DNA of 64,000 nt, taken from the NCBI RefSeq assembly GCF_006438965.1, contig NZ_RCZM01000001.1, forward strand, positions 683,097 to 747,096, in the 5' to 3' direction. A program made the position numbers and the translations under genes. The notes beneath the pieces were generated by a model. The model searched no databases. It saw only the letters and a list, made by a program, of their open reading frames with translations, and was not told where the DNA came from. Below are positions 1 through 64,000 of the stretch, in pieces (the first letter of the stretch is position 1; the number at the start of each line of letters is the position of its first letter). The stretch comes from Pedococcus bigeumensis. Its GTDB lineage: Bacteria > Actinomycetota > Actinomycetes > Actinomycetales > Dermatophilaceae.

Positions 1-1
1 G

Positions 2-199
2 GAAGAGCGCGGCCTGGTCCGCCGCGTCCCGGATCCCACGGACCGTCGTGCCGTCCTCGTGGAGCTCACCGACGCCGGGCTGTCGCTGCTCGCAGAGGTG
101 GACGCGGCGCGCGACGGTGAGTCCGCGACCTACCTCTCGGTGCTCTCGGTGCGTGACCGCGCGCACCTCGCGCGGCTGCTTCGCAAACTTGACCCCTAG
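2..199 (+). CDS. MarR-family transcriptional regulator, C-terminal end only
   Basis: The window opens inside a gene; the visible 65 residues end at a TAG stop. The stretch EERGLVRRVPDPTDRRAVLV followed by ELTDAG is the wing of a MarR winged-helix domain and the start of the dimerisation helix (family knowledge). The arginine-rich 'DPTDRR' wing contacts the DNA minor groove in characterised members. The N-terminal dimerisation and recognition helices lie outside the window, so ligand and targets cannot be guessed. The stop codon overlaps the -10 element of the next gene, which suggests that gene has its own promoter rather than being read only with this regulator. Confidence 0.8.
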   Translation, partial: EERGLVRRVPDPTDRRAVLVELTDAGLSLLAEVDAARDGESATYLSVLSVRDRAHLARLLRKLDP

Positions 200-208
200 G
201 GTTGGCCC
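197..208 (+). promoter_or_regulatory. Leaderless -10 element of the acyltransferase gene
   Basis: TAGGGT at 197-202 lies six bases before the ATG at 209, with no ribosome binding site between. This is the spacing of an actinobacterial leaderless transcript whose first base is the A of the start codon. It overlaps the stop codon of the upstream regulator. Confidence 0.5.
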
Positions 209-952
209 ATGGAACCCGTCTACACCCCCGTCATCGGGTTGGCCCGTGCCCTGTTCGCCGCCCAGGGGCTCAAGATCACCATGTCGGGCGTCGAGCACGT
301 GCCTTCCCATGGGGGCGCGGTGATGGCGATCAACCACACCGGCTACTTCGACTTCACGTATGCCGGGTTGGTCGGTGTGAAGGCCGGGCGCTACGTGCGG
401 TTCATGGCCAAGAAGTCGATCTGGTCCAACCCTGTGGCCGGCCCGCTGATGAAGGGGATGAAGCACATCCCGGTCGACCGCGAGGCCGGTCTGGGGTCGT
501 TCGATGCCGCCCGCGACGCGCTGCGCAGCGGTGAGATCATCGGCGTCTTCCCCGAGGCCACCATCTCGAGGTCCTTCGAGCTCAAGGCCTTCAAGTCCGG
601 CACCGTCCGCCTTGCGCAGGAGGGCGGCGTGCCGATCCTGCCGGTCACGATCTGGGGTTCGCAGCGGGTCTGGACCAAGGGCCAGCCGCGCAAGATGGGC
701 CGGCACGGCATACCCCTGCTCATCACGGTCGGCGCCCCCATCGAGGTCGGCGCCGACGAGAAGCCGGGTCTGGCCACGATTCGGGTGCGGGCCGCCATGG
801 AAGCGCAGCTGCGCGCCGACCAGGACCGCTATCCCGCGTGGCCGGCCGCGGAACGGCACCTGCTGCCGACCCGGCTCGGCGGAACTGCCCCGACCCCCCA
901 GGAGGCCGACGCGATGGACGTCGCCGACCGCAAGAGCCGCCGCACGTCCTGA
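209..952 (+). CDS. 1-acyl-sn-glycerol-3-phosphate acyltransferase family protein
   Basis: This 247-residue protein transfers an acyl chain to a lysophospholipid-type acceptor at the inner face of the membrane. The family fingerprint is clear. The catalytic NHxxxxD box is NHTGYFD at residues 42-48 (His43, Asp48), and the substrate-phosphate box FPEATIS is at 114-120. The segment GGVPILPVTIWGSQ (around 139-152) matches the fourth conserved block. Length is normal for a PlsC-type protein. The chosen ATG fits a leaderless -10 element six bases upstream. It is followed by the oppositely oriented sigma-like gene. The exact acceptor (LPA, a mannolipid or another lipid) cannot be told from sequence; actinobacteria carry several paralogues, so I give no gene symbol. 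Confidence 0.85.
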   Translation: MEPVYTPVIGLARALFAAQGLKITMSGVEHVPSHGGAVMAINHTGYFDFTYAGLVGVKAGRYVRFMAKKSIWSNPVAGPLMKGMKHIPVDREAGLGSFDAARDALRSGEIIGVFPEATISRSFELKAFKSGTVRLAQEGGVPILPVTIWGSQRVWTKGQPRKMGRHGIPLLITVGAPIEVGADEKPGLATIRVRAAMEAQLRADQDRYPAWPAAERHLLPTRLGGTAPTPQEADAMDVADRKSRRTS

Positions 953-1002
953 GTCCGCGGTAGCAACCGCGTGAGGGGTCCCCGCGCAGGGATGAGCCTG
1001 TG

Positions 1003-2526
1003 CTAGGCCTTGGTGCCCTGGTGGTGGCCGTGGGCCTTGGCTGCCTTCGCAGCCTTGGCCTTGGCTGCCTTGGCTGCCTTGGCTGCCTTGGCCTTCGCTG
1101 CCTTGGCGTCCGCCTTGGCAGCTCGTGCTTCGGCCTTGGCTGCCGCCTTGGCGGCTCTGGCCGCGGCCTTGGCCGCCTGCTTTGCTGCCCTGGTGGAAGC
1201 CTTGTCCGTGCCATGGGTGCTGCCGTTGCCCACCGTCACGACCGGGCCGCTTGCGGGCGGCGGGAGGACGGTCTGCGGCCCCGCGGGAGTCGTGGGCGTG
1301 GTGGGCGTGGTCGGCGTGGTGGGCGTGGTCGGGGTGGTCGGCGGGGTCGGGGTTCCGGTGGGTGTCGACGGGGTCGAACGCTCCGGGACGACATAGGACG
1401 CCAGCACGATCTGGGTGACGGTGGACCCACGCTGGATGGACACCGGCTGCGTGTCACCGCCGCCGGTCCCCGGCTGCACGGCAGGCTGGGTGGTGCCCGG
1501 CTGTGACCCGCCGCCGGTCCCACTGCTGCCACCAGGTTGGGTCTGCGGGTTGCCGACCGTGCTGCTGTCGCCGGTGGACGGCGGGAAGGGTGTCCCAGGA
1601 AAGACCGGACCCTCAGCGGTGACCAACGGCGGGTTGCCGTGGTCGCCGAGGATTCCGTCGACGGCGGCGGTCAGGAGGCCGCTCATCGCGGCAGCAGTGC
1701 CCATGCCGCCGAGGGCGACCAGCCAGACGGTGGCAGCCACCCCGGTCTTGGCCGACCGGCTCGGAGTCCCGGTCGGCGAGCCGACGGCTGTCAGGTGGAA
1801 GGCGCTGGACGGCGCCTGGGCGAGGGACGCGATGCCCAAGGGCTCGACCGGCGCCGGCTCGGAGAGGCTCGCCTCAACGGCCTCGGCCCAGGCAGCCCCC
1901 TTGCCCATCGGCGCAGCAGCGGGTGCCGCATGGGGTGCCGCATGGGTGAGGGCGGCGGTGAAGAGGGGGGTGACGAGCCGTAGGTCGGCAACCTCATCGG
2001 GGCGGACCGGTGCGCGGAGTGCGTCGATCAGCTCCTCGAACGACATCGTCAGGCGTTCCTGCCCCTGCTGCACGAGGGCGAGCACAGCACCCGGGTCGTG
2101 GCCGGTCAGGCGGGCCGTGGCTTCGCGCCCCAGGTTGGCGATGACCCCCATCGCCAACACATCCGCCTGGTCCGGCGGGCAGGCACGGAGCACCTCGATG
2201 GCGCGGTCCACGTCGTCCGGGTCCGTCGGGGCCGGGCCCGTCGCGGAGCTGACACCGTCGGTCCGCAGCCTGCCGGTTGCGGCTTCACGCGCAGCGCCGA
2301 CGACCAGCTCGAGCCAGGTGTCGTCGTCGGCCGGGCAGACCTTCAGCTGGAGCAGGACCGTGGCCCAGGCGTCCTGGGCCAGCTCGTCGAGCTCGGCCGG
2401 GCCGGCGTCGGTCGTGACCCGCAGGTAGCGCAGGAGGACCGGGTTCGTGGCTCCATACAGGCGTGGGTAATCGTCCTCGATGCCGCCTTGGGCTCCGAGG
2501 AGGTATGTGGCGATTTCCCCCGGCAC
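1003..2526 (-). CDS. Sigma-70-like protein with transmembrane segment, Thr/Pro linker and histone-H1-like tail
   Basis: The product is 507 residues from a GTG start; the start is uncertain because a GGGAG is 12 bases upstream and a competing ATG in another frame lies nearby. Residues about 20-88 resemble sigma region 2 (LRYLRVTTDAGPAELDELAQ, then DAWATVLLQL) and 105-160 resemble region 4 (LRACPPDQADVLAMGVIANL). Both are degenerate, and region 2 lacks the usual DNA-melting aromatic and basic cluster. One hydrophobic segment lies at about 263-285. After it comes a long Gly/Ser/Thr/Pro stretch with PTT repeats, then about 60 residues of Ala/Lys (AKAAAKAEARAAKADAKAAK), like the C-terminal tails of actinobacterial histone-like proteins. 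If the N terminus is cytoplasmic the Lys/Ala tail would be outside the membrane. It may be a membrane-held ECF-like factor or a protein that only keeps the fold. Gene and tail are certain; function is open. Confidence 0.6.
   Translation of the reverse strand: MPGEIATYLLGAQGGIEDDYPRLYGATNPVLLRYLRVTTDAGPAELDELAQDAWATVLLQLKVCPADDDTWLELVVGAAREAATGRLRTDGVSSATGPAPTDPDDVDRAIEVLRACPPDQADVLAMGVIANLGREATARLTGHDPGAVLALVQQGQERLTMSFEELIDALRAPVRPDEVADLRLVTPLFTAALTHAAPHAAPAAAPMGKGAAWAEAVEASLSEPAPVEPLGIASLAQAPSSAFHLTAVGSPTGTPSRSAKTGVAATVWLVALGGMGTAAAMSGLLTAAVDGILGDHGNPPLVTAEGPVFPGTPFPPSTGDSSTVGNPQTQPGGSSGTGGGSQPGTTQPAVQPGTGGGDTQPVSIQRGSTVTQIVLASYVVPERSTPSTPTGTPTPPTTPTTPTTPTTPTTPTTPAGPQTVLPPPASGPVVTVGNGSTHGTDKASTRAAKQAAKAAARAAKAAAKAEARAAKADAKAAKAKAAKAAKAAKAKAAKAAKAHGHHQGTKA
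1292..1354 (-). repeat. 9-bp tandem repeat encoding Pro-Thr-Thr units
   Basis: Seven consecutive 9-base units of the type GTGGGCGTG or GTCGGCGTG (plus-strand reading) lie inside the sigma-like gene and encode its PTT linker. Units differ at one or two positions, so the array is old but could still change length by slippage. Confidence 0.8.
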
Positions 2527-2627
2527 GGGACCATTGTGCTCCCGCGGTCGGTCGATCTGCGTCAGCCGTTCGGTTGAGGATTGGCCGATTTCCGCCGGAC
2601 GGACCCGGTCGTCGTGCTTGTGGGCGC

Positions 2628-3164
2628 TCAGAGCGGGTGACCGAGATGAGCCATCGCCTGGCGCAGCAGCACGCCGTGGCCACCGTCCATCTCCTCCAGG
2701 AGCGAGGGTGCGACGGCCTCCTCGGGGGTGAGCCAGGCGAGGTCGAGCGCGTCCTGCTGGGGTTGGCAGTCACCGGCCACCGGGACGACGAACGCCAGTG
2801 ACACCGCGTGCTGCCTCGGGTCGTGGAACGGCGTGACCCCAGGCGTCGGGAAGTACTCGGCCACCGTGAACGGCTGGGGGCTGGCCGGGATCTGGGGGAG
2901 GGCCATCGGGCCGAGGTCTTTCTCGATGTGCCGGATCAGGGCGTCGCGCACGCGCTCGTGGTAGAGCACGCGGCCCGAGACGAGCTCGCGGTTCATCGCT
3001 CCGTCGGACGCCCGCAGCAGCAGGCCGATGGCCGTCACGGCGCCCCGCTCGTCGACGCGCACGGGCACTGCGTCGACGTAGAGGATGGGAAGCCGCTCCC
3101 GCGCTGCATCGAGCTCCTCGCGGGTCAACCAGGACTCACTGCGGTGGAGATCGATGCTGCTCAT
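2628..3164 (-). CDS. Nudix-hydrolase-like protein (DUF4916 type)
   Basis: This 178-residue protein begins MSSIDLHRSESWLTREELDA and has the layout of the DUF4916 family, actinobacterial proteins with a Nudix fold. The position of the Nudix box is occupied by GRVLYHERVRDALIRHIEKD (about 65-84), which keeps the E...R...E spacing only loosely. The usual GG-x5-E-x7-REUxEE metal site is therefore degenerate, and hydrolytic activity on nucleoside diphosphates cannot be assumed. The segment LAWLTPEEA matches the 'W-x-x-x-E-E-x' pattern that follows the Nudix box in real members. It stands alone between the sigma-like gene and the GlcD operon. Upstream TAGAAA seven bases before the ATG may be a weak leaderless -10. 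Confidence 0.6.
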   Translation of the reverse strand: MSSIDLHRSESWLTREELDAARERLPILYVDAVPVRVDERGAVTAIGLLLRASDGAMNRELVSGRVLYHERVRDALIRHIEKDLGPMALPQIPASPQPFTVAEYFPTPGVTPFHDPRQHAVSLAFVVPVAGDCQPQQDALDLAWLTPEEAVAPSLLEEMDGGHGVLLRQAMAHLGHPL

Positions 3165-3212
3165 GCCCCCGTTTCTACCAGTGACCCGGTCGGTCCCTGA
3201 CGGGAGGCGGTG

Positions 3213-4568
3213 TCAGGACCAGTAGACGCGGCCCGGGTTGAGGATCCCCCGCGGGTCGAACAGGGCCTTGACTGCCCGCTGGCGGTCCAGCTCGCGTTCC
3301 CCGAGCTCCTGGGCCAACCACGGCGCCTTGAGGGTGCCCACACCGTGCTCGCCGGTGATGGTGCCGCCCATCTGCAGGGCCGCGGTGATGATCTCGGTGA
3401 ATGCGCGATGGGCGCGCTCGCGGCTGGCGGGGTCGGCGGCGTCGAAGAAGATGCTCGGGTGCAGGTTGCCGTCGCCCGCGTGCCCGGCCATCACGACCTC
3501 GAGGCCGTGCTGCGCGCCGATGGCCTGCCCGGTCCGGATCAGGTCGGTGAGTCTCCCGACCGGCACACAGACGTCCTCGAGGTAGCGCGCGCCCTTCGCC
3601 TCGAGAGCCGGGCTGAGCGCGCGGCGGCCCGCGAGCAGCAGGTCGGCCTCGGCCGCGTCGTCGGCGACAGCGACGTCCACGGCACCCGCGTCGGCGAGCA
3701 GCACGGCATACCGCTGCACGTCCTCCGCGGTGTGGTCCGGACGGTCGGACTGGACGAGCAGCACGGCCTCGCAGTCCTGCGGGAAGCCGTAGTCCGCCAG
3801 CGCCTGCACCGCCGCCACGGCGGCCCGGTCGAGCAGCTCGACGAGCGAGGGCACGTGGCGTTCGTGGCGCAGCGCGACGATCGCCTGTCCCGCCGCGTCG
3901 AGCGAGTCGAAGGTCGCCAGGACCGTGAGCGCGGGGTCGGGCGCGGGGAGCAGCCGGGTGGTGACCTCGGTGACCACGCCGAGCGTCCCCTCGGACCCGA
4001 CGAAGAGCCCGGTGAGGTCGAGGCCGGCCACTCCCTTGGCGGTGCGGTGGCCGGTGCGGATCACCTCGCCGCCGGGCAGCACCACCTGGAGTGCGCGCAC
4101 GTAGTCGGCCGTGACGCCGTACTTGACGCAGCACAGGCCACCCGCGTTGGTGGCGACGTTGCCGCCGATGGTGCAGAACGCCGAGCTCGCGGGGTCGGGC
4201 GGGTAGAAGAGCCCCTGCGCGGCCGCGGCGTCCTTGAGGTCCTTGTTGATCACGCCCGGGCCGAGCACGGCCAGGCCTTCGAGCGGGTCGATGGTCGTGA
4301 TCGAGTCGAGCCCCTCGGTGTTGAGCACCACGCCGCCATCGATCGCCACCGAGCTGCCCGTGAGGCTGCTTCGTGCGCCTTGTGGCACGACCGGTGTGCG
4401 TGTCTCGTGAGCCCAGCGCATCACCTCGACCACGTCGTCGAGGTCGCGAGCCCGAACCACCTCGAAGTCCCCGGGCGCAGTGGCACCGACCGACTCGTCG
4501 GTCGCGTAGGTGGCCTTGACGTCGGGGTCGGTGACGGTGCGGATGGGCAGCGAGGTGTGCGTGCTCAT
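3213..4568 (-). CDS. FAD-linked oxidase, GlcD / D-lactate dehydrogenase type
   Basis: This 451-residue flavoprotein of the PCMH/VAO family oxidises a 2-hydroxy acid (glycolate or D-lactate class) to a 2-oxo acid. The N-terminal FAD-binding domain carries PVVPQGARSSLTGSS, which binds the FAD pyrophosphate, and a Gly-rich block beginning NVATNAGGLCC. The C-terminal domain has HAGDGNLHPSIFFD and GTITGEHGVGTLKAPWL, which line the active site in GlcD and Dld proteins. The ATG overlaps the stop of the ECF S-component gene by four bases (ATGA), so it is the last cistron of the corrinoid operon. No known step in cobalamin use needs it; co-transcription may be incidental. The open frame continues upstream through the transporter genes, but that extension is out of frame with real coding and is not part of the protein. 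Confidence 0.85.
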   Translation of the reverse strand: MSTHTSLPIRTVTDPDVKATYATDESVGATAPGDFEVVRARDLDDVVEVMRWAHETRTPVVPQGARSSLTGSSVAIDGGVVLNTEGLDSITTIDPLEGLAVLGPGVINKDLKDAAAAQGLFYPPDPASSAFCTIGGNVATNAGGLCCVKYGVTADYVRALQVVLPGGEVIRTGHRTAKGVAGLDLTGLFVGSEGTLGVVTEVTTRLLPAPDPALTVLATFDSLDAAGQAIVALRHERHVPSLVELLDRAAVAAVQALADYGFPQDCEAVLLVQSDRPDHTAEDVQRYAVLLADAGAVDVAVADDAAEADLLLAGRRALSPALEAKGARYLEDVCVPVGRLTDLIRTGQAIGAQHGLEVVMAGHAGDGNLHPSIFFDAADPASRERAHRAFTEIITAALQMGGTITGEHGVGTLKAPWLAQELGERELDRQRAVKALFDPRGILNPGRVYWS

Positions 4569-5446
4569 CCCTGCAGCGTATGCCGCGTGGCCGGCGCGTC
4601 GCGGAGGTGCGCCCCTTGGTCGAAGCCCACGTCCGCGTCGGAGTCCATGTCCGCGTCGAAGCCCACGTCCGCGTCGAAGGCGGCTCGACGGGAGGCGCGG
4701 CGCAGGGTCCCGAGGACGGCCCGGCCGGTCACGGCGATGAGGACGACGTTGGTCAGGGCGCGGCCGAGGTCCCACCAGAGCGAGGTGGCGGCCGAGAAGA
4801 CCCCGAACCGGCGCAGGTTCTCCCACGGCGCGGCGCCGGCCACGAACGACAGGTCGCTCTCGAGCCCGCTGGCGAACGGCCAGAAGGAGAAGTTGAGGGC
4901 GACGCCGTAGAGCAGACCCGCGACCGCCCCGTAGCCGGCGAGCAGCAGGACCTCCCACCGGGCGGGAACCCGCGGCAGCAGACCGGCGCCGAGGCCGACC
5001 CAGGCGGCACCCAGCATCTGGTACGGCAGCCAGGGCCCGACACCGCCCGTGATCAGCGCCGAGGCGAACAGCGTGGTCGACCCCAGGACGAACCCGAAGC
5101 CCGGACCGAAGACGCGGCCGCCGAGGATCAGCAGGAAGAACACCGTCTCCAGGCCTGCGGTGCCGGCGCCCAGCGGACGCAGCGCAGCACCCACGGCGGA
5201 CAGCACCCCGAGCATCGCCACGGCTTTGACGTCGAGGCCGCCCTCGCTGATCTCGAACAGCACCACCGCCATGAGCAGCGGCAGCAGGAGGGCGAAGACG
5301 AGGGGGGCGTCGGCATTCTGACCGAGCCGGGAGTCCGCTGTGGCGAACAACGGCCACCCGAACGCGAGCAGGCCCGCGAGCGAGACGAGGACGAGCGCCA
5401 CCGTGGAGCGGGGCCGCAGCGCGATGACGCTGATCGGGGGGGCCAT
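4565..5446 (-). CDS. ECF transporter S component (substrate-binding membrane subunit), probable corrinoid
   Basis: This 293-residue integral membrane protein has about seven hydrophobic segments, for example STVALVLVSLAGLLAFGWPL, VFALLLPLLMAVVLF and LLAGYGAVAGLLYGVALNF. It sits directly after EcfA and EcfT genes with overlapping start and stop codons (TGATG with the ATPase gene), the normal arrangement of a dedicated group I ECF importer. S components bind the vitamin and topple in the membrane when driven by the EcfT/A module (family knowledge). Substrate is inferred as cobalamin or a related corrinoid from the riboswitch heading the operon and the transcobalamin-like partners; nothing in the protein itself proves it. 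The last 40 residues are hydrophilic and hold a short acidic repeat (FDADVG, FDADMD, SDADVG), which is unusual. Confidence 0.75.
   Translation of the reverse strand: MAPPISVIALRPRSTVALVLVSLAGLLAFGWPLFATADSRLGQNADAPLVFALLLPLLMAVVLFEISEGGLDVKAVAMLGVLSAVGAALRPLGAGTAGLETVFFLLILGGRVFGPGFGFVLGSTTLFASALITGGVGPWLPYQMLGAAWVGLGAGLLPRVPARWEVLLLAGYGAVAGLLYGVALNFSFWPFASGLESDLSFVAGAAPWENLRRFGVFSAATSLWWDLGRALTNVVLIAVTGRAVLGTLRRASRRAAFDADVGFDADMDSDADVGFDQGAHLRDAPATRHTLQG
4619..4684 (-). repeat. 18-bp tandem repeat in the S-component tail
   Basis: Three full 18-base units beginning GTCCGCGTCG at 4631, 4649 and 4667, plus part of a fourth, encode repeats of six residues (F/S-D-A-D-V/M-G/D). They lie in the cytoplasmic-looking C-terminal tail. 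Confidence 0.85.
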
Positions 5447-7200
5447 CAGCGCGAACCTCCCGCGGTTGCCGTGAGGGCGGACTCCACCTGGTCGAGCCGC
5501 AGCAGCCGCAGGGGGGCCAGCACCTTGGCCACCTGGGGTGCGAAAGCGGGGGAGTCGCAGAGGACGTCGGTCGCGGGTCCGTCGGCGACGATCCTGCCCT
5601 CGGACATGACGATGACACGGTCGGCGACGGTGGCCGCGAACTCGACGTCGTGGGTGGCCACGGCCAGGGCGCTGCCGTTGGCCGCGAGGTCGCGCAGCAG
5701 ACCTCCGAGGACCGCCTTGGCGGGGTAGTCCAGACCGCGGGTGGGCTCGTCGAGCAACAGTGCGGCGGGGGCGGCAGCGAGCTGGATCGCCAGGACCAGG
5801 GCGAGCTGCTGCCCCTCCGACAGGTCGCGGGGGTGGTGGTCGTCCGGTATCCCGGGGGCCAACCGGTCGAGGGTGGCGCGCGTGGCGCCGGGCTCGGCTC
5901 CGGTCTCGTGGTCGGACTGACGACACTCGGCTCGGACCGAGTCGAGGTAGAGCAGGTCGGGCGCGCTCTGGGGTACGAGTCCGATGTGGCTGCGCCGGAC
6001 CTTGGGCGACTCCGTGGCGGGGTCGACGCGGGTTCCCGAGGCGGCCAGGACCGAGACGTCACCGGCACTCCGAGCCGCTGTCCCGTGCAGCGCCCACAGC
6101 AGCGAGGACTTGCCAGCACCGTTGCGGCCCATGAGGACTGCGACCTCACCGTCCCGCAGGGACAGGTCGACCGAGCGGACGGCTGCCACCGTCCCGTGGG
6201 TGACCTCGAGCTCCGTTGCGACCACGCGCTCGCCAGCGGGAGGTGATCCCGGTCCAGTGGCCACGACACGCTGACCGACCCCGGACGGCGCCGGCGTGTC
6301 GTGCACTCTGGACTCCGACGGACCCGGCGACGTGGCCGACGAGGCGAGGAGGTCCGCCCGCAAGGTGGTCGCGGCCCGCCGGGCGTCCCGGATGGTCAGC
6401 GGCAGCGGCTGCCAGCCGGCCCATCGGCCGAGGTGGACGACCGGTGGGGCGAGGGGTGCGCTCGCCATGACGTCACGCGCCAGACCGTGGCTGACCGTGC
6501 CGTCGTCCGCGACCAGGATGACGCGGTCGGCGGTTCCGACGATGCGTTCGAGGCGGTGCTCGGACAGCACGACCGTCAGGCCGAGGTCGTGGACCAGCCG
6601 GGACAGCGTCGCGAGGACCTCTTCGGCGCCGGTCGGGTCCAGGGCCGAGGTGGGTTCGTCCAGGACCAGCAGGCGGGGGCTGGCAGTCAGCACCGAGCCG
6701 ATGGCGACGCGCTGCTGCTGTCCGCCGGACAGGTCACGCAGCGGGGCGTCGCGCAGGTCGGCGATCCCGAGCAGGTCGAGCACCTCCTCGACCCGGCGTC
6801 GCATGGCGGGCGGGTCGAGCGCGAGCTGCTCGAGCGTGTAGGCCAGCTCCTCCTCCACGGTGTCCGTCACGAAGCCGGCCAGCGGGTCCTGGCGCACCAC
6901 GCCCACCACCTCCGCGAGGTCGCGAGGGCGGTGGGTCCGGGTGTCGCGACCGCAGACGGTGACCCGGCCGGACAGGTGGCCTCCGGTGAAGTGCGGGACG
7001 GTGCCGTTCACGGCCCCGAGCAGGGTGGACTTGCCCGAGCCTGTGCGTCCGGTGACGACGACGAGCTCGCCCTCCTCGAGCACGAACGACGCCGAGCGGA
7101 GAGCGGGCCTGGAGCTTCCGGCATACCGGATGGTGACGTTGTCGAAGACGACGGGAGCGCTGGCGTCGGGAATGACCGGGGTGGCGGGGTGGATGTTCAT
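5446..7200 (-). CDS. ECF transporter ATPase with two fused ABC domains (EcfA1-EcfA2 type)
   Basis: This 584-residue cytoplasmic protein contains two complete ABC cassettes in tandem. The first has Walker A GRTGSGKST at 51-59, signature LSGGQQQR at 157-164 and Walker B LLVLDEP at 177-183. The second has Walker A GRNGAGKSS at 359-367, signature LSEGQQ at 461-466 and Walker B LLLDEP at 482-487. The duplicated ATPase corresponds to the EcfA/EcfA' heterodimer of vitamin importers, here made as one chain. It powers uptake by coupling to EcfT. The gene overlaps EcfT by four bases upstream and the S component by one base downstream, which argues for translational coupling of all three. The second signature has E in place of the second G, as is common in the degenerate half of such ATPases. 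Confidence 0.92.
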   Translation of the reverse strand: MNIHPATPVIPDASAPVVFDNVTIRYAGSSRPALRSASFVLEEGELVVVTGRTGSGKSTLLGAVNGTVPHFTGGHLSGRVTVCGRDTRTHRPRDLAEVVGVVRQDPLAGFVTDTVEEELAYTLEQLALDPPAMRRRVEEVLDLLGIADLRDAPLRDLSGGQQQRVAIGSVLTASPRLLVLDEPTSALDPTGAEEVLATLSRLVHDLGLTVVLSEHRLERIVGTADRVILVADDGTVSHGLARDVMASAPLAPPVVHLGRWAGWQPLPLTIRDARRAATTLRADLLASSATSPGPSESRVHDTPAPSGVGQRVVATGPGSPPAGERVVATELEVTHGTVAAVRSVDLSLRDGEVAVLMGRNGAGKSSLLWALHGTAARSAGDVSVLAASGTRVDPATESPKVRRSHIGLVPQSAPDLLYLDSVRAECRQSDHETGAEPGATRATLDRLAPGIPDDHHPRDLSEGQQLALVLAIQLAAAPAALLLDEPTRGLDYPAKAVLGGLLRDLAANGSALAVATHDVEFAATVADRVIVMSEGRIVADGPATDVLCDSPAFAPQVAKVLAPLRLLRLDQVESALTATAGGSR

Positions 7201-8288
7201 CGGGTGCCATCCCGTCGCGCCACCGGCGGGTCAGGCGCGACGAACGTGGGCAGGGCTGCGACGAGGATCCCGAGGACTGCGAGCAGGGGGAGTGCCGGCG
7301 CAGCCAACGGCTGCACCGGCAGCGCCAGGGAGTCGGGGGCGTGTCCGGCCTGGACCACCATGAGCACCGCCGCCACGACGCCGGATCCGGCGACGAGCCA
7401 CTCGGGGAGCCCCCAGGGGTCCGGCCGGTAGACGCTGCGCTGCACGCTGCGACCACCGACGCGCATGCCGATCGCCGACAGGGCCAGCCCGAGGACGAGC
7501 ATCGGCATCCCGATGAGGGTCGGTGCGGTGCCGTCGAGCAGCCCGTACATGCCGATGCCGGCGCCGAGGAGGCCAGTGAGGGTCAGGGCCCCGGTGAGCC
7601 GACGGGAGCTGGTCGACTGCGCGGTGCGTCGGCCGTAGCCGCGCGAGTCCATGGCCGAGGCGAGGGCCAGCGACCGGTCGAGCGTGTCCTGCAGGACGGG
7701 CAGGGCGACCCGGCCGACCGACCGGATCCCGGCACCGCCCTCGCCCCGGAGCACCCGCGCGCGGCGGACCCGCTGGACGCTCTCGGCGAGCTGCGGCGCC
7801 ACGGTCACCGAGATGACGACCGCGGTGCCGATCTCGTGCAGGGCGCTGGGCAGGGCGCGCAGCAGCCGCTTGGGGTTGGCGAGGGCGTTGGCGGCGCCGA
7901 TGCAGGCGATCAGGCTCGCGAGCCGCAGGCCTTCTGCAGCGGCGGCGAGGATGCCTTCGAGGTAGAGCGGGCCGAGCAGGGTGATGCCGGGTAGCTCGAC
8001 GCTGGGCAGCGTGTAGAGCTTCATGGTGCCGAACTTGTAGCCCACCAGGACATGCAGCGCGACGCGCAGGACGATGATGAACGCGCCGAGCACGAGGTAG
8101 AGCCGGAAGGCGCGGGCCCACGGCGAGCTGCCGCGCTTGGCCGCGACGACCAGGCTCGCGACGCTCACCGCGAGCAGGAGCAGCAGCGGGTTGTTCGTGC
8201 GCGAGCAGGCCACCGCGAGCCCGATCGCCCACACCCACCAAGCGACGGGGTGCAGGTGACGGGACAGCGGTGTGCCTGCTGCGCGCAC
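7197..8288 (-). CDS. ECF transporter transmembrane coupling protein EcfT
   Basis: This 363-residue membrane protein starts at GTG and has clusters of hydrophobic segments at both ends (WWVWAIGLAVACSRTNNPLL near residue 20, and several after residue 235). Two charged coupling-helix regions fit the EcfT family: RVRRARVLRGEGG and AMDSRGYGRR, which correspond to the two 'A-R-G' motifs that dock onto the ATPases (family knowledge). The length is larger than the usual 260-residue EcfT, because of extra segments near the C terminus. It begins six bases after the DUF4430-like gene and overlaps the ATPase gene by four bases. It would form the scaffold joining the double ATPase with the S component encoded two genes downstream. 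Confidence 0.88.
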   Translation of the reverse strand: MRAAGTPLSRHLHPVAWWVWAIGLAVACSRTNNPLLLLLAVSVASLVVAAKRGSSPWARAFRLYLVLGAFIIVLRVALHVLVGYKFGTMKLYTLPSVELPGITLLGPLYLEGILAAAAEGLRLASLIACIGAANALANPKRLLRALPSALHEIGTAVVISVTVAPQLAESVQRVRRARVLRGEGGAGIRSVGRVALPVLQDTLDRSLALASAMDSRGYGRRTAQSTSSRRLTGALTLTGLLGAGIGMYGLLDGTAPTLIGMPMLVLGLALSAIGMRVGGRSVQRSVYRPDPWGLPEWLVAGSGVVAAVLMVVQAGHAPDSLALPVQPLAAPALPLLAVLGILVAALPTFVAPDPPVARRDGTR

Positions 8289-8293
8289 GGAGC

Positions 8294-9154
8294 CTACGTG
8301 GTGGTTCGGCGACGCACCGCGAGGTATGCCGCGCCGGCACCGACCAGCCCGACGAGGCCGAGCCCGGCCAGCAAGGTCATCGGCGTACCGGAGCCGGGGT
8401 CGGCCGCTGCGGCAGCGGTCCTCTCGCCGGAGCCGGTGCTGCCGTTGGGGGACACTGTCACCGAGCCGGTCGCCGCTGTCGATGTTGAGTCGTTCGGTAG
8501 GACAGTGGTGGCTGACGGCTTGACCCCGGGAGTGGGGCCGGCCGACGAGCCGGAGGCAGCGCTTCCTGCCTGAGGCGTCGTGCCGGACGTGCTCGAACCG
8601 CTGGGCTTGGCCGGGGTGGTGCCCGCCGGCTTGGGCTTGGCGGCCGGCGGCTTGCTCGACGAGCTGGACGGACTCGGCCGGGGCGTCGGCTTCGGCTGGG
8701 GCTTGGGCGCCGCAGCCGGGGGCGCGCTGCTCGGCGCGCCCCCAGACCCGAAGGCGAACCCGATCACGCTGCCGGGCGCCGGGTTGTAGCCCGCTACACC
8801 CACCTGGCTGTAGGTCCAGGAGCCCCCGCGTAGCGCGTGGTAGAACGCCCAGTAGGCGTCAGCCGGCGGCATCTGGATGCACGGGTCGCTCGCGGGCGTG
8901 CCGTTGATCCGGCACACGACAGTGCCCGGGTACCGCTGCGGGCTCACGACAGCCGCAACCGCCCTGAGGGCCGACATCGCGGAGGTGGGGTCGCCGGACG
9001 CGCACGAGGTGGTGCTGGAGGAGCCGTAGTCGATGACGACGGTGACCCCGGAGGTGCCGGAGCAAGCCGCCGCTTGGGCGGCCCCACCCGGGAGGGTGAG
9101 GCCACCGGCGACGACGAGCCCGGCGACTGCGGTGAGGCGGGCAACGGTCCGCAT
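8294..9154 (-). CDS. Secreted, C-terminally membrane-anchored DUF4430-like (transcobalamin beta-domain-like) protein
   Basis: The 286-residue product has a signal peptide (about 1-29, ending GGAAQAA). A domain of about 110 residues follows: GVTVVIDYG, YPGTVVCRINGTPASDPC, YWAFYHALRGGSWTYSQVGV and PAPGSVIGFAFG. The 'YW-x-Y/F-x-H-x-x-x-GG-x-W-x-YS' core is typical of DUF4430-like domains, the small beta domain that closes over the corrinoid in animal transcobalamin and intrinsic factor. A Pro/Ser/Lys-rich linker leads to one transmembrane segment (about 262-280) and RRRTTT. Four cysteines in the domain could form disulfides. The start codon overlaps the stop of the toroid-protein gene by one base, so the two are probably made in fixed ratio. 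I infer that it is the lid partner of that protein; this needs proof. Confidence 0.7.
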   Translation of the reverse strand: MRTVARLTAVAGLVVAGGLTLPGGAAQAAACSGTSGVTVVIDYGSSSTTSCASGDPTSAMSALRAVAAVVSPQRYPGTVVCRINGTPASDPCIQMPPADAYWAFYHALRGGSWTYSQVGVAGYNPAPGSVIGFAFGSGGAPSSAPPAAAPKPQPKPTPRPSPSSSSSKPPAAKPKPAGTTPAKPSGSSTSGTTPQAGSAASGSSAGPTPGVKPSATTVLPNDSTSTAATGSVTVSPNGSTGSGERTAAAAADPGSGTPMTLLAGLGLVGLVGAGAAYLAVRRRTTT

Positions 9155-10788
9155 CAGGCGTGCGCCCCCTTCCTTCGCGCCAGGACGATGGCGCCGACAC
9201 CGGCTGCGAGGAGCAGGGAGGCCACCAGCAGCGTCGCCGCGATGTTGCTGCCGGTGAATGCGAGTCTGCCCGGGGCGGCCGATGCGGCCGGGGCCGCCGC
9301 CGGGTCGGCCGGCGAGGAGGTGGAGCTCGTGCCGCCCCCGCTCGAGGTGCTGGTCGTCGTGCTGGTGGTCGTGCTGCTGGTCGTGCTCGACGTCGTCGCT
9401 GCGCAGGCCAGGTCGGGCGCGGTGGCGTCCGCACCGGTGGCAGACACGGCGAACAGTGGTGCGCCGGCCAGCGCGAGCACGGCCTGGGACGTGGCCCGTC
9501 GGTCCTGGTCGGTCACTGCGGTTGCGGCTGCCTCGGCCGCCGCGTTGTAGGCGATTCCCCCGCGCAGCGCCACCGGTGCCGTGCAGCCGTACTGCACGGA
9601 GCGCAGGTAGGCCTGGGCGGCACGGGCCTGTGCAGAGCGTCCTCCCGCGAGGAACGCCTGGCCGGCCAGACCGGTCGAGTTGGCGTTGACCTCGGCGGTC
9701 GGACCTGCGCCACCAACGCCACCACCGGCCCGCTGGATGCCGGCGAGGTAGTCAAGGCCCTGCCCGGCGTCCGCGTCTGCGGTCCCCGCCGCAGCAATGA
9801 GGGCCTGAACCGCGAAGGCGGTCACGTCGGGGTCGCTGGTGCAGGGCGAGGCGCCGAAGGAGAGACTGAAGCCGCCGTCGGTGCACTGGTTGGCACGGAT
9901 GATGCTGACCGAGGCGGCACTCGGGGTCTGCCCGGCCCGGATGAGGCTCATCACGGCCAGCGACTGACCGATCAGGTTGGAGTAGTCGGCGAACGGGCTC
10001 TCCGGAGTGCCGGCACCGGACTTGTCCGAGAAGCGGCCACTCGGCTTCTCGAGCGACTGGAGGCTGGCGATGAGGTCGACCCCGCCGAAGGCCCGCGGGT
10101 TGACTCCCTGCGCGCCGGCCACGAGCAGGGCCTTGGCCAGGGCGCCGGCGTAGAGCTCGGTGGCACCGTAGGCCGGGCCGATGTATTCGTTGATGTGGTC
10201 CGCGGCGTACGCGGTGGCGGCAGTGGCCTCGGTCTGACCTGCGCCGGCGGCGTCGAGCGCCAGCACGCCGTCCAGGGTGAGTCCGTAGTCGGCGTAGTCG
10301 ACGCCGTCAAAGGTCTGCGAGAAGTGGTGTCCGCCGGTCGCGAGCTCGCGCTCGAGGAAGCCCGCGGCGACGAGGGTCGGATCCGTCGAGGTCTCCGGGA
10401 GTGCGGCGGCTGCCCTCAGGCCGTAGCGCGCGGAGTCGCCACCCAGGACCAGCCCTGCGGTGGGGGAGGTGCTCTGCTCGGTGGTCGACGTGGTCGATCG
10501 CGACCTCGTCGCGGTCGGGGTCGTCCCAGTCGGCGTGCCGGTCGCGGTGCCCGTGGTGGGCTCGCTGGACGTCGTGGTCGAACCGGCGGTCGACGAGGTG
10601 GCGGCGGGCGTCGTCGTCGAGCCGGTGGGTTCGGCGGTCGTGCTCGCGCCCGTGCTCGTCGTACTCGTGGTGGTGACGGGGGTGGGCTCGGTCGTGCCGG
10701 CGAACGCCGCGCCGGGCAGGACCAGAGCGACCCCCAGGGTCAGGGCGAGGGCAGCGGCCGTGCGGGCGCTGCGAAGGGTGCGGTGCAT
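9154..10788 (-). CDS. Sortase-anchored alpha/alpha-toroid surface protein, transcobalamin/intrinsic-factor-like
   Basis: This 544-residue exported protein starts at the ATG five bases after GAGAGG. The signal peptide ends GAAFA (about residue 31), and a Thr/Ser-rich stalk runs to about 110. The body (about 120-455) holds helical repeats of the prenyltransferase/squalene-cyclase toroid kind: FLERELATGGHHFSQ, YADYGLTLDGVLAL, FGGVDLIASLQSL, YSNLIGQSLAVMSL, QCTDGGFSL, DPDVTAFAVQALIAA, NSTGLAGQAFLAGG. A second Thr/Ser stalk follows. The C terminus has LAFTG, a hydrophobic segment and ARRKG, a sorting signal of the LAxTG type used by class E sortases. The toroid fold is shared with cobalamin-binding transcobalamins; with the riboswitch and ECF genes this suggests corrinoid capture outside the cell. 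An enzymatic prenyltransferase role is unlikely, as no metal or DxDD site is visible. Confidence 0.78.
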   Translation of the reverse strand: MHRTLRSARTAAALALTLGVALVLPGAAFAGTTEPTPVTTTSTTSTGASTTAEPTGSTTTPAATSSTAGSTTTSSEPTTGTATGTPTGTTPTATRSRSTTSTTEQSTSPTAGLVLGGDSARYGLRAAAALPETSTDPTLVAAGFLERELATGGHHFSQTFDGVDYADYGLTLDGVLALDAAGAGQTEATAATAYAADHINEYIGPAYGATELYAGALAKALLVAGAQGVNPRAFGGVDLIASLQSLEKPSGRFSDKSGAGTPESPFADYSNLIGQSLAVMSLIRAGQTPSAASVSIIRANQCTDGGFSLSFGASPCTSDPDVTAFAVQALIAAAGTADADAGQGLDYLAGIQRAGGGVGGAGPTAEVNANSTGLAGQAFLAGGRSAQARAAQAYLRSVQYGCTAPVALRGGIAYNAAAEAAATAVTDQDRRATSQAVLALAGAPLFAVSATGADATAPDLACAATTSSTTSSTTTSTTTSTSSGGGTSSTSSPADPAAAPAASAAPGRLAFTGSNIAATLLVASLLLAAGVGAIVLARRKGAHA

Positions 10789-10846
10789 GATGCCTCTCAA
10801 TGCGAAAGGTGTCGCGACGGGTGCACCGGCACCAGAACGTGAAAGA

Positions 10847-10877
10847 CCCCCGGCGTCGCAACAGCGACATCGGGGGG
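10847..10877 (-). terminator. Intrinsic terminator of the cobalamin riboswitch
   Basis: Read on the minus strand, CCCCCG pairs with CGGGGG and an inner GTCGC pairs with GCGAC around a TGTT loop. The sequence then runs into TCTTTC. It lies between the riboswitch core and the toroid gene, so it can stop transcription when ligand is bound. Confidence 0.7.
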
Positions 10878-10919
10878 CGGCCTCGGACCTGGTGTCCGGG
10901 CTCCGCCCCGCGTACCTCG

Positions 10920-11053
10920 ACGGAAATGGAGCCGCTTCGCGATCCAGGTGTTCCGGCTCGCCGCGTTTCAAAGCGGCCTACGGTTGCGGGTCAGCGCCGG
11001 AGTTGGACCGGCTTCCCCTGGTTGTCGCGTCGTGGTGTCGCCCTGGGGCAACG
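10920..11053 (-). promoter_or_regulatory. Cobalamin (B12) riboswitch
   Basis: On the minus strand the leader contains, in order, AGGGGAAGCCGGTCC, AACTCCGGCGCTGACCCGCA, ACCGTAGG, a short hairpin GCCGC-TTTGAAAC-GCGGC, and GAGCCGGAACACCTGG. The 'GGCGCTGACCCGCAACCGT' core and the final B12 box are the hallmarks of the cobalamin riboswitch family. The segment between core and B12 box is short, and the GCCACTG box of the long btuB type is missing, so it resembles the compact actinobacterial forms. An intrinsic terminator follows, so ligand should switch the operon off. It heads the toroid-DUF4430-ECF operon and is the main evidence for the substrate of that system. Confidence 0.88.
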
Positions 11054-11059
11054 CCGCTC

Positions 11060-11065
11060 AGACTA
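11060..11065 (-). promoter_or_regulatory. -10 element of the corrinoid-capture operon
   Basis: TAGTCT on the minus strand would start transcription near 11053, just before the first paired bases of the cobalamin riboswitch. No clear -35 is visible. Confidence 0.45.
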
Positions 11066-11119
11066 CACCGCACGAAGGCCGCCCCCACCCGTCAGCACGT
11101 GCCGTTCGTCACGGCCCGC

Positions 11120-11125
11120 TAGACT
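11120..11125 (+). promoter_or_regulatory. -10 element of the ileS T-box transcript
   Basis: TAGACT at 11120-11125 places the transcript start near 11132, a few bases before T-box stem I. It lies 54 bases from the oppositely directed riboswitch promoter. Confidence 0.5.
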
Positions 11126-11131
11126 CGGGTG

Positions 11132-11383
11132 CACAGGCACTGAACCGGCCATCACCGGGGAGCCTCCGGAAGAACGGTCACGGCCACGCGGCATACCCGC
11201 GGGGTGGTGGCTCACTAGAACCGGACGGGTGGGTCCGTCACAACCTTGCGCAAGAGCGGTCGTATGCCGCGGGCCCACCTCGGGCGCGCGACTGCGGCAA
11301 GCGAGGTGGCACCGCGGTGCCGCCGGGAATCCCGGCGACGTCGTCCTCGTGTGAGAACACGAGTGATGCGAGGACCGCCGACC
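11132..11383 (+). promoter_or_regulatory. T-box riboswitch of ileS (ultrashort stem I, translational type)
   Basis: The leader reads uncharged tRNA-Ile. Stem I is very short: GAACCGGCC, then the isoleucine specifier ATC at 11151-11153, then ACCGGGGAGCC. The conserved T-box AGGTGGCACCGCGGTGCC is at 11304-11321. Downstream, GTCCTCG (11343-11349) can pair with CGAGGAC (11369-11375), which covers the ribosome binding site GAGGA; the alternative hairpin CTCGTG/CACGAG (11346-11363) would free it. No T-tract terminator is seen, so control is probably at translation initiation, as in other actinobacterial ileS T-boxes. The middle of the leader carries two inverted GTATGCC-type repeats (11188-11196 and 11262-11270) that can pair with each other. 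Confidence 0.88.
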
Positions 11384-14300
11384 ATGACCTACCCCAAGGT
11401 CTCCAGCGACACTGCTTCCAGCGACGTCCCGGGGGCTGCCACCGGCGTGCCCGCGTCGCCCCGGTTCCCCGAGATCGAGGAGCGCATCCTCAAGTACTGG
11501 GACGAGGACGGCACCTTCGTCGCCTCGGTGGAGAACCGGTCGGCCGGCACCAACGGCGACAACGAGTTCGTCTTCTACGACGGACCGCCCTTCGCCAACG
11601 GACTGCCGCACTACGGCCACCTGCTGACCGGATACGTGAAGGACCTGATCCCGCGCTACCAGACGATGCGCGGTCGCCGGGTGGAGCGCCGGTTCGGCTG
11701 GGACACCCACGGGCTGCCTGCCGAGCTCGAGGCGATGAGCCAGCTCGGCATCAAGACCAAGGACGAGATCCTCGAGATCGGCATCGAGAAGTTCAACGAG
11801 AAGTGCCGCGAGTCGGTGCTGAAGTACACCGGTGAGTGGCGCGACTACGTCACCCGCCAGGCGCGGTGGGTCGACTTCGACAACGACTACAAGACGCTCA
11901 ACCCCGACTACATGGAGTCGGTCATCTGGGCGTTCAAGTCGCTGCACGACAAGGGCCTGATCTACGAGGGCTTCCGCGTGCTGCCCTACTGCTGGAACGA
12001 CCAGACTCCGTTGTCCAACCACGAGCTGCGGATGGACGACGACGTCTACCAGATGCGTCAGGACCCGGCCGTGACCGTCGGTGTCCGGCTGTCGACCGGC
12101 GAGCTCGCGCTGGTCTGGACCACGACGCCCTGGACGCTGCCGTCCAACCTCGCGGTGATGGTGCACCCCGACATCGACTACGTCGTCGTCGAGGCGTCGC
12201 TCCCGACGGGCAAGGCCGAGCGCTACGTCATCGGCGAGGAGCGGCTGCCGTCCTACGCGCGCGACCTGTTCGGCGACCCGCAGGCCGACGTCGAGTCCTT
12301 CGTCGTCGAGCGGCTCAAGGGCCGCGACCTGTTGGGTCGCTCCTACACGCCGCCGTTCAGCTACTACGCGGGCCACGAGAACGCCCACCGCGTCGTCGAG
12401 GCCGACTTCGTGACGACCTCCGACGGCACCGGGCTGGTGCACAGCGCCGGCGCCTTCGGTGAGGACGACAAGGTCGTGACCGACCGCGAGGGCATCGAGC
12501 CGGTCATGCCGGTCGGCCCCGACGGGTGCTTCACCTTCCCGGTGTCCGAGTACGAAGGCATGCTCGTCTTCGACGCCAACCTGCCGATCATCGACGACCT
12601 CAAGGCCGCCACCCGAGGTGAGGCCGCACACGGCTCGGTGACCGAGGGCACGGTGCTGCTGCGCCGCGAGACCTACGACCACTCCTACCCGCACTGCTGG
12701 CGCTGCCGGCAACCGCTGATCTACAAGGCCGTGTCGAGCTGGTTCGTCGAGGTCACCAAGTTCAAGGACCGGATGCTCGAGCTCAACGAGCAGATCGCCT
12801 GGACGCCCGACCACATCCAGAACGGCCAGTTCGGCAAGTGGCTCGACAACGCCCGCGACTGGTCGATCACCCGCAACCGGTTCTGGGGCAGCCCGGTGCC
12901 GGTGTGGCGTTCGGACGACGCGCAGTACCCGCGGCTCGACGTCTACGGGTCCTTCGAGGAGATCGAGCGCGACTTCGGACGGCTGCCGCGCAACGCCGAC
13001 GGCGAGGTCGACCTGCACCGTCCCTTCGTCGACGACCTCACCCGGCCGAACCCCGACGACCCGACCGGGCAGTCGACCATGCGCCGGGTCGAGGACGTGC
13101 TCGACGTCTGGTTCGACTCGGGCTCGATGAGCTATGCGCAGGTGCACTACCCGTTCGAGAACGCCGAGTGGTTCGAGCACCACTTCCCGGCCGACTTCAT
13201 CGTCGAGTACATCGGGCAGACCCGCGGCTGGTTCTACATGCTGCACATCCTGTCGACGGCGCTGTTCGACCGGCCGGCGTTCAGCTCCGTGATCTGCCAC
13301 GGCATCGTGCTTGGGTCCGACGGCCAGAAGATGTCCAAGTCGCTGCGCAACTACCCCGACGTGCGCGAGGTCTTCGACCGCGACGGGGCCGACGCCATGC
13401 GCTGGTTCCTCATGGGCAGCCCGATCCTGCGCGGTGGCAACCTCATCGTCACAGAGCAGGGCATCCGGGACGGCGTGCGCCAGGTGATCATCCCCTTGTG
13501 GAACACCTGGTACTTCTTCTCGTTGTATGCCAACGCTTTTGGGCAAGGCAATGGCTATGAGGCGAAGTGGTCCACGGCATCGACCGACCCACTCGACCGC
13601 TACCTGCTGGCCAAGCTCGGCGAGTACGTCCGGACCATGCAGGAGCAGCTGGACGGCTACGAGGTCGCCAACGCGTGCGAGACCACTCGTGGCTTCCTCG
13701 ACGTGGTGACCAACTGGTACGTCCGCCGCTCCCGTGAACGGTTCTGGGACACCGGCGACGGCTCTGGCTCGGGCAAGGGCGGCGCGGAGCAGGCCTTCGA
13801 CACGCTCTACACCGCGCTCGAGGTGGTATGCCGCGTGGCCGCGCCGCTGCTGCCCCTCACCACCGAGGAGATCTGGCGCGGGCTCACGGGCGGTCGGTCG
13901 GTGCACCTCACCGACTGGCCGGACCACACCGACCTGCCGGACGACCACGCGCTGGTCTCCGGCATGGACCGCGCCCGTGAGGTCTGCTCGGTGGCCTCGT
14001 CGCTGCGCAAGGCCGGCGGGCTCCGGGTGCGGCTGCCCCTGAACGACCTCACCGTCGTCACAGCGCGAGCGGCGTCGCTCAAGGACTTCGGCGCGATCAT
14101 CGCCGACGAGGTCAACGTCCGGACGGTCACCCTCCGTGACCTCGGCGATGCGACCGAGGCCGACTTCGGCATCACGCAGCGGCTCACCGTCAACGCCCGG
14201 GCGGCGGGTCCGCGTCTGGGTCGCGAGGTGCAGACGGCCATCAAGGGCAGCAAGTCCGGCAACTGGTCCGTGGCGGCCGACGGCACGGTGACCGCCGGTG

Positions 14301-14710
14301 GCCTCGACCTCGTCGAGGGGGAGTACACCCTCGAGATGGTCGTCGACGCCGCGCAGCAGGGCGGGGCCAGGGCCACAGCGATGCTGCCCGGTGGCGGCTT
14401 CGTCGTCCTCGACACCGAGGTCACGGCCGAGCTCGCCCAGGAGGGCCTCGCCCGCGACGTCGTGCGGGCGGTCCAGCAGGCCCGGCGCGATGCCGGCCTG
14501 GACGTCTCCGACCGCATCTCGTTGACAGTCACCGGTTCCCAAGCCGTGTGGGAGGCCACGGTCGCGCACCAGGCGCTCATCGTCGAGGAGACGTTGGCGA
14601 GCCAGTTCGGCTCGGCGCCGCAGCTTGACGCGCTGCCGGATCGCGAGGACGTCGCCAAGGCCACGGTCGGTGACGGGGAGCCGATCCGCATCAAGGTCAT
14701 GAAGCTCTAG
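11384..14710 (+). CDS. ileS: Isoleucyl-tRNA synthetase
   Basis: The 1108-residue cytoplasmic class I synthetase charges tRNA-Ile. The HIGH motif is HYGH at 76-79 within [13 protein letters not shown], and KMSKS is at 649-653. Between them is the large CP1 editing domain, which removes mischarged valine, and the zinc-type CRQP segment HCWRCRQPL. Length and the C-terminal extension match the long IleS type of actinobacteria. ATG at 11384 was chosen because it lies nine bases after GAGGA, which the T-box leader can sequester. In-frame upstream codons fall within the structured leader. The last base triplet TAG is read in part by the convergent ligase gene (CTAG shared). Confidence 0.97.
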
Positions 14711-16260
14711 CCGGAGTCGGACCCGCCTCCGCCACGGAGGCGGGTCTTGATGTCGGGCTTGAGCACCTTGCCGACCTTGGAGCGGGGCAGCTCGCTCCAG
14801 ACGTGGATGGCCTTGGGCGCCTTCACCCCGCCGATCCGCTCCCTGACGAAGGCGACCAGCTCGGCGGCCTCGACCGCCCGCCCGGGCAGCACCTGCACGA
14901 CGGCCTCGACCCGCTCGCCCCACTTCTCGTCGGGCAGGCCCACGACGGCACAGTCCTGTACGTCGGGGTGCTGCATCAGGGCCTGCTCGACCTCGGTGGA
15001 GTACACGTTGAAGCCGCCGGTGATGATCATGTCCTTGGCCCGGTCCACGATGAACAGGAAGCCATCCGGGTCGAGATAGCCGATGTCGCCGGTGTGGTGC
15101 CAGCCGTGCAGCGACGCCTCGGCGGTGGCATCCGGGTTCTTGTAGTAGCCGGGCATGACCAGCGACGAACGGATCACGATCTCGCCGCGCGCTCCGTGGG
15201 CCAGCAGCTCACCCACCGGGTCCATGATCGCCACGGTGACCAGTGGCGACGGACGTCCCGCCGAGGACAGCCGCTCCGTCGCGATTGTCCCGTCGGCCCG
15301 GAAGTGGTCCGCCGGCGGCATCATCGAGACCATCATCGGCGCCTCGGTCTGCCCGAACAGCTGGGCCATCGCCGGCCCGATCCGCGTCAGCGCCTCCTCC
15401 AGCCGGGCCGCGGACATGGGTGCCGCGCCGTACCAGAAGCACTGCAGCGACGTCAGGTCGGTCGAGTCCAACCGGTCGTGGCCGAGCAGCATGTAGATCA
15501 ACGTCGGCGGCAGGAACGTGTGGGTGACCCGGTGCCGCTCCACGAGGGACAGGAAGCCGCCCACGTCGGGGCTGCGCATGATGACGACCTCGCCACCGTG
15601 GCAGAGGATCGGGAAGCACAGCACTCCCGCGGCGTGGGTCAGCGGTGCCAGGGCGAGGTAGACGGGTCGTCCCTGGAACGGGTAGCCCATCAGGGTCAGT
15701 GCCGTCATCGTCTCCAGGTTGGTCCCCGTCAACATCACGCCCTTGGGCCGCCCGGTGGTCCCGCCTGTCCCGACGATCATCGCGAGGTCTTCCACGGCGG
15801 GGAGGTCGACAGGGGGTTCGACCTCCCCGCCAGCCAGGAAGTCCGTCCAGGTGACCGCACCGGCCACCGAGTCGTCGAGGCACACCCAGGTGTGCACCTT
15901 CGGGAGGTCGTCGCGGATCCGCCCGACCAACGGGGCGAACGACGCCTGGAACACCACCACCGAGCAGTCGAACAGGTCGAGCAGCTCGCGGTTCTCGGCC
16001 GCCTCGTTGCGCGGGTTGATCGGGCACCACACGGCTCCGGCTCGGCTGATCCCGAAGACGCACGAGAACGCCACCGGGTCGTTGGCCGACAGGATCGCCA
16101 CCGTGTCGCCCGGTCGGACGCCACGAGCGGCCAACGCGGCGGCGACGCCGAACGACACCTCGCGCACCGCGGCATACGTCATCGACACACCGTCGGTGGT
16201 GAGGCAGGGGGCCTCCGGGCCGAGGGAGGCACCCTTGTCGAGGTAGTCGACGATCCGCAT
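14707..16260 (-). CDS. Acyl-CoA synthetase (AMP-dependent synthetase/ligase)
   Basis: The 517-residue enzyme of the ANL superfamily activates a carboxylic acid with ATP and joins it to CoA. The P-loop [10 protein letters not shown] is at 165-174, the ATP-binding GQTEAPMM block near 300, and the hinge and C-terminal domain contain [20 protein letters not shown] and [14 protein letters not shown]. The C-terminal [10 protein letters not shown] provides the catalytic lysine. It is the last gene of a three-gene operon with a saccharopine-dehydrogenase-like protein (10 bases upstream) and an SDR, facing the TetR gene. The substrate is unknown; operon partners suggest a fatty or branched acyl chain. 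Its stop codon shares CTAG with ileS. Confidence 0.87.
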
Positions 16261-16269
16261 GGTGCGCGC

Positions 16270-17397
16270 TCAGCGCTCCACCGTGACGACCGGCTCCATC
16301 ACCAGTCCGAACGAGCGGAGCACCCCCAGCAGCTCGCGGTGCCCGAAGGCCTGGCACGCCGAGGCGAATCCCGCCCGTAGCGGTGGTTGCTGGATCAGGC
16401 TGTAGGCGGCGTAGGCCTGGAGTAGGCCGGTCTGCTTGTAGTTCTGGTTGCCGTGGATCACGCAGTGCGCGCGACCGAGCGGACCGGAGGCGTGCACCGA
16501 GTCGAGGGACTTGTTGATCCGGGCGTACTCGCGAGGGGGCATCTGGTTCATCACCTGTGCCGCGGTCGCGTCGAGGGCGTCGTACTTCGCGTCGCGGTCC
16601 ATGTCCTTGGTGGCTTCGAGGGCAGCCGCCACGATCTGCGGCACCCCGAGCATGAGGGGCTTGTTGAAGACGCCGCCCAGGGCCCTGACGTTGGCGACGC
16701 GCGGGTCCTTGCGGAACCAGACCGGGTGCGACGTGCCACCCCACGGCAGGGCCAGCGCCAGCTCGTGCTGACCGGGGATGGCGAGCTGGTAGAGGCCTGC
16801 GTCGGCGTCCCACTCCTGGTACTGGTTCTGCTCGAGGTAGTGCGCCTTGGACATCGCGGCGTTGACCAGGATCGTCTGGGTCGAGGCGATCGTCGGGCTG
16901 CCACCCCAGAACACGGCGACGTCCAACGTGTCCAGGCCTGGGTTCTCGAGGCAGATCTGCGCGGCGATCTCACCAGTCGTGTACATCTGCGCGACACCGG
17001 GGGAGAGCAGCAGCCCGGCCGCCCGGAAGTCTGCGCCGTACTGCTCGTCGCAGGTGATCAGCCAGTCCTGCTCGCCGGTCGTGTCGACGTAGTGCGCGCC
17101 TGCGGCGAGGGCGGCCTCGACGACCTCCGGACCGTACCTCGCGAACGGCCCCACCGTGTTGCACACGACGGACGCGCCGCGGAACAGCTCGGTGAGCGCC
17201 TCGACCGAGTGCTCCACGGTGGACACCTCGTACTGGGCCGTCTCGATGCCGGGGACGTTGGCGTTCATCGCGGCGTCGAGCTTGTCCGAGTCGCGGCCGG
17301 CCGCGAGGAAGGGGACGTTGAACTCGCGCAGGTACTCGCAGACGAGGCGCCCGGTGTAGCCGGAGGCGCCATAGACGACGACGGGCTTGTCAGTCAT
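16270..17397 (-). CDS. Saccharopine-dehydrogenase-like NAD(P)-binding protein (DUF5938 type)
   Basis: The 375-residue protein starts with a Rossmann fingerprint VVVYGASGYTGRLV (6-19), as in saccharopine dehydrogenase-like oxidoreductases and the mycobacterial trans-acting enoyl reductases. NTVGPFARYG and GAHYVDTTGE are the next conserved blocks. The C-terminal half is specific to the actinobacterial DUF5938 group. The reaction is unknown; I infer reduction of an acyl or lipid intermediate from the neighbouring acyl-CoA ligase and SDR. It begins 10 bases before the ligase gene and follows the SDR gene after a 109-base gap that contains a GTATGCTG-type hairpin. Confidence 0.7.
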   Translation of the reverse strand: MTDKPVVVYGASGYTGRLVCEYLREFNVPFLAAGRDSDKLDAAMNANVPGIETAQYEVSTVEHSVEALTELFRGASVVCNTVGPFARYGPEVVEAALAAGAHYVDTTGEQDWLITCDEQYGADFRAAGLLLSPGVAQMYTTGEIAAQICLENPGLDTLDVAVFWGGSPTIASTQTILVNAAMSKAHYLEQNQYQEWDADAGLYQLAIPGQHELALALPWGGTSHPVWFRKDPRVANVRALGGVFNKPLMLGVPQIVAAALEATKDMDRDAKYDALDATAAQVMNQMPPREYARINKSLDSVHASGPLGRAHCVIHGNQNYKQTGLLQAYAAYSLIQQPPLRAGFASACQAFGHRELLGVLRSFGLVMEPVVTVER

Positions 17398-17439
17398 GGT
17401 GATTCGAGCCTTTCGTGGATGGCTGGCCGAGCTGGGGAG

Positions 17440-17480
17440 GTATGCTGCGTGGCCGGCTCAGGGGCGGGCCGGCCACGCGG
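17440..17480. repeat. GTATGCC-type hairpin between SDR and saccharopine-dehydrogenase-like genes
   Basis: GCGTGGCCGGC (17447-17457) and GCCGGCCACGC (17468-17478) form an 11-bp stem around TCAGGGGCGG. The left arm continues outward as GTATGCT. It has the same core as the perfect palindrome near 46860 and sits between two co-oriented genes, where it could stabilise or attenuate the operon message. Confidence 0.65.
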
Positions 17481-17506
17481 CCGTCAGGACCGGATCGGAG
17501 GCTGGG

Positions 17507-18298
17507 TCACATGCCCATGCCGCCGTCGACGGGCAGGCCCGCGCCGGTGATGAACTTGGCGGCGTCGGAGGCGAGGAAGACGACGGCATCGGCCATGTCG
17601 TCGACCTGGCCCAGGCGGCCCGACGGGGTCAGCTCGATGACCGCTCCGACGGCGGCCTCGGGGGACGGGAACAGGCCGAGGGCGGCGACGTCGTTGGCCA
17701 GGCCGGCACCCATCGCGGTCGGCACCAGGCCGGGGTAGATGCAGTTGACGCGGACGCCGTAGCCGAGCTTGCCGGACTCCATCGCCGCGACCCGCGTCAA
17801 CCGGTCGACGGCTGACTTCGTCGCGGAGTAGACGGCGATTCCCGGGAAGGCGATCGTCGCGGCGACCGAGGCGACGTTGATGATGGCCCCGCCGTTGCCG
17901 GCAGCCCCACCCGGACGCATGGCGCGCAGGCCGTGCTTGATCCCGAGCGTGGTGCCGAGGATGTTGACCTCGAGCATCTTGCGGATGTCGTCGGCCTGGA
18001 CCTCGGTGAGCAGGCTGGTGATCTCGATGCCCGCGTTGTTGACGAGGATGTCGAACCCGCCCAGCCGCTCGACCGTCTCGGCGACGGCGGACTCCCAGTT
18101 GGCGTCGTCGCTCACGTCCAGGCGCACGAAGCCGTGGCCCTCGCCGAGCGCGGCGGCGGTCTGCTCGCCGCTGTCCTGGACGTCGGCGATCATCACCGTC
18201 GCTCCCGCTGCGGCCAGGGCTGTGGCCATGCCCTCCCCGAGGCCCTGCGCGCCTCCGGTGACGAGGGCCTTGCGGCCGCTGAGGTCGATCGAGGTCAT
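17507..18298 (-). CDS. Short-chain dehydrogenase/reductase
   Basis: The 263-residue classical SDR uses NAD(P)H to interconvert an alcohol and a ketone. The cofactor motif TGGAQGLG is at 14-21, NNAG at 87-90 and the catalytic YSATK at 157-161 (Tyr157, Lys161). Asp39 in IADV, near the end of beta strand 2, suggests preference for NAD(H). A ribosome binding site AGGAG is seven bases before the ATG. It is the first gene of the ligase operon and diverges from the TetR gene. Two TTGAC-N4-GTCAA palindromes lie in the 257-base gap. This makes it the probable regulated promoter of the operon. Confidence 0.88.
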   Translation of the reverse strand: MTSIDLSGRKALVTGGAQGLGEGMATALAAAGATVMIADVQDSGEQTAAALGEGHGFVRLDVSDDANWESAVAETVERLGGFDILVNNAGIEITSLLTEVQADDIRKMLEVNILGTTLGIKHGLRAMRPGGAAGNGGAIINVASVAATIAFPGIAVYSATKSAVDRLTRVAAMESGKLGYGVRVNCIYPGLVPTAMGAGLANDVAALGLFPSPEAAVGAVIELTPSGRLGQVDDMADAVVFLASDAAKFITGAGLPVDGGMGM

Positions 18299-18433
18299 GG
18301 CGGGCTCCTTTGCCTGGCCGACGGGACGCGGTCCACCGTGGTGCGACGGGCGCGATTCACCGGGTGTGGGGCGCCGACCGGCTGCGCACTGTGGCAGCAG
18401 CCGGTCCGCGTGGGCTCACCTTGCTCCCCGTCC

Positions 18434-18469
18434 TTGACACCTGTCAAGAGTTTGTTTGACACTCGTCAA
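18434..18469. promoter_or_regulatory. Paired operators of the TetR-type regulator
   Basis: TTGAC-ACCT-GTCAA (18434-18447) and TTGAC-ACTC-GTCAA (18456-18469) are two identical inverted repeats 22 bases apart, two turns of the helix. They lie between the SDR operon and the divergent TetR gene. That both sites share arms and spacing, in a divergent regulator gap, is strong evidence for operator function. Confidence 0.75.
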
Positions 18470-18555
18470 GACACGCGGGCCGGATATGCTCGACCCGTTC
18501 GCTAAACGCCTCGCGGCTGCCTGCCGCCGAGTCGTGGACGCCGGAGAGGAACCCC

Positions 18556-19188
18556 GTGACCCAGGTCGTGGAACCGGAGCTGGACCGGTTCGAGCGCAGC
18601 CGCGTCGACAAGTTCGAGTCGCGCCGTGGCGAGCTCGCCGACGCCACCCTGGAGACCCTCGGCGAGCTCGGTTTCGCCCGCACCAGCCTGCGGGTCATCG
18701 CCCAGAGGACGGCGTTCTCGCACGGGGTGCTGCACTACTACTTCCGCGACAAGGTCGAGCTGATCACCTTCTGCGTGCGGCGCTACAAGGAGCACTGCGT
18801 CACGCGCTACGACGAGGTGGTCGCGCAGGCCACCGACGCCGACGAGCTGGCCCTGATGTTTGCCGATGCGCTCGTGGTCACCATGCAGGAAGACACGGCG
18901 ATGCACCGGCTCTGGTACGACATGCGCGCCCAGGCGATGTTCGAACCTGCCCTGCGCCCCACCGTGGCAGACCTGGACCGTCAGCTCGAGGAGATGATCT
19001 GGCGCGTCGTGAAGGCCTACGCCGTGCTGGGCGGACGGACGACCGCGGTCCCCTCGCTCACGGCCTACGCGGTCTACGACGGGCTCTTCGAGAACTGCCT
19101 CAGCCGCTACCTCGCGGGCGACGAGGCCGCATCGGACCAGCTGCGCGAGGGCGCGGGCTGGCTGATCACCACGGTCACCAAGGCCTGA
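18556..19188 (+). CDS. TetR-family transcriptional regulator
   Basis: The 210-residue protein starts at a GTG five bases after GGAGAGGA. The N-terminal helix-turn-helix (about 25-70) reads RRGELADATLETLGELGFAR, then TSLRVIAQRTAFSHGVLHYY and FRDKVELITF, a standard TetR DNA-binding domain with the HYYF dimer pattern. The C-terminal domain is a variable ligand pocket with LWYDMRAQAMFEP. It is divergent from the SDR-saccharopine dehydrogenase-ligase operon and probably represses it and itself through the two palindromes at 18434-18469. The inducer may be an acyl-CoA or the operon's substrate (inference). Confidence 0.88.
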   Translation: MTQVVEPELDRFERSRVDKFESRRGELADATLETLGELGFARTSLRVIAQRTAFSHGVLHYYFRDKVELITFCVRRYKEHCVTRYDEVVAQATDADELALMFADALVVTMQEDTAMHRLWYDMRAQAMFEPALRPTVADLDRQLEEMIWRVVKAYAVLGGRTTAVPSLTAYAVYDGLFENCLSRYLAGDEAASDQLREGAGWLITTVTKA

Positions 19189-19251
19189 CACCGCCCGGGG
19201 TCCGTCAGGGCGGTGGCTCGAGGGGACGCCGACGTGGTGGAAGATTGACCC

Positions 19252-20634
19252 ATGCCTGCCCCTGATGCCGCCCAGCGCGAAGCCGCGCACAACCTCGAGG
19301 TCATCAAGGCGATGCGTGAGGCCGAGGACGCCATCCTCGCCCGGGCCCCCGAGCACGACCTGCAGCCCAGCCTCGACCGGATCGCCGCCGTGATGGAGCT
19401 GCTCGGCGACCCCCAGCGCAGCTACCCGGTCATCCACCTCACCGGGACGAACGGCAAGACGTCGACCACCCGCATCATCGACTCGCTGCTGCGCGAGATG
19501 GGGCTGAAGACGGGCCGGTTCACCTCGCCCCACCTGCACAGCGTGCGCGAGCGCATCGCCTTCTCGGGGGAGCCGATCAGCGCCGAGAAGTTCCTCGCGG
19601 CCTACGACGACGTGCTGCCGGTCATCGAGATCGTCGACGCCCGCTCGGTCGCCGGGGGCGGTCCGCGCATGACCTACTTCGAGGTCCTCGTGGCCGTGGC
19701 GTATGCCGCGTTCGCCGACGCCCCCGTCGACGTCGCCATCGTGGAGGTCGGCCTGGGCGGCAGCTGGGACGCGACCAACGTCGCCGACGGGACGGTCGCC
19801 GTGGTCACGCCCATCGCGCTGGACCACCAGCACTTCCTCGGCAACGACGTCGTCGACATCGCCACCGAGAAGTCCGGGATCATCAAGGCTGGCGCACTCG
19901 CCGTCATCGGGGTGCAGGAGACCGATGTCTCCCAGATCCTCGCTGACCGGGCGACCGAGGTTGGCGCGCGGGCCGCCTTTGAGGGCAACGACTTCGGGCT
20001 GCTGACACGGGATGTCGGTGTCGGGGGCCAGCAGATCGCGATCCGCGGCCTGGGTGGCGACTACGAGGACCTGTTCCTGCCCCTGCACGGGGCGCACCAG
20101 GCGCACAACGCGACGCAGGCGCTGGTCGCCGTGGAGGCGTTCTTCGGCGGAGAGCAGCGGCTGGACCCTGACATCGTGCGCGCCGGCCTGGCCCGGGTGG
20201 CCTCGCCGGGTCGGCTGGAGATCGTGCGGCGCTCACCGACGGTCATCGTCGACGCGGCCCACAACCCCGCGGGTGCGATGGCCCTGCGGGACGCCATGGA
20301 GGACTCGTTCAACTTCGCCAAGATCGTGGGCGTCATCGCGATCCTGAAGGACAAGGACGCCACCGAGATGCTCGAGATCCTCGAGCCGGTGCTCGACCAC
20401 GTCGTGGTCTCGCGCACCACCTCGCCGCGCGCCATGCGCCCGGACGACCTGGGCGAGCTGGCCATCGAGATCTTCGGCGAGGACCGCGTCACGGTGGTCC
20501 AGGATCTGCCCGACGCGGTCGATGTCGCGGCCGGGATGGCCGACGAGGGCGGTATCGGGGGCGGGGTGCTCGCAACCGGTTCGGTCACCACGGCCGCAGA
20601 GGTGCGCATGCTGCTCGGCGCCACCGACGTCTGA
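19252..20634 (+). CDS. folC: Dihydrofolate synthase / folylpolyglutamate synthase
   Basis: The 460-residue Mur-ligase-family enzyme adds glutamate to dihydropteroate and to reduced folates. The P-loop is GTNGKTST at 65-72. Other family marks are LKTGRFTSPHLHSVRERIAF, which binds folate, EVGLGGSWDATN, and IVDAAHNPAGA in the C-terminal domain. It heads the conserved actinobacterial order folC-DUF4233-ndk, but here about 2.6 kb of other genes separate it from DUF4233. Folate supply links it with dfrA and thyA at 45-47 kb. The ATG has no clear ribosome binding site. Confidence 0.95.
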   Translation: MPAPDAAQREAAHNLEVIKAMREAEDAILARAPEHDLQPSLDRIAAVMELLGDPQRSYPVIHLTGTNGKTSTTRIIDSLLREMGLKTGRFTSPHLHSVRERIAFSGEPISAEKFLAAYDDVLPVIEIVDARSVAGGGPRMTYFEVLVAVAYAAFADAPVDVAIVEVGLGGSWDATNVADGTVAVVTPIALDHQHFLGNDVVDIATEKSGIIKAGALAVIGVQETDVSQILADRATEVGARAAFEGNDFGLLTRDVGVGGQQIAIRGLGGDYEDLFLPLHGAHQAHNATQALVAVEAFFGGEQRLDPDIVRAGLARVASPGRLEIVRRSPTVIVDAAHNPAGAMALRDAMEDSFNFAKIVGVIAILKDKDATEMLEILEPVLDHVVVSRTTSPRAMRPDDLGELAIEIFGEDRVTVVQDLPDAVDVAAGMADEGGIGGGVLATGSVTTAAEVRMLLGATDV

Positions 20635-20741
20635 ACGGACACGGCCCCGTAGGGACGTGAGCGGCCGCTGGAGCCCCTGGGGCCGCGGACACGACTGCGG
20701 ACCGGGTCACCCTCAGGTGCGCCGGCCCGCCACGGGCACCG

Positions 20742-20873
20742 CTACTTCTTGCCGATCTGCCCGACGTCGAGGTGCGTCTTGGCATCCGCCTTGGCGTGCT
20801 TGTCGGCGCGCTTCTCCTTGATGGACTTGCCCGCCTTCTTGGCGAGGTGTTGTCGAGGTGACTTGTCGGCCAT
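20742..20873 (-). CDS. Small Lys-rich protein, 43 residues
   Basis: The frame encodes MADKSPRQHLAKKAGKSIKE and then KRADKHAKADAKTHLDVGQI, ending GKK. It has 13 lysines and no hydrophobic segment. Short 'GKSIKEKR' proteins of this type are widespread in actinobacteria and are annotated as hypothetical. The strong basic charge suggests nucleic-acid or ribosome contact, but this is only inference. It stands convergent to folC. Codon choice is as GC-rich in third positions as its neighbours, which supports a real gene. Confidence 0.6.
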   Translation of the reverse strand: MADKSPRQHLAKKAGKSIKEKRADKHAKADAKTHLDVGQIGKK

Positions 20874-20940
20874 GGCTGTGCTCCCAGCGCTAGGAAGCCT
20901 GAATGACTCCGTGACCTGACACTACGCCCCCGCCTGAGCA

Positions 20941-23157
20941 CTATGGCAGCGTGATCGCGATCCCCGTGCGGTCCTCGCCCGGTGCCAGGGTGATCGGGGT
21001 GGCCTCGTCGGGGGGCACATTCCCCTTCCAGCAGACCTGTGGCTCGGCCAGTCGCCGGTAGGCGCAGGCGGTCGTCGCACCGGGGTGTGCAAACCGGGCC
21101 CAGGTGGCTGGTGACTCGACGCTGGACGACGAATCAACCCAGACCGAGCCGTTGGGCCTACGCAGGCGGATGCCCGTCTGAGCCGTGACCGGGGTCCCGT
21201 CAGGGTTTGACAGCGTGCCGCTCAGCCGGGCCAGCGGCTCGGCGACCAGGTCGGTGGTGGTGGTGGCTCCCGCCGTGACGTCGAGTGCCTCCGCGCCGGC
21301 GTCGCGCATCAGCGCCGCAGTGGTTATCGGGCCGGGCTGCACGTCGGGATACCACTCTCGGGCGAGTCCGAAGGGCGTGGCGAGCGCGGAGCCGGGACCG
21401 GCGAGCGACAGGTAGTTCTGGCCGGCAGGCACGCCGCGGAGGAACCAGGTGCCGTCGGAGATGGTGGTGCGGAAAATCCTCGTCGTGTCCAACCGGTAGA
21501 TCCAGACCTGTCCAGAGGTGAGCTTGCCACCCGAGGTGTCAGTGGCCGTTCCACGCAACACCCCGGCCGGTTGGAGCGCCACGTCGACCCCGGTGGCACT
21601 CTCACCGAGCCTGAGCGTGACCCGGTCTGGGTTGGACCATGACCCGTAGCAGTCCGAGGCGTAGTCGTAGGTGGGCATGGAGTTGACGATGGGCGAGCCG
21701 GCGCACACCAGGGTCGACGTCGCGGACGGCGGAAGGGACGCCGAGTAGCGCCCGTCGGCTCCGGAGTACGCCAGCAGCGGCGACGTCCCAGTGCTGCCGT
21801 ACACAGGAGACTTGTTCAGCGGCGCCCCCTGCGTGGAGGTGACCGTCCCGGAGATGGCACGCTCCGGGTTGACCCAGCCGACGACGTCGACGACCACGTG
21901 GACGGCCTGCGACGATCCGTTGGCGATGACGAGGTCCTGGATGGTGCGCGCCACCACGAGGTTGGTCGTGGCTCGACCGGGGACGAAGTTGACCATCGAG
22001 GTGGAGTTGTCGCCGACCTGGGACGAGGACACTCGGAGATAGCCCGGAGCGGTGGCGTCGGTCGCGGTGACGGCGACCACGGCCGCCGCGGAGTTGGTCG
22101 GCCGGGTCGCACTGTTCAGCCCCACGGTCAGCGGGGTGCCCGGCGCCACCGGCTCGGACGTACGGGTGTCGACGAGGCGGGTCGGGGCGACTGGGGTCAC
22201 GCCGGCCAGGGCGCTCGCGCCCGACCCGCTCCGGACGAAGCCCTGGGCATCGACCACGAGGTGCGCCGGTGCCGAGGAGCCGTTGTAGACCGTGACCCGA
22301 CCGTTGAGGCCGACCTTCGCCAGGGTGCCCGCGGCGCGGGTCTCGCCCGCACCGAAGTTGAGGTTGGCGGCGAGCGGCTGGGTGGTGCCGGTCGGGTAGG
22401 CCGTGAGGTACCCGGCCCGCGCGTTGCCGGTCACCGTGAGGTTGAGCCAGGCCGCCGCGACGTTCGTCGGGGGCAGCCCACCCGCTCCGGCGACCTGGAC
22501 GTCCAGACTGGAGTGGGCTGGAATCGCGACGCGCTTGGTACGGGTGTCGAGGATGCGGCTCGGGTAGATCGTCTGGGTGCTTCCGTTGACGGTCGCGGGG
22601 CCGGCCGACAGGTAGCCCTGGACGTCGACGAGCACGTGCGTCTTGCCGGTCGACCCGTTGTGGACCTGGATGCAGCCCACCAGCCCGAGGGGGACGATCG
22701 CGAGGTTGGAGGTGGTGGTCCCCGGCGTGAAGTTCAGGGTGGACACCACCGGAGGGGCGTCGTCGCTGAGGGCGGAGGCGGTGAGGTAGCCGGCGGCGGT
22801 TGGGCTGACTGCCGTGAGGTTGACGACCAGCGCCGCTGCGTCGTTGGGGACGCTGGGAGTGTTGTCGCACACGCTACGGTCCTCGCCCGGGTTCAGCGGC
22901 GTGTCGGTGCGCGAGTCGTAGAGCCGCTCGGGCCTGATGCTCCCGACGATGCCCGCGGCAGCAGGAACCACCGTGGCCGGTGCCACCGTGGCGGGCGCCA
23001 CCGTGGTCGCGGTGCTCGTGAGCCGGGTGGGTCCAGCTGACGCCGAGCCGGCGGCACACAGGGCCATGACGACCGTGGCCACCGTGGCCAGGGACGCGGT
23101 GGCGCCGCTGGGCAGCAGGCCGCGACGGCGCGAGGACGGACGACGGTGCACAGACAA
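20941..23157 (-). CDS. Secreted repeat protein with 'DTR...DV-GY' modules and Cna-B-like domains
   Basis: The 738-residue exported protein has a signal peptide MSVHRRPSSRRRGLLPSGAT then ASLATVATVVMALCAAGSAS. Three modules of about 110 residues follow, each opening with RLYDSRT, RILDTRT or RLVDTRT and ending with VLVDVQGYL, LVVDAQGFV or VVVDVVGWV. Inside each, 'AVVLNLTVT' and 'LNF-x-x-G' strands recur. The last 300 residues are carboxypeptidase-regulatory or Cna-B-like beta domains (GTVTSTQGAPL, GTATDTSGGKL, GTLSNPDGTPV). No sorting signal or terminal membrane segment is seen. The start is TTG five bases after AGGGGG; a GTG two codons on is possible. A -10 TATAGT at 23203-23208 places transcription downstream of the ATG at 23226, which excludes that longer start. 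It may be an adhesin or wall protein; function is unknown. Confidence 0.7.
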   Translation of the reverse strand: MSVHRRPSSRRRGLLPSGATASLATVATVVMALCAAGSASAGPTRLTSTATTVAPATVAPATVVPAAAGIVGSIRPERLYDSRTDTPLNPGEDRSVCDNTPSVPNDAAALVVNLTAVSPTAAGYLTASALSDDAPPVVSTLNFTPGTTTSNLAIVPLGLVGCIQVHNGSTGKTHVLVDVQGYLSAGPATVNGSTQTIYPSRILDTRTKRVAIPAHSSLDVQVAGAGGLPPTNVAAAWLNLTVTGNARAGYLTAYPTGTTQPLAANLNFGAGETRAAGTLAKVGLNGRVTVYNGSSAPAHLVVDAQGFVRSGSGASALAGVTPVAPTRLVDTRTSEPVAPGTPLTVGLNSATRPTNSAAAVVAVTATDATAPGYLRVSSSQVGDNSTSMVNFVPGRATTNLVVARTIQDLVIANGSSQAVHVVVDVVGWVNPERAISGTVTSTQGAPLNKSPVYGSTGTSPLLAYSGADGRYSASLPPSATSTLVCAGSPIVNSMPTYDYASDCYGSWSNPDRVTLRLGESATGVDVALQPAGVLRGTATDTSGGKLTSGQVWIYRLDTTRIFRTTISDGTWFLRGVPAGQNYLSLAGPGSALATPFGLAREWYPDVQPGPITTAALMRDAGAEALDVTAGATTTTDLVAEPLARLSGTLSNPDGTPVTAQTGIRLRRPNGSVWVDSSSSVESPATWARFAHPGATTACAYRRLAEPQVCWKGNVPPDEATPITLAPGEDRTGIAITLP

Positions 23158-23202
23158 TGGAACCCCCTGGAACTGCGCAGCGCGACGCGCTGCGGCACAG
23201 GA

Positions 23203-23208
23203 ACTATA
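23203..23208 (-). promoter_or_regulatory. -10 element of the secreted repeat protein gene
   Basis: TATAGT on the minus strand gives a transcript start near 23196. The leader then holds a hairpin CGCAGCG/CGCTGCG (23176-23194) before AGGGGG and the start codon. Confidence 0.5.
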
Positions 23209-23295
23209 GACAACGGTGTGACTCATTTGGTCGATCTGGGCCGCAACTTTCCGGGGGACGAGGGGCCCGATGACGACACGGCATACCCTCGAAGC

Positions 23296-23388
23296 ATGTT
23301 CGGGAAGCTGATCGTCCTCGTCATCGTGGTAGCCGTGGTGTTCTGGCTGCTCACCAAGTTCCGTGACTCGAACCGGGGCGGTCGATGA
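23296..23388 (+). CDS. 30-residue single-pass membrane microprotein upstream of DUF4233
   Basis: The frame encodes MFGKLIVLVIVVAVVFWLLT and KFRDSNRGGR. It is one transmembrane helix with a positively charged C-terminal tail, so the tail is likely cytoplasmic. Its stop overlaps the start of the DUF4233 gene by four bases (ATGA), which argues for translational coupling and for a real gene. A partner role with the DUF4233 membrane protein is inference. Confidence 0.6.
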   Translation: MFGKLIVLVIVVAVVFWLLTKFRDSNRGGR

Positions 23389-23780
23389 GGGGGATCGTCT
23401 TCTACGGCGCGCTCGGCAAGTTCACCTGGCGGATGCTCGCGACCGTGCTGGGCAGCCAGGGAGTGGTGGTCTTCCTCGGCGCCCTGGTGGCTCGTGGCCT
23501 GGCCAGCGCCGAGGGCGACGACCGCAGCCACGCCTGGCTGTGGATCGGTGTCGGGCTGGCCCTGCTCTGCTTCCTCGCGGCTGGCCTGATGCGGCGGCCC
23601 TGGGGGGTGACACTCGGCTGGGTGGTCCAGGCGCTTACCTTCGCCAGCGCGTTCGTGGTGCCGGCGATGATCGGCGTGGGGATCATCTTCCTCGTGCTGT
23701 GGGTGGGCTCGCTGGTGCTGTGCCGCCGGGTGGAGGACCAGGTGGCGGCCCGGCAGCAGGCCGGCGTCGCCCCGCAGTAG
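23385..23780 (+). CDS. DUF4233 family membrane protein
   Basis: The 131-residue protein has four hydrophobic segments: VLGSQGVVVFLGALVARGL, WLWIGVGLALLCFLAAGLM, TLGWVVQALTFASAFVVPAM and IGVGIIFLVLWVGSLVL. It matches the DUF4233 family, which in actinobacteria sits between folC and ndk. Its biochemical role is not known. Here it is coupled to an upstream 30-residue membrane protein. Its last 98 bases overlap the 3' end of the oppositely directed DUF998-type gene, so the two transcripts share a long complementary end. Confidence 0.8.
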   Translation: MRGIVFYGALGKFTWRMLATVLGSQGVVVFLGALVARGLASAEGDDRSHAWLWIGVGLALLCFLAAGLMRRPWGVTLGWVVQALTFASAFVVPAMIGVGIIFLVLWVGSLVLCRRVEDQVAARQQAGVAPQ

Positions 23781-24363
23781 CCAGCACCGCCAGGGGGAGC
23801 CACAGCTTGGCCGGCCAGATGGCCGCCCGCTCGGCCAGCCCCGACCAGTGCTCGGCGCCGAGCACCCCCACGAACGCGAAAACGCCGAGCAACGCGACAG
23901 TGGCCAGCGCCAGCCCGGCGCGTCGGACGGGACCGGGGCCGAGCAGGCGGGCATGCAGCAGGAGAGCCAGCGGCTGGGCCGCGAACACCGGCACGGCGAC
24001 GACGGAGTGCGCCATCGGGTGCGCGTCGACGGGCAGCAGCCCGACGCCCACGGACCCCAGCCCAGCCAGGACCCACAGCCAGCCCACGAGCGCGGCTCGT
24101 CCGCGTTGCCGAAGCAGCGGCACCGCACCCCACGCCTGGAGCACCCCGAACGCGATGAACGCGACGTTCATCAGCAGCGGGGCCGACGAGCAGCCGCCCT
24201 CACCGGGGGAGCAGGACGTGCCGAGGGCACTGATCGTGTCGTCCGCCAGCGAGTAGCGCACCCCCGCCAGGACGGCCAGGGCCACCTCCACGACGAGGTA
24301 GGCCGGCTGGACCAGCCACGCGGCATGGGTCACGGCCGTCCTCGGTCCCGCCACCTGGTGCAC
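23683..24363 (-). CDS. DUF998 family membrane protein
   Basis: The 226-residue protein has about six hydrophobic segments and the family features LADDTISALGTSCSPG, LLPVDAHPMAHSVVAVPVF and a conserved GAEHWSGLAERAAIW block. DUF998 proteins are multi-pass membrane proteins of unknown function. The GTG start at 24363 lies six bases after TAGCGT, a leaderless -10. The C-terminal tail is rich in Pro, Gly and Ala and overlaps the end of the DUF4233 gene on the other strand. It diverges from ndk across a 43-base gap. Confidence 0.75.
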   Translation of the reverse strand: MHQVAGPRTAVTHAAWLVQPAYLVVEVALAVLAGVRYSLADDTISALGTSCSPGEGGCSSAPLLMNVAFIAFGVLQAWGAVPLLRQRGRAALVGWLWVLAGLGSVGVGLLPVDAHPMAHSVVAVPVFAAQPLALLLHARLLGPGPVRRAGLALATVALLGVFAFVGVLGAEHWSGLAERAAIWPAKLWLPLAVLATAGRRRPAAGPPPGPPPGGTAPASPPTARGR

Positions 24364-24375
24364 ACCGTGACGCTA
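24364..24375 (-). promoter_or_regulatory. Leaderless -10 element of the DUF998 gene
   Basis: TAGCGT on the minus strand (24375 to 24370) is six bases before the GTG start. It lies 19 bases from the divergent ndk -10 element. Confidence 0.45.
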
Positions 24376-24393
24376 GTCCCCGTGGTTGCTCGG

Positions 24394-24406
24394 TAGGCTG
24401 GCCGGT
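24394..24406 (+). promoter_or_regulatory. Leaderless -10 element of ndk
   Basis: TAGGCT at 24394-24399 is seven bases before the GTG at 24407, with no ribosome binding site. Confidence 0.5.
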
Positions 24407-24835
24407 GTGACGACGCAGACCGAACGTTCCCTTGTCCTGGTCAAGCCCGACGGGTTCGCCCGCGGCCTCTCCGGCGAGGTACTCCGCCGGATCGAGGCGA
24501 AGGGCTACACCCTCGCCGCGCTCGCGGTGACCACCCCCACGCGTGAGCAGCTTGCGGAGCACTACGCCGAGCATGAGGGCAAGCCGTTCTACGAGCCCCT
24601 CGTCGAGTTCATGTCCAGCGGCCAGGTGACCGCCATCGTCATCGAGGGCAACCGCTGCATCGAGGGCTTCCGTGCCCTCGCCGGCGCCACCGACCCGACC
24701 GCAGCCCTGCCCGGCACGATCCGCGGCGACCTCGGCCGCGACTGGGGCAAGAAGGTCCAGGAGAACATCGTGCACGGCTCGGACTCCCCGGAGTCGGCCG
24801 CCCGCGAGATCGCGATCTGGTTCCCGAATCTCTGA
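24407..24835 (+). CDS. ndk: Nucleoside diphosphate kinase
   Basis: The 142-residue cytoplasmic enzyme moves the gamma phosphate of ATP to other nucleoside diphosphates through a phospho-histidine. The catalytic residue is His123 in NIVHGSDSPESA, and the N-terminal TERSLVLVKPDGFARG is the nucleotide-binding strand. Length is normal. I chose the GTG at 24407 rather than an ATG seven codons upstream, because the protein family begins here and a leaderless -10 is in place. It lies in the conserved folC-DUF4233-ndk-mreB neighbourhood. Confidence 0.96.
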   Translation: MTTQTERSLVLVKPDGFARGLSGEVLRRIEAKGYTLAALAVTTPTREQLAEHYAEHEGKPFYEPLVEFMSSGQVTAIVIEGNRCIEGFRALAGATDPTAALPGTIRGDLGRDWGKKVQENIVHGSDSPESAAREIAIWFPNL

Positions 24836-24844
24836 CGCCCGGCA

Positions 24845-24864
24845 CGTCTCGGCGCGTCGAGACG
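24845..24864. terminator. Bidirectional hairpin between ndk and the MarR gene
   Basis: CGTCTCG (24845-24851) and CGAGACG (24858-24864) form a 7-bp perfect stem with a six-base loop between two convergent stops. There is no T-tract. Confidence 0.5.
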
Positions 24865-24868
24865 CGCC

Positions 24869-25390
24869 CTAAGAGGTCTCGAGGTCGTCCAGACCGCTGA
24901 TCACCACTTCAAGGAGCGCGGCCAGCTGGTCGCGCTCCTTGCGTGTCAGGCCCGCGAGCGTGTCCGACTCGACGACGTTGGCCTCGCGCACCGCCGCCCC
25001 GAACAGCTCCCACCCCTGGTCGGTGAGCTCGACGAGGACGCGGGTGCGGTTCTCCGGGTCGGGGGAGCGGCGCACCACCCCGCGCTCGGTCATCCGGTCC
25101 AGGCGGTGCGTCATCGACGACGCCGCCACGTTGGATGCGTCGGCCAGCCGGCTGGGGGTCATCGGCTTGCCGTCCGCCGTGGCCAGCTGGGCCACCACCG
25201 ACCACTCGCCGTGCGACAGGTCCAGGTCGATGAGCTGCCGGGTGTACCACTGCTCGAGCTTGCGGCTGAGCGAGTTGACGGCGGTGATGACGCGCTGGAC
25301 CGACTCGTCGCCGCCGGCTGCGACATAGGTGGCGACGGCTTCGCGGTACTGCTCTTGGGCGCTCTGGGCGCCCTCCGACCTCGGAGGCAT
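24869..25390 (-). CDS. MarR-family transcriptional regulator
   Basis: The 173-residue winged-helix regulator contains LSHGEWSVVAQLATADGKPM, TPSRLADASNVAASSMTHRL and DRMTERGVVRRSPDPENRTR, which are helices 2-4 and the wing of a MarR domain. The N-terminal 35 residues are a dimerisation extension. It is divergent from an MFS exporter gene, and two TTCGA-N2-TCGAA palindromes lie in the 68-base gap. The simplest reading is repression of itself and the pump, relieved by a small aromatic or phenolic ligand as in other MarR pairs (inference). Confidence 0.88.
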   Translation of the reverse strand: MPPRSEGAQSAQEQYREAVATYVAAGGDESVQRVITAVNSLSRKLEQWYTRQLIDLDLSHGEWSVVAQLATADGKPMTPSRLADASNVAASSMTHRLDRMTERGVVRRSPDPENRTRVLVELTDQGWELFGAAVREANVVESDTLAGLTRKERDQLAALLEVVISGLDDLETS

Positions 25391-25414
25391 GCCGTCATCT
25401 TCGCATGCTAAGAT

Positions 25415-25441
25415 TTCGACATCGAAATATTCGAACTCGAA
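25415..25441. promoter_or_regulatory. Paired operators between MarR and MFS genes
   Basis: TTCGA-CA-TCGAA (25415-25426) and TTCGA-AC-TCGAA (25430-25441) are two matching inverted repeats 15 bases apart. The AT-richness of this stretch against the rest of the window also marks it as a promoter region. Confidence 0.7.
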
Positions 25442-25458
25442 GAACTGTTGAAGTGACC

Positions 25459-26718
25459 ATGCGCGCCCGTCTGTTGATCCTCGCCTCCGCCGTAGCCATG
25501 CTCGGCTGGGGCACCGTCCTGCCCTACCAGTACGCCTACGCCGCCACCACGCGCGGGTGGGGCTCGCTGGTCGCAGCAGCCGCCTCGAGCCTGTTCTCGG
25601 TCGGCGCGCTGCTCGCTGCCCCGGTGGGTGGTCGCCTCGCCGACCGCATGTCCCCGGTGAAGGTCGCGGTGGCGGCCAAGGTCGTGGCGGCGGCGGGCGC
25701 CGCCTCGCTCATCTGGGCCGGCGGTCCGGTCTCGTTCCTCGTCGGCATGTTCGTCTTCGGGCTCGGCATCACCGCTGCTGGTCCCGCGCAGTCGGTCCTC
25801 GTGCTGCGCTGGGTCGGTGGCACGGACCGGCGTCGGGTCTTCGCCTGGCAGTTCACCGGCCAGGCCCTCGGGATGGCCGTCGGCGCCTTCGGTGCCGGCT
25901 ACGTCGTCGACCTGGACCGCGCGTCGGGCATGTGGCCCGCGTTCGCCGCGGCCGCGGCCGGCTTCCTCCTCTCCGGTGTCCTCCTGCTCGCGGCCGGCGC
26001 CCGCCGCTGGGGTATGCCGGTCGGCTCGGCCGAGGATGCCGCCCTCACCTCCCAAGGAGTCGGGACGGCCAGCCCGCGCGAGGCACTGCGCGCCATCTGG
26101 GCGATCCCGGCACTGCGCTGGACCGCGCTGATCACGGTGACCCTGGCACTGGGCTTCTACGCCCAGTTCGAGTCGGGGCTGCCGGCCTACGCGCTGACGG
26201 TGCTGCACGTGCACGAGACCACGATCGGGCTGGCGGCTGCCGTCAACTGCGTCGTCATCATCGCCCTGCAGATGCTCGTGGTGCGGCTCACGGCCAAGCG
26301 CAGCGGGGCCACCCTGCTCATGGGCGTGGGCGCCATCTGGACGCTGTCCTGGCTGGTGCTGGCTGCGTCGTCGCTGGCTCCCGAGCTGTCCGCGGCGCTC
26401 TTCGTGACGACCTTCGGGATCTTCGCCGTCGGCGAGACGATGTACGCACCGGTGCTCAACCCACTGACTGCCAGCCTGGCTCCGTCCGGACTGGTCGGCA
26501 CCACGCTGGGCATGTTCACCGCGCTGCAGACCGGAGTCTCGGCGGTCGGTCCGCTGGTCGCGGGAGTCATCCTCGGTGCCGGGCTCGGCAGCCTGTTCAT
26601 CGGGCTGCACGTCGCGATCAGCCTGCTCGCGGTCTTCGGTGCCTGGCGGTTGCGCGCCGCAATGCGGCCCAGGACGTCGTCCGCCCAGCGTCGCGTCGAC
26701 GCCGAGCTGGCCGCCTGA
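25459..26718 (+). CDS. Major facilitator superfamily transporter
   Basis: The 419-residue protein has 12 predicted transmembrane segments, beginning MRARLLILASAVAMLGWGTV. The family loop 2-3 motif is present as GGRLADRMSPVKV (G-x-x-x-D-x-x-x). A second, degenerate repeat of the fold follows the central hydrophilic loop (around 185-215). It probably exports a small compound using proton motive force. The regulator is the divergent MarR protein. ATG at 25459 was chosen because it starts the first helix and lies just after the operators; the in-frame codons upstream run through the operators. Confidence 0.85.
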   Translation: MRARLLILASAVAMLGWGTVLPYQYAYAATTRGWGSLVAAAASSLFSVGALLAAPVGGRLADRMSPVKVAVAAKVVAAAGAASLIWAGGPVSFLVGMFVFGLGITAAGPAQSVLVLRWVGGTDRRRVFAWQFTGQALGMAVGAFGAGYVVDLDRASGMWPAFAAAAAGFLLSGVLLLAAGARRWGMPVGSAEDAALTSQGVGTASPREALRAIWAIPALRWTALITVTLALGFYAQFESGLPAYALTVLHVHETTIGLAAAVNCVVIIALQMLVVRLTAKRSGATLLMGVGAIWTLSWLVLAASSLAPELSAALFVTTFGIFAVGETMYAPVLNPLTASLAPSGLVGTTLGMFTALQTGVSAVGPLVAGVILGAGLGSLFIGLHVAISLLAVFGAWRLRAAMRPRTSSAQRRVDAELAA

Positions 26719-26830
26719 CAAAGCCCCGCGAGCGGCGGCCAGGCACGCGGCATACCGTCACATCTGTCACACCAGCCCCACAATCGGGACGGCTCGGGCG
26801 CGGCTCCCGGATCGGGGTCAGGTGCCGACC

Positions 26831-26843
26831 TAGCATCGCGGGC
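26831..26843 (+). promoter_or_regulatory. Leaderless -10 element of mreB
   Basis: TAGCAT at 26831-26836 is seven bases before the GTG at 26844. Confidence 0.45.
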
Positions 26844-27881
26844 GTGAGAGGTGGTGTGCGCGGCTGGATGACGCTGGGTCGAGACCTGGCGATCGACCTC
26901 GGCACCGCCAACACGCTGGTCTACGAGCGGGGTCGCGGCGTCGTCCTCGACGAACCGTCCGTGGTCGCCATCGAGGCCGGCACCGGCAAGCTGATCGCTG
27001 CCGGCACGCGCGCCAAGGAGATGCTCGGTCGCACGCCGGGCCACGTGCGTGCGGTGCGACCACTGGCCGACGGGGTCATCTCCGACGCCGACGTCACCGA
27101 GCAGATGCTGCGGTACTTCGTCGACCAGGTGCGGCCCTCGCGCCTGATCCGTCCCCGCATGGTCGTCTGCGTCCCGAGCGAGGTGACCGGTGTCGAGCGG
27201 CGTGCCCTCGAGGACGCCGCCGTCCGCTCGGGTGCTCGTCGGGTCTACGTCATCGAGGAGCCGATGGCCGCTGCCATCGGCGCGGACCTGCCGGTCAACG
27301 AGACCTCGGCGTCGATGGTCGTCGACATCGGTGGCGGCACGACCGACGTGGCGGTGATCAGCCTCGGCGGCATCGTCACGGCGAAGTCCGTGCGCGTCGG
27401 CGGCGACGAGATCGACGAGGCGGTGATCGCCCATGTCAAGAGCGAGTACTCGCTGCTGCTGGGGGAGCGCAGCGCCGAGGACATCAAGGTGGCGGTCGGG
27501 TCCGCCTTCCCCCTCAGCGAGGAGACGAGCACGCGCGTGCGGGGCCGCGACCTGGTCAGCGGGCTGCCCAAGACGGTCACGATCTCCAGCCAGGAGGTCC
27601 GTCGTGCGATCGAGGGGCCGGTGCTGCAGATCGTCGAGCTGGTCCGCGCCACCCTCGACGTCTGCCCACCTGAGCTGGCCGGCGACATCCTCGACAACGG
27701 CGTCACGCTGACCGGCGGGGGAGCCCTGCTCCGCGGCCTCGACGAACGGCTCCGCCACGAGCTCGGTGTCCCGGTGCGGGTCGCCGACGACCCGCTGCGG
27801 GCCGTGGTGCGCGGCTCGGGCCGCTGCATCGAGGAGTTCTCCACGCTCGAGCGGGTCCTCATCGACACCCGCCGCTTCTGA
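26844..27881 (+). CDS. mreB: Rod-shape-determining actin homologue MreB
   Basis: The 345-residue cytoplasmic ATPase forms membrane-bound filaments that place the elongation machinery. Actin-fold nucleotide motifs are clear: LAIDLGTANTLVYE (phosphate 1), VVDIGGGTTDVAVI (phosphate 2) and LTGGGALLRGLDERL (adenosine). Residues EEPMAAAIGADLPV form the connect region. GTG at 26844 fits the leaderless -10; two other in-frame starts follow within eight codons. It heads an mreB-mreC-mreD-mrdA operon with three-base gaps. Presence of this set suggests a rod or rod-coccus cell form, at least ancestrally. Confidence 0.95.
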   Translation: MRGGVRGWMTLGRDLAIDLGTANTLVYERGRGVVLDEPSVVAIEAGTGKLIAAGTRAKEMLGRTPGHVRAVRPLADGVISDADVTEQMLRYFVDQVRPSRLIRPRMVVCVPSEVTGVERRALEDAAVRSGARRVYVIEEPMAAAIGADLPVNETSASMVVDIGGGTTDVAVISLGGIVTAKSVRVGGDEIDEAVIAHVKSEYSLLLGERSAEDIKVAVGSAFPLSEETSTRVRGRDLVSGLPKTVTISSQEVRRAIEGPVLQIVELVRATLDVCPPELAGDILDNGVTLTGGGALLRGLDERLRHELGVPVRVADDPLRAVVRGSGRCIEEFSTLERVLIDTRRF

Positions 27882-27884
27882 CCG

Positions 27885-28703
27885 ATGCGAGTCACCTCCA
27901 GACGACGGCTGCTCGTGGTGCTGCTGGTCCTGACCGTCGCAGTCCTCGGTCTCGACGTGTCCGGAAGGGCAGGGGTAGGGCCGCTGCGTTCGGCCGGTGG
28001 CGCCGTGCTGGGGCCTCTCGAGCGGCTGCTCTCGCCCGGCGACGGAGCGGCAGCACCCGATGCCCAGTCGGCGCGCGACGCGTTGCGGCTCGATCAGGCG
28101 TCACAGCAATCCGTTGCAGGACAACAGCTTCGCGAGCTCATCGACTCACCTGACCTTTCCGGTCGTGAGTTCGTCCCCGCTCGGGTGGTCGGCGTCGGTC
28201 GTGAGGGCGCTGCCGGGCCCGAGCGGGTCACGCTCGACGTCGGGTCCCGCGACGGGGTGAGGGCCAACCTGTCCGTGGTGAGCTCCGACGGGCTGGTGGG
28301 CCGCGTGGTGGCGGTCTCGCCGTGGACGTGTGACGTGCTGGTCGTCGGCAGTGCGGACCTCGTCGTCGGCGTCACGGCCGGTGCGGGCGGCACGCTCGGC
28401 TCGGTCGGCAGCGGGGCGCAGGGCGAGCACCGCCGCCCCGCGGGCGAGCTCAACCTCACGGTCGTCGAGCGCGGCGCGGTGCGACCCGGCGACGTCGTGA
28501 CCACGCTGGGCAGTGTCGGCGGGTCGCCCTTCCCGTCCGGCCTCCGGGTCGGGAGGGTGACGAGTGTCGACGAGGTGCCTGGCGACCTGACCCCCACGGC
28601 AGCCGTCCGCCCCGCCGTCGACCTGACCACGCTCGGAGTGGTCGGCGTCCTGCGCACCGGCCCGCGGTCCACGCCACGACCCGCCCTCACGGGCGGAGGC
28701 TGA
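27885..28703 (+). CDS. mreC: Rod-shape-determining protein MreC
   Basis: The 272-residue protein has one N-terminal transmembrane helix (RLLVVLLVLTVAVLGLDVSG), a short Gln/Arg-rich helix around 60-85, and an extracellular beta domain (about 100-255). The domain contains VTLDVGSRDGVRANLSVVSS, DGLVGRVVAVSPWTCDVLV, RPGDVVTTLGSVGGSPFPSG and LRVGRVTSVDE, all typical of MreC. It links MreB filaments with penicillin-binding protein 2 outside the membrane. It begins three bases after mreB and ends three bases before mreD. Confidence 0.93.
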   Translation: MRVTSRRRLLVVLLVLTVAVLGLDVSGRAGVGPLRSAGGAVLGPLERLLSPGDGAAAPDAQSARDALRLDQASQQSVAGQQLRELIDSPDLSGREFVPARVVGVGREGAAGPERVTLDVGSRDGVRANLSVVSSDGLVGRVVAVSPWTCDVLVVGSADLVVGVTAGAGGTLGSVGSGAQGEHRRPAGELNLTVVERGAVRPGDVVTTLGSVGGSPFPSGLRVGRVTSVDEVPGDLTPTAAVRPAVDLTTLGVVGVLRTGPRSTPRPALTGGG

Positions 28704-28706
28704 CCC

Positions 28707-29198
28707 GTGCCCGTCCCCAACCTGGCCGTCACCGCCCGTGGCCTCCTGCTGCTGGTCGCGGCGGTGGCCTCGGTGACCCTGGCCGCCCGCTCCCAGCTGG
28801 CGTTGCCCGACCTTGTGCTGCCCGTCGTCGTCGCGGGTGCACTGCGCACCGGCGCCTCCCGTGGCGCACTCCTCGGGCTCGCCGGCGGCTGGCTGGTCGA
28901 CCTGATGCCACCCGGTTCTGCGGTGCTGGGCACGGCTGCCCTCGTGTATGCCGGTGCCGGCCTGCTGGCCGGGGCCGGTCGGCGCGAGGGGGATACGCCG
29001 TTCGGCTGGGTGGCCGTCGTGGGTGCGGCCTGCGCCGTGCTCGTGACGACCGGACGACTGGTGGTCGCCGCCTTGTCCGGTGCCGCCGTCGAGTGGCCGC
29101 TGGTCGGGATCCGCCTGGGGCTCACCGCGCTGCTCTGTGCGGTCTTGGTGCCCGTGCTCGTCAGCCTCGAGCAGCGGCTGGCGCGGGGACGACGATGA
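28707..29198 (+). CDS. mreD: Rod-shape-determining protein MreD
   Basis: The 163-residue membrane protein has four to five hydrophobic segments (GLLLLVAAVASVTLAA, LVLPVVVAGALRTGASRGAL, VLGTAALVYAGAGLLAGA, VAVVGAACAVLVTTGRLVVA). The pattern GLAGGWLVDLMPPGSAVLG is characteristic of MreD. It bridges MreC and the elongation synthases. The GTG start is three bases after mreC. Confidence 0.88.
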   Translation: MPVPNLAVTARGLLLLVAAVASVTLAARSQLALPDLVLPVVVAGALRTGASRGALLGLAGGWLVDLMPPGSAVLGTAALVYAGAGLLAGAGRREGDTPFGWVAVVGAACAVLVTTGRLVVAALSGAAVEWPLVGIRLGLTALLCAVLVPVLVSLEQRLARGRR

Positions 29199-29214
29199 AG
29201 CCGCTGTGGCGGCC

Positions 29215-31221
29215 ATGACGCGCTCGTCCGTCGTGCGGGACCACTCGACCCGTGTCTGGGTGCTCGCCCTCGTGGTCCTGTGCTTCATGGGAGCGCTGCT
29301 CGGGCGGCTGGGGCAGGTCCAGATCGTGGGTCACGCGGACTACCAGCGGGCGGCGGCGACGCTCAACACCCGCACGGTGACCGAGGCCGCTGTCCGGGGC
29401 CGCATCCTCGACCGCAACGGGGTGCCGCTCGTCGACAACACGACCGAGACGGCTGTCACCGTCGACCGAGCGGTGCTCGTCGATGCGAAGGATGGTGGTC
29501 GCGACCTCGTGCGGCGAGTGGCAGCAGTGCTGGGCGACCCGTTCGACCTGCTGTGGGGGCGTACCCAGCTCTGCGGCGTCAAGGACGCGCCGCCGGCTCC
29601 GGTCTGCTGGGCAGGGTCCGCCTACGTACCGATCCCGTTGACCAGCGGTGCCGACCCACGCAAGGCGCTGAGCCTCCTCGAACGTCCGGATCTCTATCCA
29701 GGAGTGGGGGTTTCGGCTCAGCCGGTGCGGGAGTACCCGGCCAAGGGGACCGTCAACGCCGCCCACCTCCTTGGCTACCTCGGCCGGTCGAGCGCCGAGG
29801 ACCTGTCGGCGTCGAAGGGCTCGATCGGTGACCTCGACCTGGTCGGTCGGTCCGGTCTGGAGCAGGAGTACGACACCCGGCTCCGGGGCACCCCGGGGTC
29901 GAGCACGGTCGCAGTCGACCCGCGGGGCATCGTCACCAGCACCCTCGGACAGACCGACCCGGTGCCCGGCCAGGACGTCGTCACCAACGTCGACGCCCGC
30001 GTCCAGTCGGCAGCGGAGAGCGCCCTGGCATCGGCCGTGGCCACTGTGCGCACCCACGGCCACCGGGCCGACTCGGCTGCGGCGGTGGTCCTCGACGTCA
30101 CGAACGGCGGAGTCGTCGCGGCAGCCAGCTACCCGACCTACGACCCGGACGTGTGGACCGGAGGTGTCACCCCGGCCGGGCTCGCCCGTCTCACCGACCC
30201 TGCTGCCGGGACGCCGTTGGTGTCCAGGGTGACGTCCGCTGGGTTCTCGCCGGCCTCGACCTTCAAGGTCGTCAGCCTTCCCGCCGCGGTCCGCGCCGGC
30301 AACTCGCTCGCAGGCACCTACAACTGCACGTCCAGCTACACGATCGGGAACCGCCGGTTCGCCAACTTCGAGTCCCGCGCCTACGGCCCGATCTCCCTGC
30401 GCAAGGCCGTCGAGGTCTCCTGCGACACGATCTTCTACGACTTCGCCTACCGGTCCTGGCTGGCCCAGGGCGGGCTGGGCGCGAAGTCGGACGCCAGGGA
30501 CCCCTTCGTCGCGATGGCCGACGCGTTCGGGCTGGGGCGCCCGACGGGCATCGACCTTCCGGGGGAGCAGGCCGGGCGGATCCCCGACCGTCAGTGGAAG
30601 CAGCAGCAGTGGGAACAGACCCGCGTGGAGACGTGCAAGCGGGCCAGGTCCGGCTACCCGGAGGAGGCCGCCACGGACCCCAGCCGCGCGGCATACCTGA
30701 AGGAGCTCGCCATCGAGAACTGCCGGACCGGCTTCCAGTTCCGCGCCGGGGACGCGGCGAACTTCGCCATCGGCCAGGGCGACATCACGGTCACGCCGCT
30801 GCAGATGGCGCAGGTCTACGCCGCGATCGCCAACGGCGGGACGCTCTGGAAGCCGGAGGTCGCACGGGCCTTCGCGGCACCGGGCGGGACACCCCAGCCC
30901 GTGGCGGCGGCCAAGGTGGGGACGGTGGCCTTCCCGCCCGGCACCTTGGCCTTCCTCCACGACTCCCTGCGGGGCGTCGTGACGTCGGGTACGGCCAAGG
31001 ATGCGTTCGCCGGCTTCCCGCTCGACCAGTGGCCGGTGGCGGGCAAGACCGGCACGGCCGAGGCGTTCGGCAAGCAGGACACCGCGTGGTTCGTGTCCTA
31101 TGCACCGGCCACCAAGCCGCGGTATGCCGTGGCGGTGGTGGTCTCGCAGGGTGGCACCGGGGGCGAGGTCGCTGCACCGGTTGCCCGCAAGATCCACGAC
31201 GTCCTGCGCACCCTGAAGTGA
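29215..31221 (+). CDS. mrdA: Penicillin-binding protein 2 (elongation-specific transpeptidase)
   Basis: The 668-residue class B PBP cross-links lateral-wall peptidoglycan. It has an N-terminal anchor ([20 protein letters not shown]), a pedestal domain with [17 protein letters not shown], and a transpeptidase domain. Catalytic motifs are STFK at 348-351 (Ser348), SCD at 402-404 and KTG at 611-613. The SCD in place of SxN is seen in PBP2 proteins. A Cys-rich insertion between 460 and 505 ([18 protein letters not shown]) is unusual and could form an extracellular disulfide. Start is ATG at 29215; a GTG three codons upstream is possible. No rodA/ftsW partner follows; lpdA comes next. Confidence 0.93.
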
Positions 31222-31278
31222 GGTCCTGCGACTGCTGGAGCAGGGATGGGCGAGGTGTGGCACCGGTGCGACAGTCAG

Positions 31279-31291
31279 TAGGCTGGCTGTC
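31279..31291 (+). promoter_or_regulatory. Leaderless -10 element of lpdA
   Basis: TAGGCT at 31279-31284 is seven bases before the ATG at 31292. Confidence 0.5.
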
Positions 31292-32686
31292 ATGGCTGAC
31301 TTCGATGTCGTAGTTCTCGGTGCTGGTCCTGGTGGGTACGTCGCGGCGATCCGCGCCTCGCAGCTCGGTCTCAAGGCCGCGGTGGTCGAGTCGAAGTACT
31401 GGGGCGGTGTCTGCCTCAACGTCGGGTGCATCCCGTCCAAGGCGCTCCTGCGCAACGCCGAGCTCTCGCACATCCTGACCCACGAGAAGGACAAGTTCGG
31501 GATCGAGGGCGACGCCACGATGTCGTTCGGCCCGACCCACGCCCGCTCGCGCACGGTGTCGGCCGGCATTGTCAAGGGTGTCCACTTCCTGATGAAGAAG
31601 AACAAGATCGAGGAGATCGACGGCTGGGGGACCCTGACCAGCGCCACCTCGATGGACGTCGCGCTCAACTCGGGCGACAAGCGCACGGTCACCTTCGACA
31701 AGCTCATCATCGCCACCGGCGCGACGACCCGGCTCATCCCGGGCACGTCCCTGTCGGACCGCGTCGTGACCTACGAGGAGCAGATCCTCACCGACCAGCT
31801 GCCCGGCTCGATCGTCATCGCCGGCTCCGGTGCGATCGGCGTCGAGTTCGCCTACGTCATGAAGAACTTCGGCGTCGACGTGACGATCGTGGAGTTCCTC
31901 GACCGGATGGTGCCGACCGAGGACGCCGAGGTGTCCAAGGAGCTGCTCAAGCACTACAAGAAGCTCGGCGTCACGATCATGCTCTCGACCAAGGTCGAGT
32001 CGATCGACGACAGCGGTGAGAAGGTCAAGGTCACCGTCTCGCCCGCTGCCGGCGGTGACTCCCAGGTCATCGAGACCGACAAGGTCCTGCAGGCGATCGG
32101 GTTCGCGCCGCGTCTCGAGGGCTACGGCCTCGACGCGCTCGGGATCGCGACCGAGCGGGGCGCCATCGTCATCGACGACCACTGCCGCACCAACGTCGAC
32201 AACGTCTACGCGATCGGCGACGTGACGGGCAAGCTCATGCTGGCCCACACGGCCGAGGCGCAGGGCGTCGTCGCGGCAGAGACCATGGCGGGCGCCGAGA
32301 CGATGCCGGTCGAGTACGACTTCATCCCGCGAGCGACCTATTGCCAGCCGCAGATCGCGTCGTTCGGCTACACCGAGGCACAGGCCAGGGAGAAGGGCTT
32401 CGACGTCAAGGTCGCGAAGTTCCCGTTCTCCGCCAACGGCAAGGCGATGGGGCTCGGCGACGCCGTCGGCTTCGTCAAGGTCGTGGCCGACGCCACGCAC
32501 AACGAGATCATCGGCGCCCACCTCATCGGCCCCGACGTCACCGAGCTGCTGCCCGCGCTCACCCTGGCCCAGAAGTGGGACCTCACCGCCGACGAGGTGG
32601 CTCGAAACGTGTTCGCCCACCCGACGCTGTCCGAGGCGGTCAAGGAAGCCGTCGAGGGCATCGCCGGCCACATGATCAACCTCTGA
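31292..32686 (+). CDS. lpdA: Dihydrolipoyl dehydrogenase
   Basis: The 464-residue flavoprotein is the E3 subunit shared by pyruvate and 2-oxoglutarate dehydrogenase complexes and re-oxidises their dihydrolipoyl groups with NAD. FAD binding: [20 protein letters not shown]. The redox disulfide is Cys41-Cys46 in [16 protein letters not shown] binding: [15 protein letters not shown]. The C-terminal dimer helix carries the catalytic His-Glu pair in [13 protein letters not shown]. The gene stands alone with its own leaderless promoter, away from other complex subunits, as is common in actinobacteria. Confidence 0.96.
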
Positions 32687-32739
32687 CCGCCTTCGGTCCC
32701 CAACTCATCGTCCGCCCAGGACAGTTCGGAGTCCCCGGT

Positions 32740-33345
32740 ATGCCGCGCGTCCGCCTGCCGATCACGACCGAGCGGCTCGTGCTGCGCAGCTTCCGGCCCG
32801 GTGACGAGGACGACGTCTTCGCCTACCGGTCGGTCCCGTCAGTGGTTCGCTACATCCCGGGGGAGCCCAAGACCCGCGAGCAGGTGGCCGACCTGGTGGC
32901 CGAGCGTGCGACCGCGGGGCGGATCGAGGAGCAGTCCCCGAACCTGACGCTCGCGGTGGAGCTCGACGGCCGCGTCATCGGTGACGTGCTCCTCCTGCTC
33001 GACGGCCTGGGTGGCAGGGACGGACGGCAGGCAGAGATCGGTTGGGTGTTCGCGCCAGACGTCGCCGGCCGCGGGTACGCCACCGAGGCGGCCCGGGCGA
33101 TCACGGATGCCGCCTTCCGCGAGGTCGGGGTACACCGGGTCTGGGCCGAGCTCGAGCCCGAAAACACCGCGTCGTCGGCGGTCTGCGAGCGCCTCGGGAT
33201 GCGCCGTGAGGCGTTCTTCCAGAAGGCCTCCTGGTTCAAGGAGCGCTGGACCGACCTGGCGATCTACGCGATCCGCGCTGACGAGTGGTCCGGTGACCAA
33301 CCCGTCCCGACGGTCTCGGACGAGCTGACCGAGACCGAGTCCTGA
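32740..33345 (+). CDS. GNAT-family N-acetyltransferase (RimJ/RimL-like)
   Basis: The 201-residue protein opens with LPITTERLVLRSFRPGDEDD, the usual first strand of RimJ/RimL-type acetyltransferases. The acetyl-CoA loop is WVFAPDVAGRGYATEAARAI, with the V-x-G-R-G-x-A form, and the C-terminal half has GVHRVWAELEPENTASSAVC. These enzymes acetylate protein or small-molecule amines; the acceptor is unknown. ATG at 32740 was chosen because it is the first start in front of the domain; it lies inside a GGTATGCCGCG copy. The acyltransferase gene follows in the same direction. Confidence 0.82.
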   Translation: MPRVRLPITTERLVLRSFRPGDEDDVFAYRSVPSVVRYIPGEPKTREQVADLVAERATAGRIEEQSPNLTLAVELDGRVIGDVLLLLDGLGGRDGRQAEIGWVFAPDVAGRGYATEAARAITDAAFREVGVHRVWAELEPENTASSAVCERLGMRREAFFQKASWFKERWTDLAIYAIRADEWSGDQPVPTVSDELTETES

Positions 33346-33386
33346 TCGGCGAGGCTCCCGCTCCGTCATCGGAGCGGCGTTCACCG

Positions 33387-34493
33387 TTGCCTGCGCTCAC
33401 CGGGCTGCGGGTGCTTGCTGCGTCCTGGGTGGTGCTGTTCCACTATCGCCCCGACCTCGAGGCACTGGCGCCGTGGACGACGCCCGCCGACACCTTCATG
33501 CAGGCCGGCTACCTCGGCGTGGACCTGTTCTTCCCCCTCAGCGGGTTCATCCTGGCCTACAACTACGCGGACTCGATGAGCACCTTCTCGCGGCAGTCCG
33601 CGATCTCCTTCATTCGCAACAGGTTCGCGCGCGTCTGGCCGGTGCACTTCGTGGCGCTGAACGTCGACCTCGCCATGGCGGTCGCCATGGGCACGCTCGG
33701 GATCGGCGAGGGAGGGCACCGACGCACGCCCGCGGCATACGGACAGAACGTGCTGATGGTGCACAACTGGTTCAACGACCGGCCCAGCTTCAACGGCCCG
33801 GCCTGGTCGATCGCCTCGGAGTGGTTCGCCTACCTGCTCGCACCGTTGCTCTTCGTGCTGGTGGCGCGCGTGGTGCGGGCCCGTACCTCGGTGCTCTTCG
33901 CCGCCCTGTCGTATGCCGCGATGCTCACCGTCTTCGCCCTGTTCGCCCTGCCGAACGGCAACCTCGAGCACATGTTCTACGTGCGGATCATGGGTGAGTT
34001 CATCGCCGGGATGTTCCTCTGCCTGGCCTGGGTGCGCGGCGGCCTGTCCCTCGGACGGCTGGCACCGCTGCTTCCGGTCGTCGTGCTGGCCGTCGCACTC
34101 GTGCCGGCGGTCTCCTCCAGTGACTACTGGATGGCGCCGGCCATGGGGCTCGTGGTCGCCGTCGTCGCGAGTGCGGGTGGCTGGGTCGGCTCGTGGCTGT
34201 CGACGTCGTTCATGGTGGCAGCGGGAGAGGCGTCCTACTGCCTCTACATGACGCACTACCTGATGCGCCCGGTCGTCACCTGGCTGCGCGAGTGGGGTGA
34301 CGACGCCTGGTGGTCCGCCGCCTTGGCAGTCGCGGCACTCGTGCTGGCCCTCGGGGCGGCCGCCTGGCTGATGCACGTCCTGGTCGAGCGCCCGGCACGA
34401 CGACTCGTGCACGTCCGCAGCCGCACCCCCGAGCCAGCCCCGGTCGGTGCGGGCCATCATGGACCCCAACCCGACCGAGAGGACTTCGCATGA
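33387..34493 (+). CDS. Acyltransferase-3 family membrane protein (OafA/YrhL-like)
   Basis: The 368-residue protein has ten or so hydrophobic segments. It opens PALTGLRVLAASWVVLFHYR, the family hallmark with the catalytic His, and continues YLGVDLFFPLSGFILAYNYA and RFARVWPVHFVALNV. These proteins move acetyl or other acyl groups onto sugars of wall polymers or lipids across the membrane. The start TTG at 33387 is the first near the domain; no ATG or GTG in frame was seen close upstream, so translation may be coupled to the GNAT gene. Its stop overlaps the start of the SIS gene by four bases. Confidence 0.83.
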   Translation: MPALTGLRVLAASWVVLFHYRPDLEALAPWTTPADTFMQAGYLGVDLFFPLSGFILAYNYADSMSTFSRQSAISFIRNRFARVWPVHFVALNVDLAMAVAMGTLGIGEGGHRRTPAAYGQNVLMVHNWFNDRPSFNGPAWSIASEWFAYLLAPLLFVLVARVVRARTSVLFAALSYAAMLTVFALFALPNGNLEHMFYVRIMGEFIAGMFLCLAWVRGGLSLGRLAPLLPVVVLAVALVPAVSSSDYWMAPAMGLVVAVVASAGGWVGSWLSTSFMVAAGEASYCLYMTHYLMRPVVTWLREWGDDAWWSAALAVAALVLALGAAAWLMHVLVERPARRLVHVRSRTPEPAPVGAGHHGPQPDREDFA

Positions 34494-35284
34494 GCCACAC
34501 CGAGCCCGGTTCCCCGTCCCCGACGCCGTCAGGACTCAGTGCCGCTGCGTTCGCGTCGATGGCGGCGCGCGCCGTCACCCAGGTGGCGGCCGCGCAGACC
34601 GACGCGGTCGCCCGGGCCGCGCGCCTGATGGCCGACTCGGTCGAGGGCGGTGGTGTGCTGCAGGCTTTCGGCACCGGCCACTCGGAGGCCTTCGCCATGG
34701 AGATCGCAGGGCGGGCTGGTGGGCTGATCCCGACGAACCGGTTGGCGCTGCGCGACGCAGTCGCAGCGGCCGGGGTGGACACCGACCCGGAGGCTGCCGG
34801 ACTGCTGGAGCGCGACGCGTCGCTGGCGCAGCACATCTACGACCTGGCCCTGGGCGCCGAGCCCCAGGACGTCTTCCTCATCGCGTCGAACTCTGGGGGC
34901 AACGGCAGCATCGTCGAGCTGGCGCGCCTCGTGCGGGAGCGTGGGCACAAGCTGGTGGCGGTCACCTCGATGGACCACACGACCCGGATCACGTCTCGAC
35001 ACCCGAGTGGGCTGCGACTCTTCGAGGTTGCCGACGTCGTGCTCGACAACGGAGCCCCCTACGGGGACGCGGTCCTCCCGCTGCCCGGTGGGGGAGCTGC
35101 TTGCGGCATCTCGTCGATCACTGCGGCGCTGCTCGCACAGATGATGGTCGCCGACACCCTGGCCCTGCTCCTCGAGCGCGGGATCACGCCGCCGGTGTAC
35201 CTGTCGGCCAACATCCCTGGCGGCGACGAGCACAACGACGAGCTCGAGGCCCGTTACGCCGGCCGGCTCCGTCGCCTGCTGTGA
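34490..35284 (+). CDS. SIS-domain sugar-phosphate-binding protein
   Basis: The 264-residue protein has a sugar-isomerase (SIS) fold: LQAFGTGHSEAFAMEIAGRA for the first phosphate site, DVFLIASNSGGNGSIVELAR for the second with its Ser cluster, and KLVAVTSMDHTTRI. The family includes MurNAc-6-phosphate etherase and phosphosugar isomerases; this one lacks a clear etherase signature and resembles the UPF0309 group. It follows GAGAGGA and overlaps the acyltransferase gene by four bases. The next gene is an amino-sugar-type kinase, so the pair probably handles a phosphorylated amino sugar, perhaps from wall turnover (inference). Confidence 0.78.
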   Translation: MSHTEPGSPSPTPSGLSAAAFASMAARAVTQVAAAQTDAVARAARLMADSVEGGGVLQAFGTGHSEAFAMEIAGRAGGLIPTNRLALRDAVAAAGVDTDPEAAGLLERDASLAQHIYDLALGAEPQDVFLIASNSGGNGSIVELARLVRERGHKLVAVTSMDHTTRITSRHPSGLRLFEVADVVLDNGAPYGDAVLPLPGGGAACGISSITAALLAQMMVADTLALLLERGITPPVYLSANIPGGDEHNDELEARYAGRLRRLL

Positions 35285-35318
35285 CAACGGCAGCTGCCAC
35301 TGCGGCGGAGGCCGGCCG

Positions 35319-36260
35319 GTGAACCTCGTCATCGGCCTCGACGTGGGGGGAACGAGCAGTCGGGCACTGGTCGCCGACCTCGCCGGGCGACGCGTCGGCG
35401 TCGGCATGGGTGGTGGCGGCAACCCGTTGTCGCGCGGTGTCGAGCCGGCCGTGCGGGCCATCCGTTCGGCCCTCGAGCAGGCCCTCGTCGGTGTCGACCC
35501 TAACGCGGTGGCCGGCAACGTCATCGGTGCCGCGGGCTTCGGTTCACGATCGCCGGCCCACGGCGCACTCGGCGAGATGTGGAGTGATCTGGGGCTGCCC
35601 GGCTCTCCGGTGATCGGAGGCGACGCCGAGGTGGCGTTCGCGTCCGGGACGGCAGACCTCGACGGCTCGGTCCTCATCAGCGGCACGGGGGCCGTCGCGT
35701 CGCACTTCGTCGACGGCATGGAGGTGGGCGTTGCGGACGGGCTCGGGTGGCTGCTCGGCGACCACGGCTCAGGGTTCTGGATCGGGCGCGAGGCGGTGCG
35801 GCACTGCCTCGGGCTCGCGTACGCCCCGGACGGGGTCCTCGCGCCGGCCGTGGCCCAGGCGCTCCTCGGACGCCCTGACGCGACCCGGTCCGACCTCATC
35901 GCAGCGACGTACTCCGCGGCGCCCGTGCGCGTCTCGGAGCTGGCGCGGGCGGTGGTCACCGCCCAGGAGGCGGGATCCGTGGCCGCTGCGTCGATCCTCA
36001 CGGCAGCAGCCGACAAGCTGGTGGAGACGCTGGCGCTCGTCAGGGCGCCGGGCGCGCAGACCGTCGTCGTGCTCGCGGGTGGGATGCTCCAGACGGCCCA
36101 CCTGCGCGCGGGGGTGCGGGGGCGGGTCGCCGCCCGGTGGCCCGGCTCGGTCATCGCCCGGTCCGGTTCAGGTGCGGCCGGTGCGGCGTGGCTCGCCCTC
36201 CGTCGCCTGGGTGTCGACCTCCCCCTGTCGCAGCACGCGACCCTCACCGCTGCCCCCTGA
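35319..36260 (+). CDS. BadF/BadG/BcrA/BcrD-type ATPase, probable N-acetylglucosamine kinase
   Basis: The 313-residue protein has the actin-like ATPase fold. Phosphate 1 is IGLDVGGTSSRALVADL, phosphate 2 is VLISGTGAVASHF, and the adenosine motif is VVVLAGGMLQTAHL. DGLGWLLGDHGSGFWIGREA is the hallmark of the GlcNAc-kinase branch. The GTG start is eight bases after GGAGG and 34 bases after the SIS gene. It would phosphorylate an amino sugar that the SIS protein then converts. The exact sugar is not determined by sequence. Confidence 0.83.
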   Translation: MNLVIGLDVGGTSSRALVADLAGRRVGVGMGGGGNPLSRGVEPAVRAIRSALEQALVGVDPNAVAGNVIGAAGFGSRSPAHGALGEMWSDLGLPGSPVIGGDAEVAFASGTADLDGSVLISGTGAVASHFVDGMEVGVADGLGWLLGDHGSGFWIGREAVRHCLGLAYAPDGVLAPAVAQALLGRPDATRSDLIAATYSAAPVRVSELARAVVTAQEAGSVAAASILTAAADKLVETLALVRAPGAQTVVVLAGGMLQTAHLRAGVRGRVAARWPGSVIARSGSGAAGAAWLALRRLGVDLPLSQHATLTAAP

Positions 36261-36286
36261 CGCCGGCCTCCCGTCGGTGCTGCGGG

Positions 36287-36637
36287 CTACTTCTTCGGCT
36301 TCTTCACCTTGGGCGGCAGGGTCGCGATGTGGTCGCGTGCCCGGTCCGTCCAGGCGGACACCTCTTCGTCGGGGAGCTCGGACGGGAGCGAGAGCCAGCC
36401 GTTCATCGGCCGTTCCGCGGGTCCGAAGGGACCTGCCCCGGGCAGCTCGCGGAGCTCGGCCAGGCCGTCTGCGTCGAGCTTGACCCCGATGTCCTCGGCA
36501 AACAGCCCGGCGAACATGTTGCCCTTGACGAAGGCGCCCACGCTGCCGAACATCGGCTTGATCTCGACGCCCGGCGCCTCGCTGATGAGGCTGCGGAAGC
36601 GCGCCTTGGCCTGGTCCGTGTGCTTCGGCATCTGCAT
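36287..36637 (-). CDS. TfoX N-terminal-domain protein
   Basis: The 116-residue protein MQMPKHTDQAKARFRSLISE contains EIKPMFGSVGAFVKGNMFAG and IGVKLDADGLAELRELPGAG, the TfoX/Sxy N-terminal domain. In proteobacteria Sxy helps competence; in actinobacteria single-domain proteins like this have no known role. The tail PPKVKKPKK is basic. A longer GTG start at 36685 is possible, but the family begins near 36637. It is convergent to the kinase gene and divergent from the methyltransferase. Confidence 0.78.
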   Translation of the reverse strand: MQMPKHTDQAKARFRSLISEAPGVEIKPMFGSVGAFVKGNMFAGLFAEDIGVKLDADGLAELRELPGAGPFGPAERPMNGWLSLPSELPDEEVSAWTDRARDHIATLPPKVKKPKK

Positions 36638-36698
36638 GTCCACATCCAACCACCGAGCCGTCACGTGCGGACCTGCCGCGATCACCCATGACGTTGTT

Positions 36699-36704
36699 AG
36701 GCTC
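36699..36704 (+). promoter_or_regulatory. -10 element of the methyltransferase gene
   Basis: TAGGCT starts near 36699, about 29 bases before the ATG. Unlike the leaderless genes, this one has a short leader with CCGGAGGA at 36721-36728. Confidence 0.4.
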
Positions 36705-36732
36705 CCGGCATCACCAGCACCCGGAGGACTTC

Positions 36733-37686
36733 ATGACCTTGCGAGGAACGGCGCGACGGACCCTTGAACCGGTTCTCGGCGTTGAGCGCACCAAGCGGCT
36801 GAGGCGGGCCGAGCGCACCTGGCGCCGCAAGGCGGCCAAGGCGATCTCGCCCGACGCCCCGCAACGGCCGGGCTCGGTCCAGCAGGGCCAGAAGCCCGAG
36901 AAGTTCCAGCCGTCTGACCCGTTCGCCGCCTTCCCGAAGCCGTCGTCCACCCTGCACGAGATGCTCGGCCGGCTCCATAAGCGGATCCAGCCGGAGACCT
37001 ATCTCGAGGTCGGCGTGCGATGGGGCGACAGCCTGACGCTGGCCCGGTGCACCTCGGTCGGGATCGACCCGGACTTCAAGGTCACCCAGGAGCTGCACGG
37101 CCCGATGCACCTCGAACGCACCACGAGCGACGAGTTCTTCGCCCGGGACAACCCCCTCGCCGTGTTCGACGGCCGACCGGTCGACCTCGCGTTCATCGAC
37201 GGGATGCACCTCGCCGAGTTCGCCCTGCGCGACTTCATCAACATCGAGCGGCACATGGCTCCGGGTGGCGTCGTGGTCTTCGACGACATGCTGCCGCGCA
37301 ACCCGCTGGAGGCGGCCCGGGACCGCAAGACGGTGGCCTGGGCAGGCGACGTCTACAAGGTCGTGACCGTCCTGCGTGAGCACCGGCCCGACCTGGTGGT
37401 GCTGCCGCTCAACACGAGCCCGACGGGCACCCTGGTCGTCCTCGGCCTCGACCCGACCTCGACGGCCCTGGACGAGCGCTTCGACCAGCTCGTGCCGTTC
37501 CTGGAGGCCCTCGACCCACAGGACGTTCCCGAGGACCTGCTGGGCCGCAGCACAGCCCTGGAACCGGGTGTGCTGCTCGACACCGTCGACTGGGACACCC
37601 TCCGTGCACTGCGCCACCGCCCGGTCGGTGACAGCGAGCTGCGCGCCTTCGTGGACCGGCTCCGCGAGCTGCCCACGCTCGGCTGA
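36733..37686 (+). CDS. Class I SAM-dependent methyltransferase-like protein
   Basis: The 317-residue protein has a basic N-terminal region (1-60, rich in Arg/Lys) and then a Rossmann-like core: YLEVGVRWGDSLTLARCTSV in the place of the SAM loop, VDLAFIDGMHLAEFALRDFI, and HMAPGGVVVFDDMLPRNPLE. The D-G-x-H and DD positions are shared with methyltransferase family 24. The SAM loop EVGVRWGDS lacks the usual GxGxG, so function should be treated as probable. Ribosome binding site CCGGAGGA is four bases before the ATG. The gene stands alone. Confidence 0.72.
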   Translation: MTLRGTARRTLEPVLGVERTKRLRRAERTWRRKAAKAISPDAPQRPGSVQQGQKPEKFQPSDPFAAFPKPSSTLHEMLGRLHKRIQPETYLEVGVRWGDSLTLARCTSVGIDPDFKVTQELHGPMHLERTTSDEFFARDNPLAVFDGRPVDLAFIDGMHLAEFALRDFINIERHMAPGGVVVFDDMLPRNPLEAARDRKTVAWAGDVYKVVTVLREHRPDLVVLPLNTSPTGTLVVLGLDPTSTALDERFDQLVPFLEALDPQDVPEDLLGRSTALEPGVLLDTVDWDTLRALRHRPVGDSELRAFVDRLRELPTLG

Positions 37687-37785
37687 GCCCTGTGCGCAGC
37701 GCAGCCCGCCCTGCGTGGTCGGGCTGCGTGTGGGCCGCGTGTCGGGCTGGCCGTCCCGGATTAGGGCGCGGCAGCACGCCGCTGG

Positions 37786-37791
37786 TAACCT
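37786..37791 (+). promoter_or_regulatory. Probable -10 element of rpsO
   Basis: TAACCT at 37786-37791 gives an 89-base leader to rpsO. In many bacteria this leader binds S15; a GGAGC region lies ahead of the ATG. No specific S15-site structure could be assigned by eye. Confidence 0.4.
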
Positions 37792-37886
37792 GTGACTCGC
37801 CGTAGACCGGCCGCGGATCCAGAGAGCCCAGGTGAACCAGCCCTGGCGCACCGCGCAACGATCACACGAAGGAGCAGTGCCGACCC

Positions 37887-38156
37887 ATGCCGTTGAGCCT
37901 TGACGTCAAGAAGAAGATCATGTCCGAGTACGCCACGCACGAGGGCGACACCGGTTCCCCGGAGGTCCAGGTCGCGATGCTGACGCAGCGCATCCTCGAC
38001 CTCACCGAGCACTCGCGCCAGCACAAGCACGACCACCACAGCCGCCGCGGCCTGCTCCTCCTGGTCGGCCAGCGCCGCCGGCTCCTGCGCTACCTCGAGA
38101 GCGTCGACGTCGAGCGTTACCGCTCGCTGATCAAGCGCCTCGGTCTGCGCCGCTAA
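37887..38156 (+). CDS. rpsO: 30S ribosomal protein S15
   Basis: The 89-residue protein is full length and begins [20 protein letters not shown] with [40 protein letters not shown] and [21 protein letters not shown]15 binds 16S rRNA helices 20-22 early in small-subunit assembly. It precedes pnp, the universal order. A stable hairpin between the two genes may be a processing site. Confidence 0.98.
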
Positions 38157-38165
38157 GCATTCGAC

Positions 38166-38194
38166 AGGGACGGTCCTCCATGAGGGCCGTCCCT
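38166..38194 (+). terminator. rpsO-pnp intergenic hairpin
   Basis: AGGGACGG (38166-38173) pairs with CCGTCCCT (38187-38194), and inside CCTC pairs with GAGG around CAT. No U-run follows. In E. coli and Streptomyces the hairpin at this place is cut by RNase III and pnp is self-regulated through it, so attenuation or processing is more likely than full termination. Confidence 0.65.
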
Positions 38195-38305
38195 CTCGCA
38201 TGGGGCCGGCACTTGACGCCGCCCAGCACGACAGCTGAACCAGTTCGACAGAAACCAGTGCACAACGACGATGCACCGGGACTACAGATAAAGAAGGAGG
38301 GCCCA

Positions 38306-40699
38306 ATGGAGGGTCCAGAGATCCACTTCGCCGAAGCGACCATCGACAATGGTTCGTTCGGCACCCGCACGGTCCGGTTCGAGACCGGACGCCTGGCCAA
38401 GCAGGCCGGTGGCGCAGTTGCCGCCTACCTGGATGAGGACACGATGCTCCTCTCCACCACCACCGCCGGGAAGCACCCGCGCGAGGGTTTTGACTTCTTC
38501 CCCCTGACGGTCGACGTCGAGGAGCGGATGTATGCCGCGGGCAAGATCCCCGGCTCGTTCTTCCGCCGCGAGGGCCGCCCGTCCACCGACGCGATCCTCA
38601 CCTGCCGCCTGATCGACCGCCCGCTGCGCCCGACCTTCAAGAAGGGTCTGCGCAACGAGGTCCAGGTCGTCATCACGGTGCTCGCGCTCAACCCCGACCA
38701 CCAGTACGACGTGCTCGCCATCAACGCGGCCAGCGCCTCGACCCAGATCTCGGGTCTGCCCTTCTCCGGTCCGATCGGTGGCGTCCGCGTCTCCCTGATC
38801 GACGGCCAGTGGGTCGCCTTCCCGAACTTCTCCGACATCGAGCGCTCGACCTTCGACATGGTCGTCGCCGGCCGCATCGCGGGTGACGACGTCGCGATCA
38901 TGATGGTCGAGGCCGAGTCCACCGAGTCGACCTGGAACCTCGTCAAGAACGAGGGCAAGCAGGCCCCGACCGAAGAGGTCGTCGCCGAGGGCCTCGAGGC
39001 CTCCAAGAAGTTCATCAAGCTCCTCTGCGAGGCGCAGGCCGACCTGGCCAGCAAGGCTGCCAAGCCGGTCCAGGAGTTCCCGGTCTTCCTCGACTACGAG
39101 GACGACGCGTTCGCCGCCGTCGAGTCGGCCACGTCGGCCGACCTGGCCGACGCGCTCACCATCGCGGACAAGCAGGACCGCGAGGGCCGCATCGACGAGC
39201 TGAAGGACTCCATGAAGGAGAAGCTCGCCGGTGAGTTCGAGGGCCGCGAGAAGGAGCTGTCCGCGGCATACCGCTCCGTGCAGAAGAAGCTGATCCGTCA
39301 GCGCATCCTGCGCGACAAGGTCCGCATCGACGGCCGTGGCCTCGCCGACATCCGCGCCCTGGGCGCCGAGGTCGAGGTCCTGCCGCGCGTGCACGGCTCG
39401 GCCATCTTCGAGCGCGGCGAGACCCAGATCATGGGTGTCACCACGCTGAACATGCTCCGCATGGAGCAGCAGCTCGACACGTTGTCGCCGGTGACGCGCA
39501 AGCGCTACATGCACAACTACAACTTCCCGCCCTACTCCACCGGTGAGACCGGTCGGGTGGGTTCGCCCAAGCGTCGCGAGATCGGTCACGGAGCGCTCGC
39601 CGAGCGTGCCCTGATGCCGGTGCTGCCGACCCGCGAGGAGTTCCCCTACGCGATCCGCCAGGTGTCCGAGGCTCTCGGCTCCAACGGTTCGACGTCGATG
39701 GGCTCGGTCTGCGCATCCACCCTGTCGCTGCTCAACGCCGGTGTGCCGCTGCGCGCCCCGGTCGCCGGCATCGCGATGGGCCTCATCTCCGAGGAGGTCG
39801 ACGGCCAGACGCAGTACGCCGCGCTGACCGACATCCTCGGTGCCGAGGACGCGTTCGGTGACATGGACTTCAAGGTCGCCGGTACCCGCGAGTTCGTCAC
39901 GGCCATCCAGCTCGACACCAAGCTCGACGGCATCCCCGCCTCGGTGCTCGGTAGCGCGCTGACCCAGGCCCGCGACGCGCGCCTGCACATCCTGGACGTC
40001 ATGACCGAGGCGATCGACGCACCTGACGAGATGAGCCCCTTCGCTCCTCGCGTCATCTCGGTGCAGGTCCCGATCGACAAGATCGGCGAGGTCATCGGGC
40101 CGAAGGGCAAGATGATCAACCAGATCCAGGACGAGACCGGCGCCCAGATCTCGATCGAGGACGACGGCACGATCTACATCGGTGCGACCGACGGCCCCTC
40201 GGCCGAGGCCGCCCGTGCGCAGATCAACGCCATCGCGAACCCGCAGATGCCGGAGATCGGCGAGCGCTTCCTGGGCACCGTGGTCAAGACCACGACGTTC
40301 GGTGCGTTCATCTCCCTCCTGCCGGGCAAGGACGGCCTGCTGCACATCTCCGAGGTGCGCAAGCTCGTCGGTGGCAAGCGCATCGAGGCTGTCGAGGACG
40401 TCCTGGCCGTGGGCCAGAAGGTCCAGGTCGAGCTCAAGGAGATCGACCCGCGCGGCAAGCTGTCCCTCGCTGCGGTGCTCGCGGAGGGTGAGGGCGACGA
40501 CGCCCCCGCCACCGAGGGTGACGCGCCGGAGGCCAGCACGGCGGACGTCAACGGCACCGAGGGCGACGCCCCCGAGGCCAGCGAGTCCACCGACGACCGC
40601 GGCGAGCGTCGCGAGGGTGGCCGCGGCCGTCAGCGCAACCGCCGCCGTGGCAGCGGTGACCGTGCGGACGGCGGTTCCTCGGAGAACACCGAGGGCTGA
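38306..40699 (+). CDS. pnp: Polyribonucleotide nucleotidyltransferase (PNPase)
   Basis: The 797-residue trimeric enzyme degrades RNA 3' to 5' with phosphate and can add tails. Two RNase PH domains (about 15-240 and 350-570), a helical domain between, then KH ([20 protein letters not shown]) and S1 ([20 protein letters not shown]) domains are present. The second PH domain has the catalytic block around [23 protein letters not shown] is five bases after AAGGAGG. The C-terminal tail is acidic and then RG-rich ([17 protein letters not shown]), likely for RNA or partner binding. A strong terminator follows the gene. Confidence 0.98.
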
Positions 40700-40717
40700 G
40701 CTCCACACACCAGCAAG

Positions 40718-40760
40718 GCCAGCGGGCCGGCATACCTCTTGGGTATGCCGGCCCGCTGGC
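40718..40760 (+). terminator. Strong terminator after pnp, built on the GTATGCC repeat
   Basis: A perfect 19-bp stem: GCCAGCGGGCCGGCATACC (40718-40736) pairs with GGTATGCCGGCCCGCTGGC (40742-40760) around TCTTG, and TTTGGG follows. The arms contain both orientations of the dispersed GTATGCC heptamer. Confidence 0.85.
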
Positions 40761-40801
40761 TTTGGGTCCCTCCCACCCCTGGACCGGGGGAGCGCCGCTC
40801 C

Positions 40802-40807
40802 TAGAAT
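40802..40807 (+). promoter_or_regulatory. -10 element of the ferredoxin reductase gene
   Basis: TAGAAT at 40802-40807 gives a leader of about 36 bases to the ATG at 40850. AGAGGATGAGG before the start supplies the ribosome binding site. Confidence 0.45.
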
Positions 40808-40849
40808 TCCCTCAACGCTCCTTCACCGACCTGGACCAGAGGATGAGGC

Positions 40850-42070
40850 ATGACTGACGACCGGACGTTCGTGGTGATCGGTGGCGGCCTGGCAGGCGCC
40901 AAGACCGTGGAGGCGCTGCGCGAGCGCGGCTTCGAGGGGCGCCTCGTCCTCTTCGCCGCCGAAGCGCACCTGCCCTACGAGCGACCGCCACTGTCCAAGG
41001 ACTACCTCAAGACCGGCGAGAAGCTCGAGGACGTCTTCGTCCACGACCAGGACTGGTATGCCGCGCACGACGTCGAGGTGCGCACCGGCACCAGCGTCGC
41101 CGCAATCGACCGCGACGCCAAGCAGGTGCTGACCGACTCCGGCGAGCGGACGGCCTACGACCGGCTGGTGCTGGCGACCGGGAGCTCGCCGCGGCGGCTG
41201 GGCATCCCCGGGGCCGACCTCGAGGGTGTCTTCTCGCTGCGCACCATCGAGGACAGCCAGGCCATCCGGGCGGTCCTGGTCCCGGGAGGGCGGGTCGTCT
41301 TCGTCGGCGGCGGCTGGATCGGGCTCGAGGTGGCCTCCGCGGCCCGTGAGGCCGGCGCCGAGGTCACTGTGCTGGAGTCGCTGGAGCTGCCGCTCGTGCG
41401 GGTGCTCGGCCCTCAGGTCGCCCAGGTGTTCGCGGACCTGCACCGCGATCACGGCGTCGACCTGCGCACCGGCGTGACCGTCGATGCGCTGGAGGGCGAC
41501 ACCTCTGTCACCGGCGTGCGGCTGGGCGACGGCTCGGTCGTGCCCGCGGACGCTGTGGTCGTGGGGATCGGGGCCGCGCCCAACGTCGAGCTCGCGAAGG
41601 AAGCCGGACTGGACGTCGACAACGGCATCACCGCCGACGCGGTGGGCCGCACCAGCGACCCGGACGTCTTCGCGGTGGGCGACGTGGCCAACGTCGAGCA
41701 CCCGTTCCTCGGACAGCGGATCCGCGTCGAGCACTGGGCCAACGCCCTGAACCAGCCCCAGCTGGTCGCCGCCGCGATGCTCGACCAGGAGGGGCCGGAA
41801 CCCGAGCTGCCCTACTTCTTCACTGACCAGTACGACCTCGGCATGGAGTACCACGGCCTCGGCAACCCCGATGACGAGGTCGTCGTCCGCGGCGATCTGG
41901 CGGCCCGGGAGTTCGTCGCCTTCTGGCTCCGGGACGGCCGCGTCACCGCCGGGATGAACGTCAACGTCTGGGATGTCGGCGACGCGATCAAGGCCCTGAT
42001 CCGCTCCTCGAGTGCGGTCGACACGGGCACGCTGGGCGATCCCGGCGTGCCGCTCGAAACGTTGACCTGA
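40850..42070 (+). CDS. FAD-dependent ferredoxin reductase-type oxidoreductase
   Basis: The 406-residue flavoprotein of the pyridine-nucleotide-disulfide class has FAD site VVIGGGLAGAKTVEALRERG (8-27), PYERPPLSKDYL, NAD site VVFVGGGWIGLEVASAAREA and second FAD block DVFAVGDVANVEHPF. There is no redox CxxxxC, so it matches the rubredoxin/ferredoxin reductase (BphA4-like) branch that feeds electrons from NAD(P)H to ferredoxin or a P450. No ferredoxin or P450 gene is near, so its partner is elsewhere. It sits where a peptidase M16 gene often lies between pnp and dapB in actinobacteria. Confidence 0.87.
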   Translation: MTDDRTFVVIGGGLAGAKTVEALRERGFEGRLVLFAAEAHLPYERPPLSKDYLKTGEKLEDVFVHDQDWYAAHDVEVRTGTSVAAIDRDAKQVLTDSGERTAYDRLVLATGSSPRRLGIPGADLEGVFSLRTIEDSQAIRAVLVPGGRVVFVGGGWIGLEVASAAREAGAEVTVLESLELPLVRVLGPQVAQVFADLHRDHGVDLRTGVTVDALEGDTSVTGVRLGDGSVVPADAVVVGIGAAPNVELAKEAGLDVDNGITADAVGRTSDPDVFAVGDVANVEHPFLGQRIRVEHWANALNQPQLVAAAMLDQEGPEPELPYFFTDQYDLGMEYHGLGNPDDEVVVRGDLAAREFVAFWLRDGRVTAGMNVNVWDVGDAIKALIRSSSAVDTGTLGDPGVPLETLT

Positions 42071-42142
42071 CCTCTTCCCCAACAGCCCCGTCCCGCTGCA
42101 CCGACCATCACCGGGTGGTCCTGTCGTGAGGCGGGCTGTCGT

Positions 42143-42154
42143 TAGGCTGGCCCC
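42143..42154 (+). promoter_or_regulatory. Leaderless -10 element of dapB
   Basis: TAGGCT at 42143-42148 is six bases before the GTG at 42155. Confidence 0.5.
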
Positions 42155-42904
42155 GTGAGCAACATCAAGGTGGCCGTGATCGGCGCAGCAGGACGCATGG
42201 GCGGGCAGGTGTGCCGGGTGGTGACCGACGCGCCCGACCTCGAGCTGGTCGGGAGATACGACCAGGGCGACGACCTCGGCGACCTGGGGGGAGCGACGGC
42301 GGTCGTGGAGTTCTCGGTCCCGAGCGCGTCACCGGCCAACGTGGCGCACTGCGTCGAACGTGGTGTGCACGTCGTCGTGGGGACCACCGGCTGGGCTGAG
42401 ACCACGCTGGCGACCCTGCGTGACCAGCTCGAGCAGCAGCCGTCCGTGGGCGTCCTCATCGCGCCGAACTTCGCGATCGGCGCCATCCTGATGATGCGGT
42501 TCGCGCAGCAGGCGGCGCGGTTCTACGAGTCGGTCGAGGTCATCGAGCTGCACCACCCCAACAAGGTGGACGCCCCCTCGGGCACCGCAGCCCGGACCGC
42601 CAGCCTCATCGCCGCGGCCCGCGCCGATGCCGGCCTCGGTGACGTCCCCGACGCCACCACCCAGGACCCGGACGGTGCCCGCGGGGCTCGCGTCGACGGC
42701 ATACCGGTCCACTCGATCCGGTTGCGCGGGCTGGTCGCCCACCAGGAGGTCCTGCTCGGTGGCGAGGGCGAGATGCTCACGCTGCGGCACGACTCCTTCG
42801 ACCGGACGTCGTTCATGCCTGGTGTCCTCGCGGGAGTCCGAGGGGTGGCCGCCCACCCCGGGCTGACCGTCGGGCTCGAGCACTACCTCGGCCTGGACGC
42901 CTGA
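42155..42904 (+). CDS. dapB: 4-hydroxy-tetrahydrodipicolinate reductase
   Basis: The 249-residue cytoplasmic enzyme reduces the DapA product in lysine and meso-diaminopimelate synthesis. VAVIGAAGRMGGQV binds NAD(P)H; GTTGW and IAPNFAIGAI follow; the active-site block is ELHHPNKVDAPSGTA with the catalytic His pair and Lys. The C-terminal half has SIRLRGLVAHQEVLLGGEGE. Length is typical. It is leaderless and is followed without a gap by a small membrane protein gene. DapA is encoded 4.1 kb downstream. Confidence 0.96.
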   Translation: MSNIKVAVIGAAGRMGGQVCRVVTDAPDLELVGRYDQGDDLGDLGGATAVVEFSVPSASPANVAHCVERGVHVVVGTTGWAETTLATLRDQLEQQPSVGVLIAPNFAIGAILMMRFAQQAARFYESVEVIELHHPNKVDAPSGTAARTASLIAAARADAGLGDVPDATTQDPDGARGARVDGIPVHSIRLRGLVAHQEVLLGGEGEMLTLRHDSFDRTSFMPGVLAGVRGVAAHPGLTVGLEHYLGLDA

Positions 42905-43252
42905 GTGCGCGAGAAGGTCACCGCACTGATCCTGCTCGTGGTGCTGGGGTTCTACTCGGCGACGATCGGCTGGCGCGGGGTCGAGCTGATCCGCGACGGG
43001 CGCCTGGTGCCAGTGCTGTTCGGTGTCGCCGTGATCCTCATCCCGGTGGTCGCGCTGCTGGCTATGGTGTCGCTCGTGCGGCTCGCCCGGGACGGCTCGC
43101 GGATGATGGCCCAGGCGCGGGAGTCCGGGGCGCTCGGGCCGTGGGCCGACGAGCTCGAGCAGGCCGAGACCTGCCGAGTCGCCAAGGACCGCAAGGGCGA
43201 GCAGGCGCACTACCGCGCCGCGGTCCGGGCCTGGCGCACCTCGCGTCCGTAG
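42905..43252 (+). CDS. Small membrane protein with cytoplasmic charged tail, 115 residues
   Basis: I do not recognise a named family. Two hydrophobic segments (VTALILLVVLGFYSATIGW and LVPVLFGVAVILIPVVALLAMV) are followed by a charged helix, KDRKGEQAHYRAAVRAW, likely cytoplasmic. The GTG start directly follows the dapB stop, with no spacer, so it is translated by re-initiation. Such proteins after dapB are common among close relatives. No function can be assigned. Confidence 0.65.
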   Translation: MREKVTALILLVVLGFYSATIGWRGVELIRDGRLVPVLFGVAVILIPVVALLAMVSLVRLARDGSRMMAQARESGALGPWADELEQAETCRVAKDRKGEQAHYRAAVRAWRTSRP

Positions 43253-43263
43253 GGCCTGCGGCA

Positions 43264-43275
43264 TAGCGTGGGCGC
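43264..43275 (+). promoter_or_regulatory. Leaderless -10 element of the VOC gene
   Basis: TAGCGT at 43264-43269 is six bases before the ATG at 43276. Confidence 0.4.
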
Positions 43276-43644
43276 ATGCATCGTTCGCGCATCGGCATCG
43301 TCCTCATCGACCACCCCAGCGACCACCATGACGACGCCCTGGCGTTCTGGGCGGGGGTCCAGGGTGTGCGCCCCGTGGTCGACGGGCCGTACGCAGGCGT
43401 CGGCGAGGTCGGGTCGCTCAACCTGGAGGTCCAGCGGCTCGAGGATGGACCCCCACGCGTCCACCTCGACATCGAGACCGACGACATCCGCGCCGAGGTT
43501 GCGCGGCTGACGGCGCTCGGTGCGACCGTCGTCGACGACCGCGACCGCTACGTCATCATGGCCGACCCGGGCGGGGTGGTCTTCTGCGTCGTCGGGATCC
43601 AGACGGGTGACCGGTTCCTCGAGGACGCGCAGGAGTGGCCCTGA
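43276..43644 (+). CDS. VOC-superfamily (glyoxalase-like) protein
   Basis: The 122-residue protein has two beta-alpha-beta-beta-beta repeats of the vicinal oxygen chelate fold: IGIVLIDHPSDHHDDALAFW as the first strand and helix, HLDIETDDIRAEVARLTALG as the second, and DRYVIMADPGGVVFCVVG as the end. HLDIETDD and MADPGG are typical positions of this group. It may bind a metal or a small ligand; the reaction is unknown. It is convergent with azlD and ends nine bases from it. Confidence 0.75.
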   Translation: MHRSRIGIVLIDHPSDHHDDALAFWAGVQGVRPVVDGPYAGVGEVGSLNLEVQRLEDGPPRVHLDIETDDIRAEVARLTALGATVVDDRDRYVIMADPGGVVFCVVGIQTGDRFLEDAQEWP

Positions 43645-43653
43645 CCGGTGGGG

Positions 43654-43968
43654 TCAGGGCAGGCCCAGCAACCGCAGTCCGGCGGCGACGGCCGCGCCGA
43701 GGATGACCACGACGATGAAAGGGGCCCGCAGCAGCAGCGCCACGATGGCCACCCCGACGGCGGCCGCCCGGGAGTCGAGCGTGATTGCGCCCGAGCTCGA
43801 CGTCAGGGTCTGCACGCCCACCAGGGCGGCCAGCAGGGCGATGGGCAGCGCCGACGTGATCCGGGTCGTGCGTTCGCCGTCGAGCCAGGACGCGGGCACG
43901 ACGTAGCCGAGGAACTTGAGCACGAAGGCCAGCCCACCCGCGATCAACAGCGCAGTCCAGGTGCTCAC
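43654..43968 (-). CDS. azlD: Branched-chain amino-acid permease small subunit AzlD
   Basis: The 104-residue membrane protein has four hydrophobic segments (ALLIAGGLAFVLKFLGYVVP, ALPIALLAALVGVQTL, AAAVGVAIVALLLRAPFIV, VVILGAAVAAGL) and matches AzlD, the short subunit that with AzlC exports branched-chain amino acids. The GTG start overlaps the azlC stop by four bases (GTGA), the usual arrangement. Confidence 0.87.
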   Translation of the reverse strand: MSTWTALLIAGGLAFVLKFLGYVVPASWLDGERTTRITSALPIALLAALVGVQTLTSSSGAITLDSRAAAVGVAIVALLLRAPFIVVVILGAAVAAGLRLLGLP

Positions 43969-44762
43969 GGTGCCGCTCCCGCGGCTCCGGCGGCTCCCGC
44001 GGTGCCCGCAGGGCCCGCATGACCCTGGTCGGGCCACCGGTGCGGGGGCGGTGGGTCGTGGTGGGCGCGTCGCCAGACACCGGCCAGCAGGGCCGTGCAG
44101 GCGGCAACGAGGACCGGCACACCGGCTGGCGCGTGTGGGGCGACGAGCACGGCGATCACTGCGGCCAGCACCGCTATCGCCACGGCGTCCTTGGACTTCA
44201 GCCGCGGCCACAGGAGAGCGCAGAACGCGGCTGCAGCGGCGGCGTCGAGCCCGTACTGACGGGGATCGCCCATGGCGTCACCGACCACCGCGCCGACGAG
44301 CGTCGTGGCATTCCACAGGACGAAGACCCCCAGGCCGGTCACCCAGAAGCCGAGTCGGGCACCAGCGGTCTCGGGCTGCGCCACGCCCACGGCCGTCGAC
44401 TCGTCGATGGTGAGGTGGGCCGCGAGGGCCTTTCGGAGTCCGCGAACATCCAGCATCCGCGAGACCTGCAGCCCGTAGAGACCGTTGCGGACGCCGAGGA
44501 GCGTGGAGGTGGCGATCGCGGCCGGTCCGCCCGACGCGCCGGCGGCGATGACGCCCACGAAGGCGAACTGCGAGCCGCCCGAGAACAGCAACAGTGACAG
44601 GACCTGCGTCTGCAGGATCGACAGCCCAGCGGCCACCGACAGGGCGCCGAAGCTGATGCCGTAGGTGCCGGTCGCCACGGCGACCGACAGGGCCTGGCGC
44701 ACGACCTGAGAACGTCGTTCCGGGGTCAGTGCGGTGCTGCCCACAGGCCCGGCCGGGCTCAC
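43965..44762 (-). CDS. azlC: Branched-chain amino-acid permease large subunit AzlC
   Basis: The 265-residue protein has the AzlC fingerprint: GTYGISFGALSVAAGLSILQ, QVLSLLLFSGGSQFAFVGVI, LGVRNGLYGLQVSRML and HLTIDESTAV, within about seven membrane segments. With AzlD it exports branched-chain amino acids such as leucine analogues. The C terminus ends in a Gly/Ala/Pro run (GPAGTAGAAGAAGAAP), a low-complexity extension. It overlaps both neighbours by four bases. Confidence 0.9.
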   Translation of the reverse strand: MSPAGPVGSTALTPERRSQVVRQALSVAVATGTYGISFGALSVAAGLSILQTQVLSLLLFSGGSQFAFVGVIAAGASGGPAAIATSTLLGVRNGLYGLQVSRMLDVRGLRKALAAHLTIDESTAVGVAQPETAGARLGFWVTGLGVFVLWNATTLVGAVVGDAMGDPRQYGLDAAAAAAFCALLWPRLKSKDAVAIAVLAAVIAVLVAPHAPAGVPVLVAACTALLAGVWRRAHHDPPPPHRWPDQGHAGPAGTAGAAGAAGAAP

Positions 44763-45367
44763 TGGCCGGGGGGCTCTGGGGTGATGTCGGCGACCAGCCG
44801 GACCTCACGCGCGGTCTCGCCGTCGGGGGAGACCACCCGGTCGCGGAACGCGCCGTCCGGGTCCAGCCCGGCGTCGAGCAGGAACGCCCGGGTCGCCTCG
44901 TCGCTGGCCAGCACCCAGGTGTGGAGCCGGTCGGCGCCGGCTCCGCGCAGGGTGTCGACGGCCGCGTTGAGCAGCCGAGACCCGTGGCCGACCCGTCGCG
45001 CCTGCGGGTGCACGCCGAGCGCCGACAGCTCGCCGGTCCCCGGTGAGGCGTCGGGGTCCTGGCTCGGTCCGATGGCGGCGAAGCCCACAACCTGGTCACC
45101 TGCGCACGCCGCGAGCAGCCGGTAGACGCCCTGAGGCGGGGCCGCCAGAGACTGGCGCCACACCGAGGCAAAGGCTTGCGGCTCAAAGGTTTCCAGCACC
45201 TCGGCGGGCAGCACCTCGGCATACGCCTCGCGCCACACGGTGGCCTGGACCAGTCCCACGGCCGGGGTGTCGGTCTCGCGCGCCACCCGCACGCTCGCGT
45301 CAGCGAGCGGTCCGGGGCTGTGGGGGGAGTGTCCTGCGTGGTCGTGCTGGTGAGCCATGCCCTGCAT
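44759..45367 (-). CDS. GNAT-family N-acetyltransferase upstream of azlCD
   Basis: The 202-residue protein has a His-rich start (MQGMAHQHDHAGHSPHSPGP) and a GNAT core: VRVARETDTPAVGLVQATVW, the acetyl-CoA site ELSALGVHPQARRVGHGSRL and a DRLHTWVLASDEATRAFLLD end strand. The V-x-P-x-x-R-x-x-G-x-G form is complete. It shares GTGA with azlC, so it is the first gene of the azl operon; perhaps it acetylates the amino acid or analogue that AzlCD exports (inference). Start may be the second ATG, three codons later. Confidence 0.8.
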   Translation of the reverse strand: MQGMAHQHDHAGHSPHSPGPLADASVRVARETDTPAVGLVQATVWREAYAEVLPAEVLETFEPQAFASVWRQSLAAPPQGVYRLLAACAGDQVVGFAAIGPSQDPDASPGTGELSALGVHPQARRVGHGSRLLNAAVDTLRGAGADRLHTWVLASDEATRAFLLDAGLDPDGAFRDRVVSPDGETAREVRLVADITPEPPGQ

Positions 45368-45454
45368 CCTGCCATCGGTGACGCACGGAACCGGTGGCCG
45401 GTCGACCGGTGGAAGGCCCGAGGGGTCGCGGACGGGCCAGACGAGTCCGGCGCG

Positions 45455-45931
45455 TCAGGGGCGTCGGACCCGCTGGTAGGTGACCCAGCTGAAGCCGTCA
45501 CGCGGTTCGCGGCCGACCTCGTGCCACAGGTCCGGCTCGATGTCGGGGAAGCGGACGTCGCCCTCGGGTGACTGGTCGACCTCGGTGATCAGCAGCCGGT
45601 GCGCCCACGGCATGGCCTCGGTATAGATCTGGCCGCCACCGCAGACGAACACCTCGTCGGCCGGCCCGGCCAGCGACAGCGCCTCGCTGAGGGAGTGGGC
45701 GGTTTCGACCTCGGCGTGGCTCCACTCGGCCTGGCGGGTCACGACGATCGTGCGGCGCCCCGGGAGCACCCGGCCGATCGAGTCGAACGTCTTGCGGCCC
45801 ATGACCATCGGGTGGCCCATCGTGGTCTGCTTGAAGAACGCGAAGTCCTCGGGCAGGTGCCACGGCATGTCGTTCCCGGCGCCGATGACGCCGTTGCGGC
45901 CGACCGCGGCAATGAGCGTCACGTTGGTCAT
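45455..45931 (-). CDS. dfrA: Dihydrofolate reductase
   Basis: The 158-residue enzyme reduces dihydrofolate with NADPH. VTLIAAVGRNGVIGAGNDMP is the first strand with WHLPEDFAFFKQTT, where Asp/Glu is catalytic; MVMGRKTFDSIGRVLPGRRT and VFVCGGGQIYTEAM are the cofactor blocks. Length is normal. ATG at 45931 lies six bases after a leaderless -10 on the minus strand. It follows thyA in the same direction, which makes the dihydrofolate that this enzyme recycles. Confidence 0.95.
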   Translation of the reverse strand: MTNVTLIAAVGRNGVIGAGNDMPWHLPEDFAFFKQTTMGHPMVMGRKTFDSIGRVLPGRRTIVVTRQAEWSHAEVETAHSLSEALSLAGPADEVFVCGGGQIYTEAMPWAHRLLITEVDQSPEGDVRFPDIEPDLWHEVGREPRDGFSWVTYQRVRRP

Positions 45932-45943
45932 GCGCACAGGCTA
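45932..45943 (-). promoter_or_regulatory. Leaderless -10 element of dfrA
   Basis: TAGCCT on the minus strand (45943 to 45938) is six bases before the ATG. Confidence 0.45.
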
Positions 45944-45979
45944 GCGACAGGCGGACCGGGCCCACCCGCTCCGCGTGGC

Positions 45980-46789
45980 TCAGACGGCGATCGGCGCCTT
46001 GATCGACGGGTGCGGGTCGTAGCCGACGAGCTCGAAGTCACCGAGGTCGAACTGGTCGATGTCCTTGCCGGACGCGATCTTCATCTGGGGGAGCGGTCGT
46101 GGCTCTCGGGTCAGCTGGAGCCGGGCCTGCTCGACGTGGTTGGAGTAGAGGTGGGCGTCACCGAGGGTGTGCACGAAGTCGCCGGGCTCGAGGTCGCAGA
46201 CCTGCGCCACCATCATCGTCAGCAGCGCGTAGGACGCGATGTTGAACGGGACACCGAGGAAGATGTCGGCCGACCGCTGGTAGAGCTGGCACGAGAGCTT
46301 GGCACGGTGGCCGTCCGACGCGGGCGTCACGTAGAACTGGAACATCGTGTGGCAGGGCGGCAGCGCCATCGAGTCGACGTCGGCGACATTCCAGGCGGAC
46401 ACGATGTGGCGGCGGCTGTCGGGGTTGGTGCGGATCGACTCGATGACCTTGGCGATCTGGTCGACGGACCGGCCGTCCGGTGTCGGCCAGGACCGCCACT
46501 GGTAGCCGTAGACCGGCCCGAGGTCTCCGTTCTCGTCAGCCCACTCGTCCCAGATGGTGATGCCACGGTCCTGCAGCCACTTCACGTTGGAGTCCCCACG
46601 CAGGAACCACAGCAGCTCACCGATGATCGACTTGAGGTGCAGCTTCTTGGTCGTGAGCACCGGGAAGCCGTCGGAGAGGTCGAACCGCATCTGGTAGCCG
46701 AACACCGATCGGGTGCCGGTGCCGGTGCGGTCGGACTTGTCCGTGCCGGTCGTCATGACGTGGTCGAGGAGGTCGAGATACTGCTGCAC
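45980..46789 (-). CDS. thyA: Thymidylate synthase (ThyA)
   Basis: The 269-residue enzyme methylates dUMP using methylene-tetrahydrofolate. Catalytic Cys146 lies in [14 protein letters not shown], numbered as in E. coli; [37 protein letters not shown] and HLYSNHVEQ are the dUMP and folate blocks. The GTG start lies six bases after TACGCT, a leaderless -10. An open frame continues upstream through the intergenic palindrome, but it is not coding-like. It diverges from dapA and is followed by dfrA. Confidence 0.97.
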
Positions 46790-46801
46790 GGACGCAGCGT
46801 A
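46790..46801 (-). promoter_or_regulatory. Leaderless -10 element of thyA
   Basis: TACGCT on the minus strand (46801 to 46796) is six bases before the GTG start. Confidence 0.45.
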
Positions 46802-46845
46802 ACGCGAGCCGACGACACCCGCAGGGACCCGACCACAACCTCCAG

Positions 46846-46875
46846 GTATGCCGCGTGGCCGGCCACGCGGCATAC
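46846..46875. repeat. Perfect 30-bp palindrome between thyA and dapA
   Basis: GTATGCCGCGTGGCC (46846-46860) is followed at once by its exact reverse complement (46861-46875). It sits in the 205-base gap between divergent thyA and dapA. The half-site recurs through the window (for example 4578, 11182, 13826, 17440, 49604), so this is the full form of the dispersed repeat. It could be a protein site or a REP-like element. Confidence 0.9.
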
Positions 46876-46982
46876 TTGGTCGTCCGTGGCGGGGAGGGCC
46901 GGTTGGCGCCACGCGACGGCGCCTTCCCGCCAAATTCGCGCCCGCGCTGTGTGCGGGCGACGGGCGATGCCCGTGAGGGCGA

Positions 46983-46994
46983 TAACCTGCGGGT
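46983..46994 (+). promoter_or_regulatory. Leaderless -10 element of dapA
   Basis: TAACCT at 46983-46988 is six bases before the ATG at 46995. Confidence 0.5.
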
Positions 46995-47885
46995 ATGAGT
47001 GCGACGTCTCCGTTCGGCCGGGTGGTCACGGCCATGGTCACCCCGATGCGTCCCGACGGATCCGTGGACCTCGATGCCGCCCAGCGGGTGGCCGCGCACC
47101 TCGTCGACCACGGCCACGACGGGCTCGTCGTCAGCGGCACCACAGGGGAGTCTCCCACCACCACCGATGCCGAGAAGGTCGAGCTGCTCAAGGCCGTCCT
47201 CGAGGCAGTCGGTGACCGCGCGGCCGTCACCGCAGGGGCGGGCAGCAACGACACCGCCCACTCCGTCGAGCTCGCCAAGGCGATGACCCAGGCCGGCGCG
47301 CACGCCCTGCTCGTCGTGACGCCCTACTACAACAAGCCGCCGCAGGAGGGGATCGCCCGCCACATCGAGGCCGTCGCCGACGCGAGCGATCTGCCGGTCA
47401 TGGTCTACGACATCCCCGGACGCACCGGGACGCCGATCCACACCGAGACGCACCTGCGGCTGGCCCAGCACCCCCGCATCCGGGCGGTCAAGGACGCGAA
47501 GGGCGACCTGTTCGCGGCCGCGGACATCATGCGACAGACCGACCTGCTGTGGTTCAGCGGCGACGACGCCCTCAACCTGGCCCACCTCACCAACGGCGCC
47601 ATCGGCGTCGTCTCGGTCGTCGGCCACGTCGCCGGCGACCTCTATGCCGAGCTGGTCGCCTCCGTGGACAAGGGGGACCTCTCGCGCGCGCAGGAGCTCA
47701 ACCGGCAGGCCATCCCGGCCGTCAACGCCGTCATGAACATCACGCAGGGAGCCATCATGGCCAAGGCTGCGCTGGTCGAGCTCGGGGTCATCGACTCCGC
47801 GACCGTGCGCCTGCCCCTCGTCGAAGCCACCCCCGACCAGGTCGCGCAGCTGCGCACCGGTCTCACCGAGTCAGGACTTTTGTGA
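46995..47885 (+). CDS. dapA: 4-hydroxy-tetrahydrodipicolinate synthase
   Basis: The 296-residue TIM-barrel enzyme condenses pyruvate with aspartate semialdehyde, the first committed step to lysine and diaminopimelate. The Schiff-base lysine is Lys166 in RAVKDAKGD, Tyr138 lies in [10 protein letters not shown], and the substrate loop is [10 protein letters not shown] at 48-57. Length is normal. It is leaderless and overlaps rnj by four bases (GTGA). DapB is encoded nearby, which gives the window two steps of the same pathway. Confidence 0.96.
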
Positions 47886-49567
47886 GTCATCCCCACCCCG
47901 AGCTCAACCTGCCCCGGCCGCTCGCGGCCAACGGCGTCCGCATCATCGCCCTCGGCGGCCTCGGCGAGGTCGGCCGCAACATGGCCGTCATCGAGCACGC
48001 CGGCCAGCTGCTGATCATCGACTGCGGCGTGCTGTTCCCCGAGGACCACCACCCCGGCGTCGACCTGATCCTCCCGGACTTCGAGTACATCGAGGACCGG
48101 CTCGACGACATCCAGGCGATCGTCCTGACCCACGGTCACGAGGACCACATCGGGGCGGTGCCCTACCTGCTCAAGCTCAAGAGGGACATCCCGATCGTCG
48201 GCTCGATGCTGACCCTGGCCCTCATCGAGGCAAAGCTCAAGGAGCACCGGATCACCCCCTACACCCTCGGGGTCAAGGAGGGGATGCGCGAGAAGCTCGG
48301 CGTCTTCGACTGCGAGTTCGTGGCGGTCAACCACTCCATCCCCGACGCGCTCGCCGTGTTCGTGCGGACGCCCGGCGGGACGATCCTGCACACCGGTGAC
48401 TTCAAGATGGACCAGCTGCCGCTCGACAACCGGCTCACCGACCTGCGCGCCTTCGCGCGGCTGGGGGAGGAGGGCGTCGACCTGTTCATGACCGACTCGA
48501 CCAACGCCGAGGTCCCCGGGTTCACCACGCCCGAGAAGGACATCGCCCCGGCGATCGACAAGGTGTTCCGCGACGCCGAGCGACGCATCATCGTGGCCTG
48601 CTTCTCCTCGCACGTGCACCGGGTCCAGCAGGTGCTCAACGCCGCCGAGCAGGCCGGCCGCAAGGTCGCCATGGTGGGCCGCTCGATGGTCCGCAACATG
48701 GGGATCGCAGCCGAGCTGGGCTACCTCCACGTGCCCGACGGCGTGCTCGTCGACGTCAAGAAGCTCGACAACTTCCCGGACGACAAGGTCGTGCTGATCT
48801 GCACGGGTTCGCAGGGTGAGCCGATGGCTGCCCTGTCCCGGATGGCCAACCGGGACCACCGCATCGACGTCGGTGTCGGTGACACGGTGCTGATGGCCTC
48901 GTCCCTGATCCCCGGCAACGAGAACGCCGTCTACCGGATCATCAACGGCCTGATGCGGCTCGGGGTCAACGTCGTCCACAAGGGCAACGCCAAGGTGCAC
49001 GTGTCCGGCCACGCCAGCGCCGGCGAGCTGCTCTACTGCTACAACATCGTCAAGCCGCGCAACGTGATGCCGGTGCACGGCGAGTGGCGACACCTGGTGG
49101 CCAACGCCGAGCTCGCGGTCCAGACCGGCGTCCCGCGCGAGCAGGTCGTGCTGGCCGAGGACGGTGTGGTCGTCGACCTGGTCGACGGTGTGGCCCGGAT
49201 CGTCGGTGCGGTGCCCTGCGGCTACGTCTACGTCGACGGTGCCTCGGTCGGCGAGTTCGACGAGGCCCTCCTCAAGGACCGCCGCATCCTGCGCGACGAG
49301 GGGTTCATCTCCGTCATCGTCGTGATCGACTCGGCCACGGGCAAGATCGCTGCCGGCCCGGAGATCCAGGCCCGCGGGTTCGCCGAGGACGACGAGATCT
49401 TCAGCCAGGTGCGACCCAAGATCGAGCAGGCGCTCGCTGAGGCGACCGGCAACGGTGTCACCGACTCCCACCAGCTCGAGCAGGTCATGCGCCGGGCGAT
49501 CGGTGGCTGGGTCGGCGGCAAGATCCGCCGTCGCCCGATGATCATCCCGGTGGTCATCCAGGCCTGA
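47882..49567 (+). CDS. rnj: Ribonuclease J
   Basis: The 561-residue metallo-beta-lactamase/beta-CASP enzyme has endo- and 5'-3' exoribonuclease activity in RNA maturation. The zinc site is THGHEDHIG with His84, His86, Asp88 and His89; later metal ligands lie in HTGDFKMD, and the beta-CASP motifs include CTGSQGEPMAALSRM and VHVSGHASAGEL. The N terminus [20 protein letters not shown] and the C-terminal dimer domain match actinobacterial RNase J. The GTG start overlaps dapA by four bases, a conserved dapA-rnj pair. Confidence 0.96.
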   Translation: MSHPHPELNLPRPLAANGVRIIALGGLGEVGRNMAVIEHAGQLLIIDCGVLFPEDHHPGVDLILPDFEYIEDRLDDIQAIVLTHGHEDHIGAVPYLLKLKRDIPIVGSMLTLALIEAKLKEHRITPYTLGVKEGMREKLGVFDCEFVAVNHSIPDALAVFVRTPGGTILHTGDFKMDQLPLDNRLTDLRAFARLGEEGVDLFMTDSTNAEVPGFTTPEKDIAPAIDKVFRDAERRIIVACFSSHVHRVQQVLNAAEQAGRKVAMVGRSMVRNMGIAAELGYLHVPDGVLVDVKKLDNFPDDKVVLICTGSQGEPMAALSRMANRDHRIDVGVGDTVLMASSLIPGNENAVYRIINGLMRLGVNVVHKGNAKVHVSGHASAGELLYCYNIVKPRNVMPVHGEWRHLVANAELAVQTGVPREQVVLAEDGVVVDLVDGVARIVGAVPCGYVYVDGASVGEFDEALLKDRRILRDEGFISVIVVIDSATGKIAAGPEIQARGFAEDDEIFSQVRPKIEQALAEATGNGVTDSHQLEQVMRRAIGGWVGGKIRRRPMIIPVVIQA

Positions 49568-49622
49568 GGTCCGGGCAGGTTCGTCGGCGACGGCGGAGCG
49601 GCCGGGTATGCCGCGTGGGCGG

Positions 49623-51050
49623 CTACCAGGGGCGGGCGAGGTCGAGCGCCCGCGGGTCGTTCACGGGCAACCAGCCCTGCGACCCGTGGACGTACTCCGC
49701 GCGCGGGCCGTGCTCGGCCAGCTCTGCCACCGCGGCGAGCAGTCGCTCGACGTGCTCGGCGGTCGTGGCCAGTCCGACACTCGCGCGGACGGCGGTCGTG
49801 GATGCCGCGGCATACGGGTCGTCGAGCAGTGCGTCGACACACAAGTGAGCGCAGAACTTGCCGTCCCGTACCCCGATGCCGTGCTCGGCGGACAGCGCAG
49901 CGGACACCAGTGAGGAGTCGACGCCGTCGACCGTGAAGGTCGCAACGGCGACCCGCTCGTGGTCGGGGGTGAAGAGCGAGTAGGTCTGCACGCCGTCGAT
50001 GGCGTCGAGCCCGTCGAGCAGCCGCCGGCCCAGGGTGCGCTCGTGCTCCTCGACCGCCTCGGCGTGGGTGCGCAGGGCGTGACACGCGGCGGCCAGGGCG
50101 ATGGCGCCGATGACGTTGGGGCTGCCACCCTCGTGGCGTGCGGCCCCCTCCTGCCAGACGACACCGCGGCTGGTGACGGACTTGGTGGCCCCGCCGCCAG
50201 CGAGGTAGGGCGCCGCCGCGTCGAGCCAGTCGGCGCGACCGGCCAGCACACCGGTGCCGAACGGTGCGTACAGCTTGTGGCCCGACAGGACCACGTAGTC
50301 GACACCGAGGTCGTCGAGGTCGACCCGGCGGTGCGGCGCGTACTGGGCGGCGTCGAGCACCACCCGGGCACCGGCCTTGCGGGCGATCGCGGCCAGCTCG
50401 CGGATCGGCCAGATCTCCCCGGTGACGTTGGAGGCGCCGGCGAGGACAACGAGCTTGTTCCGGCCGCGGTGGTCGCGCAGGGCGGCTCGCAGGAGCACCT
50501 TCGCGTCGCCGACGCTGCCGGGGACGGGCAGCCGGTGGGTCCTGCGCGCCGACCAGGGGAGCAGCGCCGCGTGGTGCTCGGTCTCGAAGACGAAGACCTG
50601 CGTGTCGCGCGGCAGGCAGCGCGCGAGCAGGTTGAAAGAGTCGGTGCTGTTGCGGGTGAAGACGACCTCGTCGCCCTCGCGCGCTCCCACGAACGACCGC
50701 ACCTCGGCCCGGGCCTGCTCGTACCAGGCCGACGTCACGCGGGAGGCCCAGCCGTTGCCCCGGTGCACCGAGGAGTAGGTGCGCAGCGCGGTGTCGACGG
50801 CCTTCTTGACGCTGACCAGGGCCGGGGTGGACGCGGCGTGGTCGAAGTTGGCGTAGTCGACGGCGCCGTCCAGGGTCGGCACGAGCAGGGACTCGGACAC
50901 CACGCTGGGGAGGGTGCCCACCTCGCCGAGCGACCTCGCCCCGGTCAGCGACCTGGCGTCGGGGACCGGCCGGAGGTGGGTCTGGGTGCGGGCGTGGGCC
51001 AACGGGGCGGTCCGGCGGAAGGCGGGGGGCGGGGTGCTCGCGATCGACAT
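49623..51050 (-). CDS. Class V aminotransferase (cysteine desulfurase/selenocysteine lyase-like), SAM-IV-regulated
   Basis: The 475-residue PLP enzyme has Lys259 in VLSGHKLYAPFGTG as the PLP-binding lysine, with LDAAQYAPHRRVDL before it and VVFTRNSTDSFNLLARCL for the phosphate. GSPNVIGAIALAAAC lies further on. The first 60 residues are an extra low-complexity stretch. ATG at 51050 is eight bases after AGGAG, just downstream of a SAM-IV riboswitch, so it should be expressed when SAM is low. The riboswitch implies a role in sulfur or methionine metabolism, for example releasing sulfur from cysteine; sequence alone does not tell the substrate. Confidence 0.86.
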   Translation of the reverse strand: MSIASTPPPAFRRTAPLAHARTQTHLRPVPDARSLTGARSLGEVGTLPSVVSESLLVPTLDGAVDYANFDHAASTPALVSVKKAVDTALRTYSSVHRGNGWASRVTSAWYEQARAEVRSFVGAREGDEVVFTRNSTDSFNLLARCLPRDTQVFVFETEHHAALLPWSARRTHRLPVPGSVGDAKVLLRAALRDHRGRNKLVVLAGASNVTGEIWPIRELAAIARKAGARVVLDAAQYAPHRRVDLDDLGVDYVVLSGHKLYAPFGTGVLAGRADWLDAAAPYLAGGGATKSVTSRGVVWQEGAARHEGGSPNVIGAIALAAACHALRTHAEAVEEHERTLGRRLLDGLDAIDGVQTYSLFTPDHERVAVATFTVDGVDSSLVSAALSAEHGIGVRDGKFCAHLCVDALLDDPYAAASTTAVRASVGLATTAEHVERLLAAVAELAEHGPRAEYVHGSQGWLPVNDPRALDLARPW

Positions 51051-51094
51051 GGGGTACAGCTCCTGGTCCGGGTGGGACCCGAGAGACTGCTCAC

Positions 51095-51209
51095 GAGTCC
51101 GCGCTTGCCGGCTGCAGACGCAGACGGCCCGGTCGTCACCCGGAGCACCCCACCGCGGAGGAGGGTTGCTGGTCAGCAAGCCGGGGCTTCGCGCTGACAC
51201 TCATGACCT
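51095..51209 (-). promoter_or_regulatory. SAM-IV riboswitch
   Basis: On the minus strand: GGTCATGAGTGTCAGCGCGA, AGCCCCGGCTTGCTGACC, AGCAACCCTCC, CGCGGTGGGGTGCTCCGGGT, GACGACCGGG and a final GGCAAGCGCGG. The order GGTCATGAG...GCCCCGGCTTGCTG...GCAACCCTCC...GCGGTGGGGTGC and the terminal GGCAAGCGCGG pseudoknot segment match the actinobacterial SAM-IV class. It lies directly before the aminotransferase start; with AGGAG near the end and no obvious terminator, control is likely on translation. Confidence 0.88.
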
Positions 51210-51216
51210 GTGTCCG

Positions 51217-51222
51217 AGGGTA
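51217..51222 (-). promoter_or_regulatory. -10 element upstream of the SAM-IV riboswitch
   Basis: TACCCT on the minus strand (51222 to 51217) puts the transcript start at about 51209, the first base of the riboswitch. Confidence 0.5.
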
Positions 51223-51365
51223 GGGCCGCTGCTGCTCGTGATCCAGTAGGTGGTCGGGGGTTCCCGTCATCTGAGATGACCGGCCGCCCCAGTCAGGCCC
51301 CGCGGGGTGTGCCGTCTGGCGGTGGTCGGCCGATGGCCGTCCCGCGCACCGTCCCCCAGATGCGC

Positions 51366-51403
51366 GCCTGCGCCGACGACCATCTCTGGTCGTCGGCGCA
51401 GGC
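51366..51403. terminator. Perfect 17-bp hairpin in the 51.2-51.6 kb gap
   Basis: GCCTGCGCCGACGACCA (51366-51382) and its exact complement (51387-51403) enclose TCTC. It lies between two minus-strand genes and may end transcripts from the large secreted-protein gene. The remaining sequence of the gap (51251-51365 and 51404-51511) shows nothing recognisable. Confidence 0.6.
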
Positions 51404-51511
51404 CCCGCCAGACGCAAGGCTCAGCCTCCCACCCGGCCAGTGCCTTGGTAAGGGCTACCTGCCCTGACTGCCCGATCGGGGAGCGCAACTCAGCCGTTCG
51501 GACGATCAGCA

Positions 51512-51551
51512 ACGGGCCGGTCACGGGCAGCTGCGCCCGTGACCGGCCCGT
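51512..51551 (-). terminator. Terminator hairpin of the large secreted repeat protein
   Basis: ACGGGCCGGTCACGGGC (51512-51528) pairs perfectly with 51535-51551 around AGCTGC. It starts 29 bases after the stop of the secreted-protein gene on the minus strand. Confidence 0.7.
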
Positions 51552-51580
51552 GGTGTGCCGCTGTCCTCGAACCTCGCTGG

Positions 51581-54500
51581 TTAGCCCAGCCACCCCACGA
51601 CGTCCAGGATGACGTCGGCGGACCGCAGGCTGTACACGTTGACCTTGCCGTCGCTGCCGATACGGGCAATCACCTGGTTGGAGACCGTCTGAGCGTCGGT
51701 GTAGTTCAGGTTCGACGCCGTGGGCAGAGCGTTCCCGCTCGGGAAGACGGTCGCATACCCGCTACCGCCCGGTGCCACGATCGTGACGTTGAGGATCACA
51801 CCCGCCGCAGTGCTCGGTATGCCGGCCCTGCCGCGGATCTGGAACGACCTGATGCTGCCTGCACCGAGCCGTGGCCCCTCCGCGCCGCGCGTGTCGGCGA
51901 TCCGGGTCGGGGTGACGGTGCTCATCCGGGTACCCGGAGCCGGGTCACCGGCCAGGTACCAACCCACGACGTCCATGAGCAGGTGTGTGCTCCCAGCCGA
52001 GTTGAAGACCGTCACGTCGCCACCAGTGCCGAGCGGCATGGTCACGAGGTTGGGCACGGTCGCGTTCGGCTTGAAGTTCAGGCTGCTGGCCGTCGGCCGG
52101 GTGCCGCCCGCGGGGTAGACCGTGAAGTAGCCCTCCTTGGTGGGGGACACGGCCGTGACGTTCATGACGACGGCCTTGGCATCGGCCGGGACGCCGCCGA
52201 GGCCGGCGACCTCCATCACGCGTGCCTCGCCACCCGCGAGGGGCTTGGCCGGTTGGCCACCGCCACCACGGGTGTCAGCGATACGCGTCGGGGAGCCCGC
52301 CGGGGTGTATCGGGTACCGCGAGGCAGGGTGCCGTTGGAGTAGTAGCCCACCACGTCGAGGATCACGTGGGTCGAGCCGCGGTTGTTGTACATCGAGATA
52401 CGACCGGAGGCGTCGACCGGAACGGTTGCGTGGTTCGCCACCGTCTGCCCCGCCACGAAGTTGAGCGCCGAGACGGTCGGCTTGGTCGTGCCGGCCGGCC
52501 ACAGCGTCAGGTAGGACGCCTTGGTCGGCCCGGTGACGGTGGCGTTCAGCACCACGGCCGAGACGCCGGTCGTCGGCACTCCACTTGCGCCACCGACGAC
52601 CGAGACCGCTCGGCTCTGGCCCTCACCCAGTGGGAAGTTCTGGCTGCGGGTGTCGAGGACGCGGTAGGGAGCAACGGCCGTGAGCTCGCCAGAGGTGCTG
52701 CGGTCGCGCGTGAAGGACCCACGGACCGAGGTCGCCAACGCGGCGCCCGCCGAGTCGAGGGCCGTGACCCGCCAGTAGATGGTGCCGTTGGGCCACGCCG
52801 GGCTCAGCTGCCCAGGCGCCCAGGACGTCATGTCCGTCGTCACGTTCTCGATCAGGCCCGAGAAGGTGTCGCTCGAGCTTGCCTCCACCTTGTACCGCGT
52901 GGCGCCGGGGACGGTGGTCCAGGAGAACAGCAGGGAGGCATTGCTCACGGTGGAGCCCTGCGTCGGGTTCACCAGGACTGGCTTGGCCGCCTGCACCGTG
53001 AAGGTCGACAGCGCCGTGTTGACCTCCGCGGACCAGGAGCCGGCAAGGCCGTTGGGGTCGATGCGACGGACTCGCCAGCCGTACTGGCCGGCAGTCAGGG
53101 GCGTGACCGGGATGGCGCTGGTCGACCGGGTCGTGATGGAGGCGACCCGGTTGGTCGGCGAAAGGGCATCGCCGGGGTTCTTGTAGATCTCCACCTCGTA
53201 CTGACCCGAGTAGGCCATCGCGTCCCACTCCAACAGTGGTGCCGAGGCGACGATCGTGTTGGCCGTCGGCGTCAGCCCTGTCGGTGCGGCCAGCTTCTTC
53301 GAGAACGTGATCGGCGTGCTGAAGGTCAGCGGGTTGCTGCTGTTGTCGAACGCCTGGACCCGCCAGTACAACGGGCCGTCGGGATAGGTCTTCAGGTCGG
53401 CTGTGTACTCGGTCGAGTCGACCTTGGGACTGGTCTCGATGACGTTGGTGAAGTTCTCCGTCGTGGAGACCTGGACCTGGTACCAGGCGGCCTCCTGGGT
53501 GACTCCCTTGACCTGGTTGGCGAACAGGTAGTCCTTCCAAGCGAAGCGGACCTCACCGGTGGTCTCCTGGTAGCCGCTGACGGGGGACTCCGTGGTGACC
53601 GCTACCGACTGCTTGCGGAACGCCCGGGCGTCAGGGAAGACCGTGCTGTCGAAGGTGCCGCACTCGGCCGGGCTGTAGCAGGACCGCACATACCAGTAGG
53701 TGGCCTGGCCGGCCTGGCTGTCCGGCAGGGACTCGGCGGGCGTGAACTGCGTGTGATCGGTCCGGAACTCGTGGGTGATGTTGGTGAAGTCAGGGTCGGT
53801 GGCGAGGTACAGGATGTACAACCCGGCCCCGGGGACGGGGTTCCACTTGAAGGTGGGGGTGTCGTACTCCACGGACGTGCACGAGTTGAGGGGGCAGTTC
53901 GTGGGGGCGGTGAGCGTGGCTCCGGGGAGCGTCTGGATGTGGAAGGTGCCCAGCGGCGAGTCAACGCTGCCGGCGGTGGTGTTCGCGCGGACGAAGTAGT
54001 CGTAGTCGCCCGTCGACAGCAGGCGACCAAGGGGTGAGGTCAGGCTTCCCGTGTAGGCATAGGCGGTCGCGTTGGTTCCCGTGGCCGTCACTGCCGAGAA
54101 GGAGTTCGCGCCGTGGCGGGAGAAGTAGACCTGGTAGGTCGTGGCGTTGGTGACAGCCGGCCACGTCATCAGCGGGGGGAGGTACGCCGCGATCGCCGTG
54201 GTCGTCACGGGCGAGGGAGAGGACGCGACGCCGGTCGGGCGGTTCCACGTGAAGGTGCGCCAGCCACCGAGCGGGATCCGGGTGGGCTGCCCGTCGTTGA
54301 AGTTGGAGTTGTTGTTGTCCTCCAGGCCCTGGACGGTCCACTGCCACTCAGAGCACTTGGAATCGAGGATCTCAGGCACGTAGGTCGTGTTGTAGGTGTA
54401 GGCGGTGACCGTGGCGCAGGTGACGTTCGGCGGCGGGTTGATCGCCTGGAGGGTGACCTTGTACAGGGCGATGTTGGTCGCGCCGTTCCACTTGAGAATG

Positions 54501-55951
54501 GGCACGGTCACCGTCTGTCCGTTCGCGGGACTGAGGGTGGTGAGGCCAGGCTGCTCGTACAGGAAGGACCGCCCAGTCGTGAACTGGCCGTTGGTCGCCG
54601 GCGACTCAGGGCCGTCGAGGGCGCGGACCTGCCAGTAGGCCACGACCCCGGGGCGCACGATCAGCTCGCCGAGGGCGTTCTTCGGCTGGCACGTGGTGCT
54701 CGTGTTCGGCAGGACCCGCCAGAACGGGGTGAGGGTGGTGTGGTTGGTGAAGCAGCTCGCGACGCGGTCAGGGGAGAACGCGCTGTCGGAGCTGAACCGC
54801 ACCTCGTAGTTCGAGGCCCCTCGTTGCGGGGTCCACGACAGTCGCGGCTCGGTCAGGTTGTAGTTCTGGTCGGTCGGGGCGATCAGGGTGACCTGCGGGC
54901 TGGGGCTCGGCGCCGTGAGCGTGCCGTTGGGCAGGGCGACCTCGTCCGTCGAGGTGGCTGGCCAGGATCGCGTGAAGGTCCAGGTCGCAGACCAGGGCCC
55001 GGGCTCGGCCGTCTGGGCGGTGCTCATCGCACGGACCCGCCAGTAGTACGCGCCGGCAGGGAAGTTGAGAGCATCGGCGGCCGTGATGTCGTTGTCGGAG
55101 AACCGGGTCGACACCACCTTGCGGCCACGGGTGTTGTCCGCCCCGCGGACGACAGGGTTGTTGAAGTTCGCGTCCGGGCTGACCTGGATCTCGTAGTAGG
55201 CAGCCCCGGCCATGGGTGCCCAGTCGAGGGTCACCTCTTCGATCGACGGGGTGTTGGTGCTCGGCGGCGACACGAGGGTCACGGGTACCGCGCCCCACGC
55301 CATGCTGTAGGACCGGGGGGTCGACCACTGCGAGTAGACGCTGGTGCTGCTCTTGGCCCGGACCCGCCACCAGAAGGTGTTGCCGAAGACCGGCGGGGTG
55401 GTGGGGGCGTAGCTGAGGTTCGTGGTCGCGATGGGCGCGGGGGCACCCACGAAGAGGGCGTCGTCGTCGATCTGGATCTCGTAGCCCTTGGCGCCGGCCA
55501 GTGCGTTCCACTGGAAGAACAGCGGGTCTGCCGGGTAGACCAACGAGGCCCCGTCGACGGGCGAGACCGCGGCGGGTGCGTTGCGCGGCTCCTTGGTGAA
55601 GGTCGACTGGGCGAAGGGCCCGGAGGCGTTCGCGCCGTCACTGGCGCGGACCCGCCAGTAGTAGTCGCCGACGGGAAGGTCGTTCGGGGGAGTGGCCTTG
55701 GTGTTCGCGGTCGTCTGGGTGAACGACAGGGTGCCGGAGAAGTCGCTGTTCGGCGAAACCTGCACGTCGTACTTCACCGCACCGCTCGTGGCGTTCCACC
55801 CGAGAACGGGGTTGTCGGGGTTCGACGCTCCCGCCGCCGGCGTGGTGATCGCAGGGGCTGCAGGCGCAGCACTGGCCGGCGAGATCGGCCCCAGTGGTGT
55901 CAGCAGCGCTGCCAAGAGCCCTGCAATGACGACGGACGCGAACTTGCGCAT
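51581..55951 (-). CDS. Large secreted protein with multiple fibronectin-III-like repeats and three 'DTR...DVVGW' modules
   Basis: The 1456-residue exported protein has a signal peptide MRKFASVVIAGLLAALLTPL with a cut near ASAAPAAP. From about 40 to 1090, beta repeats of about 100 residues each carry 'P-x-L-x-W-x-x-x-x-G-A-x-x-Y-x-V-x-V/I' and 'YYWRVRA', as in fibronectin type III or related Ig-like folds; I count roughly ten. The last 370 residues are three modules that open RVLDTRS or RIADTRG and end VILDVVGYY, LLMDVVGWY and VILDVVGWLG. The same modules begin the 738-residue protein at 20.9-23.2 kb. No sorting signal is visible, so attachment may be non-covalent. GGGGAAA lies before the ATG. 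Function is unknown; an adhesin or matrix role is the best guess. Confidence 0.72.
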   Translation of the reverse strand: MRKFASVVIAGLLAALLTPLGPISPASAAPAAPAITTPAAGASNPDNPVLGWNATSGAVKYDVQVSPNSDFSGTLSFTQTTANTKATPPNDLPVGDYYWRVRASDGANASGPFAQSTFTKEPRNAPAAVSPVDGASLVYPADPLFFQWNALAGAKGYEIQIDDDALFVGAPAPIATTNLSYAPTTPPVFGNTFWWRVRAKSSTSVYSQWSTPRSYSMAWGAVPVTLVSPPSTNTPSIEEVTLDWAPMAGAAYYEIQVSPDANFNNPVVRGADNTRGRKVVSTRFSDNDITAADALNFPAGAYYWRVRAMSTAQTAEPGPWSATWTFTRSWPATSTDEVALPNGTLTAPSPSPQVTLIAPTDQNYNLTEPRLSWTPQRGASNYEVRFSSDSAFSPDRVASCFTNHTTLTPFWRVLPNTSTTCQPKNALGELIVRPGVVAYWQVRALDGPESPATNGQFTTGRSFLYEQPGLTTLSPANGQTVTVPILKWNGATNIALYKVTLQAINPPPNVTCATVTAYTYNTTYVPEILDSKCSEWQWTVQGLEDNNNSNFNDGQPTRIPLGGWRTFTWNRPTGVASSPSPVTTTAIAAYLPPLMTWPAVTNATTYQVYFSRHGANSFSAVTATGTNATAYAYTGSLTSPLGRLLSTGDYDYFVRANTTAGSVDSPLGTFHIQTLPGATLTAPTNCPLNSCTSVEYDTPTFKWNPVPGAGLYILYLATDPDFTNITHEFRTDHTQFTPAESLPDSQAGQATYWYVRSCYSPAECGTFDSTVFPDARAFRKQSVAVTTESPVSGYQETTGEVRFAWKDYLFANQVKGVTQEAAWYQVQVSTTENFTNVIETSPKVDSTEYTADLKTYPDGPLYWRVQAFDNSSNPLTFSTPITFSKKLAAPTGLTPTANTIVASAPLLEWDAMAYSGQYEVEIYKNPGDALSPTNRVASITTRSTSAIPVTPLTAGQYGWRVRRIDPNGLAGSWSAEVNTALSTFTVQAAKPVLVNPTQGSTVSNASLLFSWTTVPGATRYKVEASSSDTFSGLIENVTTDMTSWAPGQLSPAWPNGTIYWRVTALDSAGAALATSVRGSFTRDRSTSGELTAVAPYRVLDTRSQNFPLGEGQSRAVSVVGGASGVPTTGVSAVVLNATVTGPTKASYLTLWPAGTTKPTVSALNFVAGQTVANHATVPVDASGRISMYNNRGSTHVILDVVGYYSNGTLPRGTRYTPAGSPTRIADTRGGGGQPAKPLAGGEARVMEVAGLGGVPADAKAVVMNVTAVSPTKEGYFTVYPAGGTRPTASSLNFKPNATVPNLVTMPLGTGGDVTVFNSAGSTHLLMDVVGWYLAGDPAPGTRMSTVTPTRIADTRGAEGPRLGAGSIRSFQIRGRAGIPSTAAGVILNVTIVAPGGSGYATVFPSGNALPTASNLNYTDAQTVSNQVIARIGSDGKVNVYSLRSADVILDVVGWLG

Positions 55952-56052
55952 GAATTTCCCCTGCCAGACGGCCACATTCGATAAGTGCGCAAGCAGGCCG
56001 CTAAGGCCAGCGCAGCCGCAAGGCTGGCACCTCCTCCCCACGCGCGCGTTCA

Positions 56053-56110
56053 AGCGGACATTTCGTGTCCGAACTCGTGGTCTGGCATCAGCCGTTCGGC
56101 TGATGCCAGA
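56053..56110. repeat. Two perfect inverted repeats in the divergent gap before ftsK
   Basis: CGGACA/TGTCCG (56053-56058 and 56064-56069, loop TTTCG) is followed by GGTCTGGCATCAGCC / GGCTGATGCCAGACC (56077-56091 and 56096-56110, loop GTTC). The second is a 15-bp perfect stem. They lie between the divergent secreted-protein and ftsK genes. Either an operator pair or part of a structured leader of the secreted-protein gene is possible. The neighbouring 55981-56030 also folds (CAGCC/GGCTG). Confidence 0.65.
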
Positions 56111-56210
56111 CCGATGGCGCAGCCGGCGTCCGGCCAGCCACCCCGGCCATGGGCAGGACTTTGCCAGCGGTGATACGCGTGTGACGCGTGTTTCCGGTGT
56201 GACCTTCGCG

Positions 56211-56223
56211 TAGCCTGCGGAGC
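56211..56223 (+). promoter_or_regulatory. Leaderless -10 element of ftsK
   Basis: TAGCCT at 56211-56216 is seven bases before the ATG at 56224. Confidence 0.5.
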
Positions 56224-58986
56224 ATGGCGACACGTCCGTCCTCTTCGCGAGGATCAAGCGCAGGGACTCGATCCAACGCGGGGACGCGCTCCTCCGGTGG
56301 CCGGGGCACTGCAACCCGCCCGGCCAACCGCAAGAGCAGCGCACCCCGCAAGTCCCCCGCACGCGGCAAGACCAGCGGGGGTGGGCTGCCGCTGCCCGTG
56401 CGCGCCGTCAAGGGCACCTGGATGGGCATGGCCCACGTCGCCGGCGGAGCGGTCCGCAGGGTCGGTAGCAGCGCTCGGGACCTCGAGCCGGAGCACCGCC
56501 GCGACGGGATCGGCTTCTCGCTCATCGGCCTGTCGATCGTGGTCGCCGCCCGTGAGTGGTGGGCCTTCGATGGTGCGATCGGCGACGTGATCCACGCGAT
56601 CGTGGCGGGCACCTTCGGCGTCGTCGCGTATGCCGTGCCGCTGGCCCTCCTCTTCCTGGGCATCCGGTTCCTGCGCGCACCGCAGGAGGACTCGGCGAAC
56701 TCGCGCATCGGGGTCGGCCTCGGTGCGCTGGCCTTCGCCGCCTCCGGTCTGGCCCACGTGGCTGCGGGGGTCCCGACCCCTCCCGGGGGTGCTGACGCGA
56801 TGCGAGCTGGCGGCGGCATCATCGGCTTCCTCGCCTCCAGCCCGCTGGAGGCTGCGGTCTCCGTCTATGGCACCGTGCCGATCCTGCTGATGCTCGGTTT
56901 CTTCGGCCTCCTCGTGATGACCGCGACGCCGGTCCACATGATCCCGACCCGCCTGGCAGAGCTGCGCGACCACCTCCTGCACCGGGGGTCCGTCGACACC
57001 GAGACCGACCCGCTCGCCGTGGCCGCCGAGGAGAAGCCGAAGCGACGTCGCCGGGTGATCGATCCCGAGGGCCCGCTCGAGGGCGACGAGGCCTTCGAAC
57101 AAGCCGCCCTGGTCGCGCCCGACGGTCGTCGGTTCCGCCCCGGCGAGAAGCGCCCGACCTCGCCCGGCGTGCTGGCTCCCTCGGCGACCGGTGAGCCGAC
57201 CGCATCGACCGCCCCGGTCAGGGGTCCGGCCATCGAGGTCAAGGCTGCTCTCGAAGCGCCTCCCACGACCCCGCTTCCGCAGCGCGTCGAACAGCTGGCC
57301 CTGGCCGGCGACATCACCTACACGTTGCCTGACAACGCACTCCTCGAGCCAGGCTCGCCGCACAAGACCCGCAGTGCCGCCAACGACCGTGTCGTCGAGT
57401 CACTCACCGAGGTGCTCGACCAGTTCGAGATCGACGCGCAGGTCACCGGCTTCTCGCGTGGTCCGACCGTGACCCGCTACGAGGTCGAGCTCGGCCCCGG
57501 CATCAAGGTCGAGCGAGTCACTGCCCTGTCCAAGAACATCGCGTATGCCGTCGCGTCGGCCGACGTCCGCATCCTGTCCCCGATCCCGGGCAAGAAGGCG
57601 ATCGGCATCGAGATCCCGAACGCAGACCGCGAGAAGGTCAGCCTCGGAGACGTGCTGCGCAGCCAGGCGGCGCGCGGCAACGAGCACCCGATGGTCATGG
57701 GCGTCGGCAAGGACGTCGAGGGCGGCTATGTCATCGCGAACCTCGCCAAGATGCCGCACCTGCTCGTGGCCGGCGCCACCGGCGCTGGCAAGTCCAGCTT
57801 CGTGAACTCGATGATCACCTCGATCCTGATGCGGGCGACGCCCGACGAGGTGCGCATGGTCCTGGTCGACCCCAAGCGAGTGGAGCTCACGGCATACGAG
57901 GGGATCCCGCACCTCATCACCCCCATCATCACGAACCCCAAGAAAGCCGCCGAGGCGCTGGCCTGGGTGGTGCGCGAGATGGACACCCGCTACGACGACC
58001 TCGCGCAGTTCGGGTTCAAGCACATCGACGACTTCAACAAGGCGGTCAAGGCCGGCAAGGTCAAGCCGCTGCCGGGCTCGGAGCGGGTCATCCACCCGTA
58101 CCCGTACCTGCTGGTGATCGTCGACGAGCTCGCCGACCTGATGATGGTCGCCCCCCGCGACGTCGAGGAGTCGATCGTCCGTATCACCCAGCTCGCCCGC
58201 GCGGCCGGCATCCACCTGGTGCTGGCTACCCAGCGACCGTCGGTCGACGTCGTCACGGGTCTGATCAAGGCCAACGTGCCGTCGCGGATGGCGTTCGCAA
58301 CCTCGTCGCTGGCCGACAGCCGGGTGGTGCTCGACCAGCCGGGCGCCGAGAAGCTGATCGGCCAGGGCGACGCGCTGTTCCTGCCGATGGGGTCCTCCAA
58401 GACGATGCGCGTCCAGGGGGCCTGGGTCACCGAGTCCGAGATCCAGCAGGTCGTCAAGCACGTGACCGGCCAGCTCAAGCCGAGCTACCGCGAGGACGTC
58501 ACTGTCGTCGCGACCAAGAAGCAGGTCGACGACGACATCGGCGACGACCTCGAGCTGCTGCTCCAGGCAACTGAGCTCGTCGTCACGACCCAGTTCGGCT
58601 CGACCTCGATGCTGCAGCGCAAGCTGCGGGTCGGGTTTGCCAAGGCCGGGCGGCTGATGGACCTGCTGGAGTCCCGCGGCGTGGTGGGGCCGTCTGAGGG
58701 CTCCAAGGCGCGTGACGTCCTGATCAAGCTCGACGACCTGCCGATGACGCTGGCGCTGATGCGCGGCGACGAGGTGGCCGAGATCGAGCCGGTCTTCGAC
58801 GGAGAGGCGGCAGGTGCGGCCGACGCCGGCGTCGAGCACACCGACGAGGTCGTCATGCCGGCCGGCTACAGACCTGGGTACGCCCCGGACTCGCGCTATG
58901 ACAACGACCCGGTGGCCAGGGGCCTGGCCGGTCGGGAAGAGGTCGAGGCGTCCGTGGACGCGTGGGACCTCACCGGCCGCGAGTGA
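56224..58986 (+). CDS. ftsK: DNA translocase FtsK/SpoIIIE family
   Basis: The 920-residue septal motor pumps chromosome ends out of the closing septum. A basic Ser/Arg/Gly-rich start (1-65) is followed by four transmembrane helices (about 95-240) and a linker. The alpha/beta RecA-like motor has Walker A GATGAGKS at 517-524 and Walker B LLVIVDELADLMM. The C-terminal gamma domain (about 790-850) includes QRKLRVGFAKAGRLMDLLES. After it come about 55 extra residues. It is leaderless and diverges from the large secreted-protein gene. Its order ahead of rimO is conserved in actinobacteria. Confidence 0.95.
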   Translation: MATRPSSSRGSSAGTRSNAGTRSSGGRGTATRPANRKSSAPRKSPARGKTSGGGLPLPVRAVKGTWMGMAHVAGGAVRRVGSSARDLEPEHRRDGIGFSLIGLSIVVAAREWWAFDGAIGDVIHAIVAGTFGVVAYAVPLALLFLGIRFLRAPQEDSANSRIGVGLGALAFAASGLAHVAAGVPTPPGGADAMRAGGGIIGFLASSPLEAAVSVYGTVPILLMLGFFGLLVMTATPVHMIPTRLAELRDHLLHRGSVDTETDPLAVAAEEKPKRRRRVIDPEGPLEGDEAFEQAALVAPDGRRFRPGEKRPTSPGVLAPSATGEPTASTAPVRGPAIEVKAALEAPPTTPLPQRVEQLALAGDITYTLPDNALLEPGSPHKTRSAANDRVVESLTEVLDQFEIDAQVTGFSRGPTVTRYEVELGPGIKVERVTALSKNIAYAVASADVRILSPIPGKKAIGIEIPNADREKVSLGDVLRSQAARGNEHPMVMGVGKDVEGGYVIANLAKMPHLLVAGATGAGKSSFVNSMITSILMRATPDEVRMVLVDPKRVELTAYEGIPHLITPIITNPKKAAEALAWVVREMDTRYDDLAQFGFKHIDDFNKAVKAGKVKPLPGSERVIHPYPYLLVIVDELADLMMVAPRDVEESIVRITQLARAAGIHLVLATQRPSVDVVTGLIKANVPSRMAFATSSLADSRVVLDQPGAEKLIGQGDALFLPMGSSKTMRVQGAWVTESEIQQVVKHVTGQLKPSYREDVTVVATKKQVDDDIGDDLELLLQATELVVTTQFGSTSMLQRKLRVGFAKAGRLMDLLESRGVVGPSEGSKARDVLIKLDDLPMTLALMRGDEVAEIEPVFDGEAAGAADAGVEHTDEVVMPAGYRPGYAPDSRYDNDPVARGLAGREEVEASVDAWDLTGRE

Positions 58987-59043
58987 CCCCTCGGGACTGA
59001 CCTGCCTCGGACGAGGACGGGTGGTGGGGTCGACAAACGCTGA

Positions 59044-59084
59044 GACAGGGGACACGGGATGAAATAGATCGCGTGTCCCCTGTC
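59044..59084 (+). promoter_or_regulatory. Hairpin with two-codon mini-ORF before the MFS pump gene
   Basis: GACAGGGGACACG (59044-59056) and its exact complement (59072-59084) form a 13-bp stem with a 15-base loop. The loop holds ATG-AAA-TAG (59059-59067). The stem ends 11 bases before the GTG of the Bcr/CflA-type gene, so it could control translation of the pump, or terminate ftsK. Which one is open. Confidence 0.55.
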
Positions 59085-59095
59085 GTTGCGCAAGG

Positions 59096-60418
59096 GTGAC
59101 TGCCGCCCCCGAGACCCTCACTGACGCCACCGCTGCGACTCCCACCAACACCCCGACGCACCGCACCACCGCGACGCCGACCAGCGACCGACCCGTCGTC
59201 AGGACGCCCGACGCACCGGACGCCCCCACGGGGCGTTCCTACGTCCGCTTCGTCCTCGTCCTCGGCGCACTGATCGCGATCGGCCCGCTGACCATCGACA
59301 CCTACCTGCCCGCTCTGCCGTCCATCACTCGCGACCTTGCGGCGTCGGAGTCGGCTGTTCAGGGCACCCTGACCGGCATCCTGCTCGGGATGGGCCTCGG
59401 CCAGCTGCTCGTCGGCCCCCTCGCGGATGCCGTCGGTCGCCGCCGCCCGCTGATCGCCGGACTTGCCCTGCACATTGCGGCCTCGGTGTTCTGCGCGTTC
59501 GCCCCGACCATCGAGCTGCTCACCGTCGGACGCGTGATCCAGGGTCTCGGCAACGCGGCGGTCGCCGTCGTCTCCATGGCGATGGTGCGCGACCTGTTCG
59601 CGGGGTCGGCTGCAGCGACGATGCTGTCCCGCCTGATGCTCGTGATGGGGCTGGCGCCGGTGCTGGCTCCGACCCTCGGTGGCTTCATCCTCCAGCTCAC
59701 CTCGTGGCGTGGCGTGTTCGTCATCCTCGCGGTCGCGGGCACGTTGATGGTGACGCTGGCGAGTCTGGCCCTGCGCGAGACGCTCCCGGTCGAGCGTCGG
59801 CGGGCCCTGGCCCTCCGGCCGGTGCTCAGTACATACGGCATGCTGCTGCGCGACCGAACCTTCGTCGGGCTCGTCCTCATCAGCGGCCTGATGTTCGCCA
59901 CCCTGTTCTCCTACATCGGCGGCTCGTCGTTCGTGCTGCAGGACATCTATGGCCTCAGCGTCACCCAGTTCGGGCTGGCTTTCGGTCTCAACTCGCTGGG
60001 CTTCCTCACCGGTTCGCAGCTGAACCCGTTCCTGCTCAAGCGGTTCGCGCCGCGCCAGCTGGTCCGGGCGGGCGTGTCGATCGGTGCCGTGGCCGCGTTG
60101 GTTCTCCTGGCGTCGGCAGCCACCGGCATCGGTGGGCTGACCATGATCCTCGTGCCGCTGTGGTTCCTGCTGTTCGCGTGCGGCCTGACCCTGCCGAACA
60201 CCCCCGCGTTGGCGCTGACTCGTCACGGTGAGGCCGCCGGCACCGCCGCCGCGCTGCTCGGGGCGTCGCAGTTCGTCATCGGTGGTGCGGCCGCTCCGCT
60301 CATCGGCGCAATGGGTTCGGACTCGGCAGTGCCGATGGCGCTGGTCATGGCGGTCACCGCCAGCCTCGCCGCCGTGGTCGCCGCGCGCACCCTTCGGGTC
60401 GAGGTCGTCACCGCCTGA
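59096..60418 (+). CDS. Bcr/CflA-type MFS drug-resistance transporter
   Basis: The 440-residue protein has a hydrophilic Thr/Pro-rich N-terminal extension of about 45 residues and then 12 membrane segments. The family hallmark is in the first half: LTIDTYLPALPSITRDLAAS, LGQLLVGPLADAVGRRRPLI (loop 2-3 with the D and RR) and RVIQGLGNAAVAVVSMAMVR, all typical of Bcr/CflA efflux pumps for bicyclomycin, chloramphenicol or other drugs. The GTG start has only a weak AAGG close before it, and a hairpin covers the region upstream, so regulation may act on translation. No regulator gene is adjacent. Confidence 0.85.
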   Translation: MTAAPETLTDATAATPTNTPTHRTTATPTSDRPVVRTPDAPDAPTGRSYVRFVLVLGALIAIGPLTIDTYLPALPSITRDLAASESAVQGTLTGILLGMGLGQLLVGPLADAVGRRRPLIAGLALHIAASVFCAFAPTIELLTVGRVIQGLGNAAVAVVSMAMVRDLFAGSAAATMLSRLMLVMGLAPVLAPTLGGFILQLTSWRGVFVILAVAGTLMVTLASLALRETLPVERRRALALRPVLSTYGMLLRDRTFVGLVLISGLMFATLFSYIGGSSFVLQDIYGLSVTQFGLAFGLNSLGFLTGSQLNPFLLKRFAPRQLVRAGVSIGAVAALVLLASAATGIGGLTMILVPLWFLLFACGLTLPNTPALALTRHGEAAGTAAALLGASQFVIGGAAAPLIGAMGSDSAVPMALVMAVTASLAAVVAARTLRVEVVTA

Positions 60419-60492
60419 CGCGGCACGACGCCGGCCACCCGGCATACCCCGCGCCTGCTGTCGCAACGCGCGGGTGGTGTGCGGCGCACCCC

Positions 60493-60505
60493 TAGGGTGT
60501 TCGTC
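60493..60505 (+). promoter_or_regulatory. Leaderless -10 element of the channel gene
   Basis: TAGGGT at 60493-60498 is seven bases before the ATG at 60506. Confidence 0.5.
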
Positions 60506-61168
60506 ATGCGCGATTGGTTCAAGGCGGTCAAGGGTCACCCGAGCGGGGTGCTCCTCGTGGCCCAGCTGCTCGAGGTGCTCGCCTACCCCTTCGCGGGAGA
60601 CACGCCGCTGGGGCGCACGCTCATCGGCGTCTTCGGGGTCCTCGTGCTTTCCATCGCGGTGTATGCCGTGCGCGCGACGCCCGCCTTGACGTGGGTCGCG
60701 GTGGTGCTGGGTGTGCCGGTCGTGGCGCTCACGATCGCGGAGGGGTTCGTCCCCGCCAACGATCAGGTGGTCTTCTGGTCGGCGATCCTGCACGCGGCGT
60801 TCTACGGCTACACCGGCTACGGCCTGATCCGCTACCTCTTCGACGACTCGTGGGTGACTCGCGACGAGATCTTCGCGGTGGGGGCGAACTTCACCGTCGT
60901 GTCCTGGATGTTCGCCCACCTCTTCATGGCGGTGCAGGTGGTCTATCCGGGGTCCTTCACCGCCTTCCAGGGCGAGGGGCACCGCACCTTCCTCGAGCTG
61001 CTCTACCTGTCCTTCGCCAACCTCACCAGCGTCGGGCTCTCCGACGTGTCGGCAGTGCTGCCGCTCGCGCGGTCGGTCGTGATCATCGAGCAGGTCGCGG
61101 GCGTCATGTACGTCGCGTTGATCATCGCTCGTGTCGTGGGCCTGACCATCACCCGCTGGCGCAACTAG
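60506..61168 (+). CDS. Ion-channel-like membrane protein (two-helix pore family)
   Basis: The 220-residue protein has about six hydrophobic segments. Near the end, LLYLSFANLTSVGLSDVSAV and LPLARSVVIIEQVAGVMYVA have the layout of a pore helix, filter and last helix of Ion_trans_2 potassium channels. The filter TSVGLSD at 174-180 replaces the canonical TVGYGD, with G177 kept, so ion selectivity may differ. It has no regulatory domain. The gene stands alone with a leaderless start, and its stop shares CTAG with the convergent dipeptidase gene. Confidence 0.72.
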   Translation: MRDWFKAVKGHPSGVLLVAQLLEVLAYPFAGDTPLGRTLIGVFGVLVLSIAVYAVRATPALTWVAVVLGVPVVALTIAEGFVPANDQVVFWSAILHAAFYGYTGYGLIRYLFDDSWVTRDEIFAVGANFTVVSWMFAHLFMAVQVVYPGSFTAFQGEGHRTFLELLYLSFANLTSVGLSDVSAVLPLARSVVIIEQVAGVMYVALIIARVVGLTITRWRN

Positions 61169-62427
61169 GCCGTCGCTGGCGGGTCCTCGGAGACCGGCTG
61201 GTCCTCGGATGACGGCTGGTCCACTGAGGCCTGCTGGCCGTCGAGGTCCTTGATGGTGGCCAGGCTCGGGCCGCGTTGCTGCTGCAGCTCCTTTGCGCCC
61301 GCCTCCGCGTCCCGCATCACCCGCAGGATGTTGCCGCTGGTGAGCTTGCCGAGGTCGTCGTCGGACCAGCCGCGGTCGGCCAGGGCCGCGAGCAGGCGCG
61401 GGTAGCCGGTGACGTCCTCGAGCCCTTCGGGCAGGGTCGCCACCCCGTCGTAGTCGCCGCCGAGGCCGACGTGGTCGACCCCTGCCACCTCGCGGACGTG
61501 CTCGATGTGCCGCACCACGTCGGCGAGCGTGGCCTTGGGCGTGGGGTGGGTGAGGGCGTGGGCGTCGTAGAACGTCGAGTAGGCATCCGCGTCGGCGGGT
61601 GTGATGCCCTGGGCCGCGGCCACGTCGTTCAGCTCCTGACGCCAGGCAGCCGCCTCGGGGCTCACGAAGGTCGGCACGAAGGTCACCATGCAGACGCCGT
61701 TGTTGTCGCGCAGCAGCTCCAGGACGTCGTCGGGCGCGTTGCGCGGGCTGTCGCAGACCGCTCGGGCCGAGGAGTGGCTGAAGATGGCCGGCACCTCGGC
61801 CACCCGCAACGCGTCGCGCATCGTGTCAGGGGACACGTGGGACAGGTCGACGAGCATCCCGATCCGGTTCATCTCGCGCACGACCTCGACACCGAAGGCC
61901 GAGAGCCCTTGGTGGACAGCCACATCCGTCGCGGAGTCGGCCCAGTCGACGTTGCTGTTGTGCGTCAGGGTCATGTAGCGCACACCCAGGACGTGCAGCA
62001 TCCGCAAGGTCGCCAGCGAGTTGTTGATCGAGTGGCCACCCTCGGCGCCCAGCAGCGACGCGATGCGTCCGGACTCCCAGGCGGCGGCGACGTCGTCCGC
62101 GGTCCGGGCAAAAGCCAGTTGGCCGGCATACCTCGCCACCATCTGGTGGCCGGCGTCGATCTGCTCCAGGGTGGCACTCACGGCGTCGTCACCCGCGAGC
62201 GACGCGGGCACGAAGACCGACCAGAACTGGCCACCCACACCTCCTTGCACGAGCCGGGGCAGGTCGGTGTGCGTCGGGGTGCCCCCGGCTTCGATGTCGA
62301 GGCGGTCGAAGTCGTAGCCGACCTGCTGCCGGGCCTCCCAGAGGAGGTCGTTGTGCCCGTCGATGACGGGGTGGCGCTCGAGGAGGGCGCTGATCCGGGC
62401 GGTGGTCGCATCGGCTGTCGCGGTCAT
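61165..62427 (-). CDS. Membrane dipeptidase-type metallopeptidase (peptidase M19)
   Basis: The 420-residue enzyme hydrolyses dipeptides or related amides with two zinc ions. The first metal site is [14 protein letters not shown] with His25 and Asp27. The bridging region is [20 protein letters not shown], a further His site lies in [19 protein letters not shown], followed by [20 protein letters not shown], and [20 protein letters not shown] is the last block. No signal peptide is present, so it acts in the cytoplasm. The C-terminal 40 residues are low complexity with a repeated S-(S/V)-(E)-D-(Q/P)-P pattern. It diverges from rimO across 33 bases. Confidence 0.9.
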
Positions 62428-62447
62428 GGCGCCACGCTACCCACCCT

Positions 62448-62460
62448 TAGAGTGGAGCCC
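62448..62460 (+). promoter_or_regulatory. Leaderless -10 element of rimO
   Basis: TAGAGT at 62448-62453 is seven bases before the ATG at 62461. Confidence 0.5.
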
Positions 62461-64000
62461 ATGAGTTCGACGGCACAGAGCAGTTCAACGGCTCAGCGCA
62501 GCGTCGCCTTGGTCACCCTGGGCTGCACCCGCAACGAAGTGGACTCCGAGGAGCTAGCCGGTCGGCTGGCCGCCGAGGGGTGGCTGCTCGTCGACGACGC
62601 CGACGATGCTGACGTCGCCGTGGTCAACACCTGCGGCTTCGTCGAACAGGCCAAGAAGGACTCGATCGACGTGCTCATCGAGGCCTCCGCGCGCAAGGGG
62701 CACTCGAAGACGCAGAAGGTGGTCGCGGTCGGCTGCCTGGCAGAGCGCTACGGGCAGCAGCTGGCCGACGAGCTGCCCGAGGCCGATGCGGTGCTGGGGT
62801 TCGACTCCTACGCCGACATGTCCACGCACCTGCGCGCCGTCCTCGACGGCCACAAGCCGGCCTCGCACGTTCCGTCCGACCGCCGCCAGCTGCTCCCGCT
62901 GTCGCCGACGCAGCGACAGGGCGGGTCCGCTGGAGTCGCGCTGCCGGGACACGGCATCCCCACTGATCCCACGTCCCCCGAGCAGACGTCGTCGGAGCCG
63001 CTGTCGACGGCGCCGGTCGACGTCACCATCGACGGACCGGTCCCCGCGTCAGGGCCCCGCGTGATCCGGGCCCGTCTCGACGGCCGTCCGTGGGCCCCGC
63101 TCAAGATCGCCAGCGGGTGCGACCGGCGCTGTGCGTTCTGCGCCATCCCCATGTTCCGCGGCGCCTTCGTCTCGCGGCGCCCGCACGACATCATCGCCGA
63201 GGCGCGGTGGCTGGGGGAGCGCGGCGTCAAGGAGCTGTTCCTCGTCAGCGAGAACTCCACGTCCTACGGCAAGGACCTCGGCGACATCGGTCTGCTCGAG
63301 AAGATCCTGCCCGACCTCGCGGCCGTCCCCGGGATCGAGCGGGTGCGGGTGAGCTACCTGCAGCCGGCCGAGATCCGACCCGGCCTGCTCGACGCGATGG
63401 CCTCCGTGCCCGGCGTGGTGCCCTACTTCGACATCTCGTTCCAGCACGCCTCTGCCACCCTGCTGCGGTCGATGCGGCGGTTCGGCGGGCGTGAGGCCTT
63501 CCTCGGGCTGCTCGACGAGGTGCGGGCGCGCGTGCCGCTGGCCGGCATCCGCAGCAACGTCATCGTCGGGTTCCCGGGCGAGACCGAGGACGACCTCACC
63601 GAGCTCGAGGACTTCCTCGTGACAGCCAGGCTCGACGTCGTCGGCGTGTTCGGCTATTCGGACGAGGATGGCACCGAGGCCGAGACCTACGCCGACAAGC
63701 TGTCTGATGACGTTGTCGCAGAGCGCGTTTCGCGCTTCACCGCCCTCATCGAGGAGCTCAACCTCCAGCGCGCAGAGGAACGCATCGGCGAGCACGTGGA
63801 CGTGCTCATCGAGTCGGTGCCCAACGGTGAGGATGACGAAGAGGAGACGTCCGTCGTGGGCCGGGCCGCGCACCAGGGGCCAGACGTCGACGGAGTGACC
63901 ATGCTCGACCCCACCCAGTTCCCCGACGTCGCCGTGGGCGACATCGTGCGGGCGGTCGTCACCGGGACCGAGGGGATCGACCTGCTGGCCGAGCCATGCT
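62461..64000 (+). CDS. rimO: Ribosomal protein S12 methylthiotransferase RimO, runs off the window
   Basis: At least 513 residues are present and the frame is open at the window end. The N-terminal UPF0004 domain has [40 protein letters not shown] and [14 protein letters not shown], with three cysteines for the second cluster. The radical-SAM domain has C220, C224 and C227 in [20 protein letters not shown], then [18 protein letters not shown] and [19 protein letters not shown] domain begins near 430 ([17 protein letters not shown]). An insert of about 45 residues (158-200, Pro/Ser/Thr-rich) between the domains makes it longer than typical. It adds a methylthio group to Asp89 of S12 (E. coli numbering). 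Confidence 0.95.

Follow-up and report, generated by a model that had tools for sequence, protein, structure and literature searches.

A cobalamin-riboswitch operon of Pedococcus bigeumensis encoding a toroid protein, a divergent DUF4430-type protein and an ECF importer: a probable corrinoid uptake system

Introduction

B12 capture at the Gram-positive cell surface has been little studied. In Gram-negatives, cobalamin riboswitches often control BtuB/BtuG and BtuF, which provide surface or periplasmic capture before an ATP-driven importer. The window analysed here, a 64-kb stretch of DNA, contains an operon that would likewise place surface capture ahead of an ATP-driven importer, whereas its folds and importer class are unrelated to those of the Btu systems. 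The initial annotation read it as a transcobalamin-like corrinoid carrier split into two cell-surface proteins and joined to an ECF importer. The question is whether the locus serves corrinoid uptake, and how close its surface proteins are to the animal carriers transcobalamin and intrinsic factor.

The general idea is already known. Burroughs et al. 2007 (PMC1796856, in its accessible text) described signal-peptide-bearing, sometimes wall-anchored SLBB proteins of the transcobalamin C-terminal clade combined with alpha/alpha toroids, noted CbiO-like ATPase and CbiQ-like genes in their operons, proposed B12 scavenging and suggested that the animal carriers derive from low-GC Gram-positives. 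A bacterial relative or origin of these carriers, suggested for the present locus in the initial annotation, is therefore not a new inference. The clade was reported there from animals, low-GC Gram-positives, planctomycetes and some euryarchaea. In contrast, the system in the window belongs to Actinomycetes, its domain is too divergent for Pfam DUF4430, and toroid and SLBB are mostly separate proteins whose genes follow a cobalamin riboswitch; the accessible text of PMC1796856 does not use the term riboswitch. What appears to be new is a divergent actinomycete branch (SCO2321/SCO2322 families) with its riboswitch, animal-order fusions and single-chain ECF variants.

Results

Operon organization

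Five genes follow the riboswitch, all on the minus strand and overlapping or nearly abutting, in the order toroid protein, small-domain protein, EcfT, EcfA-EcfA and S component (Table 1). The successive junctions are a TGATG overlap, a 5-nt gap, an ATGA overlap and a second TGATG overlap, which bears out the earlier description of one operon with overlapping start and stop codons. Because of the TGATG overlap with EcfA-EcfA, the S component was taken as a 293 aa protein and not as the 297 aa product of an upstream GTG. The FAD-linked oxidase is the next cistron in close relatives only (4/22 loci).

Table 1. Features of the operon and its leader (window coordinates)
Feature	Coordinates	Strand	Basis or remark
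FAD-linked oxidase	3213..4568	-	ATG overlaps the S component stop
S component	4565..5446	-	PF12822 ECF_trnsprt, E about 7e-7 to 1e-6, just under cut-off
Fused EcfA-EcfA ATPase	5446..7200	-	two ABC_tran stretches, ECF_ATPase_1
EcfT (CbiQ-like)	7197..8288	-	PF02361, CbiQ, E 4.9e-10
DUF4430/SLBB-like surface protein, SCO2322 family, 286 aa	8294..9154	-	NCBIfam and translation
Divergent DUF4430 (transcobalamin C-terminal-like) domain	8732..9070	-	alignment A2, hhalign
Toroid surface protein, SCO2321 family, 544 aa, signal peptide and LAFTG	9154..10788	-	NCBIfam and translation
LAFTG sorting motif before C-terminal hydrophobic segment	9250..9264	-	read from translation
Modelled toroid domain	9388..10392	-	alignments A1 and A4; AlphaFold2 pLDDT 70, pTM 0.78
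Terminator-like hairpin, short U-rich tail	10847..10876	-	directly after aptamer
Cobalamin riboswitch aptamer (RF00174)	10891..11017	-	36.6 bits vs Rfam gathering score 31.5

Riboswitch and leader hairpin

The cobalamin riboswitch recognized earlier scored above the Rfam gathering score; searched over the whole window, its E value was 1.1e-5, and the match covered positions 46-168 of a model 189 long. The aptamer had been described as carrying a terminator. Directly behind it there is indeed a GC-rich hairpin (10876-10847; 12 pairs, one mismatch), followed by TCTTTCAC. It is present in the predicted fold (total fold energy z -1.29, not unusual), and the two nearest relatives, L003 (with changed letters) and L004, have retained it; however, the U-run is short and a strict scan found no terminator at the window leader. 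When 27 leaders were scanned for candidates, the window, L003 and L004 showed a clear one immediately behind the aptamer, those of L045 and L126 were equalled by 0/20 shuffles, and six further leaders had weaker ones. As 16/27 leaders had no candidate, a terminator was rejected as a general feature.

The survey of relatives called for in the initial annotation covered, for the riboswitch, 57 loci whose upstream sequence could be read, the window among them. A cobalamin-class match lay upstream on the same strand in 48 (29 reached the Rfam cut-off, 19 fell below it at E <= 0.024), and none was detected in the other nine.

The toroid surface protein

The first protein matched the NCBIfam model SCO2321_fam (E 1.2e-23, 83.7 bits, below the cut-off of 300). 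The sorting signal ascribed to it was confirmed: an LxxTG-type motif (LAFTG), a hydrophobic segment and a basic tail are all present, and the NCBIfam LAVTG model matched residues 509-539, below cut-off (E 0.0044). The protein would thus be anchored covalently to the wall through LAFTG. In 57 toroid-bearing frames an LxxTG-type motif was found in 23 and a hydrophobic end in 39.

Profile, model and weak Pfam matches of relatives place the domain in the alpha/alpha toroid class. The best solved relatives of profile A1 among PDB sequences were squalene-hopene and drimenyl cyclases, and no transcobalamin was matched at E <= 1. A fold search with the model returned rat transcobalamin at ranks 28 and 41, among many alpha/alpha toroids. 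Squalene cyclases and the beta subunits of prenyltransferases, rather than transcobalamin, are the domain's closest matches in fold and sequence. The proposed transcobalamin-like fold therefore holds at the level of the class, but special kinship with the animal carriers was rejected. A scan of the genome contigs for the toroid found two loci only.

The second surface protein and its link to DUF4430

The second protein had been called secreted and DUF4430-like. It has a signal peptide but is not simply secreted: a Pro/Ser/Thr-rich stalk is followed by a C-terminal tail anchor (hydrophobic segment plus RRR). It matched NCBIfam SCO2322_fam with E 2e-7 (31.4 bits, below the cut-off of 85), and Pfam returned nothing for it.

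Direct sequence search does not see the relation to DUF4430: Pfam PF14478 was above cut-off in 0/24 members of A2 and matched nothing in the host's own genome. In contrast, hhalign gave a probability of 96.2% for the extended family (P 2.3e-9, 67 vs 26 sequences), 89.8% for A2 and 52.9% for the window sequence alone. Controls remained low (reversed profile 0.3%, 60 column permutations <=1.3%, four unrelated profiles <=0.9%); under circular shifts the probability stayed at 96%, which a local alignment permits, so that these do not serve as a control. In other actinobacterial classes, homologous operons have a canonical DUF4430 gene before EcfT. Canonical DUF4430 genes stand beside EcfAA- and S-like genes in 17/20 stretches (16 of these 17 outside the window's class), and in one genome (G145) both kinds of domain occur in one gene row. 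By profile comparison, together with synteny, the second-domain family is homologous to DUF4430.

The further step to transcobalamin was approached through solved structures. With A2, a PDB sequence search (E <= 10) returned 10 antibody chains (best E 0.029) and no transcobalamin. The second-domain model (pLDDT 48.6) was poorer than that of the toroid (pLDDT 70); its element order, strand-helix-strand-strand-strand-strand, is compatible with a beta-grasp with hairpin insert, but it had no fold match at E <= 0.001. The canonical-DUF4430 profile A6 (18 actinobacterial sequences) reached 3u7z at E 0.0043 and no transcobalamin at E <= 10. The link from DUF4430 to transcobalamin thus rests on literature, that is, on PMC1796856 and on the statement that TCN proteins end in a C-terminal DUF4430 (PMC4350170, both in their accessible parts).

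The ECF importer

EcfT, the double EcfA and the S component were identified as annotated by Pfam/NCBIfam matches. EcfT, two EcfA domains and an S component are encoded together, as in group I ECF transporters. Among 28 S relatives the nearest models were PF12822 (22/28), TIGR04518 (19/28) and PF07155 (11/28), and the CbiM model matched none.

Systems of the CbrT/CbrUVT type were reportedly predicted by Rodionov in 2009. ECF-CbrT of Lactobacillus imports cobalamin or cobinamide through its S component (PMC5997447), CbrUVT is named as a predicted ECF-type B12 importer in PMC6593275 and PMC8123684, and fused EcfA pairs occur in ECF transporters (PMC6828968; all in their accessible parts). The system in the window is likewise an ECF-type importer with an S component. 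Unlike them it has a dedicated operon with putative surface capture proteins, and the 28-sequence profile of its S family matched no solved structure, CbrT included, in PDB sequences at E <= 1.

Variation among relatives and B12 context

Most loci that have both a toroid and an SLBB-like gene carry them side by side or fused, and the toroid gene is often first after the riboswitch. Natural fusions of 522 and 497 aa, at 3406-4971 of L035 and 5706-7196 of L087, carry toroid and then DUF4430-like domain, the order of animal transcobalamin and intrinsic factor. The window shares these two domain types with the animal proteins but differs in having two separate surface proteins with an ECF importer, neither domain showing a sequence match to transcobalamin.

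In families f4 and f2 the transporter is fused into one T-A-A-S polypeptide, a chain unmentioned in the accessible literature on fused ECF subunits, where fused A pairs are mentioned. No riboswitch was found in these families. The sole PF02310 (B12-binding) protein adjoins the cluster, within about 3.5 kb, in 12/12 of these genomes, and the two that were typed were both MetH (methionine synthase).

The host genome had no CbiC match and six B12-binding-domain matches. Presence of the domain was weakly associated with missing CbiC, the only pathway gene examined (p 0.053 in 59 genomes, p 0.04 in the 53 genomes at least 90% complete). No association was seen in the 17 genomes where the short-match type was the only one present (p 1.0); all three tests are uncorrected for descent. 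CbiC is kept in 18/38 domain-bearing genomes.

Discussion

Homology, synteny, the riboswitch survey, the metH linkage in relatives and the lack of a CbiC match in the host make it very probable that the operon encodes riboswitch-controlled corrinoid uptake, with surface capture followed by ECF import. The uptake part of the initial reading is thus well supported, but the special closeness to animal proteins is not. Points that weigh against the explanation are the poor model of the second domain, the toroid's nearness to cyclases and prenyltransferases, the loci whose riboswitch match is sub-threshold or missing, the stretches in which no toroid was seen, and the weakness of the association with missing CbiC. 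Low intracellular cobalamin would permit expression through the riboswitch. The toroid protein would be displayed at the surface, attached to the wall by its LAFTG signal, with the DUF4430-type (SLBB) domain on a flexible stalk held by its membrane anchor. A corrinoid, the presumed ligand, could be caught between the two proteins, as between the two transcobalamin domains, and handed to the S component, EcfT and the double EcfA driving import. This joint clamp, taken alone, has roughly an even chance of being right.

Within the uptake explanation it is conceivable, at somewhat worse than even odds, that no more than one of the surface proteins binds corrinoid. Capture of the ligand, or its docking to the S component, might fall to the DUF4430-like domain by itself, with the toroid as an accessory whose own ligand is, e.g., a different form of corrinoid, a carrier or a cell-wall sugar. 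The toroid was undetected in 13/40 class-level stretches, and is therefore not obligatory, although 5 of these 13 also lacked some ECF genes, partly owing to contig ends; it was found in 0/12 f4/f2 clusters. Some operons have two or three SLBB genes, and in L043, L044 and L054 toroid genes lie apart from the cluster. On the other hand, genomes G003 and G027, in which the toroid is away from the cluster, also carry an SLBB-ECF cluster elsewhere (L188, L189), and the prevailing adjacency or fusion of the two genes speaks against this alternative.

An importer for cobalt or a B12 precursor (cobinamide, cobyrinate, dimethylbenzimidazole) rather than complete corrinoids is unlikely. Cobalamin riboswitches are known to control such transporters (PMC3766115, in its accessible part) and EcfT matches CbiQ, but no S relative matched a CbiM model and the domain of the second surface protein shares homology with one found in B12 carriers. 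A host without CbiC would have little use for cobalt imported to build B12 de novo; corrin-ring precursors may be a substrate. Still less probable is a role of the surface proteins with an unrelated ligand, such as a wall polymer or prenyl lipid, the riboswitch merely tying them to B12 status. The cyclases found as best solved relatives of the toroid would fit this, but the proteins are predicted to be surface-displayed, are riboswitched and, judged by gene overlap, co-transcribed with an ECF importer, and metH linkage occurs even in families where no riboswitch was found.

For the corrinoid uptake system and its relatives, we tentatively propose, at a little under even odds, that Actinomycetes hold a separate, deeply diverged transcobalamin-like branch, in which toroid and SLBB close on corrinoid in trans, animal-order fusions arose, and two families acquired a T-A-A-S importer next to metH. 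If true, it would offer a bacterial model for the assembly of the animal carriers. No test of the 2007 proposal was found in the searchable literature; the branch makes one feasible, as its toroid and SLBB proteins can be expressed separately, fusions of the two occur in nature and the riboswitch offers a readout. It also supplies a candidate B12 importer for organisms without CbiC. Searches, largely outside subscription papers, found no paper combining SLBB, cobalamin and ECF, and nothing on SCO2321-SCO2325 as B12 proteins. Database labels of the branch are limited to 'SCO2321/SCO2322 family' in NCBIfam. The branch is nevertheless widespread: the second-domain profile matched 181/394 sampled genomes of the class, many only in part. 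SCO2321 itself is named in print, in the accessible part of the source, in the context of cell-penetrating peptides.

Operon layout and riboswitch leader

As the initial annotation had described, a cobalamin riboswitch scoring 36.6 bits against a cut-off of 31.5 precedes a five-gene operon whose gene ends overlap or nearly abut. The terminator that it attached to the riboswitch was borne out in part: 3' of the aptamer lies a hairpin of 12 pairs and one mismatch followed by TCTTTCAC, which is kept in two Phycicoccus relatives (letters are changed in locus L003), but a strict terminator scan of the leader found none. Since the hairpin is kept in these relatives, transcription attenuation is plausible in the window and its Phycicoccus relatives. 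Among 27 scanned leaders 16 had no terminator candidate and six had weak ones; in many relatives the riboswitch may thus act on translation. In the leaders of L045 and L126 the candidate was equalled by none of 20 shuffles.

Features of the window and of related loci (L, fetched loci; G, genomes; G000, the window's own genome)
Feature	Location	Strand	Description
Riboswitch and five genes	window 11017-4565	minus
Toroid protein		minus	544 aa; signal peptide, LAFTG sorting signal
Second protein		minus	286 aa; signal peptide, small domain, long Pro/Ser/Thr-rich stretch, hydrophobic tail
EcfT, fused EcfA-EcfA, S component, in this order	3' of second-protein gene	minus	S start best placed at ATG 5446, overlapping EcfA stop
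FAD-linked oxidase	window 3213-4568	minus	start overlaps S component's stop; in only 4 of 22 relatives
SAM-IV riboswitch	window 51096-51208	minus	112.5 bits
Toroid gene, L054	6972-7997	minus	own cobalamin riboswitch at 8180-8046 (minus); no SLBB-like gene found in stretch; ATPase pair ~3 kb beyond
SLBB-like gene, L078	6162-6686	minus	1.2 Mb genome; behind cobalamin riboswitch (among matches listed); ECF genes not found by operon profiles within 13-kb stretch
Operon surroundings	G151:C1:672172-683898; G295:C40:101136-110152	both	at least four cobalamin riboswitches each
Other host cobalamin riboswitch	G000:C6:415902-416142 (L001 1501-1741)		91 bits
DUF4185 gene	L001 1752-2972		406 aa, lipoprotein-like; behind the 91-bit riboswitch
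Single-frame ECF genes	L073, L074, L075, L094, L181, L182, L183, L185, L187

Riboswitches upstream of related operons

The survey comprised 57 loci, window included, that carry a second-domain gene and whose upstream sequence could be read (G010 counted twice; toroid-only loci and L076, whose contig begins inside the gene, were left out). In 29 loci the strand of the gene carried a cobalamin-class match at or above the Rfam cut-off, 13 of them from a more strictly filtered RF00174-only scan, among the matches listed, and 19 had a same-strand match below cut-off (E <= 0.024). In L061, L068 and L071 the operon-strand match that was counted is weaker than another one, which faces a divergent gene. 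No cobalamin riboswitch was found upstream in nine loci (L051, L053, L073, L074, L075, L080, L083, L088 and L094). L080 and L088 are operons of family f26 of the short-match type, in which only the domain end matches the second-domain profile; no cobalamin riboswitch is detectable directly upstream, although their genomes hold at least six and at least seven. Of the loci fetched later, L188 and L189 are likewise preceded by riboswitches above the cut-off, among the matches listed; the other ten fall outside the upstream scan. A different vitamin riboswitch before close relatives would have told against the proposal; whole-library scans of the upstream regions found none, the only other RNA families being a group II intron and, at E 0.05-0.09, two small RNAs and an antitoxin RNA.

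Relationships of the two surface proteins

The second protein (SCO2322 family) had been called DUF4430-like. Direct searches gave no DUF4430 match in 24 relatives, a PDB search gave no useful match and the structure model was poor (pLDDT 48.6), but comparison of an extended alignment (67 sequences) with 26 DUF4430 (PF14478) domains gave a probability of 96.2%. On reversal the value was 0.3%, none of 60 column permutations exceeded 1.3% and none of four other operon protein profiles exceeded 0.9%; circular shifts stayed at 96%, as is expected of local alignment, and are not usable as a control. The narrower A2 alignment alone yielded 89.8% and the window sequence alone 52.9%. Synteny agreed. 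PF14478 occurred in 42 of 246 genomes of the phylum, of which just two belong to the window's class, and in 20 fetched DUF4430 loci EcfAA-like and S-like genes adjoin it in 17, with EcfT-like and toroid matches in 12 each. In these loci the DUF4430 gene lies directly 5' of EcfT, the place of the second protein in the window; the toroid is usually the last gene, whereas in the window it is first. G145 has a canonical DUF4430 gene in one row with the window-type second domain, ECF genes and a toroid. On the profile comparison and this synteny, we name the second domain a divergent DUF4430 domain, with a putative SLBB, transcobalamin C-terminal-like fold.

For the toroid protein (SCO2321 family) the transcobalamin-like assignment held for fold class. 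The AlphaFold2 model, built from three sequences (pLDDT 70, pTM 0.78), retrieved alpha/alpha toroids: squalene cyclases ranked first (TM 0.62), followed by prenyltransferase beta subunits and glycosidases; rat transcobalamin came at ranks 28 and 41 (TM 0.54-0.55). A profile of 21 relatives matched squalene-hopene and drimenyl cyclases, at best with E 7e-20, and transcobalamin was absent from its matches; Pfam Prenyltrans was matched at E <= 1 by 15 of the 21 (best 4.7e-5). Thus the modelled fold class is settled, and kinship with transcobalamin is not settled by it.

Distribution, fusions and earlier proposals

In the family draw the SCO2321 model matched at E <= 0.001 in 22 of 59 genomes, never above its own cut-off, and tblastn found all five genes in 15 of 22 stretches searched. 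In the class draw the second-domain profile matched, often partially, in 181 of 394 genomes. Among 40 stretches fetched from these genomes, the second domain accompanied EcfT, EcfAA and S in 35, and a toroid domain was present in 27. L035 and L087 each encode a single protein, of 522 and 497 aa, with the toroid before the SLBB-like domain as in the animal carriers; in L065, L068 and L071 the SLBB-like domain precedes two toroid stretches.

A bacterial origin of the animal carriers, one possibility raised in the initial annotation, had been proposed already: Burroughs et al. 2007 (PMC1796856) suggested that B12 is scavenged by SLBB proteins that occur with toroids in CbiO/CbiQ operons, and that animals obtained these proteins from low-GC Gram-positives. 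For CbrT, import of B12 by an ECF transporter is established (PMC5997447). Compared with the SLBB-toroid systems of PMC1796856, the actinomycete branch is divergent, mostly split into toroid and SLBB proteins, and riboswitch-led. This branch, its riboswitch, its split form and fusions, and the single-chain importer beside metH appear to be new; a literature search whose reach did not include the key 2009 ECF paper found none of them described.

Single-chain importers and host B12 genes

Families f4 and f2 contribute five of the nine riboswitch-free loci, and those five genomes gave no RF00174 match at E <= 0.001, among the matches listed. In the class draw 12 f4/f2 genomes have a second-domain match, and each of them has exactly one match to the B12-binding domain PF02310, in a search that would miss B12 enzymes lacking this domain. 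In all 12 this gene adjoins the SLBB-ECF cluster and is oriented towards it, the gap from the nearer frame to the S-holding frame being 4 nt to ~2.4 kb in 11 genomes; in G381 it lies outside the fetched stretch, ~3.5 kb off. Two of the proteins were typed, both as methionine synthase. The genomes represent few genera and therefore not 12 independent events. EcfT, both EcfA and S share one open frame in nine of the 12 loci (950-1361 aa, the longest including upstream codons), adjoining the SLBB-like gene; in three EcfT-EcfA-EcfA is fused and S separate.

The window's genome, which resembles Phycicoccus in its closest named loci, has six B12-binding-domain matches and no CbiC match. CbiC was absent from 20 of 38 family genomes with the second domain versus 5 of the 21 lacking that domain (p 0.053 for 59 genomes, kinship ignored). 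The p value was 0.04 for the 53 most complete genomes, kinship again ignored, 0.0098 among these 53 when G046, where a contig end truncates the operon, was moved, 0.031 for the 21 full-length-match genomes alone and 1.0 for the 17 genomes that have the short-match type only. The association is weak. As 18 of the 38 carriers keep CbiC, the system extends beyond apparent auxotrophs. The DUF4185 protein of the host is possibly a second surface corrinoid binder.
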